From an uncultured Chloroflexota bacterium (GTDB lineage Bacteria; Chloroflexota; Chloroflexia; Chloroflexales; Chloroflexaceae): a stretch of DNA of 32,660 nt. The notes below the pieces were generated by a model, which saw nothing but the letters and a program-made list of their open reading frames with translations, was not told where the DNA came from and did not search any database. Made by a program: the position numbers and the translations under genes. Where the stretch lies: assembly GCA_937120965.1 (NCBI GenBank), contig CAKZKA010000219.1:1-32660 (forward strand), written 5' to 3'. The number at the start of each line of letters is the position of its first letter. Position 1 is the stretch's first letter. This document shows positions 1-32,660 of the stretch, piece after piece.

Positions 1-5
1 TGAAC

Positions 6-184
6 ATGGGGTATCTTTGGGAGGGCCGCCCCCTCCCTGGCCCTCCCCCGCTGGGGGAGGGAACCGGGCTCCTCCCCGCAGGGAGAGGGGTGGGGAAACC
101 CGGTTTCCTCATGTCCCAACCGCGGTTGGGAGCGGCTGGCGCTCCCAACAGGCAGGGGGATGGGGAAACCCGGTTTCCCCATAT
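6..184. repeat. Dispersed GC-rich hairpin repeat, first cluster
   Basis: This non-coding segment downstream of ppc holds two modules that recur at 14685-14938. The first has a 9-bp perfect stem (41-49 with 53-61). Two copies of the palindromic core GGGGAAACCCGGTTTCC sit at 92-108 and 162-180. Further full or degenerate cores occur at 14693, 14748, 14906, 2956, 16513 and 30991. The text after the core (CATAT..TTCACATC) is also conserved between copies, so this is a dispersed repeat family rather than chance GC skew. Its function is unknown. Confidence 0.75.
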
Positions 185-189
185 TTTTT
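162..189 (+). terminator. Hairpin followed by T-run, terminator-like
   Basis: The core palindrome GGGGAAACCCGGTTTCCCC is followed by ATATTTTTT. On the + strand this has the layout of an intrinsic terminator. It would stop rightward transcription entering from left of the window before it collides with the leftward ppc gene. The other copies of this repeat lack the T-run, so the resemblance may be accidental. Confidence 0.35.
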
Positions 190-193
190 CACA

Positions 194-2935
194 TCAGCCG
201 GTCGAGCCAAGCCCATTTGCAATCGCGTTGATCGTGAGCAACAACCGTGGCAGCAGGGCGGTGTCGTCCTCGCCGCGGGCGCGCAGCGCCCGCCATTGCC
301 GCAGCAGGTCAATCTGCTGGCGGTGCAGGACCCGCAGGCCCGGGTTGCGCGCTTCGATCATACTGAAGATGTTGGGCCGCCGCTCGGCAAGGGGGCCGCC
401 GTAGAGGCGCTCCAGCATCGCCACCGTGCGCCGGTATTCTTCGAGGATGCGCCCGAGCATGGCCTCGCGCAGGGCTGCATCCTCCACCAGTTCGGCGTAC
501 CAGCCCATCACGTCCGGATCGGCGGTTGCCACGCTGGTGGCGGCGTTGCTGAAGATGTAGTGCAGCGGCGCCCAACTGAGAAAGTGCTGTTGCAGTGCCG
601 CAAAGGTTGCCGGATCGCTCTGGTGGAGCTGTTCGAGGGCGCTGCCGACGCCGTACCAGCCCGAGAGGAAGAACCGCGCCTGGCTCCAACTGAATACCCA
701 GGGGATGGCCCGCAGATCGGCCAGGGTGGCCTGGCCGGTGCGTCGGGTGGGCCGCGAGCCGATCCGGCTCTGCTCGAGGGCGTCAATCGGTGTGGCCTGG
801 CGGAAAAAGGTCAGAAAGCCTGGACTGCCAATCAACGCGCTGTAGGCTGCCCGGCTCAGGGTCGCCAGGCTGTCCATGGTCGGCTCTAGAACATGGGCCT
901 CGCTCCGCGCGTGCCGCTCGAGCACGGTAGCGCGGCTCACGCCTGCCAGGTACAGCTCCAGGTTGTAACTGGCGGTCAGGCGGTTGGCGTACTTCTGGGC
1001 AATAGCCTCGCCCTGTTCGGTCACCCGCAGATCGCCACTCAGCGTGCCCGCAGGCAGGGCCTTGATGAAGCGGTGGGTTGGCCCGGCTCCCCGGCTGATC
1101 GTGCCGCCTCGCCCGTGGAAGAAGCGGATGCGCACGCCAAGCTCCCGCCCCACTGCGGCCATCGCTTGCTGCGCCCGGTAGAGCGCCCACAGGCTCGCAA
1201 CCAGTCCACCGTCTTTGTTGCTGTCGCTGTAGCCGATCATCACCTGCTGCACCAGGTCGCGTTCGCCCCGCAGGCGCCGCTGCAGGTCCAGGCTGCGTCG
1301 GGTCAGGGGATGATCAAGAAAGGCGGCCAGGACGGTGGGGCTGCGCTCCAGATCCTCGATCGTCTCGAACAGGGGCACTACCGCCAGGGGGCACGCCGGC
1401 CCGTCGGGGGTTTCGCGCAGGAGACCGACTTCGCGGGCAAAGAGGTACACCGTGAGCAGATCGGCGGCGCTGCGGGTCATGCTGACGATCAGCGCTCCCA
1501 GACCCGCCGGCCCGTGGGTGGCGAGTTCGTCGAGCAGCACCCGGTAGCAACTGAGCACCGCATCGGCTTCGGGGCCGATACGGGCCGTCGGGCCAGCAAA
1601 GGGCCGGGGCGAATCCAGTTCCTGCTCCAGCAGCGCCATACGTCGGGGCACGTCCCACGCGGTCACGCTGTGATCGGCGAAGCCGGCGACGGCCAGCAAC
1701 TGCCCCAGGGCCAGGTCGTGGAAGTGGCTGTTCTGCCGCACGTCGAGCACCGCAAGGTGAAACCCGAAGGTTTGCAGGCTGCGGATGAGCGGATGGACGA
1801 AGTGGCGGGTCAGGCGTTCCGCGCCCACGGCGTCGAGGGCCGTGGCGAGGAGGTGCAGGTCGCGCTCGAGGTCCGCCGCTGCGCGGTAGTGGTACGCTTC
1901 GAGCGGCGTAATGAGCGGCAGGCGGGCCAGCATCAGGTTGATCCACTGACGCCAGGCTTCGTTGGGGTTGCGCTTCAGCGCCTGCGCGCCCACTGCGCCC
2001 ATGGAGGCGGCAACCTCGGCGATGCGTTCGAGCAACGCTGCCGGGGGCGTCTGGCGCAGGTCGGAGAGGCTCAAGGCGCGCGCCAGCTCGCGCAACTGGT
2101 CCTGAAGAATGCCCAGGGCCTGCTGCCGCAACTCGGCCAGGGTCTCGCGGGTGACCTCGGCGGTGACCAGCGGGTGCCCGTCGCGATCCCCGCCGACCCA
2201 GGTGCCGAAGCGCAGCCGGGGCAGACGCTCCACCCCGGCGATCAGGGCCGGATCGAGGCCGACTGCGCTCCAGGCCTGACGCAAGCGCTCATCGAGCAGC
2301 GCGACCACATCGGGGAAGACGTTACGCAGGTAGTGCAGGATGTTGCGCCGTTCCGAGGCGACGTCGGGTTTTTCCAGGAAGATCTCGCCGGTGCGCCAGA
2401 GCGTGGTCAGGCGCGCAAGCACTTCGGCGCGGATCGACTCCTGCTCGTAGGGTGTCCAGCGAGTTTCGCCACGTTTGACCAGTAGCAGGTAGAGGGCGCG
2501 GTGGTGTTCGAGCACGGTGGCGCGTTTGGCCTCGGTGGGGTGCGCGGTGAGCACCAGCTCAACCTGTACATCCGGCAGCGCGGCGGCGATGTCTGCCCCG
2601 GAAATGCCCTGGTTCTGCAAGTGGCAGAGCGCCTCGCCCCACAGTGCCGGCACCGCCGTCAGGCCCTGGCGCGTTTCGGTCAGGCGCCGGTACTGCACCG
2701 CTGCCCGTTCTTCGACCATTTTGAGCAACTGAAAGGCGATCGAAAGGGCCTGGAACAGCCCTTCGGAAGGCGTTTCCGGCAGGGAGGGCGTGGGCGCCTC
2801 TTGCCACGGAAGCGCCGCGGCCAGTTCCAGCTCTCCGGACTCGCTCAACACCTCGCGCAAACACTCCAGCACAAAATGCCGCTCATCGGCAAAGGTTTCG
2901 GGATCGATGGTGAAGTAGCTCGGGGCAGTTGTCAT
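194..2935 (-). CDS. ppc: Phosphoenolpyruvate carboxylase
   Basis: This enzyme carboxylates PEP with bicarbonate to oxaloacetate in the cytoplasm, an anaplerotic or CO2-fixing step. The 913-residue length is normal for bacterial PEPC. Family signatures appear in order: VLTAHPTEAKR (catalytic His132), the WVGGDRDGHP block, VMIGYSDSNKDGG, FFHGRGGTISRGAGPTH, GSRPTRRTG followed by LRAIPWVFSWSQ, and a C-terminus ending in STG where most PEPCs end in NTG. An in-frame ATG lies 36 codons upstream at 3043. I chose 2935 because GGAGGA sits just before it, the protein then begins at the usual point, and the upstream codons lie in repeat-like intergenic DNA. The gene is last in the leftward cluster, 104 bp after the S-adenosylmethionine synthetase gene. 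In Chloroflexota this enzyme fits autotrophic or mixotrophic carbon metabolism, but that link is inferred. Confidence 0.96.
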   Translation of the reverse strand: MTTAPSYFTIDPETFADERHFVLECLREVLSESGELELAAALPWQEAPTPSLPETPSEGLFQALSIAFQLLKMVEERAAVQYRRLTETRQGLTAVPALWGEALCHLQNQGISGADIAAALPDVQVELVLTAHPTEAKRATVLEHHRALYLLLVKRGETRWTPYEQESIRAEVLARLTTLWRTGEIFLEKPDVASERRNILHYLRNVFPDVVALLDERLRQAWSAVGLDPALIAGVERLPRLRFGTWVGGDRDGHPLVTAEVTRETLAELRQQALGILQDQLRELARALSLSDLRQTPPAALLERIAEVAASMGAVGAQALKRNPNEAWRQWINLMLARLPLITPLEAYHYRAAADLERDLHLLATALDAVGAERLTRHFVHPLIRSLQTFGFHLAVLDVRQNSHFHDLALGQLLAVAGFADHSVTAWDVPRRMALLEQELDSPRPFAGPTARIGPEADAVLSCYRVLLDELATHGPAGLGALIVSMTRSAADLLTVYLFAREVGLLRETPDGPACPLAVVPLFETIEDLERSPTVLAAFLDHPLTRRSLDLQRRLRGERDLVQQVMIGYSDSNKDGGLVASLWALYRAQQAMAAVGRELGVRIRFFHGRGGTISRGAGPTHRFIKALPAGTLSGDLRVTEQGEAIAQKYANRLTASYNLELYLAGVSRATVLERHARSEAHVLEPTMDSLATLSRAAYSALIGSPGFLTFFRQATPIDALEQSRIGSRPTRRTGQATLADLRAIPWVFSWSQARFFLSGWYGVGSALEQLHQSDPATFAALQQHFLSWAPLHYIFSNAATSVATADPDVMGWYAELVEDAALREAMLGRILEEYRRTVAMLERLYGGPLAERRPNIFSMIEARNPGLRVLHRQQIDLLRQWRALRARGEDDTALLPRLLLTINAIANGLGSTG

Positions 2936-3039
2936 GCCTGTCCTCCTCCAGCTCTGGGGAAAGCCGGTCTCCTCGCGCCCCTTCGAGGGAAGCCCGCGAA
3001 GACGCGGCCCTCCTGAATCCTCCCACGCACGGGCTATGT

Positions 3040-4248
3040 TCACCTCAGGCCTCCGGGCGAAAAACCCTTCATCCCAACCTCCAGCGCCTCCGCCCCGTCA
3101 GTAGCCTCCCAGGGCAGAACCAGCTCGGGCCGCCCGAAGTGGCCGTGCGCTGCCACGCGCTGGTAGAGCCGGCCCCGTGAACGCGCGGCCAACCCGGTCA
3201 GATCGAAGCGGCGGATGATCCCGCCCACGCTGAAATCGAAGGCCCGCGCCACCCGCTCCGATAGTTCATCGTCACTCAGCGCGCCGGTGCCAAAGGTTTC
3301 CACCCGCACACTCACCGGGTCGCGCAACCCGATCGAATAGCTGAGTTGCACCTCGCAGCGCGAGGCCAGGCCCGCCGCCACCACACTCTTCGCCGCATGG
3401 CGGGCCGCGTACGCCCCGGTGCGGTCGATCCGCGTCGGGTCCTTGCCGCTTAACGCGGCGCTGCTCTGGCGGGCATAGCCCCCGTAGGTGTCGGCGCCGG
3501 TTTTGCGCCCGGTCAACCCCGCGTGCAACGCCGGGCCGCCTTCCACCACCGGGCCTTCGGGGTTGATCTGGATGCGCGTCTCTGCGTCAGGGATGAGCGT
3601 CTCGTGCTCGAACACCGGTTTGATCACCTCCTCGATGATCATCTGCCGCAACCGGGCCAGCGGCAAATCGGGATGGCGCTGGCTGGCCACCAGGGTCAGG
3701 CTGTGGATGCGCGAGGGCGCATGGTCGCGGTACACCACGCCCACCTGCACCTTCCCGTCGGGCGCGAGGTCGTCGCGGTGCTCGCGGCAGACGATATCGA
3801 GGCGTTGCGCCAGGCGATTGGCCAGCCAGATCGGCAACGGCAACAGCACAGGCGTCTGTGTGCAGGCGAAGCCAAAAAGGGTGACATTCTCCTGGGCAAC
3901 CAGTTCCGACAGGGCGCTCTCGCGGTCGCGCAGCCCTGCGCGTGTGGCTGCCGTCTCTTCAAGCTGGTTCGTCATCACCGTGCAGGTGCGACCGTTGAAG
4001 CTGCCACGGTCATACCCCACCTCGAGGATGACCTCACGGGCGACGCGGGGGATATCAATGCTGGCGGTTGTCGCGGCCTTCAGCGACACAAACAGGATAC
4101 CCGTGGAAACGGCGCACTCGGCTACCACGCGGGCGGCGGAGTCTTGCCAGAGAATATGACCGACCAGGGCATCGCTGATCTGGTCGCAGAGTTTATCGGG
4201 ATGCCCCGCCGTAACCGACTCGGAGGTGAAGACATATTCACTGGCCAT
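3040..4248 (-). CDS. metK: Divergent S-adenosylmethionine synthetase (methionine adenosyltransferase)
   Basis: Predicted to make S-adenosylmethionine from methionine and ATP. At 402 residues it aligns end to end with bacterial MetK. It has the N-terminal FTSESVTAGHPDK with His16, APDGKVQV, INPEGPVVEGGP, GLTGRK, DTYGGYAR, SGKDPTRIDR, SYSIGLRDP, and the C-terminal AHGHFGR. Three normally strict positions differ by my hand alignment to E. coli MetK. The active-site Asp of GAGDQG is Glu120 in a rewritten loop. The Asp of GGPMGDCGLTGRK is His242. The second Lys of SGKDPSK is Arg273. It may therefore be a divergent subfamily or a paralog with altered substrate use. The ATG lies inside the 3' end of the ATPase gene (11-bp overlap), with AGGAG upstream, which suggests translational coupling. 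Neighbouring ppc follows after 104 bp. Confidence 0.88.
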   Translation of the reverse strand: MASEYVFTSESVTAGHPDKLCDQISDALVGHILWQDSAARVVAECAVSTGILFVSLKAATTASIDIPRVAREVILEVGYDRGSFNGRTCTVMTNQLEETAATRAGLRDRESALSELVAQENVTLFGFACTQTPVLLPLPIWLANRLAQRLDIVCREHRDDLAPDGKVQVGVVYRDHAPSRIHSLTLVASQRHPDLPLARLRQMIIEEVIKPVFEHETLIPDAETRIQINPEGPVVEGGPALHAGLTGRKTGADTYGGYARQSSAALSGKDPTRIDRTGAYAARHAAKSVVAAGLASRCEVQLSYSIGLRDPVSVRVETFGTGALSDDELSERVARAFDFSVGGIIRRFDLTGLAARSRGRLYQRVAAHGHFGRPELVLPWEATDGAEALEVGMKGFSPGGLR

Positions 4249-7200
4249 GGCTGTCGCGCTCTCCTGTATCTACTCTGCACGGGCGTTCAATCGCCTTCAT
4301 CAATTCGCTGGCGAGGTAGGGCGCTACGGCCAGCGCCGTTACCAGCAACCAGTCGGACGGGCTGAGGGGCGTGGCGCCGAGCACCTGGCGCAGTCCGGGC
4401 AGCAAGGTTGTGGCGCCCTGAAGCGCCAGCCCGCCACCGACGGCGAAGGTCATGTATGGGTTCGCTGTTGAGGGCTTGCGGTCGAACAGCCAGCGTTTCT
4501 CGGAGCGACAACTGATCGCGTAGAGCAACTGAGAGGTGGTCAGCGTGGTGAAGGTCAGGCTGCTGGTTCGCGGCCCCATGCCGTAACGCGCCAGACCCCA
4601 GCCGTAGGCGCTGAGGGCGACGGTCGTGAGTACGGCGCTCTCCAGGCCGATCCGCCGCACGTCGCGGCGGTTGAACATGGTTGCGCGGGGGTCGCGCGGA
4701 GGCTGGCGCAGCACGTCGCACTCTGGTGGTTCCAGGCCCAGGGCCAGCTCGGGGAAGACGTCGGTCACCAGGTTGATCCAGAGTAACTGGAGGGGTGACA
4801 GCGGCTCGCCGGCGCCCGCGGCGGTTGCCAGCAGGGTGATCAGGATTTCGCTGGTGTTGCTGGCGAGGATGAAGTGGACTGCCTTCTTGATGTCGCTGTA
4901 GATCGTGCGCCCCTGCTCGATGGCCCCGACAATCGTCGCCAGATTATCATCGCGCACGATCATATCGGCGACTTCCTGGGCCACTTCGCTGCCGCTCACG
5001 CCCATGGCAATGCCAATATCGGCGGCGCGCAACGCCGGGCCGTCGTTGATCCCGTCGCCGGTCATAGCCACCACGTGACCGGCGCGTTGCAGGGCCTGCA
5101 CGATGTAGAGCTTGTGCGCCGGGCTGACCCGCGAGAAAATGTCCACGCGCTCAGCCAGGCTGCGCAGCACATCGGGGGGCAGGGTTTCGAGTTGCGTGGC
5201 GTCGAGGCTTTCCAGGTGTCCTTCGTGGCCCAGGCCGATCTGCCGCGCGATTGCCGTCGCGGTGGCGCTCTGGTCGCCAGTGATCATAATCGTGCGCACG
5301 CCGGCAGCGCGCAGTTGCTCGACCAGGGCGGGGATCTCCGGGCGCGGCGGGTCGGCGATACCGGCCAGGCCAACCCAGATCAGGTCGCGGCGCATCTCGG
5401 GCGTCCCGTCGTCTGGCAGGTAGGCGACGCCGAGCACGCGCAGGGCCTGGCCAGCCATGCGTTCGTTGTCCACCAGGATGCGCTCACGGTCCTCCTCTGT
5501 GAGCGGGCGCACCGTCCCGGCTTCGTTCACCCGGTCGCAGAGGCTCAGCACCTGGTCGGGGCTGCCCTTCACCGCCAGCAGGTAGCCGTCGCCGTCCTGG
5601 TGCAGCGTATCCATAAACCCGCGCCCCTCGCTGCGCAGGCGCGTGCGCAGCAGGGGGTAACGCGCCCGCAGGGCCTCCACGTCGATCCCCCGTTCCAGCG
5701 CCGCCCGCACCAGCGCGGTCTCCGTCGGCGTGCCGAGGAGCCGCGGGCCGTCCGCGGCAGGCTCCAGGCGCACTTCGCTACAGAGGGCCGTCAGGCGCAG
5801 CAGTTCTTCGAGATCGGGGCTGCTGTCGGGGGCCAGCGCGCGGCCCGCGGCGCTGAACCCGCCTGCACCGTGATCGTAACGCCCCTCGCTCGTCACAACC
5901 ATCACCAGGGTCATCTCGTTACGCGTGATCGTGCCGGTCTTATCCAGGCAGAGGAACTCGACCGAGCCCAGGGTCTCCACCGCCACCAGGCGCCGCACCA
6001 GCACGCCCTGCTGCTCGAGCCGGCGCAGCCCGATGGCCAGCGTGGTCGTGGCAACGGTGGGCAAGCCTTCCGGCACGGCGGCCACAGCCAGGGCGACGGC
6101 GGTTTTGAACATCGCCAGGAGGCCCTGGCCGCGCACCAGGCCGATGCCAAAGACCACGCCGCACACCGCCAGCGACCCGACGACCAGTTGCCCGCTCAGG
6201 GTGCGGAGCTGTCGCTGCAAGGGCGTTTCGGGCTGCTCGGTCTCGCCCAGCAGCCGCTGGATCTCACCGATCTCGGTGGCGACCCCCGTCGCCACTACCA
6301 GCGCCCTGCCGCTGCCGCCGGTAACCACCGTGCCGCGGTAGACCATATTGGTGCGGCTTCCCAGGGGCACAGCGCGCTCGTGGAGCGGCGCGACCGTCTT
6401 GTTCACAGGCACACTTTCGCCGGTCAGCGCCGATTCGTCCACGGTGAGGTGATCGGCCACCAGCAGGCGCGCATCGGCGGGCACGGCCATGCCCCGGCGG
6501 AGGATGATCAGGTCACCCGGCACGACTGTCTCGCCTGCCACCTCACGTTCGCGGTCATCCCGCACGACCACCGCGTGCGGCTCCAGGCCGCGGTTCAGCC
6601 CGGCGATGGTCTGCTCGGCCCAGTACTCGGTGCTGAAGCCGATGCTTGCGTTCAGGACCACCACGCCCAGGATGACCACGCCATCGAGCAATCCACCTGT
6701 CACGAGCGACACAACCGCCGAGACGCCAAGCAACGCCACGGGCAGGCTGGCGAGCTGTTCGAGCATGATCTGTATCGGTGAACGGCTAACGGCCTGGGGT
6801 AGATGGTTGGGGCCGTAGGCGCTCAGCCGCTCCAGGGCGGCCAGATCGCTCAGGCCACGGTCCGGGGACGTGTTGAGCAGCGTGGCGGTTTGTTCGATGT
6901 CGAACATGTGCCAGGGATGCTGTGCCTGGCGACGGCGTCCCCCCTCGCCGAGGTCTTCACCGCTGAGAATGCGCCGGACGGTATGCTCCACCTCTTGGTG
7001 GGTCAGCGGCGTGGCGAAGCGCACGAGCAGGGTCCCGGTCAGGCTGCTGGCAACCGTGCTGATGATGCCGGGGCGACCGCGAAGGGCGCGTTCGAGGCGC
7101 ACTTTTTCGACCTCATTGCGGTAGAGTGTGGCGATACGCAGACGCAGTCGGCCTGGCGCGCGATGAACCACCGTCACGGCGGCTGCGGGCGCCACGCTGA

Positions 7201-7870
7201 CTGCCGGCGCGGGCAGGACGAGGGCCGGGGCTGCCGGGGCCACGGTCGGCGCCGGTCGCGCGATCGGCGGTGGGGGCAACGGCGCTTCTGCGGCCATGCG
7301 CTCGCGCGCGATGCGTGGCGGCAGGGTGATCACATCCAGCGGATAGGTCTGGCTGAGGACGTGACCGGCCGAAACGGCCAGCATATCCACCGGCGCGCCG
7401 GAGCGATCGCGCGCCCGCCGCAGCCGCACCAGCACCTCCTCGTTCATGCGCATCCACGACATACGGATGTCGCCCCGGCGCAGCGCCACCTCATCGCGGT
7501 CGTCAATCGACAGCAGCAACTCGCGGTTGACGTGCAGGCGCATGCGTCCCAGGCCAACGCGCTGGTACAGGGTGAGCGGGCGGGTCAGGCGCAGGATCAC
7601 CGAGCGCGTTGCCGCGTCGGCGGGCAGATGCACCGCCTCCAGGGCCTCGATGACCTCCCGATCCTGGAGGATGGTGTCGAACGTTGGCCGCAGGCCGTAC
7701 TGGTCAAGGGCGGCGCGAAACATATGGCCCGGAATGGTGCGACAGGGCAGGGTCGTCAGCGCCACAATCAGGCCACGCGCCGTCCCTCCGCCGGCAAAGA
7801 CCGTTTCGAGCAGCGCGCTCAATTCGGCCATGCTGCAGTCACCTGCCGGTCGCGATGATACTCCGCTCAT
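4238..7870 (-). CDS. P-type (P2, Ca2+-like) cation-transporting ATPase with HMA-like N-terminal extension
   Basis: This membrane pump couples ATP hydrolysis to cation export. At 1210 residues it is about 300 longer than a plain P2 ATPase. The N-terminal 190 or so residues are a domain I do not recognise. A Pro/Ala-rich linker follows (about 195-235), then an HMA-like fold (about 237-305, starting VVHRAPGRLRLRI) without a CxxC metal motif. The pump core has TGES in the actuator domain, the phosphorylated Asp643 in DKTGT, TGDQ, and GDGINDGPAL. Residues matching SERCA Ca2+ ligands are present: PEGLP in M4, ASNTSE in M5 and NLVTD in M6. That favours Ca2+ or a similar divalent ion over heavy metals. 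The ATG at 7870 has CAGGA 8 nt upstream; MAEL at 7831 is a possible later start. It follows the HMA-like gene by 73 bp and overlaps the next gene by 11 bp. Confidence 0.92.
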   Translation of the reverse strand: MSGVSSRPAGDCSMAELSALLETVFAGGGTARGLIVALTTLPCRTIPGHMFRAALDQYGLRPTFDTILQDREVIEALEAVHLPADAATRSVILRLTRPLTLYQRVGLGRMRLHVNRELLLSIDDRDEVALRRGDIRMSWMRMNEEVLVRLRRARDRSGAPVDMLAVSAGHVLSQTYPLDVITLPPRIARERMAAEAPLPPPPIARPAPTVAPAAPALVLPAPAVSVAPAAAVTVVHRAPGRLRLRIATLYRNEVEKVRLERALRGRPGIISTVASSLTGTLLVRFATPLTHQEVEHTVRRILSGEDLGEGGRRRQAQHPWHMFDIEQTATLLNTSPDRGLSDLAALERLSAYGPNHLPQAVSRSPIQIMLEQLASLPVALLGVSAVVSLVTGGLLDGVVILGVVVLNASIGFSTEYWAEQTIAGLNRGLEPHAVVVRDDREREVAGETVVPGDLIILRRGMAVPADARLLVADHLTVDESALTGESVPVNKTVAPLHERAVPLGSRTNMVYRGTVVTGGSGRALVVATGVATEIGEIQRLLGETEQPETPLQRQLRTLSGQLVVGSLAVCGVVFGIGLVRGQGLLAMFKTAVALAVAAVPEGLPTVATTTLAIGLRRLEQQGVLVRRLVAVETLGSVEFLCLDKTGTITRNEMTLVMVVTSEGRYDHGAGGFSAAGRALAPDSSPDLEELLRLTALCSEVRLEPAADGPRLLGTPTETALVRAALERGIDVEALRARYPLLRTRLRSEGRGFMDTLHQDGDGYLLAVKGSPDQVLSLCDRVNEAGTVRPLTEEDRERILVDNERMAGQALRVLGVAYLPDDGTPEMRRDLIWVGLAGIADPPRPEIPALVEQLRAAGVRTIMITGDQSATATAIARQIGLGHEGHLESLDATQLETLPPDVLRSLAERVDIFSRVSPAHKLYIVQALQRAGHVVAMTGDGINDGPALRAADIGIAMGVSGSEVAQEVADMIVRDDNLATIVGAIEQGRTIYSDIKKAVHFILASNTSEILITLLATAAGAGEPLSPLQLLWINLVTDVFPELALGLEPPECDVLRQPPRDPRATMFNRRDVRRIGLESAVLTTVALSAYGWGLARYGMGPRTSSLTFTTLTTSQLLYAISCRSEKRWLFDRKPSTANPYMTFAVGGGLALQGATTLLPGLRQVLGATPLSPSDWLLVTALAVAPYLASELMKAIERPCRVDTGERDSHGQ

Positions 7871-7943
7871 AGGGGCAATCCTGTTATACCATTTTTAGAG
7901 GGAGGGGCGCGGTTTGACAGGCTCGCCGCAAGTCTGGATGCCT

Positions 7944-8420
7944 TCACCTGTGATTGCGGCGGTTACGATGCACAGCGAGGATGGTGGCCGCATTGGCGAG
8001 CAAGGTGCTGGCCGGTCCGAGGGCCTGACCGCGGGCCAGTTGCACCACCCCTGCGCCGACCAGTCCCAGGAACAGGATCGTCTCGAGATCCAGCGCCCCC
8101 TGCGAGCGGCGCTGAATGAACTGTTCGAGGCGATCGACGCGATCCACCACCACATCGAGCACCGAATACTCAGGGAGGCGGGGCGGCTCGAGGACGAAGA
8201 GGTGACCCGCGCTGGCGGCGCTGGCCAGCTCATCGAGATCGCCGTGGAAGTGCAGCAGGATACTGGCCGTCAGAGGGTTGGCCTCGGCGTAGGCCACCCC
8301 GGGGCAGGCGGCGAGATCACGCTCGGCGCGCTCGAAGAATGCGGCATCGCCCTTGCGTGCTGGAATGCGCAGGCGTAGCCGCTCGCCGGCCTGGTGGGCG
8401 ACAAAGGCTACAGGCAACAT
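7944..8420 (-). CDS. Small HMA-like (HMA_2-type) membrane-associated protein
   Basis: A 158-residue protein. Its first 70 or so residues (RLRLRIPARKGD ... SILLHF) resemble the ferredoxin-like HMA fold and the HMA-like segment of the adjacent P-type ATPase, with which it shares the RLRLRI strand. No CxxC metal-binding pair is visible, so metal binding cannot be claimed. A hydrophobic stretch near the C-terminus (ILFLGLVGAGVVQLA, then a second weaker one) could anchor it in the membrane. The start at 8420 follows a G-rich ribosome-binding-like tract. Upstream in-frame codons to 8594 fall in dispersed repeat DNA, so I excluded them. It is probably an accessory or regulatory subunit of the pump encoded 73 bp downstream. 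Confidence 0.78.
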   Translation of the reverse strand: MLPVAFVAHQAGERLRLRIPARKGDAAFFERAERDLAACPGVAYAEANPLTASILLHFHGDLDELASAASAGHLFVLEPPRLPEYSVLDVVVDRVDRLEQFIQRRSQGALDLETILFLGLVGAGVVQLARGQALGPASTLLANAATILAVHRNRRNHR

Positions 8421-8470
8421 AACAACCCCCCCTGGTGCGATTGCAGATGGCAGATGTTCAATTGTAGATT

Positions 8471-8546
8471 GGGCGTGGCGCACCTGGACACGGTCGGCGT
8501 TGCGCTGATGCCCGAACAGGTCGCCAGGAAGCGCATTAGCGCATCC
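8471..8546. repeat. Dispersed repeat, copy 1 of a ~75-bp element
   Basis: This segment matches 13098-13171 in the same orientation at roughly 85% by eye, sharing the block GTTGCGCTGATGCCCGAACA. Both copies are intergenic, each next to the boundary of a leftward gene. The minus-strand reading has a shared peptide-like string (LPG[D/N]LFGHQRN), but neither copy is an independent gene. Function unknown. Confidence 0.7.
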
Positions 8547-8558
8547 GGCGAGTTCCAT

Positions 8559-8615
8559 GTCACTCTGAGCGAAGCGAAAGGTCCCGGCCCACATGCGTCG
8601 ATTCGCTCAGCATAA
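8559..8615. repeat. Dispersed 'CTGAGCGAAGCGAA' repeat
   Basis: It reads GTCACTCTGAGCGAAGCG, then AAAGGTCC, and closes with the inverted-like ATTCGCTCAGCATAAC. The reverse complement of a close relative lies inside the drmA coding region at 25045-25103. Similar interspersed motifs are widespread in bacterial intergenic DNA. It sits in the gap between the HMA-like gene and the DUF5132-like gene. Confidence 0.6.
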
Positions 8616-8639
8616 CAACTAATGCGCCGGACGCACCAA

Positions 8640-8963
8640 TCAAGCTTCAGGCGTCACATCGGCCGGGTGCTCGTCGGCAAGCAATTCAGCCAGCAAGTCG
8701 CCGCCGTTGTTCGCCGGCGCCGGCTGGGGGATGGCCCGTTCGGCTTGCAACTCGGCCTGGACCTCAGCAAGCAGATCGCTGAGCGACTCGGCGGTGAGCG
8801 CCAGAGCCTCGCGACCCCGCTCGAAGCCCAGCACGGCCAGTTTCAGCCCGCGCTTGGTAAGCGTGCGGGCATGGGGCGCCAGGGCTGGCGCCAGATCACG
8901 GGCGGCAAACGTCAGTCCGGCCCCGACGGCCAGCCCGGTCAGAAAGCTGAGCGAGTTGTTCAC
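8640..8963 (-). CDS. Small DUF5132-like membrane protein
   Basis: A 107-residue protein of unknown function. It opens with a hydrophobic glycine-rich segment (SFLTGLAVGAGLTFAA), then an amphipathic charged region (TLTKRGLKLAVLGFERGREAL), and ends in a Glu/Ala-rich probable coiled helix (SDLLAEVQAELQAE). This layout matches DUF5132-type proteins as I remember them, which often accompany HMA-like proteins and P-type ATPases. That family call is from memory of the pattern, not a search. I chose the GTG at 8963 because AAGGA lies 9 nt upstream. An ATG at 9002 is in frame but has no clear ribosome binding site. It is probably the first gene of the leftward pump cluster. Confidence 0.65.
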   Translation of the reverse strand: MNNSLSFLTGLAVGAGLTFAARDLAPALAPHARTLTKRGLKLAVLGFERGREALALTAESLSDLLAEVQAELQAERAIPQPAPANNGGDLLAELLADEHPADVTPEA

Positions 8964-9467
8964 AACACCTATTCCTTCCCTGACAGGCCTGTTAACTGAC
9001 ATGGTACCGCATCTTGCCGCGTGTGCAAAGTCGTTCGGGGGGCATACGTGTTCACGTTGACGTAAGGCGTCACCCCGGGTGCGCAGGCGCCCCGCCTGCA
9101 ATGGCCTGGATGCGGGCAAGATGCCCGCGCGCCCGGGAGCAGTGTGAATACGTACCGGGGGGCGGTTCTATGCAAGATGGAACCGGAGGCGCGGCGTTGT
9201 CCAGGGTATCTTTTGCCCCCTGGTGGTGATTTCTTCTCGTTTGGGCAGTTCTCACCAGGGTATACTCAGGTTGGACGTTCATGCGGCTGTCGCCGCAGGG
9301 ATTCACGGGTGGGAAAGATGCGAGGGAACCAGGCGCCCTCGCGCCCTTCCCTCCAGTACAAAGGGCGACTGGATGCTCCCACGCCCATCCCGGTTGGAGG
9401 GTGTGGGCGGGCGCAACCCTCTCAAGAGAATCGACGTTCATTCCCGCAGTGTGCGCATGGAGGTCTG
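8964..9467. other. 504-bp intergenic region with structured repeats
   Basis: No convincing gene lies between the divergent DUF5132-like and oxidoreductase genes. Promoters for both directions should lie here, but I could not identify good -35/-10 pairs. The region contains a three-way-junction element at 9074-9137. A GC-rich repeat-like tract follows at about 9300-9425. Confidence 0.6.
9074..9137. repeat. Structured element with three-way-junction potential
   Basis: A 9-bp outer stem (9074-9082 with 9129-9137, one G.T pair) encloses two hairpins. One pairs GCAGGCG with CGCCTGC (9083-9089, 9093-9099). The other pairs GCGGGC with GCCCGC (9112-9117, 9123-9128). The layout resembles a compact folded RNA or a dispersed palindromic repeat. 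No second copy is visible in this window. Confidence 0.5.
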
Positions 9468-10046
9468 ATGAGCGATCTTTCCCTGCCCGCCTGGGCGGCC
9501 TACCCTGACCGCCCGCTCCGGCGAGCGATCAACCGGGCGCCGATCCTGCTCTACCGGCTTGGCCTCGGGCCGCTGGTAGGGCGCCTGGTGATGATTATGA
9601 GCACTACCGGGCGCAGCACCGGCCTGATCCGGCGCACTGCCATCGAGCACCACCTGTGCGCCGGACGGATCTACGTGATGAGTGGCTATGGCGCCCGCCC
9701 CGACTGGTACCAGAACTTGCTGGCCGACTCGCGAGTGACGCTCCAGCTTGGAGCGCAGGTCTACCACGCCCGCGGTCGTCGCGTTACCGATGAGCTCGAA
9801 CTCCACGCTGCCTACGATTGCTTTGAGCAACGCCCAGTGCTTCGCGCTATGGCCCGGCTCCTCGGCGTGGATCTGACCCGCGAGAGCTTTCTGGCCCATC
9901 GCGAGCGGTTCTACCTGGTTACCTTCGACCCAACGGACGAGCCGACACCGCCGCCGCTCCCTGCTGACCTGCGCTGGATCTGGCTGGTGGTCCTGGCCCT
10001 CGTCGCCGTGGCGCTCCGCGCCAGGCATCGCGCAGTGACCATATGA
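9468..10046 (+). CDS. Deazaflavin (F420)-dependent-type nitroreductase family oxidoreductase
   Basis: A 192-residue protein of the Ddn / F420H2-dependent quinone reductase family. These are split-barrel enzymes that use a deazaflavin (sometimes another flavin) to reduce quinones or nitro compounds. Supporting features are TTGRSTGLIRRT (family form GRKSG..RRT), YVMSGYGARPDWYQNLLADS (family form PAWYHNLLANP), and VTLQLGAQVYHARGRRV. A hydrophobic C-terminal helix (WLVVLALVAVALRA) suggests membrane anchoring, which is unusual for the family. The ATG at 9468 follows GGAGGT closely. Longer upstream readings run into non-coding repeat DNA. The stop overlaps the next start as ATGA, so the two are probably co-translated despite unrelated functions. 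The cofactor is inferred from the family only. Confidence 0.85.
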   Translation: MSDLSLPAWAAYPDRPLRRAINRAPILLYRLGLGPLVGRLVMIMSTTGRSTGLIRRTAIEHHLCAGRIYVMSGYGARPDWYQNLLADSRVTLQLGAQVYHARGRRVTDELELHAAYDCFEQRPVLRAMARLLGVDLTRESFLAHRERFYLVTFDPTDEPTPPPLPADLRWIWLVVLALVAVALRARHRAVTI

Positions 10047-13000
10047 GCCGGCGCTGGTTGAGTATTGCCCTTGCCCTTCTCATAAGCATCGCAGCCCTGC
10101 CGTCGCTCCAACTGCCTGCGGCTGGCATCGCCCAGGCGCAGGGAGGGCTGGTTATCGCCAATGTGCGACCGGGCGCGGCGCAGGTTGAGCAGTACGGCAA
10201 ATTTGAATTGACCTTTGATGTCAATGGCACAGTCGCCAGCAACCTCGCCTATCCCTTCGACCCCGCCCCGCCCCCTGGCGTTCCTGCTGCGGTTGGCATC
10301 AGCGTGGACGGTCTGTTCAGCCCGGACAACTGGAAGACCGTGATCACCCAGCCGGGCTTTCTGTATCAGGATTATCAACGCCGGTGCATTGGCGACCATG
10401 AGGTCAACCACTGCGCCGGTGGCACGGAATGGCTGTACCCCATCGGCGCACCGGTCTGGAAGGTGCGCTTTGCGCCGCAGCGGACCGGGGTCTGGCGCTA
10501 TCGCCTGCGCGCCCGGGACGCCTCCGGCGTCGCGTTCAGCTCCCCCGGCACGTTTACCGTAACGGCGCCCACCTCGCCGCACAACCACGGCTTTATCCGC
10601 GTCAGTCAGCGCGACCCGGGCTACTTCGAGTATTCCGATGGCTCGCCGTTCATCGCTGCGGGGCACGGCTCCAGTTTCGATGGGGATCGGTTCACCTACC
10701 ACGTTGACGCCGACATGCGTCGCTTTGAACAGTACCGGGTCAACTTCCTGCGCGTGTGGATGAGCGGTAGCGGCATCTACATGGCCCCGTGGAACCCCTG
10801 GCACTCGCACCACCTGCCCGGCGAGGGCGGCTACTTCAACCCGTCGAGCCTGAGCTATGCCGTCGCCTACCGGGATCATCAGTTCTCGCTGCGGCTGTGG
10901 GATTATGCCGATCCGGAAATGGACGACCGGCGCAACCCCTGCATGTTTCAGGGCTTCTCGAACAACATCGCGGTCAAACCACGTACCACCTACCTTGTGC
11001 GCGCGCGCGTGCGTGCAGTGGGTGTGACCGGCCCGCGCAACGCCCGCTACCCCTACGGGTTCACCATCCGGCGTGGGGGGTGGCTGGGCGATACGTGCGC
11101 CGACCCCGCCGCAACCGCCGAAGACTCGACGCGCCTGGTCGGCTTCGTCAACGGTAGCACAGACTGGACTGAGGTCACTGGTACGTTTACCACCGGAGAG
11201 AACGACCTCTTCCTCAACAACTTCTACCTGATCCTGGAGAACACGACCGGTGGCGATGTCTTTGTGGATGAGGTTTCGGTGCGAGAGTGGAACGGCAGTG
11301 CAGCTACAGGTGGCGAAGTGTTGTGGAAGAACCGCTTCGCCTACCACCGCTACTTCGACCAGGCGCCCTCCTGGCAATGGGACTACGCGCTGGAGCAGGC
11401 TGCCCGAGCCGGGGTAACCATCCGCCCGGTCGTCCTGGAGAAGAATGACTGGATCGCCAACCACATCGCACCGGACGGTAGCCTGGTCGGCGCCTACTAC
11501 GACCTGGACAACGATCGCTTCTACGCCCGCCCGAACACCGCAGTGCGGCGCTATCACGAGTATTTCTGGCGCTACCTGATCGCCCGCTGGGGGTATTCGC
11601 GCGCGGTGCATTCCTGGGAGTTGCTCAACGAAGGCGATCCGTACAATGGCAACCACTACGCCCAGGCCGATGCGTTCGGGCGCTTCATGCGCGCGCACAA
11701 CCCCTCGCGCCACCTGGTTACCACCTCAACCTGGCACAGTTTCCCCATCGCCGAGTTCTGGAACAATCCGGCCTACAGCGGCGTGGACTATGCCGACCTT
11801 CACGCCTACGCCTGTTGTGGATCGCTCGCCGCGGGCTGGGCGCATAACGTTGCCGATCCCCTGGCCTTCGAGAGTCGCCCGGCGCGCGTGTTCGGGGGCG
11901 CCGGTTACGCCGTGCGCATCTCCGGGGCCGAACAGTTCAACAACGCCGGTGGCGCCCCGCGCTCCCTGGTCATTCGTGGCGCTGGCGAATGGGTAATTCG
12001 CTATCGTATGAGCGCCGAGAACTTCACCGGCGCCTGCGGTTACGACCAGCCAGACACGCTCGCCGGACCGCGCCTGTTGTGGCTTCTCGATCAGGACCGG
12101 CCGGATGGCCGCTCAAACGTGGTGCCGGCGGCGGCAAGCGGCCAGCAGTTCTTATGCACCGCTCCTGCCGGCACCTACCCCTGGCGCACCTTTGATAGCC
12201 GCTACCTGGCAGACGGGAGCCCCGCGCCGCGCAGCGCGCGCCTCATTCTCACCGACGATAGGACCCACACACTGGCCATCTTCTTCCAGAATGCCTTCGG
12301 CGCCAGCGGCACAGCGTGGATCGATGACGTGGAACTGATTGCCCCGGACGGGCAGCCGGTGTACCTCAACGGATCGTTCGATCTCACCCCCTTGAACCAC
12401 GATACGGCCCTGCTCACGGCGGCCTATAGCTGGCAGATCGGCGGACGCGCCCGATCCGGGCCGCGCAAGCCGGTTACCCGCGGCGAGGTGGCGCTGGGCG
12501 ACGCACGGGATTATCGCGGTGACGCTGAGCACGACCAGCGCCGCGATACGCGCGGAATCTGGCTCCACAACTTCATCTGGGGGCAGATCAACGCCGGCGG
12601 CCTCTACGAGCTGTACTGGGACCCCGAAAACATCCGCCGGTACAACCTGTACCCGCACTTCAAAGCCTACCGCGACTTTATGGAGGGCATCCCGCTCAAT
12701 AACGGGCAGTATGCCGACGCGCGGGCGGTCACCTCGCACCCCGATCTGCGCGCGTGGGGCCAGGCCGATCGCGTTGCGTATCGCGGCCACCTCTGGGTCA
12801 GCAACCGCAACCACACCTGGCGCAACGTTGTGGACGCTGTGCCCATCGCGCCCATCAGCGGCACGCTGACCATTCCCGATCTCGCCCCCGGCGCCTACCG
12901 CGTCACCTGGTGGGATACATACACCGGGGTCGTTACGCTGACGGAGACAGTGACGACCTCCACAACCAGTCTGACGCTGCGTGTGCCCACGCCGCTGGTG

Positions 13001-13105
13001 AGCGATGTGGCCCTGCGCTTCGAGCGGCAGGCGGTGGGGATGCGGGCCGGCCCGGCGTCCTCTACGCCTACAGCTTGCCGATGTGCGCCTGGCGCTCGGG
13101 CGTAG
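10043..13105 (+). CDS. Secreted multidomain clan-A glycoside hydrolase (DUF5060-like N-terminal domain)
   Basis: A 1020-residue secreted enzyme predicted to cleave a polysaccharide or glycoconjugate; the substrate is unknown. A signal peptide (hydrophobic IALALLISIAALPS, cleavage near AQA-Q) is followed by a beta-sandwich of DUF5060 type (about 36-175). A TIM-barrel then starts near 185 (GFIRVSQRDPGYFEYSDG). The barrel is interrupted by a galactose-binding-like segment (about 285-410, ending VFVDEVSVREW). Glu530 in SWELLNEGDP is the likely acid/base. A second binding-module-like insertion (about 605-790, ending AWIDDVELIAPDGQPV) precedes Glu815 in KPVTRGEVALG, the likely nucleophile. The C-terminus has a small beta domain (GAYRVTWWDTYTGVVT). 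It starts inside the previous stop codon (ATGA). The last codons run into a dispersed repeat, so the terminal few residues may be recently acquired. GH family number not assignable by eye. Confidence 0.82.
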   Translation: MSRRWLSIALALLISIAALPSLQLPAAGIAQAQGGLVIANVRPGAAQVEQYGKFELTFDVNGTVASNLAYPFDPAPPPGVPAAVGISVDGLFSPDNWKTVITQPGFLYQDYQRRCIGDHEVNHCAGGTEWLYPIGAPVWKVRFAPQRTGVWRYRLRARDASGVAFSSPGTFTVTAPTSPHNHGFIRVSQRDPGYFEYSDGSPFIAAGHGSSFDGDRFTYHVDADMRRFEQYRVNFLRVWMSGSGIYMAPWNPWHSHHLPGEGGYFNPSSLSYAVAYRDHQFSLRLWDYADPEMDDRRNPCMFQGFSNNIAVKPRTTYLVRARVRAVGVTGPRNARYPYGFTIRRGGWLGDTCADPAATAEDSTRLVGFVNGSTDWTEVTGTFTTGENDLFLNNFYLILENTTGGDVFVDEVSVREWNGSAATGGEVLWKNRFAYHRYFDQAPSWQWDYALEQAARAGVTIRPVVLEKNDWIANHIAPDGSLVGAYYDLDNDRFYARPNTAVRRYHEYFWRYLIARWGYSRAVHSWELLNEGDPYNGNHYAQADAFGRFMRAHNPSRHLVTTSTWHSFPIAEFWNNPAYSGVDYADLHAYACCGSLAAGWAHNVADPLAFESRPARVFGGAGYAVRISGAEQFNNAGGAPRSLVIRGAGEWVIRYRMSAENFTGACGYDQPDTLAGPRLLWLLDQDRPDGRSNVVPAAASGQQFLCTAPAGTYPWRTFDSRYLADGSPAPRSARLILTDDRTHTLAIFFQNAFGASGTAWIDDVELIAPDGQPVYLNGSFDLTPLNHDTALLTAAYSWQIGGRARSGPRKPVTRGEVALGDARDYRGDAEHDQRRDTRGIWLHNFIWGQINAGGLYELYWDPENIRRYNLYPHFKAYRDFMEGIPLNNGQYADARAVTSHPDLRAWGQADRVAYRGHLWVSNRNHTWRNVVDAVPIAPISGTLTIPDLAPGAYRVTWWDTYTGVVTLTETVTTSTTSLTLRVPTPLVSDVALRFERQAVGMRAGPASSTPTACRCAPGARA

Positions 13106-13171
13106 CATACCCGGACGCGGTCGCCGTTGCGCTGATGCCCGAACAGGTTGCCTGGAAGCGCCTTAGCATCC
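13098..13171. repeat. Dispersed repeat, copy 2 of the ~75-bp element
   Basis: Second copy of the element at 8471-8546, same orientation. It fills the short gap between two convergent glycosidase genes. It overlaps the last codons of the left one and the last codons of the right one, so it supplies both stop codons. Confidence 0.7.
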
Positions 13172-14509
13172 ATTTGCAGCGATCACCTCGCGGTACCAGG
13201 CGAAACTATCCCGGGGAATGCGCTGCTGCGTCGCATAATCCACGTGGACCAGGCCAAAGCGCTGGTGGTAGCCCTGGGCCCACTCAAAATTGTCGAGCAG
13301 CGACCAGTAGAAGTAGCCGACAAGCGGCACACCGGCCTGGATAGCGCGATAGCAGGCCTCCAGATGCTCGCGTATGAACGCGATGCGCCGCTCGTCATGC
13401 ACGCGCCCGTCCGCCTCAACCGGATCGAGGTAGCTCACACCGTTCTCGCTGATCAGGATGCGGGACAGATTGTAATGACTGTAGAGCCGCAGCAGCAGCC
13501 GGTAGAGACCCTCAGGATAGATCTCCCAACCCATGGCCGTGCGGGGCCGTTCAAGCGCGACCAGCCGATAGTCCCAGGGAGCAGAACCAGCGGTGACCAC
13601 CACGCGGGTGTAGTAGTTCAGCGCGAAAAAATCCACAGGCGTGGCGATGGTATCAAGATCGCCCGGGCGCACAAAATACATCCCGCGGGGCAGGTAGCCC
13701 GCAGTGCTGTAGTCGGCAACCATATCGCCAGGGTAGCCATGGCCGCACACCGGATCGAGGAACCAGCGGTTGAAATAGCCATCGCGGAAGCGGGCCGCAT
13801 TGCGATCGACGGAAGTGTTCGAGAGCGGGACGACAGCCTCGAAGTTCAGAGCAATGCTCACCTCGGCATCGGGAGCCACGGCGCGAATGGCCTGCGCGCC
13901 CATCCCGTGGGCGAGCAGGGTGTGATGGGCAGCGGCGAGGGCCGCGGACATATCCCGCCGGCCGGGGGCGTGCTCGCCAAGCTGGTAGCCGAGCATACTC
14001 ACGCACCACGGCTCATTGATCGTGATCCAGTGGCGGATGGTGTCACCAAGGGCCGCCGCGACGCTCCCGGCATACTCGGCGAAGGCGTAGGCCGTATCCC
14101 GCGACGGCCAGCCCCCTGCCTCCTCCAGGGCTACCGGCAGATCCCAGTGGTACAGAGTGGCGTAGGGAACAATCCCGTGCGCCAGCAGACGGTCCACCAG
14201 ACGACGGTAAAAGTCGAGGCCGGCCTGGTTGATCGCGCCGCGCCCATTGGGGAAGATGCGCGGCCAGGCGATACTGAAGCGGTAAGCCTTCAGACCAAGA
14301 TCGGCCATGAGTGCCACGTCCTCCTGGTAGCGATGGTAGTGGTCGCAGGCAACATCGCCGGTATGACCATCGCGAGTGGCGCCCGGCGTGTGACTGAAAC
14401 GATCCCAGATGCTCGGACCGCGACCGTCTTCGTTCACGGCGCCTTCGATCTGGTACGCCGACGTAGCCGCGCCCCAGATGAAGCCCTCTGGAAAGAGCAT
14501 TGCTGGCAT
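13163..14509 (-). CDS. bgl: GH1 family beta-glucosidase
   Basis: A cytoplasmic retaining glycosidase that cleaves beta-linked glucosides or related disaccharides. The 448 residues match family length. The N-terminus FPEGFIWGAATSAYQIEGA is the GH1 signature. Glu166 in TINEPW is the acid/base, and Glu355 in ISENG is the nucleophile. HYHRYQEDVALM, AYRFSIAWPRIFP, and the C-terminal YFYWSLLDNFEW complete the active-site set. No signal peptide is present. It may finish degrading oligosaccharides released by the secreted hydrolase encoded opposite. The ATG at 14509 has AGGA 8 nt upstream; the Met three codons later is an alternative. A palindrome overlapping a putative promoter lies about 65 bp upstream, which suggests sugar-responsive repression. 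Confidence 0.95.
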   Translation of the reverse strand: MPAMLFPEGFIWGAATSAYQIEGAVNEDGRGPSIWDRFSHTPGATRDGHTGDVACDHYHRYQEDVALMADLGLKAYRFSIAWPRIFPNGRGAINQAGLDFYRRLVDRLLAHGIVPYATLYHWDLPVALEEAGGWPSRDTAYAFAEYAGSVAAALGDTIRHWITINEPWCVSMLGYQLGEHAPGRRDMSAALAAAHHTLLAHGMGAQAIRAVAPDAEVSIALNFEAVVPLSNTSVDRNAARFRDGYFNRWFLDPVCGHGYPGDMVADYSTAGYLPRGMYFVRPGDLDTIATPVDFFALNYYTRVVVTAGSAPWDYRLVALERPRTAMGWEIYPEGLYRLLLRLYSHYNLSRILISENGVSYLDPVEADGRVHDERRIAFIREHLEACYRAIQAGVPLVGYFYWSLLDNFEWAQGYHQRFGLVHVDYATQQRIPRDSFAWYREVIAANGC

Positions 14510-14574
14510 AGCACATATCCTGAGGTTACGGTTGCTGTGAAACTCAGGGAGGATCCCTCAACCTGCCGGGACGA

Positions 14575-14605
14575 CAGGTATACCTGAATATATATTGTAA
14601 TACAA
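14575..14605 (-). promoter_or_regulatory. Putative promoter and operator of the beta-glucosidase gene
   Basis: On the minus strand a TTGTAT (14605-14600) lies 17 bp from TATACC (14582-14577). The -10 is embedded in the perfect 12-bp palindrome CAGGTATACCTG (14575-14586). A repressor bound there would block the promoter. No regulator gene for it is in the window. Confidence 0.4.
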
Positions 14606-14684
14606 ACCCGCAATGACACCGCGCGCCCCGGGGCAATGCCGCGCGCCGATGACAGGCGCCGCTCGCAGGGCGCATAACACAGGC

Positions 14685-14938
14685 AGAGGCGTGGGGAAAC
14701 CCGGTTTCTCCATGGGGAGGGCTTGCCGCTCCCATAGGCAGGGGGATGGGGAAACCCGGTTTCCCCCTATGTTCACATCAGCCGTCCATGCGGCTGCGCC
14801 GCACAACGACAAGATGAAAATGGGGCGTCTTTGGGAGGGCCGCCCCCTCCCTGGCCCTCCCCCGCTGGGGGAGGGAACCGGGCGCCTCTCCGCAGGGAGG
14901 GGGATGGGGAAACCCGGTTTCCCCATATGTTCACATCC
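14685..14938. repeat. Dispersed GC-rich hairpin repeat, second cluster
   Basis: This cluster fills the gap between the beta-glucosidase gene and tRNA-His. It has three copies of the GGGGAAACCCGGTTTC core (14693, 14748, 14906) and the 9-bp stem at 14855-14863/14867-14875. The two modules present at 6-184 occur here in the opposite order. The stretch 14819-14934 is nearly identical to 6-113 plus its tail. Confidence 0.75.
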
Positions 14939-14942
14939 CGAT

Positions 14943-14972
14943 TTGACAGTCGGTTTCGCGCTATGCTATACT
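14943..14972 (+). promoter_or_regulatory. Promoter of tRNA-His
   Basis: A perfect TTGACA -35 box (14943-14948) and TATACT -10 box (14967-14972) are separated by 18 bp. The expected transcription start is about 12 nt before the tRNA. This is the best sigma-70 type promoter in the window. Confidence 0.8.
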
Positions 14973-14990
14973 CCTGATGCGTAAGACGCG

Positions 14991-15066
14991 GTGCCTGTAG
15001 CTCAATGGTTAGAGCGCCTGACTGTGGATCAGGAGGTTGTGGGTTCGAGACCCATCAGGCACCCCA
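14991..15066 (+). tRNA. tRNA-His (anticodon GTG)
   Basis: A full cloverleaf can be drawn. The acceptor stem pairs GTGCCTG with CAGGCAC. The D arm is GCTC/GAGC. The anticodon stem CCTGA/TCAGG holds loop CTGTGGA, with GTG at 15024-15026. The T arm is GTGGG-TTCGAGA-CCCAT. Discriminator C73 at 15063 faces G at 14990, the G-1 identity element of tRNA-His. CCA is encoded at 15064-15066. Confidence 0.96.
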
Positions 15067-15475
15067 CCACCCCCCTGCCAGAGCAGTCAGCGTTGGCCAG
15101 ACATCGATTTACCGCCAGTGTTATGATTCCCGCCAGAGCATTCGGATTATCGTCGTCCCAGGTAGCAGGCTGTCTGCATGTGCTATTCCTGGCTGGCAGA
15201 ACCTCGTAACTCCTCGCTGGGCCGACGCCATCGGCTGAGTCAGGCACATGCCCCCTCGATTTAAGGGCGAACGGAACATCTGAGCCAATGAGGCGTGTAC
15301 CGCATTGGAACGCCCCTGCGCACGGCTACCGGGGGTGAGGACCAAACGCCATCATGCCCGTCGGCGCTTATATGTTCTGTCCGCCCCTGAACGATCACCC
15401 GGCGGTGCGCCAACCCCGCAAAGCTCCTCTGGTTGTCACTGCGCAACACCGGTGAGAGGACCAACCAGCAACGCT
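15067..15475. other. 409-bp region without recognised genes
   Basis: Only short overlapping frames are present, with no family signature or ribosome binding site. Base composition is less GC-rich than the neighbouring genes. No repeated tRNA 3' end or integrase remnant was found. It may be decayed sequence attached to the lipoprotein fragment that follows. Confidence 0.5.
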
Positions 15476-15724
15476 TCAGCACCTACACGCCCGGCGCACC
15501 CCGGCAAGCACGGTCGCCGCGCCCTCCCGCGTCTGCGCTGGCGTGGTTGGCGGCATACCGCCGGGTGTCGCGGCGGGCGTGCTGGTGCGTGCAAGCGTCG
15601 GCAGCGCCGTCGCCGTGGGGGTAGCCACCGGAGTGGGGGCGCCCGTGGGCTGGGTGACGGCGGCAGGGCTGCAGCCCACCAGCGCCAGCGCCAGCATCAG
15701 GATGATGAGCCGGTCATACTGCAT
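15476..15724 (-). CDS. Small putative lipoprotein, probably a truncated remnant
   Basis: An 82-residue frame starting MQYDRLIILMLALALVGCSP. This is a classical lipoprotein signal with the lipobox LVGC and the modified Cys at residue 18. A Pro/Thr/Ala-rich linker (PTGAPTPVATPTATALP) follows, typical of extracellular lipoproteins before a globular domain. No globular domain follows; the frame ends in an odd VRRACRC tail. It may be the 5' part of a gene broken by deletion or frameshift, or a short surface peptide. Only the signal and linker are recognisable. Confidence 0.45.
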   Translation of the reverse strand: MQYDRLIILMLALALVGCSPAAVTQPTGAPTPVATPTATALPTLARTSTPAATPGGMPPTTPAQTREGAATVLAGVRRACRC

Positions 15725-16173
15725 AGAGCACCTCGCGGCTGGTGAAGCGAGTACTGCATATCATACTCGCCTGGCGCGCCAATGCAACACTGAGGCCCTG
15801 AGGGGGTGAGGGCGCTGAGTTGGAGCCGAGGGGGCGTCTGGCGGGGGATGGGCTGCCGCGCGCCGATGAGCGATGGTGCGGGCGGGCATCCCGCATCGGA
15901 CGCCGCCCTCAGTGCTCTCACCCCCTCACCACCTCAGTGATTCTGAGGCCCTGAGGGGGTGAGGGCGCTGAGTTGGAGCCGAGGGGGCGTCTGGCGGGGG
16001 ATGGGCTGCCGCGCGCCGATGAGCGATGGTGCGGGCGGGCATCCCGCATCGGACGCCGCCCTCAGTGCCCTCACCTCCTCACCACCTCAGTGATTCCCCT
16101 GGTGTAATGCAGCGGTAAGCTCCTCGAACTACAATACTCCCGAATGGTTTTAAGTTCTGGAGGCCGTTGCATA
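15725..16173. other. Intergenic region upstream of the DISARM locus
   Basis: Most of this 449-bp gap is taken up by two tandem copies of a palindromic element (15791-16096). The remaining stretch before the regulator has a possible -10 box TACAAT at 16130-16135, but no matching -35, so I do not call a promoter. Confidence 0.55.
15791..16096. repeat. Two tandem 153-bp copies of a palindromic element
   Basis: Copy 1 is 15791-15943 and copy 2 is 15944-16096, with only about two differences near their right ends. Each unit has inverted ends: GGGGGTGAGGGCGCTGAG near the left pairs with CTCAGTGCTCTCACCCCC near the right (16 of 18 in copy 1). An internal hairpin pairs CCGATG with CATCGG. The near identity implies a recent duplication. 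It lies directly before the DISARM regulator. Confidence 0.9.
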
Positions 16174-16449
16174 ATGAAACGTCCTCGTCTGCATCTTTCG
16201 GAGCGCTTTCCCGACCTCATCGCCCGCACCGGGTATTCGCAGCGCGCCTTCGCCCGCGAGGCGGGGGTGAGCCATTCGACGATAATGGGCCTGCTTTACC
16301 CGGAGTTGCATCCGGGCCGCCGCGGAGGTATGCAACGCCGCACGGCCTGGCGTATCGCTCAGGGCTATGCCGCCATCGCCGGAATTGACCCTGAGGATGC
16401 CTTTCACCTGCTGATCGTCGAGCGCCCGGTGGAGGCGGGGCCGGGGTAG
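16174..16449 (+). CDS. Small helix-turn-helix (XRE-like) regulator of the DISARM locus
   Basis: A 91-residue basic protein. Residues about 21-43 (YSQRAFAREAGVSHSTIMGL) form a classical XRE-like helix-turn-helix. No effector domain follows, so it is probably a simple dimeric repressor. The ATG at 16174 has GGAGG 10 nt upstream, which settles the start against an in-frame ATG at 16144. It sits 108 bp before drmD in the same direction, separated only by part of a dispersed repeat. Control of the DISARM genes is inferred from position. The upstream tandem palindromes are candidate binding sites. Confidence 0.75.
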   Translation: MKRPRLHLSERFPDLIARTGYSQRAFAREAGVSHSTIMGLLYPELHPGRRGGMQRRTAWRIAQGYAAIAGIDPEDAFHLLIVERPVEAGPG

Positions 16450-16557
16450 CATCCTCCACACCTCCACCGGCGGGCGGTCGAACGACCCGACCACGCCCCT
16501 CAGGGAGGGGCGCGGGGAAACTTGATGTCTCCATATGTTCACCTCAGGAGCCTCGCT

Positions 16558-19500
16558 GTGACCGTCGCTGATCTGCCGCTTGCGCCGCCAGAGGTTGGCC
16601 AGCTCGTCCACGTGCGCGCCCGTACCTGGCTGGTGGATGAGGTGCTCCCGCCCGCTGTCCCCGGCCAGTCATGCCGGGTGCGCCTCGCCTGCGCCGATGA
16701 TGACGCCCAGGGCCAGTCGCTGGAGGTGCTCTGGGACTATGAGCCGGATCGCCGGATTCTGACCGATGCCGGCTGGGACGACCTGGCTACTCGCGGCTTC
16801 GACCCGCCGGATCGCTTCGCCGCGTTCCTCCATACGCTGCGCTGGAACTGCGTTACCGCTACCGATCCCACCCTCTTCCAGGCGCCCTTTCGCGCCGGGA
16901 TCAGGATTGATGCCTACCAGATGGAGCCGCTCCGTAAGGCGCTGCGCCTGCCGCGGGTGAACCTGTTTATCGCCGATGATACCGGCCTGGGCAAGACGAT
17001 CGAGGCCGGCCTGATTATGCGCGAGCTGCTGCTGCGCAAGAAGGTGCGCACCGTGGTCGTCGCCGCGCCGCCCGCGGTGCTCGAGCAGTGGCAGGCCGAG
17101 CTCGAGGAGCGCTTCGGGCTGGTCTTTGTGCTGCTGGATCGCGCCTACCTCACCCGCATGCGCCGCGAGCGGGGCTTCGGCGTTAACCCCTGGCGTACCC
17201 ACAGCCGCTTCCTGGTCTCCCATCGCCTGCTCGTTGACCCGATCTACGCCGACCCGCTGCGCGAGTGGCTCGGCGCCTTTCTGCCCGGGAGCCTCCTGGT
17301 GCTCGATGAGGCCCACCACGCCGCCCCGGCTTCCGGCGGGCGCTACGGCATCGAGTCCGGCTTCACCCGCGCTATCCGCGATCTCGCCGGCCGCTTCGAG
17401 CATCGCCTCTTCCTCTCGGCCACCCCGCATAATGGCCACTCCAATAGCTTCTCGACCCTGCTTGAGCTGCTCGACCCGGTGCGCTTCACCCGCGGTGTGA
17501 AGGTGACGAAGAAGGCCCTCGATGATGTGATGGTCCGCCGGCTCAAGGAGGATATCCGCGCGGTGCAGGGCGGCTTCCCGCTGCGCCGCGTGGTGCGCAT
17601 TGAGCTTGGCGGTCTTCCCCCCGATGCGCCCGAGCTGGTGCTCTCCACGCTGCTCGATGCGTACCGCACCCTGCGCGAGCAGCGCTTCGCCGATGCCTCG
17701 CGCCGCGCCCAGACCGCCGCCGGCCTGCTCACCGTTGGCCTCCAGCAGCGGCTGCTCTCTTCCATCGAGGCCTTCGCGCGCAGCCTGAAGGTCCACCGCG
17801 CCACCGTCGAGCGCCAGTGGGCTGCCCAGGACGCCGCGCTCCCTGAGAAGGCCGACTCGCTGCTGATGCGCGCCCCCGATGCCGATGACGAGCGTGGCCT
17901 GTGGGCCGCTGAGGAGCTGGAGGCGGCGGAGGCGGCGGAGATCGCCGCCGTTACGGCCGCCGGTGAAGCCGAGGCGCCCCGCTCTGCGCAGGCCGACAAC
18001 CTGCGCCGCCAGGAACAGGCCCTGCTCGACCGTATGCAGCAGATCGCCGAGCAGCACCGCCACATCCCCGATGCCAGGACCAGGTACCTGATCGACTGGA
18101 TCCGCGCCAATCTCTGCCCCGACCTGCCGCCCTTCGGCCAGCCGGTCTCTGGCCCGCCCCATTCGGCAAGCTCAGGGCAGGCCCCGCGCTGGAACAACCG
18201 CCGGGTGCTGATCTTCACTGAGAACCGCGAGGGCACCAGGCGCTTCCTGCTGAATATCCTCTCGCAGGCCATCGAGGGTACCGAGCGGGCCGATGAGCGC
18301 ATCGAGGTGATCGATGGCCTGACCAGCAGCGCCCGCCGCCAGGAGATCCAGCGCCGCTTCAATACCGACCCGGCCCTCGATCCGCTGCGCATCCTGCTCG
18401 CCACCGACGCCGCCCGCGAGGGCCTGAACTTCCAGGCCCACTGCGCCGACCTTTTCCATTTTGATCTGCCCTGGAACCCCGGCCGCATCGAGCAGCGCAA
18501 CGGCCGTATCGACCGCAAGCTGCAACCTGAAGCCGAGGTGCGCTGCCACTACTTCGTGCTGCCTCAGCGTGTCGAGGACCGCGTGCTCGAGGTGCTGGTG
18601 CGCAAGACCGAGACGATCAAGCGCGAGCTGGGCAGCCTCTCGAAGGTGATCGACGACGATATCGAGCGCCGGCTGCGCCAGGGCATCCGCCACCGCGAGG
18701 CCGCCGCTCTGGCCCGCGAGCTGGAGCAGGCCGACCTGGAGGCCCTCCGTCGCCAGAGTGTGGCCGCGGAGCTGGAGCAGGCCCGTGAGCGTGAGCGCGA
18801 CCTCCACGCCCAGATTGCGCGCTGCCAGTCGCTGCTGGAGAAGTCGAAGCGCTGGACCGGCTTCGCGGACGAGCCGTTCCGCAACGCCCTCTCCTGCGCC
18901 CTGGAGCTGCTCGGCGCGCCGCCCCTCCAGCGCGCCACTGCCGTCCACGGCCAGGAGGCCTGGCAGGTGCCGGCGCTCCACGAGCGCGTCGCTGCCGACC
19001 CGAGCTGGAACGCGACCCTCGATACGCTCCGCGCCCCCCGCACCGCCAACCAGAGCCTCACCGACTGGCGGCGCGAGGCGCCCATCCGCCCCGTGGTCTT
19101 TGCCGACGCCGGCGTGCTCACCGAGGAGACGGTGCATCTGCACCTGGAGCATCGCGTGGCCCAGCGCCTGCTGGCCCGCTTCCGCGCCCAGGGCTTTACC
19201 GCAGACCTGTCGCGGGCCTGCCTGCTCCAGTCCAGCGATGCTATTCCGCGGGTTGTGCTGCTCGGCCGGCTCTCGCTCTACGGCCAGGGCGCCGAGCGGC
19301 TCCACGAGGAACTGGTGGCGGTCACCGCCCGCTGGCTCGACCCTTCGCAGCGCAGCGGCCCGCTGACGCCCTACGGCCGCGACGGCGAGGCGCGCACCCT
19401 CCAGGTGCTCGATGAGGCGCTGCGCCGCGCCGGCCGCCAGCCGCCGGGCAGCGCCATCGAGCGGCGCTTGCTCGACACCGCCGCCGCCGATATCGCCGAC

Positions 19501-19854
19501 CTGCAGCCCCACCTCGCGCCGCGCGCCGAGCAGGCCGCCGACGACGCCATCGCCCAGCTCCGCCGGCGCGGCGAGCAGGAGGCCCGCGACCTCCAGAGTG
19601 CTATCGAGCAGCAGGCCCGTCGCGTGCGCGAGCAGCTTGAGCGCAGCCGCACCGAGTATCGCCAGTTGACCCTCGACTTCGATAAGGAGGAGGAGCGCCA
19701 GTTCCGGCTGGACCAGCGGGCCTGGGAGCTGCGCCTGGAGCAGTTCGAGCGCGAGCTGGCCAGCGAGCCGCAGCGCGTGCGCGCCTTCTACGAGGTGCGC
19801 GCGCAGCGCATCGAGCCCGTCGGGCTGATCTACCTCTGGCCGGAGACGAATTGA
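16558..19854 (+). CDS. drmD: DISARM class 1 SNF2-like helicase DrmD
   Basis: A 1098-residue SNF2-type DNA translocase, the class-defining component of class 1 DISARM. Walker A is DDTGLGKTIEAG (about 140-150), motif II is Asp250-Glu-Ala-His, and motif III SATPHNG follows. The C-terminal RecA lobe has IFTENREGTRRFL, ATDAAREGLNFQ (about 615), and RIEQRNGRIDR (about 644). A long helical C-terminal part rich in Arg/Glu/Gln follows (about 690-1090). I chose GTG 16558 because AGGAG lies 7 nt upstream. The ATG/TTG at 16525/16522 lies in a dispersed repeat (CCATATGTTCACCTCAGG). A 20-nt dispersed-repeat-like motif lies in frame at 18158-18177, in the linker before the second lobe. The stop overlaps the next small start as TGATG. 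Confidence 0.92.
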   Translation: MTVADLPLAPPEVGQLVHVRARTWLVDEVLPPAVPGQSCRVRLACADDDAQGQSLEVLWDYEPDRRILTDAGWDDLATRGFDPPDRFAAFLHTLRWNCVTATDPTLFQAPFRAGIRIDAYQMEPLRKALRLPRVNLFIADDTGLGKTIEAGLIMRELLLRKKVRTVVVAAPPAVLEQWQAELEERFGLVFVLLDRAYLTRMRRERGFGVNPWRTHSRFLVSHRLLVDPIYADPLREWLGAFLPGSLLVLDEAHHAAPASGGRYGIESGFTRAIRDLAGRFEHRLFLSATPHNGHSNSFSTLLELLDPVRFTRGVKVTKKALDDVMVRRLKEDIRAVQGGFPLRRVVRIELGGLPPDAPELVLSTLLDAYRTLREQRFADASRRAQTAAGLLTVGLQQRLLSSIEAFARSLKVHRATVERQWAAQDAALPEKADSLLMRAPDADDERGLWAAEELEAAEAAEIAAVTAAGEAEAPRSAQADNLRRQEQALLDRMQQIAEQHRHIPDARTRYLIDWIRANLCPDLPPFGQPVSGPPHSASSGQAPRWNNRRVLIFTENREGTRRFLLNILSQAIEGTERADERIEVIDGLTSSARRQEIQRRFNTDPALDPLRILLATDAAREGLNFQAHCADLFHFDLPWNPGRIEQRNGRIDRKLQPEAEVRCHYFVLPQRVEDRVLEVLVRKTETIKRELGSLSKVIDDDIERRLRQGIRHREAAALARELEQADLEALRRQSVAAELEQARERERDLHAQIARCQSLLEKSKRWTGFADEPFRNALSCALELLGAPPLQRATAVHGQEAWQVPALHERVAADPSWNATLDTLRAPRTANQSLTDWRREAPIRPVVFADAGVLTEETVHLHLEHRVAQRLLARFRAQGFTADLSRACLLQSSDAIPRVVLLGRLSLYGQGAERLHEELVAVTARWLDPSQRSGPLTPYGRDGEARTLQVLDEALRRAGRQPPGSAIERRLLDTAAADIADLQPHLAPRAEQAADDAIAQLRRRGEQEARDLQSAIEQQARRVREQLERSRTEYRQLTLDFDKEEERQFRLDQRAWELRLEQFERELASEPQRVRAFYEVRAQRIEPVGLIYLWPETN

Positions 19855-19985
19855 TGGATTTTGCCGCAAAGGAACGCAAAGAGCGCAAAAAATCTAGTTT
19901 ATCTTTCGTGTTCTTTACGTTCCTTTTCAGCCAACCATTGACAACGCCATTTTTCTACCACCTCGCCTGGCCGGAGACGCATTGA
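19854..19985 (+). CDS. Tiny ORF 1 between drmD and drmMI (43 aa), possible coupling peptide
   Basis: The ATG shares its A with the drmD stop (TGATG). GGAG at 19842-19845 lies 8 nt upstream, inside drmD. The 43-residue product has a very basic start (AAKERKERKK), then an aromatic hydrophobic middle (SLSFVFFTFLFS), and ends in AWPETH. That end copies the drmD C-terminus, because the repeat re-reads it. The stop overlaps the next ATG, again as TGATG. The peptide resembles a single-pass membrane segment, but its repeat origin makes a selected function doubtful. Its main role may be to carry ribosomes forward. Expression is inferred. Confidence 0.4.
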   Translation: MDFAAKERKERKKSSLSFVFFTFLFSQPLTTPFFYHLAWPETH

Positions 19986-20077
19986 TGGATTTGCTGCAAG
20001 AGAACGCAAAGAGCGCAAAGAACATCTTGTGTCTTTCGTGTTCTTTGCGTTCCGTTGTGGCCAACGCTACACCATGA
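19985..20077 (+). CDS. Tiny ORF 2 before drmMI (30 aa), possible coupling peptide
   Basis: This ORF starts in the stop of tiny ORF 1 (TGATG), with GGAG at 19973-19976, 8 nt upstream. Its stop TGA overlaps the drmMI ATG (ATGA). The 30 residues (MDLLQENAKSAKNIL, then CLSCSLRSVV and ANATP) begin like ORF 1 but leave its frame after a small indel. No family is recognised. As drmMI lacks a Shine-Dalgarno sequence, re-initiation from this ORF is a reasonable way to translate it. Confidence 0.42.
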   Translation: MDLLQENAKSAKNILCLSCSLRSVVANATP

Positions 20078-23000
20078 CAACGACGATTGACCCTGCTATC
20101 GCGGCTCACCTGGAATGGCTCGGCTTTGTGCGCCCGACGGGCCTGGTCGTCTCGGCGCCGGCCCTCGCCCGCGCTGGCGCCATCCTGCCCCGCAGCGACG
20201 CCGAGGGCCAGCGCCTGCTGATGGGCTGCCTGGCTGCCGACGCCGACCCGCCGCGGATCGCCGATTTCCACCACTTCGCCCGCACCGTCCTGGGCTGGAG
20301 CTTCGCGCCCCAGGGCTACGCCGGCGCGCCCATCCCGCCCGAGCTGGAGCTGGCCCTGCCCGAGTATGGCGAGACCCTCGCCCCCGATCTGGCGGTGCGC
20401 GAGCTGGAGCCGACCACGCATGGCTCGCCCTGGCAGATGCTCGTGCAGATCCTGCCCCCGGGTCAGGACTTCGACCGCGTGATGCGCGGCCACGGGCGCC
20501 TCGACGCCTCGCCCCACAGCCGCATGGAACGGCTGCTGCGCGCGACGGGCGTCGGCGCCGGCCTGCTCTGCAATGGCGAGGCCCTGCGCCTGATCTCCGC
20601 CCCGCGCGGCGAGAGTTCCGGCTGGCTCGATTTCCGCGTCGCCGAGATGCAGCAGACCGCCGGCCGCCCCATCGTTGCCGCGCTGCGCCTGCTGCTCAGC
20701 GAGCAGCGCCTGCTGGCCCTGCCCCGCGAGCAGCGCCTGGCTGCCCTGCTCGAGGCCAGCCGCACGTTCCAGAACGAGGTCAGCGAGCGCCTCGCCGAGC
20801 AGGTGCTCGAGGCCCTTTATGTGCTGCTGCGCGGCTTCCAGGCCGCCGATGCCGATAGCGGCGGCGCGCTCCTGCGCGATCTCCTCCGCGAGAACCCCGA
20901 CGCGGTCTACCGCGGGCTGCTCACGGTGATCCTGCGCCTGGTCTTCCTGCTCTACGCCGAGCAGCGCGACATGCTCCCCGAGGACGCCACCTGGGAGCAG
21001 GGCTACGCGCTGGCCGGCCTGTACGAGCGACTGCGCGAGGACGCCGCCCTCTACCCCGATACGATGCAGCAGCGCTACGGTGCCTGGGCCCACCTGCTCG
21101 CCCTCTTTCGCATGGTCCACGACGGCGTTCCCGAGCTGGGCCTGCCCCGCCGCCACGGCGTGCTCTTCGACCCCGACCGCTTCCCCTTCCTCGAGGGCCG
21201 CGCCGGCCCGCGCCAGATCCACCAGCGCATCAGCCCGCCGCGCGTGCCCGACGGCGCCGTCTATGCCGTCCTGGAGAAGTTGCTGGTCCTCGACGGCGAG
21301 CGCATCTCCTACCGCGCCCTCGATGTCGAGCAGATCGGCTCGGTCTACGAGACGATGATGGGCTTCCGCCTGGAGACGGCCACGGGCCGCGCGCTGGCCA
21401 TCCGCGCCGATACGCGCGGCGGTGCGCCGACGACGATCAGCCTGGACGCCCTGCTCGAGCAGGCCCCCGCCCAGCGCGCCAGGTGGCTCCAGGAGCAGAG
21501 CGGGCGCAGCCTCCCCGCCGGCGTGAGCAAGGCCCTGCCGGCGGCCAACAGCATCGAGGCCCTGCACGCCGCCCTGCGCCCGCTGGTGGACACCGCGGCC
21601 ACGCCCGATCTCGCCCCACCGGGGGCCATGGTGCTCCAGCCCAGTGTGGAGCGCCGCCGCTCCGGCTCCCACTACACCCCCCGCGCCCTCACCGAGCCGA
21701 TTGTGCGCGCCACCCTCGAGCCGATCCTGGCCCGCCTGCGCGGCCCCGCCGGCCTGCCGCCCCGCCCCGAGCAGATCCTCGACCTCAAAGTCTGCGACCC
21801 GGCCATGGGCTCCGGCGCCTTCCTCGTCGAAGCCTGTCGCCAGCTCGCCGACGCCCTGATCGAAGCCTGGCAGGCCCACGGCGGCCGCCCGCCCATCCCC
21901 CCCGACGAAGACGAGGTGATCTTCGCCCGGCGCCTGGTGGCCCGGCGCTGCCTCTACGGCGTAGACAAAAACCCCACCGCGGTGGACCTGGCCAGGGTCT
22001 CGCTCTGGCTGGTGACGCTGGCGAAAGAGCACCCCTTCACCTTCCTCGACCACGCCCTGCGCCACGGCGACTCGCTGCTGGGCCTGAGCCAGCGCCAGAT
22101 CGCCGCCTTCCACTGGCAGGACGAGGCGAAGCCGTTGCAGGAGGATTTCTACACCCGCGCCATCCGCGCGCAGGTCGAGCAGGCCGCCGCGCTGCGGGCC
22201 GAGATCCGCCACGCTGGCGAGGACGCCGGCGACGCCGCGCTGCGGGCGCTGTGGCGCGACGCCGACCAGGCCCTGGCCCGCGCGCGGCTGTACGGCGACC
22301 TGGTGGTGGCCGCCTTCTTCGAGGGCGGCAAGCCGAAGGAGCGCGAGCGGCAGCGCCTGGCCTACGCCGCCGAGGCCCTCGACGGCAGCGCCCACCGCCA
22401 CCTCGCCCGCCTCGAGGCGTGGCGCACCGCCGAGCTGCCCCTGGCGCCCTTCCACTGGGAGATCGAGTTCCCCGAAGTCTTCCAGCGCCCCAACCCCGGC
22501 TTCGATGCCGTGGTGGGCAACCCGCCGTTCGCCGGCAAGAATGCGACCAGCAGCGGCAATGTGGCGGGCTACCCCGACTGGCTCCAGCAGATCCACCCGG
22601 AGAGCCACGGCAACGCCGACCTGGTGGCCCATTTCTTCCGCCGCGCCTTCAACCTGCTCCGGCGCGACGGCGCCCTCGGCCTGATCGCCACCAACACCAT
22701 CGCCCAGGGCGACACCCGCAGCAGCGGCCTGCGCTGGATCTGCGCCCACGGCGGGGCGATCTACCACGCCCGCAAGCGGCTGAAGTGGCCGGGGCTGGCG
22801 GCGGTGGTCGTGAGCGTGGTGCACATCTGGAAGGGCCAGTACCACGGGCCGCGCTGCCTCGATGGGCAGGCGGTCGAGCGCATCAGCGCCTTCCTCTTCC
22901 ACCGCGGCGGGGACGACGACCCGCCCCGCCTCGCCGCCAACGCCGGGAAGAGCTACATCGGCAGCTATGTGCTCGGCATGGGCTTCACCTTCGACGACAC

Positions 23001-23997
23001 CGACACGAAGGGCATCGCCACGCCGCTGGCCGAGATGGAGCGGCTGATCGCCGCCAACCCGGCCTGCCGCGAGGTGATCTTCCCCTACCTCGGCGGCGAG
23101 GAGCTGAACAGCAGCCCGCGCCACGCCCACCACCGCTATGTGATCAACTTCGGCGCGCGCAGCGAGGCCGAGTGCCGCGCGCGCTGGCCGGAACTCATGG
23201 CCATCGTCGAGGCGAAGGTCAAGCCGGAGCGGATGCGGAATAATCGGGAGGTATACCGGCGGTACTGGTGGCAGTACGGCGAGAAGCGCGTCGATCTCTG
23301 GCGCGCCATCGCCCCGCTCGAGCGGGTGCTGGCTAACTCGCAGGTCAGTGCAAACCTGGCTTTCGCATTTCTCCCAACAGGCATGGTGTACGCCCACACG
23401 CTCAATGTGTTCCCCCTCTCCACCTACGCCGCCTTCTGCGCCCTCCAGGCGCGCCCCCACGAACTCTGGGCGCGCTTCTTCGGCTCATCGCTAGGGGATG
23501 GGCTGCGCTACACCCCCTCCGACTGCTTCGAGACCTTCCCCTTCCCGGCGGGCTGGGAGGCGCACCCGGGGCTGGAGGCGGCGGGCAAGGCATACTACGA
23601 CTACCGCGCGGCGCTGATGCTGCGCGCCAACGAGGGGCTGACGGCCATCTACAACCGCTTCCACGACCCCTACGAGCGCGACCCGGCCATCGAGCGGCTG
23701 CGCGAGCTGCACGCGGCGATGGACCGGGCGGTGCTGGCGGCCTATGGCTGGGGCGACATTCCGACCGACTGCGCGTTCTTGCTCGACTATGCGCTTGATG
23801 CGGAGGAGTGGGGCGGCAAGAAGAAGCCCTACCGCTACCGCTGGCCCGATGCGGTGCGCGATGAGGTGCTGGCGCGCCTGCTGGAGCTGAACGCGCAGCG
23901 CGCCCGTGAGGAGAAGCTGATGGGCCAGGTGAAGCCGGGGGGCGGGGGCAGGCGGGGCCGCCCGGCGGACGGCATGCGCGACATGTTTGAGGAGTGA
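20074..23997 (+). CDS. drmMI: DISARM class 1 adenine-specific DNA methyltransferase DrmMI
   Basis: A 1307-residue N6-adenine methyltransferase that marks host DNA as self in class 1 DISARM. The N-terminal 500 or so residues are a helical region of the type seen in type IIG/PglX-like methylases. The catalytic part begins with RRSGSHYTPRALTEPIV. Motif I follows as CDPAMGSGAFLVEACRQLAD (Asp575), and motif IV is NPPF at 816-819 (DAVVGNPPFAGKN). The C-terminal part contains DNA-recognition-like sequence (YLGGEELNSSPR, YTPSDCFETFPFPAG). No nuclease motif stands out, so it looks like a methylase alone. The start at 20074 matches the first conserved-looking residues. Upstream in-frame codons to 20029 lie in a hairpin repeat. 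It has no clear ribosome binding site and overlaps tiny ORF 2. A 606-bp gap separates it from drmA. Confidence 0.92.
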   Translation: MTTTIDPAIAAHLEWLGFVRPTGLVVSAPALARAGAILPRSDAEGQRLLMGCLAADADPPRIADFHHFARTVLGWSFAPQGYAGAPIPPELELALPEYGETLAPDLAVRELEPTTHGSPWQMLVQILPPGQDFDRVMRGHGRLDASPHSRMERLLRATGVGAGLLCNGEALRLISAPRGESSGWLDFRVAEMQQTAGRPIVAALRLLLSEQRLLALPREQRLAALLEASRTFQNEVSERLAEQVLEALYVLLRGFQAADADSGGALLRDLLRENPDAVYRGLLTVILRLVFLLYAEQRDMLPEDATWEQGYALAGLYERLREDAALYPDTMQQRYGAWAHLLALFRMVHDGVPELGLPRRHGVLFDPDRFPFLEGRAGPRQIHQRISPPRVPDGAVYAVLEKLLVLDGERISYRALDVEQIGSVYETMMGFRLETATGRALAIRADTRGGAPTTISLDALLEQAPAQRARWLQEQSGRSLPAGVSKALPAANSIEALHAALRPLVDTAATPDLAPPGAMVLQPSVERRRSGSHYTPRALTEPIVRATLEPILARLRGPAGLPPRPEQILDLKVCDPAMGSGAFLVEACRQLADALIEAWQAHGGRPPIPPDEDEVIFARRLVARRCLYGVDKNPTAVDLARVSLWLVTLAKEHPFTFLDHALRHGDSLLGLSQRQIAAFHWQDEAKPLQEDFYTRAIRAQVEQAAALRAEIRHAGEDAGDAALRALWRDADQALARARLYGDLVVAAFFEGGKPKERERQRLAYAAEALDGSAHRHLARLEAWRTAELPLAPFHWEIEFPEVFQRPNPGFDAVVGNPPFAGKNATSSGNVAGYPDWLQQIHPESHGNADLVAHFFRRAFNLLRRDGALGLIATNTIAQGDTRSSGLRWICAHGGAIYHARKRLKWPGLAAVVVSVVHIWKGQYHGPRCLDGQAVERISAFLFHRGGDDDPPRLAANAGKSYIGSYVLGMGFTFDDTDTKGIATPLAEMERLIAANPACREVIFPYLGGEELNSSPRHAHHRYVINFGARSEAECRARWPELMAIVEAKVKPERMRNNREVYRRYWWQYGEKRVDLWRAIAPLERVLANSQVSANLAFAFLPTGMVYAHTLNVFPLSTYAAFCALQARPHELWARFFGSSLGDGLRYTPSDCFETFPFPAGWEAHPGLEAAGKAYYDYRAALMLRANEGLTAIYNRFHDPYERDPAIERLRELHAAMDRAVLAAYGWGDIPTDCAFLLDYALDAEEWGGKKKPYRYRWPDAVRDEVLARLLELNAQRAREEKLMGQVKPGGGGRRGRPADGMRDMFEE

Positions 23998-24088
23998 GCC
24001 GCGAGAGAACACTGGCCGCGAGAGAACTCTGGCCGCGAAAGAACACAAGGAACACAAAGTTGGGAAGGAGGAAGGGGGAAGTGATACC

Positions 24089-24343
24089 ATTTTAGATTGT
24101 GGATTTTGGATTGCAGATTGTCGCGCACGGCGTCCAGGTGCGCTTTGACCCACCGCTGCTTGCGGAGTGTTCAACTGAAAGTGGTATGAGAAGTGGGAAG
24201 TGAGAAGTGGGAAGTGGGAGGTGGGAGGTGGGAGGTGGGAGGTGATACCAATTACCGTTGATGATGCCGCATTGCTTGAAGCGGTTTCAGGCGTTGTGCT
24301 GCCCAGCGTGGCAATCCGCAATCCAAAATCCAAAATCTAAAAT
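24089..24343. mobile_element. MITE-like element with 37-bp inverted repeats
   Basis: The left end 24089-24125 (ATTTTAGATTGTGGATTTTG...) matches the reverse complement of 24307-24343 at 33 of 37 positions. The enclosed 181 bp has no full ORF. Two stretches read like protein fragments (VQVRFDPPLLAE; TVDDAALLEAVSGVV). No target-site duplication is obvious, so transposition is unproven. The terminal AATC/TAAA octamers recur before drmB. Confidence 0.5.
24206..24243 (+). repeat. GTGGGAG heptamer array with G-quadruplex potential
   Basis: Five GGG tracts lie at exact 7-nt spacing (24209, 24216, 24223, 24230, 24237) with loops AAGT or AGGT. This meets the usual pattern for an intramolecular G-quadruplex. 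If drmMI and drmA share a transcript, the G-rich strand is in the RNA. Confidence 0.75.
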
Positions 24344-24603
24344 AGTGTGAGAAGTGGGAGGTGAGAAGGGGGAAGTGGGAAGGGGGTACGGACGTGGTAT
24401 ATGGGCGCCGCTATAATCACACCTGATCTCTGTGTTCTTTGCGTTCTTTTGTGGCTAATGTTCGTTCGTGGCCAGTGTTCTTTTGATCAACTTTGGCTCG
24501 TTCAAGTTCGAGATTAAGAAGTACATTATGACCCCGCGCCCCACAGGAACGGAATGAGCGCCCCAACCCATCTACTTTGCGCTCTTTGCGTTCTTTCGCG
24601 GCT

Positions 24604-27600
24604 ATGAGCAAGAAGCCTATGACCACCACCCCACCAACCCTCGCCGTGCGCGCGCAGCTTGTCGAGGCGCTCAGGCTCGACCTGATCGGCCCCGGCGCCG
24701 GGCGCCCCCTGGCTGCCGAGCAGCTCCCCGAGACGTTGCGCCCGGCCACCTGGTACCTGACCGGCTTCCTCATCCCCTCCGGCACCCCTGCCGCGCAGGC
24801 TTGCGATCCCGATGAAGACGACGAACCGGAGACGGTCGCCGCGCAGGCCGGCCTCGACCAGGAGGCCCAGGAGGACCGCCGGGCGGCCAGGAAGGGCTTC
24901 TTCCCCTCGTCCATCGGCCTGACCTTCCTGGTCTCCGCCGAGACCCACGCGCTCACCGTCACCTTCCGCTGGGGCGACTACCGGCTCGAGGCGCCGGAGC
25001 CGTCGGAGCAGACGGGGCATGATCGCGCGCATATCGCGCCGAGCGCCAGCGAAGCGTCCCGGTTGTCTGACGCCAGGACCCTTCGCGGCGCTCAGGGTGA
25101 CAGGAGTCTCGGTGAGAATACCGATGCAGTGTCTCAGGATGACCAGCCGGCATCAACTGACGGCGCTGCTGCGAACCCTCAGGGCGGCAAGGAGCAGCCG
25201 AAGGTCTGGCAGCGCATTCAGCGCGAGGAGTCGCTGCGCGTGGCGCTGAGTGGCGTCCCGCACGCCGTGCGGGACGTGCCGAACTCGGGTGGCTTGCAGT
25301 ACCAGGTGATCGAACGCCCGATCAGTGTCCTCGGGCGCAACCTGCCCCTGCCGCCGGGCGTCCGCGCCGTCTCGATTTACTTTATCAACAACCGCCCGCC
25401 CGCGCACGACCCGCCCGATCCGGCCTACGCCTTCCAGGCGGAGATCGAGGTGCGCAGCGAGCAACCCTTCGTGGCTCGCCCCGACCTGAGCGGCGTGCAG
25501 GCCCAGGAGTGGGACGACCTGGTGGCCGATCTGCACTACGCCGGCATCCCGGAGTATGCCGTCGGCCACGCCGTCTCCGCCGACTGGGAGCTGTGCGACG
25601 GCGCGTGCCGGCTCCTGCGCACGGCCTGGATCCCGAGCGCCGAAGTCGAGAAGACCGTCACCGTCACCGTGCCGGGCGTCGAGCTGCGCATGGACGCGCT
25701 GGGCGCCCTGGCCGACGGCGCGGCAGCCGAGGCGGCCCTGCGTCCGCTGGTCGCCGCCTACCGCGGCTGGCTGGACGGGCAGGAGGCCGCGGCGGCGCAA
25801 CTCGAGGGAACCCGACGCGAGACCGCGATGGAGCTGGTCCGTCAGGCCCGGCGCGCCGCCGCGCGCATCGAGCGCGGCATTGACCTGCTGGCCCGCTCGC
25901 CCGAGGCCCTCGACGCCTTCTGCACCGCCAACCGGGCGGTGGCCCGCGCCCTGCGCACGCGCAACGGCATCGAGCACCCTCAGTGGCGCGCCTTCCAGCT
26001 CGCCTTCATCCTGCTCAACCTGCCCGGCCTGGCCGACCCGGGCGACAGCGACCGCGCCACGGTTGACCTGCTCTTCTTCCCCACCGGCGGCGGCAAGACC
26101 GAGGCCTACCTGGGGCTGGCCGCCTTCGCCATGGTGCTGCGCCGCTTGCGCCATCCCGACGACGACGGCAAGGCCGGCGCCGGCGTAAGTGTGATTATGC
26201 GCTACACCCTCCGCCTCCTCACCCTCGACCAGCTCGCACGCGCCGCCGGCCTGGTCTGCGCCCTGGAGCTGGAGCGCGCAGCGGCGCCGGAGCGCTACGG
26301 CGCATGGCCCTTCGAGATCGGCCTCTGGGTCGGCAAAGGCGCGACCCCGAACACACTGGGCGAGAAGGGCGACAAACGGGACGACACCGCCCGCGCCCTG
26401 CTGCGGCGCTACAAGAGCAACCCGCGGGGCAACCCCGCGCCGATCCCGCTGGAGAGCTGCCCCTGGTGCGGCACGCGCTTTACGCCCGCCTCGTTCAGCC
26501 TGCTGCCCAACGACGACAAGCCAAACGAGCTACGCATCGTCTGTAGCAACTTCGCCTGCGACTTCACCCGCCAGCGCCCGCTGCCCATCCTCGCCGTTGA
26601 CGAGGCGATCTACCGCCGCCTACCGGCCTTCCTGATCGCCACGGTGGACAAATTCGCCACCCTGCCCTGGACCGGACCCAGCGGCGCGCTACTCGGCGGC
26701 GCCGACCGTCACGACAGCGCCGGCTTCTACGGGGCCGCCGAGCCGAAGCGAGGCCAACCGCTCAGCCAGCCGCTGGCCCCGCCCGACCTGATCATCCAGG
26801 ACGAACTGCACCTGATCTCCGGCCCCCTGGGCACCATGGCCGGCCTCTACGAGACCGTGATTGACGCGCTGTGCGCGCGCGAGCTTGACGGAGCGAAGAT
26901 CGGCCCGAAGATCGTCGCCTCGACGGCCACCGTGCGCCGGGCGCAGGACCAGATCCAGGCCCTTTTCGGCCGCTCGCTCACCCAGATCTTCCCCCCGCCC
27001 GGCCCGGATCGGCGCGACTCATTCTTCGCGCGCACCGCGCCCGCCAGCGAAACGCCGGCCCGCCAGTACCTCGGCATCGCCGCCCAGGGCCGCAGCCCCA
27101 AAGTCATGATGCGCAAAGCCTGGCTGGCCCTGATGGGCGCCGCCCAGCGCGCCTATCTCGATGCCGGCGGCGATGGCAACGCCGAGAACCCCGCCGACCC
27201 CTACATGACCGTGCTCGGCTACTTCAACAACCTGCGCGAACTCGGCGGCGCGCGGCGCATCCTCGAGGAAGAGGTGCAGAACACCGTCAAGAGCTACGGC
27301 AGCCGCAAGCGCGTTAACGAGACTGTGGGACTCTTCGCCGACCGTACCCGCTTCAGCGAGGTGCTCGAACTGACCTCGCGCGTCTCCACCGACCAGGTGG
27401 CCGAGGCCCGCCGTCGCCTGGGCGCGCCCTTCCACCAGCTCGACGACCGGGTTGACTGCGCCCTGGCCACCAACATGATCTCGGTTGGTCTCGACATCCC
27501 GCGCCTCGGCCTGATGCTGGTCATCGGCCAGCCCATGCTTACCGCCGAGTACATCCAGGCCACCAGCCGCGTCGGGCGCGACGACCGCCGCCCGGGGCTG

Positions 27601-28173
27601 GTCGTCACCCTGCTCAACATCCACAAACCGCGCGACCGCTCGCACTACGAGCGCTTCCGCCACTACCACGAGACCTTCTACCGCTCCGTCGAGGCCACCA
27701 GCGTCACCCCCTTCGCGGCCCGCGCCCTCGACCGTGGCTTTGCCGGGGCGCTGGTGGCCCTGGCCCGCCACGCCGAGCCGTCGCTCAGCCCGCCGGACGG
27801 CGTGGCCCGGATCGCGCAGGTGCGCGCGACCCTCGAGGGCTATCTCATCGACATCTTTCAGCAGCGCGTGCGGCTCCAGGCCTTCGACGCCGCCGAATGC
27901 AACGAGCGGCTGCGCGCGGTGCAGAACCGCGTCGTTGACCTGCTCGACGCCTGGCGGCAGATCATCGAGGCGTACCAGGAGGCCGGGGTGGCCGTGCAGT
28001 ACCAGGCCTACGAGGGCAGCCGCAACGCCAGGCCGCTGCTGCGCGACCCGCTGGAGAAGACCTTCGACTCGGACCACGCGCGCAAGTTCCGCGCCGGCCG
28101 CTCGCTCCGCGACGTCGAGCCTGACGTCAACCTCTTCCTGCGCGACGCCAACAACCAGCCGGTGGAAGAATAA
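24604..28173 (+). CDS. drmA: DISARM core helicase DrmA
   Basis: A 1189-residue helicase, one of three DISARM core proteins; in studied systems it forms a DNA-loading complex with DrmB. Walker A is FFPTGGGKTEAY (Lys498), and motif II is Asp733-Glu-Leu-His in IIQDELHLISGPLG. The second lobe has ATNMISVGLDIPRLGLM and EYIQATSRVGRD (about 985). A zinc ribbon (Cys619, Cys622, Cys647, Cys652) lies between the motor motifs. Residues about 140-197 are a low-complexity Ser/Asp/Gln-rich insert, partly made of a dispersed DNA repeat read in frame. ATG 24604 directly follows a CTTTGCGTTCTTT repeat and lacks a ribosome site. ATG 24619 (MTTTPP) is a credible alternative. It lies 134 bp before drmB. Confidence 0.92.
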   Translation: MSKKPMTTTPPTLAVRAQLVEALRLDLIGPGAGRPLAAEQLPETLRPATWYLTGFLIPSGTPAAQACDPDEDDEPETVAAQAGLDQEAQEDRRAARKGFFPSSIGLTFLVSAETHALTVTFRWGDYRLEAPEPSEQTGHDRAHIAPSASEASRLSDARTLRGAQGDRSLGENTDAVSQDDQPASTDGAAANPQGGKEQPKVWQRIQREESLRVALSGVPHAVRDVPNSGGLQYQVIERPISVLGRNLPLPPGVRAVSIYFINNRPPAHDPPDPAYAFQAEIEVRSEQPFVARPDLSGVQAQEWDDLVADLHYAGIPEYAVGHAVSADWELCDGACRLLRTAWIPSAEVEKTVTVTVPGVELRMDALGALADGAAAEAALRPLVAAYRGWLDGQEAAAAQLEGTRRETAMELVRQARRAAARIERGIDLLARSPEALDAFCTANRAVARALRTRNGIEHPQWRAFQLAFILLNLPGLADPGDSDRATVDLLFFPTGGGKTEAYLGLAAFAMVLRRLRHPDDDGKAGAGVSVIMRYTLRLLTLDQLARAAGLVCALELERAAAPERYGAWPFEIGLWVGKGATPNTLGEKGDKRDDTARALLRRYKSNPRGNPAPIPLESCPWCGTRFTPASFSLLPNDDKPNELRIVCSNFACDFTRQRPLPILAVDEAIYRRLPAFLIATVDKFATLPWTGPSGALLGGADRHDSAGFYGAAEPKRGQPLSQPLAPPDLIIQDELHLISGPLGTMAGLYETVIDALCARELDGAKIGPKIVASTATVRRAQDQIQALFGRSLTQIFPPPGPDRRDSFFARTAPASETPARQYLGIAAQGRSPKVMMRKAWLALMGAAQRAYLDAGGDGNAENPADPYMTVLGYFNNLRELGGARRILEEEVQNTVKSYGSRKRVNETVGLFADRTRFSEVLELTSRVSTDQVAEARRRLGAPFHQLDDRVDCALATNMISVGLDIPRLGLMLVIGQPMLTAEYIQATSRVGRDDRRPGLVVTLLNIHKPRDRSHYERFRHYHETFYRSVEATSVTPFAARALDRGFAGALVALARHAEPSLSPPDGVARIAQVRATLEGYLIDIFQQRVRLQAFDAAECNERLRAVQNRVVDLLDAWRQIIEAYQEAGVAVQYQAYEGSRNARPLLRDPLEKTFDSDHARKFRAGRSLRDVEPDVNLFLRDANNQPVEE
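25045..25103 (-). repeat. Dispersed repeat embedded in frame in drmA
   Basis: On the minus strand this begins GTCACCCTGAGCGCCGCGAA and then GGGTCC, matching the intergenic copy at 8559-8588 with few changes. It encodes part of a flexible-looking segment (SEASRLSDARTLRGAQGD) without breaking the frame. Confidence 0.65.
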
Positions 28174-28279
28174 TCCCAGATGGAATATGGAGACACCGCA
28201 TCGTTCAGATCGTCCCCACAACTCTGCTCCACCCAGGGCTCTGTGGAGCTGTAGCGCTGTGGAAGCGCAGAACCGTCCA

Positions 28280-28307
28280 CAATCTAAAATCTAAAATCTA
28301 AAATCGT
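28280..28307 (+). repeat. (AATCTAAA)n octamers abutting the drmB start
   Basis: Three tandem AATCTAAA units end two or three bases before the drmB ATG, where a ribosome binding site would normally lie. The same octamer is found at the ends of the inverted-repeat element between drmMI and drmA. The AT-rich, unstructured tract could allow ribosome entry without a Shine-Dalgarno sequence. A GCTCCAC/GTGGAGC hairpin lies about 45 bp further upstream. Confidence 0.65.
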
Positions 28308-30101
28308 ATGCCTAAAAAACCACACGGACAACTTCGCCGCAGCCAGCTCCTGACCACCTACGGGCCAGGCGCGCTCTTCGACCTGCCGCGCCACTCGGCG
28401 ATTGTCGGCGGCCTCGACGCCTGGCCGAAGCCAGGCGATCTTGAGGAGATCAGCGAGCCACGCCTGGCGCGCAAGATCCAGCAGATCACGCAGGTGATCA
28501 ACCCCAGGCTCTACGCGCCGCCGGCCGCCGACGACACCCCGGGCGCTGCGCCCATCGGCATCGGCGTCTACCGCTTCCCCGAATGGTTCGTCGTCCAGGA
28601 GGACAGCGCGCCGGGCGCCCGCAGTCGCTCGCGACGCCTGGCGCATCGCAAAGCCCTCGACACGCGCAGCCGCTTCGAGGGCAAGCCAGTGGTCGCCACC
28701 CGCTTCGTGGCCGCCTGCTCCCACGGCCACGTTGACGATATCAACTGGCGCGTCTTCGTCCACGGCAGCACCGACTGCCGGCGCCAGCTCTGGCTGGACG
28801 AACTCGGCACCAGCGGCGACCTGGGCGACCTGGTGGTGCGCTGCGAGTGCGGCAAACAGCGCCGGATGATCGAGGCGACCAATCGCGACGCGCGCCCCCT
28901 GGGGCTCTGCACCGGGCGGCGACCATGGCTGGGGCCGAACAGCAACGAGCCCTGCGGCGAGCAGGCGCGCCTGCTGATCCGCACCGCCTCCAACGCCTAC
29001 TTCGCCCAGGCGCTCACCGTGCTCTCCATCCCCGAGCGCGACAGCGCCATTGACGGGGTGGTGGAGGAATTGTGGGGCGAGCTGGAGGTTGTCGAGCAGG
29101 CCTATGACCTCGGCGTGGTGAAACGCAAGGCCCGGGTCGCCCAGAAGCTGGCGCCCTTCGCCGACAACGAGATCCTGGCCGCGATCAGCCGCAAGCGCAG
29201 CGGGACACTCCAGCCCGAGAAGCCGCTCAAACAGGTCGAACTCGACGCCATCCTGGCCGCGCCGGAGGGCTACGGCGAGGATGTGCCGCTCAACGAAGAC
29301 TTCCACGTTCGGCGGCTGCCAGAGCACGTCTGGCGGCGCAGCGCGAGCAGCGCCGGCATCGCGGCGGTCTACCAGCTCCACCGGCTGCGCGAGGTGATGG
29401 CGCTGATCGGCTTCACGCGCTTCGAGGCGATCACCCCCGACATCAACGGCGAGTACGATCAGGAAGTCGAGCGCGCCGCGCTCGCCATCGAGCCGGGCTG
29501 GTTCCCGGCGGTCGAGAACCGCGGCGAGGGCATCTTCGTGCAGGTAGACGGTCAGGCCATCGGCCAGTGGCTGGAGCGACCGGCGGTGCAGCGACGCGTG
29601 GCGGCCCTGCTCGCCGGCCACGAGCAGTGGCAGATGAAGCGCAACACAACGCGCGACTTTCTGGGCGGCCCCTACATCCTGCTGCACACCCTCTCGCACA
29701 TGCTGCTCCAATCGCTGGCGCTGCGCTGCGGCTACCCCATGAGCGCCATCCGCGAACGGATCTACGCCGACCCGCAGGAGGGGCGCTACGGCATCCTGCT
29801 CTACACCGGCAGCCCCGACGCGGGCGGCACGCTTGGCGGGCTGGTGCAACAGGCGCGGGCAATTGAGGAGCATCTCGACCACGCCCTGCGCGCGGCGATG
29901 CTCTGCTCCAACGACCCGATCTGCGCCCAGCACACCCCCGACGACCCGCTGGAGGAGCGCTGGCTGCTGGGCGCGGCCTGCCACGGCTGTGTCCTGGTTG
30001 GCGAGCCCTCGTGCGAGATGCGTAACGACTACCTGGACCGCGCGCTGGTTGTCCCCGTGCTGGGCCTGGAGGACGCGGCCTTCTTCAACCCCGGGCTATG
30101 A
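28308..30101 (+). CDS. drmB: DISARM core protein DrmB (DUF1998)
   Basis: A 597-residue protein, partner of DrmA in the DISARM core complex. The N-terminus LRRSQLLTTYGPGALFDLP is characteristic of DrmB-like proteins. A Cys/His group follows in the first half (CSHGH, CRR, CECG). The C-terminal DUF1998 domain (about 460-585) starts near HTLSHMLLQSLALRCGYP. It carries the zinc-binding set Cys533, Cys539, Cys558, Cys561 and Cys569 in the pattern CxxxxxC...CxxC...SCE, ending NDYLDRAL. No catalytic motif is expected or seen. The ATG has no ribosome binding site; AATCTAAA repeats precede it. Its stop overlaps the drmC start as ATGA. Confidence 0.93.
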   Translation: MPKKPHGQLRRSQLLTTYGPGALFDLPRHSAIVGGLDAWPKPGDLEEISEPRLARKIQQITQVINPRLYAPPAADDTPGAAPIGIGVYRFPEWFVVQEDSAPGARSRSRRLAHRKALDTRSRFEGKPVVATRFVAACSHGHVDDINWRVFVHGSTDCRRQLWLDELGTSGDLGDLVVRCECGKQRRMIEATNRDARPLGLCTGRRPWLGPNSNEPCGEQARLLIRTASNAYFAQALTVLSIPERDSAIDGVVEELWGELEVVEQAYDLGVVKRKARVAQKLAPFADNEILAAISRKRSGTLQPEKPLKQVELDAILAAPEGYGEDVPLNEDFHVRRLPEHVWRRSASSAGIAAVYQLHRLREVMALIGFTRFEAITPDINGEYDQEVERAALAIEPGWFPAVENRGEGIFVQVDGQAIGQWLERPAVQRRVAALLAGHEQWQMKRNTTRDFLGGPYILLHTLSHMLLQSLALRCGYPMSAIRERIYADPQEGRYGILLYTGSPDAGGTLGGLVQQARAIEEHLDHALRAAMLCSNDPICAQHTPDDPLEERWLLGAACHGCVLVGEPSCEMRNDYLDRALVVPVLGLEDAAFFNPGL

Positions 30102-30895
30102 ACGACGTGCTGCTCGATCTGCCGTCCGGCACACGCGCGAAGCTCATCGCGGCGCTCGAGGGCGGCCATCTCGACCTGACGACCGGCCCCATCGGGCTGC
30201 GGGCCGCCCTGGGCCGCCTCGACAACCCCGAGGCAATCGCCGGCGCCCTGCGCGAGCTGCACGCGCTGGGCATGAGCGCCCGCGGAGCCGCAGCCGCGCT
30301 GCGGGCCATTGAACGGGTCATAGCGCGGCAACGCAAGCCCGACCTGGTGCTGTCGGGGTTGCAGGTTCCGGGCACATATGCGCGCGACACCCGCATCGTC
30401 TACGACGAACTGCTCGGCGCCGCCGAACGCAGCGTCTGGCTGAGCAGCTTCGTCTACCACAACGGGCCAAAGGTCTTCGAGACCCTGGCGCAGCGCATGG
30501 ACGAGCGACCGGAGTTGCAGGTCAACCTCCTGTTAAACATCCAGCGCCGGTGGGGCGATACAACCAGCAGCGAGCATCTGATCAGCGCCTTCGCGCACAC
30601 CTTCTGGCAGCAGGCCTGGCCGGGCCGCCGGCGTCCGCGGGTCTACTACGACCCGCGCTCCGTCGAGATCGACACGCCGGGCGCCGGGTCGAGCGGCAGA
30701 GCAGTGCTGCACGCCAAAGCGGCAGTGGTTGACGACGAGGCCCTCTTCATCACCTCGGCCAACCTGACCGAGGCGGCCAGCGCGCGCAACATCGAGCTGG
30801 GCGTACTACTCCGCGACCGCAGCATAGCCCTCACCGTAGTCAGCTACTTCCAGCGCCTGATCGACACCGAACATCTGCGGCTGCTGCCAGGGTGA
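30098..30895 (+). CDS. drmC: DISARM phospholipase D-like protein DrmC
   Basis: A 265-residue protein of the PLD superfamily, the last DISARM core gene and a presumed nuclease. One HKD motif is visible: His205-Ala-Lys207 ... Asp212, followed by ITSANLTEAA and RNIELGVLL, the usual PLD continuation. A single HKD motif means two chains are needed for one active site. The N-terminal 95 or so residues are helical and include a possible helix-hairpin-like segment (LRELHALGMSARGAAAAL). The 4-bp ATGA overlap with drmB indicates coupled translation. A strong hairpin lies 92 bp downstream and may end the operon. Confidence 0.92.
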   Translation: MNDVLLDLPSGTRAKLIAALEGGHLDLTTGPIGLRAALGRLDNPEAIAGALRELHALGMSARGAAAALRAIERVIARQRKPDLVLSGLQVPGTYARDTRIVYDELLGAAERSVWLSSFVYHNGPKVFETLAQRMDERPELQVNLLLNIQRRWGDTTSSEHLISAFAHTFWQQAWPGRRRPRVYYDPRSVEIDTPGAGSSGRAVLHAKAAVVDDEALFITSANLTEAASARNIELGVLLRDRSIALTVVSYFQRLIDTEHLRLLPG

Positions 30896-30986
30896 GGCCG
30901 CGGAGCGCCCGGCTCCACATCCACCGCGGGGCCGAAGGACCAGCAGCGCATCAGAACGCCATCCGCCAGAAACGCTCCACCCGAAA

Positions 30987-31013
30987 GGAAGGGGAAACCC
31001 GCTTTCCCCTTCC
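30987..31013 (+). terminator. Perfect 11-bp hairpin downstream of the DISARM operon
   Basis: GGAAGGGGAAA (30987-30997) pairs perfectly with TTTCCCCTTCC (31003-31013) across loop CCCGC. It contains a variant of the GGGGAAACCCGGTTTCCCC core. There is no T-run after it, so it may act as a weak terminator, an mRNA end stabiliser, or simply be a repeat copy. Confidence 0.4.
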
Positions 31014-31121
31014 CCAACCCCGAACGCTGACAGATTCCCCTTATTTCTTAAACACCGCGATTGACAGCAATTTTACAGCAAATCTGTGCAAGACCCTCTA
31101 GGATTCTTCGTTCTTATTGGA

Positions 31122-31127
31122 TATAAT
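31122..31127 (+). promoter_or_regulatory. Putative -10 box for the L,D-transpeptidase gene
   Basis: A consensus TATAAT lies in GGATATAATGG. No good -35 box is found 16-18 bp upstream. A TTGACA at 31061 is too far away to pair with it. If used, transcription would start near 31134, just before the first leader hairpin. Confidence 0.4.
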
Positions 31128-31135
31128 GGAAAAAA

Positions 31136-31177
31136 TGTCGCGTAGCGACAGTTACAACTGTAAAGTGTAACGTCGCT
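31136..31177 (+). promoter_or_regulatory. Leader with two mutually exclusive hairpins
   Basis: Hairpin 1 is TGTCGC-GTA-GCGACA (31136-31150). Hairpin 2 pairs AGCGAC and GTTACA (31144-31149, 31151-31156) with TGTAAC and GTCGCT (31166-31171, 31172-31177). It is a 12-bp stem with a one-base bulge. The GCGAC segment is needed by both, so only one can form. The TTACA-AC-TGTAA palindrome could also be a protein site. Hairpin 2 ends 9 nt before the GAGG ribosome site. Confidence 0.5.
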
Positions 31178-31195
31178 CAAATGTGCGAGGATCGT

Positions 31196-32419
31196 ATGCA
31201 GAGCCGCCGCCTTATGCCGGCGCTTGCGCTGACGCTCGCCGCGCTCTGCCTGGGCGCGGGGATGGGTTGGGCGCGCGCCGCTGCCGTCCGGCGCCCCGCC
31301 GCCGATTTTCCCGCCCCGATGAGCTACGCCGAGGCCCGCAACGTCGTCGAAACCGCCCGCGCCCGCGAGACCGCGCTCCGGGCAGCGGCCCGGCAACAGG
31401 TATCAGCCATTGACCCGGCGCAATTGCCGCTGCTCCAGACGATCTACTTTCCTGCGACCGGACACCATCTGAGCAATCGCAGCGGCTTTCTCGACTTCTG
31501 GCGCGCCAACGGGCAGCTTCACATCTTCGGCTATCCAATCACCGAGGAGTTTGTCGAGCAGGGCCGGATCGTGCAGTACTTCGAGCGCGCCCGCTTCGAG
31601 TATAGCCCGGAGCACGCCGGCACGCCCGATCAAGTGCAACTCGGACTGCTGGGCCGCGAAATCCTCGAGGTGCAGGGCTTCCCCGGCGGTATTGATGACC
31701 CCCAGAATGGCGCCCGCTATTTTCCCGAAACGCGCCACAGCCTCTGGGGCGAGTTTCGCCGCGTGTGGGAGCGCCGCGGCGACCTGCGCATCTTCGGCTA
31801 TCCGCTCAGCGAGGTGGTGGACGAAGACGGGCGCAGCGTGCAGTACTTCGAGCGGGCCAGGTTCGTCTACTTCCCCGAGGATCTGCCCCCCTTCTTCCAG
31901 AGCATGCAGGCCGCCAACGGCTTCAATCTCAGCAGCCTGTTCGAGGTGCAGTTCAGCGACCTGGGGCGCCAACTGGCCAACCTCCGCGGCCTGAACATCG
32001 CCCCCGTACCTCAACTCGACGGCGCGCTCATCTGGGACCCCGCGATCTGGGAGCGCCGGATCGAGGTCAATTTGAGCGAGCAGTGGCTCAGCGCATACGA
32101 AGGCGATCTACTGGTCTTTCGCGCGCCCGTTGCCACCGGACGCGATGGCTTCAACACCCCGGTCGGCGACTATGCCATCTACGCGAAGTACGATATGCAG
32201 ACCATGTTCGGCTGCATGGGCGGCGAGTGCTGGAACGTGCCGAACATCCCCTGGGTGCAGTACGTGGTGGGCGGCGTGGCGCTTCACGGCACCTACTGGC
32301 ACAACAGCCACGGCACCGGCGTGCGCCCGTCCCACGGCTGCATCAATCTGCGCATCGAAGATGCCCAGTGGCTCTACGAGTGGGCCGACGTAGGCACGCG
32401 CGTGGTGATCAGCTATTAA
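31196..32419 (+). CDS. Secreted L,D-transpeptidase (YkuD domain) with two FGYP-type repeats
   Basis: A 407-residue exported protein predicted to cross-link or modify peptidoglycan outside the membrane. A signal peptide (MPALALTLAALCLGAGMGWARA) is followed by two copies of a roughly 70-residue module. Copy 1 is about 83-150, with FWRANGQLHIFGYPITEEF and VQYFERARFEYSPE. Copy 2 is about 173-230, with VWERRGDLRIFGYPLSEVV and VQYFERARFVYFPE. To my knowledge this module is typical of Chloroflexota surface proteins and may bind the cell wall. The YkuD domain (about 278-407) has VALHGTYWHN and the catalytic SHGCINLR with Cys382. I chose ATG 31196, with GAGG 5 nt upstream, over ATG 31181. It is probably independent of the DISARM operon. 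Confidence 0.9.
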   Translation: MQSRRLMPALALTLAALCLGAGMGWARAAAVRRPAADFPAPMSYAEARNVVETARARETALRAAARQQVSAIDPAQLPLLQTIYFPATGHHLSNRSGFLDFWRANGQLHIFGYPITEEFVEQGRIVQYFERARFEYSPEHAGTPDQVQLGLLGREILEVQGFPGGIDDPQNGARYFPETRHSLWGEFRRVWERRGDLRIFGYPLSEVVDEDGRSVQYFERARFVYFPEDLPPFFQSMQAANGFNLSSLFEVQFSDLGRQLANLRGLNIAPVPQLDGALIWDPAIWERRIEVNLSEQWLSAYEGDLLVFRAPVATGRDGFNTPVGDYAIYAKYDMQTMFGCMGGECWNVPNIPWVQYVVGGVALHGTYWHNSHGTGVRPSHGCINLRIEDAQWLYEWADVGTRVVISY

Positions 32420-32438
32420 GCCTGGTTTCAGCAGGGCT

Positions 32439-32578
32439 CATCGGGACGCCACACGCAAGCGCCCCCCTCTCCCGCAAGGGAGAGGGGGGATGGGGGGGTG
32501 AGGACCTCTCCCCTCTCCGTCCAGCGGCGAGGGCAGAACAGTCATTGGGACGCTACACGCGAGCACCCCCCTCTCCCT
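32439..32578. repeat. Direct repeat with long hairpin downstream of the L,D-transpeptidase gene
   Basis: A ~35-bp unit (CAT[C/T]GGGACGC[C/T]ACACGC then CCCCCCTCTCCC) begins at 32439 and again at 32543, 104 bp apart. The first copy continues into a perfect 12-bp hairpin with a GCAA tetraloop (32462-32473 with 32478-32489). No T-run follows. The hairpin may stabilise or end the transcript. The last ~80 bp of the window show no gene. Confidence 0.65.
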
Positions 32579-32660
32579 GAGCGGGCATACCCGTACCCAA
32601 AACAGTTAGTCTGGGTGTGGCCGATCGGGAGAATCGGGAGCGGGGGGCGGGTGCTGCATA

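Follow-up and report, generated by a model that had tools for sequence, protein, structure and literature searches.

Results

The locus and its promoter

The window analysed here, a stretch of 32,660 nucleotides from an uncultured member of the Chloroflexaceae, corresponds to contig G000:C219 in a genome of 5.18 Mb, and the records encoding close protein relatives bear the names Chloroflexaceae, Chloroflexales, Chloroflexi, Viridilinea, Kouleothrix and Chloroflexus. It carries an L,D-transpeptidase (YkuD) gene, directly preceded on the forward strand by a DISARM-like defence gene set (16522-30895, PADLOC matches) that ends 300 bases before it (Table 1). The DISARM genes were considered as partners of the L,D-transpeptidase gene and rejected, as no DISARM protein matched in the stretches from seven relatives; the stretches of G003 and G006 reach less than 1 kb upstream of the gene, so this test counts for the remaining five relatives, in which several kb upstream are covered. 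The DNA conserved in the genus begins at 31065-31067, past the end of the DISARM gene set. A direct repeat, TTGACAGCAA/TTTACAGCAA, with a spacing of 11 bases, lies at 31061-31081; judged by eye, the three congeners lack it.

There are two in-frame ATG codons at the beginning of the gene, at 31181 and 31196, and the latter is the likelier start codon. An in-frame N-terminal extension from the ATG in three congeners was judged unlikely because the alignment with close orthologues beyond the genus begins near the second ATG. The GCGAGGA word that includes the ribosome site is identical in all four congeners. By eye, the ribosome site seemingly lies in the loop of a small hairpin that overlaps or adjoins the start codon (31181-31198); a hairpin of this kind seems to occupy the same place in L012 (G016) and L014 (G032), with stem letters that differ among g1, G032 and G016.

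Forty-four orthologues were collected, one each from 44 of 65 genomes, a second gene copy in G016 (L101) being left out of the count. Eight of them lack an exact TATAAT and were dropped from the tests anchored on this word, which leaves 36 sequences in 17 genera. A preliminary description of this DNA had placed a TATAAT promoter before the first of two leader stems, and the exact word found before these 36 orthologues supports that view: the core of 31072-31191 may be regarded as a sigma-70-like promoter. Since the TATAAT ends at 31127, transcription presumably starts near 31134. In the region of the CTCTAG box, a 6-mer scan gave CCTCTA and CTAGTC in three genera each, which is the shuffled level. 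An antisense promoter using TTTACA on the minus strand was also considered and rejected, since reading the anchored promoters revealed no -10 element at the right distance.

Table 1. Positions of the genes, promoter elements, words and pairing segments discussed in the text
Feature	Position	Strand	Evidence or remark
DrmD	16522-19854	+	PADLOC match
DrmMI	20029-23997	+	PADLOC match
DrmA	24577-28173	+	PADLOC match
DrmB	28308-30101	+	PADLOC match
DrmC	30098-30895	+	PADLOC match
TTTACA, upstream half-site	31072-31077	+	begins 50 bases ahead of TATAAT; reverse complement of TGTAAA 31159-31164
CTCTAG, -35 region, partly conserved	31096-31101	+	CTAG-like boxes in several genera (by eye)
TATAAT, promoter -10 element	31122-31127	+	exact TATAAT upstream of 36/44 orthologues
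Putative 11-codon upstream frame, MSRSDSYNCKV	31135-31170	+	starts near expected transcription start
Stem 1 (segments 1 and 2), TGTCGC 31136-31141 / GCGACA 31145-31150	31136-31150	+	loop 31142-31144
Stem 2, lower half, AGCGAC 31144-31149 / GTCGCT 31172-31177	31144-31177	+	bulge 31150
Stem 2, upper half, GTTACA 31151-31156 / TGTAAC 31166-31171		+	loop 31157-31165
21-base block GTTACAACTGTAAAGTGTAAC	31151-31171	+	unchanged in four congeners, loop included
TGTAAA	31159-31164	+	31 bases after TATAAT; most widely common word downstream
Segment 3, GTCGC	31172-31176	+	pairs with segment 2, or partly (31173-31176) with 31185-31188
GCGAGGA, segment 4 (GCGA 31185-31188) and ribosome site (GAGGA 31187-31191)	31185-31191	+	segment and ribosome site overlap
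L,D-transpeptidase (YkuD) gene	31196-32419	+	PF03734, E 6.7e-25

Competing stems in the leader

The two stems reported in the preliminary description are real and have the segment GCGAC (31145-31149) in common, and the second does lie just before the ribosome site, nine bases away from it. Their mutual exclusion, also reported, holds for the lower half of stem 2 alone, since the upper half is paired in both states. In G000, the full stem 2 reaches -20.4 kcal/mol and stem 1 together with the upper half of stem 2 reaches -19.0 kcal/mol; the free fold favours the full stem 2, and forcing stem 1 costs 1.4 kcal/mol. This cost is low because the upper half keeps its pairs and 31173-31176 finds a new partner in 31185-31188. 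This third pairing, at the edge of the ribosome site, makes a switch between pairings 1:2, 2:3 and 3:4 physically plausible. The state with stem 1 is better by 2.5 kcal/mol in G004 and by 1.6 kcal/mol in G003, and is 9.5 kcal/mol worse in G002.

The folding of the leader as a whole is modestly unusual compared with chance, with z-scores of -1.66 over 75 nt (13 of 200 shuffles as good), -2.16 over 135 nt (3 of 200) and -2.32 over 65 nt (3 of 300). For the 34 nt around TGTAAA, folding gave p=0.002 against flank shuffles. Two overlapping stems of 5 bp arose in 5,062 of 1,407,000 dinucleotide shuffles of 31128-31184, and the two stems with the third pairing onto the ribosome site in 68 of 1,407,000, each criterion having been set after the sequence had been seen. 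Such stem pairs are not rare in the window's own DNA, where they occur in 476 of 13,042 overlapping stretches, at 97 distinct places on both strands. Read on the minus strand, stem 1 is followed by TTTTTT (31150-31130), and the two together resemble a weak terminator of transcription directed against the gene.

The gene and its promoter are present in four of the five genomes of the genus and were not found in the fifth, G001, which is rated 97% complete. The leader alignment of these four congeners has 53 invariant columns out of 68, and the GTTACAACTGTAAAGTGTAAC block is its longest invariant run (permutation p=0.028). The motif GTTACA-N9-TGTAAC has a single exact copy in its own genome; with up to two mismatches allowed, it gave 28 matches there, compared with 43 for the reversed control, per strand. 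In the four-sequence alignment, 95.8% of cells are paired in either stem. Stem 1 is broken once, in G002, and has no double change; stem 2 has a single double change (C-G in G000 but U-A in the other three), one broken pair at its base in G003 and a broken outermost pair in G004. Neither stem stands clearly above shuffles, which reached the observed pairing in 357 of 500 cases for stem 1 and 123 of 500 for stem 2, and because the alignment consists of four sequences of one genus, these pair counts are weak.

Stem conservation in relatives had been named beforehand as a check on the two hairpins, and the breaks in G002 and in G003 speak against it. Moreover, we folded 16 of the 36 anchored leaders, selected by us, four from the genus and 12 from outside it, and the exclusive stem pair was not seen in the 12 orthologue leaders outside the genus. 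Judging from these leaders, the competition between stem 1 and stem 2 is peculiar to the genus and lies outside what is conserved.

Words kept around the promoter across the family

Ten of the 36 anchored orthologues, representing 6 of the 17 genera, have TGTAAA at 31-34 bases downstream of TATAAT. In 2000 shuffles, the mean count was 0.09 and the maximum 2, for an offset band that was chosen after looking. An unbiased 6-mer scan also returned TGTAAA as the commonest downstream word, in six genera compared with a best of four in 60 shuffled scans. The leader around the word has diverged between genera and TGTAAA keeps its 31-34 base offset from the promoter; its distance to the start codon varies among orthologues.

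Upstream of the promoter, TTTACA stands at -49/-50 in seven of the 36 anchored orthologues and 4 of the 17 genera, and all seven also have TGTAAA. Taken alone, it is barely beyond shuffles: the upstream word ATTGCA is likewise found in four genera and one of the 60 shuffled scans reached four too, which leaves the upstream site with far less support than the downstream one. Common ancestry alone accounts for part of the co-occurrence of the two words, and the two half-sites have only 6-8 bases in common. In G006, TTTACA is at -30, and in G020, TGTAAA is at +26 from the start of TATAAT, which corresponds to shifts of about two and about one helical turns, respectively.

The complete pattern, TTTACA-N42..46-TATAAT-N29..35-TGTAAA, was found in 7 of 41 family genomes, once in each and always at this gene, and its reversed control gave no match. 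Either half-pattern with TATAAT occurs elsewhere at about the control rate. TATAAT-N29..35-TGTAAA matched 52 times in the 41 genomes; 10 of these matches are at this gene, and the other 42 compare with 36 for the reversed control. TTTACA-N42..45-TATAAT matched 24 times, with 7 matches at this gene and 17 at other places, the control giving 19. In the five genomes of the genus, TTTACA-N79..84-TGTAAA matched, beyond this promoter, an ftsZ-adjacent place in all five and one place in G004, with no match for the control. The palindrome TGTAAA-N3-TTTACA, with at most one mismatch, was found at 10 places in the genus, compared with 5 for the control, and four of the 10 are the ftsZ-side place.

This ftsZ-side place was rejected as a second copy of the site: both words lie within one predicted transcript, after another promoter, and it was therefore judged to be a different thing. 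It belongs to a second leader (L173:2237-2440, in G000:C53, minus strand), kept in all five genomes of the genus and located between a malic-enzyme-like gene and ftsZ, both named from reading the translations. The promoter of this leader reads TTGACA-N17-TATAAT; the leader also has a long hairpin rich in GC, recurring TACGA/TCGTA words and GTGTAAA, and it precedes a conserved frame of 73-74 residues that begins with MKPRRWYSS. It had no Rfam match at gathering score and is a candidate structured leader.

Discussion

We propose that 31072-31191 is the regulatory region of the single L,D-transpeptidase gene, with a gene-specific site that flanks the promoter and is most likely bound by a putative DNA-binding protein, a tentative reading to which we assign a probability of about 0.4. 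One such protein would occupy both TGTAAA, among the earliest bases of the expected transcript, and TTTACA, 87 bp apart from centre to centre, and would control the intervening promoter, possibly as a repressor, by blocking or looping. An ordinary regulator site seems to us more likely here than a conserved RNA switch. G016, G032 and G014 keep TGTAAA without a significant hairpin around it, which argues for an operator, and the inverted TTTACA twin lies outside the expected transcript, which argues for reading as DNA. The preliminary description had suggested a repressor that reads the palindromes. A repressor is indeed what TGTAAA and the inverted TTTACA at a fixed distance fit better, but the conserved part is the words and not the stems; the downstream site sits in a palindrome in this genus, and the transcript of this palindrome folds into stem 2. 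Several observations count against an operator. TGTAAA is missing at 31-34 bases in 26 of the 36 anchored orthologues, and no other gene in the 41 genomes carries the exact pattern. Operators are seldom restricted to a single gene, except where their regulator has only that gene to control. Moreover, TGTAAA stands at a hairpin tip, on unrelated stems, in three of seven genera, and an operator leaves these hairpins unexplained. The spacing does not decide between RNA and DNA, as a site at a constant distance from the promoter is equally at a constant distance from the 5' end.

Because of these three genera, there is room for a role of the RNA itself, in which the early transcript would show UGUAAA(G) at the tip of a hairpin, either to be recognised by a protein or another RNA, or in a hairpin that protects the message. 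We regard this as possible, albeit doubtful. In g1, the 34 bases around TGTAAA beat flank shuffles in four of four sequences (p 0.001-0.033), and one pair of the upper stem has a probability of at least 0.92 in all four congeners. Hairpins at TGTAAA are also found in G006 of g3 (p=0.003) and G035 of g5 (p=0.011), with unrelated stem letters, and none of 101 other TGTAAA sites reached p<=0.011 or -13.9 kcal/mol; these were 101 of 112 places, the 11 from this gene being removed and the ftsZ-side loci left out, with 300 shuffles for each background site and 1000 in the TGTAAA hairpin test. However, four of the seven genera, namely g13, g11 (two sequences), g17 and g2, have no TGTAAA hairpin (p 0.335-0.875), and in g5 only one of five anchored sequences has TGTAAA. 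The size and register of the loop differ between g1, g3 and g5, the folds predicted for g1 and G006 draw part of TGTAAA into pairing, and the only double change is within the genus. In Rfam, the best score for 30900-31400 was 25.5 bits, at the gene start, against a gathering score of 67.9, and a search of L025, L029, L012 and L014 up to E 1 gave only sub-threshold microRNA models (L029 3450-3580). A riboswitch or other catalogued RNA was rejected, with no Rfam family at gathering score. Hairpins with other letters were also observed at the place of stem 1, 6-26 nt after TATAAT, in L014 (G032, p=0.083) and L017 (G014, p=0.026); they hint at a possible 5'-end hairpin in these two genomes.

It is unlikely that the locus is a plain promoter at which TGTAAA is inherited and functionless and the palindromes are due to chance. 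The modest folding z-score, the absence of TGTAAA from 26 of the 36 orthologues and the frequency of overlapping stems in this GC-rich DNA (the 476 stretches mentioned above) would all be expected under this explanation. Nevertheless, it has to face the fact that the leader has diverged between genera, yet TGTAAA has been kept at 31-34 bases, and that the seven matches of the complete pattern in whole genomes all fall at this gene.

The preliminary description had also considered the leader to be built for a structural switch. The energies given above make this physically possible, but the broken stem 1 of G002 and the broken base of stem 2 in G003 weaken it. In its most explicit form, an ermC-like translational switch, one state would combine pairings 1:2 and 3:4, the latter masking the edge of the ribosome site, the other state would consist of 2:3 and leave the site free, and ribosomes on the 11-codon frame would choose the state. 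We consider it improbable. The segments GTCGC, GCGAC, GTCGC and GCGA do alternate, the two states are 1.4-2.5 kcal/mol apart in G000, G003 and G004, the 3:4 pairing is a hairpin of 6 bp in G004, and all three pairings together were rare in shuffles (the 68 cases noted above, with their criterion set afterwards). The frame ends one base before segment 3 and starts with ATG in G000, G003 and G004 and with ATA in G002, where this ATG and stem 1 are both lost. On the other hand, the three pairings are complete only in G000 and G004: G002 lacks 1:2 and is 9.5 kcal/mol worse, and in G003, segment 3 carries a change that disrupts 3:4 and makes 2:3 weaker. These pairings were not seen in the 12 leaders folded outside the genus either. 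Furthermore, 3:4 overlaps the ribosome site by two bases, and the mean unpaired probability of this site is 0.58-0.64 in all four congeners; as its openness is alike in the four, the predicted change is small. No ribosome site is evident for the frame, much of whose sequence is already dictated by the invariant block. Given the end of TATAAT and the expected start of transcription, the frame could be leaderless. In that case, the position of the ribosome would decide between two partners for segment 3, namely segment 2 and the ribosome site, and the UGUAAA tip would be a further recognition point, a combination that we rate as slightly less probable again. Finally, the transcription attenuator that the preliminary description had named in its title, suggested by mutually exclusive stems in a short leader, can practically be dismissed, because a consensus-based terminator scan of the forward strand at 30900-31300 found no hairpin followed by a T run; CAAATG comes after stem 2, and the only T run after stem 1 is on the minus strand.

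If the paired site that we favour is real, it would provide a testable control site for an enzyme of cell-wall cross-linking in Chloroflexaceae. Among the literature matches listed, we saw no work on leader or operator control of an L,D-transpeptidase gene in Chloroflexi or Chloroflexaceae, which does not prove its absence. Our analysis also carries the lesson that competing hairpins should be compared with relatives before a switch is named.

Comparison with known systems

The leader resembles the ermC attenuator in its four alternating segments, its putative leader frame and the position of its last segment at the ribosome site. It differs in that 3:4 is weak, incomplete in two of four congeners and not seen outside the genus, and in that the frame is predicted from sequence. 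A hairpin at the expected 5' end, as formed by stem 1 and similarly in G032 and G014, recalls the 5'-terminal stabilising hairpins of the ompA type; unlike these, stem 1 is broken in G002, and a combined test over 17 genera, with the first sequence of each, gave p=0.048. The WalR box of Gram-positive cell-wall genes, with the consensus TGTWAH-N5-TGTWAH, likewise places a TGTAAA core before a cell-wall gene. Among the anchored promoters, a reading by eye showed the 11-base tandem in G000 alone, where the minus strand has a copy with a mismatch (TGTAAA-N5-TGTCAA) that the congeners lack, and we rejected membership of the WalR regulon on the basis of this tandem. The paired site proposed here is to be compared with the operators OE and OI of galE and O3 and O1 of lac in E. 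coli. The paired operators of the gal and lac operons control the promoter by blocking or looping. Here, the half-sites have only 6-8 bases, the repressor is a putative one and the exact pattern is found at a single gene per genome; the likeness lies in two inverted sites that flank a promoter with a fixed spacing, about 90 bp apart.
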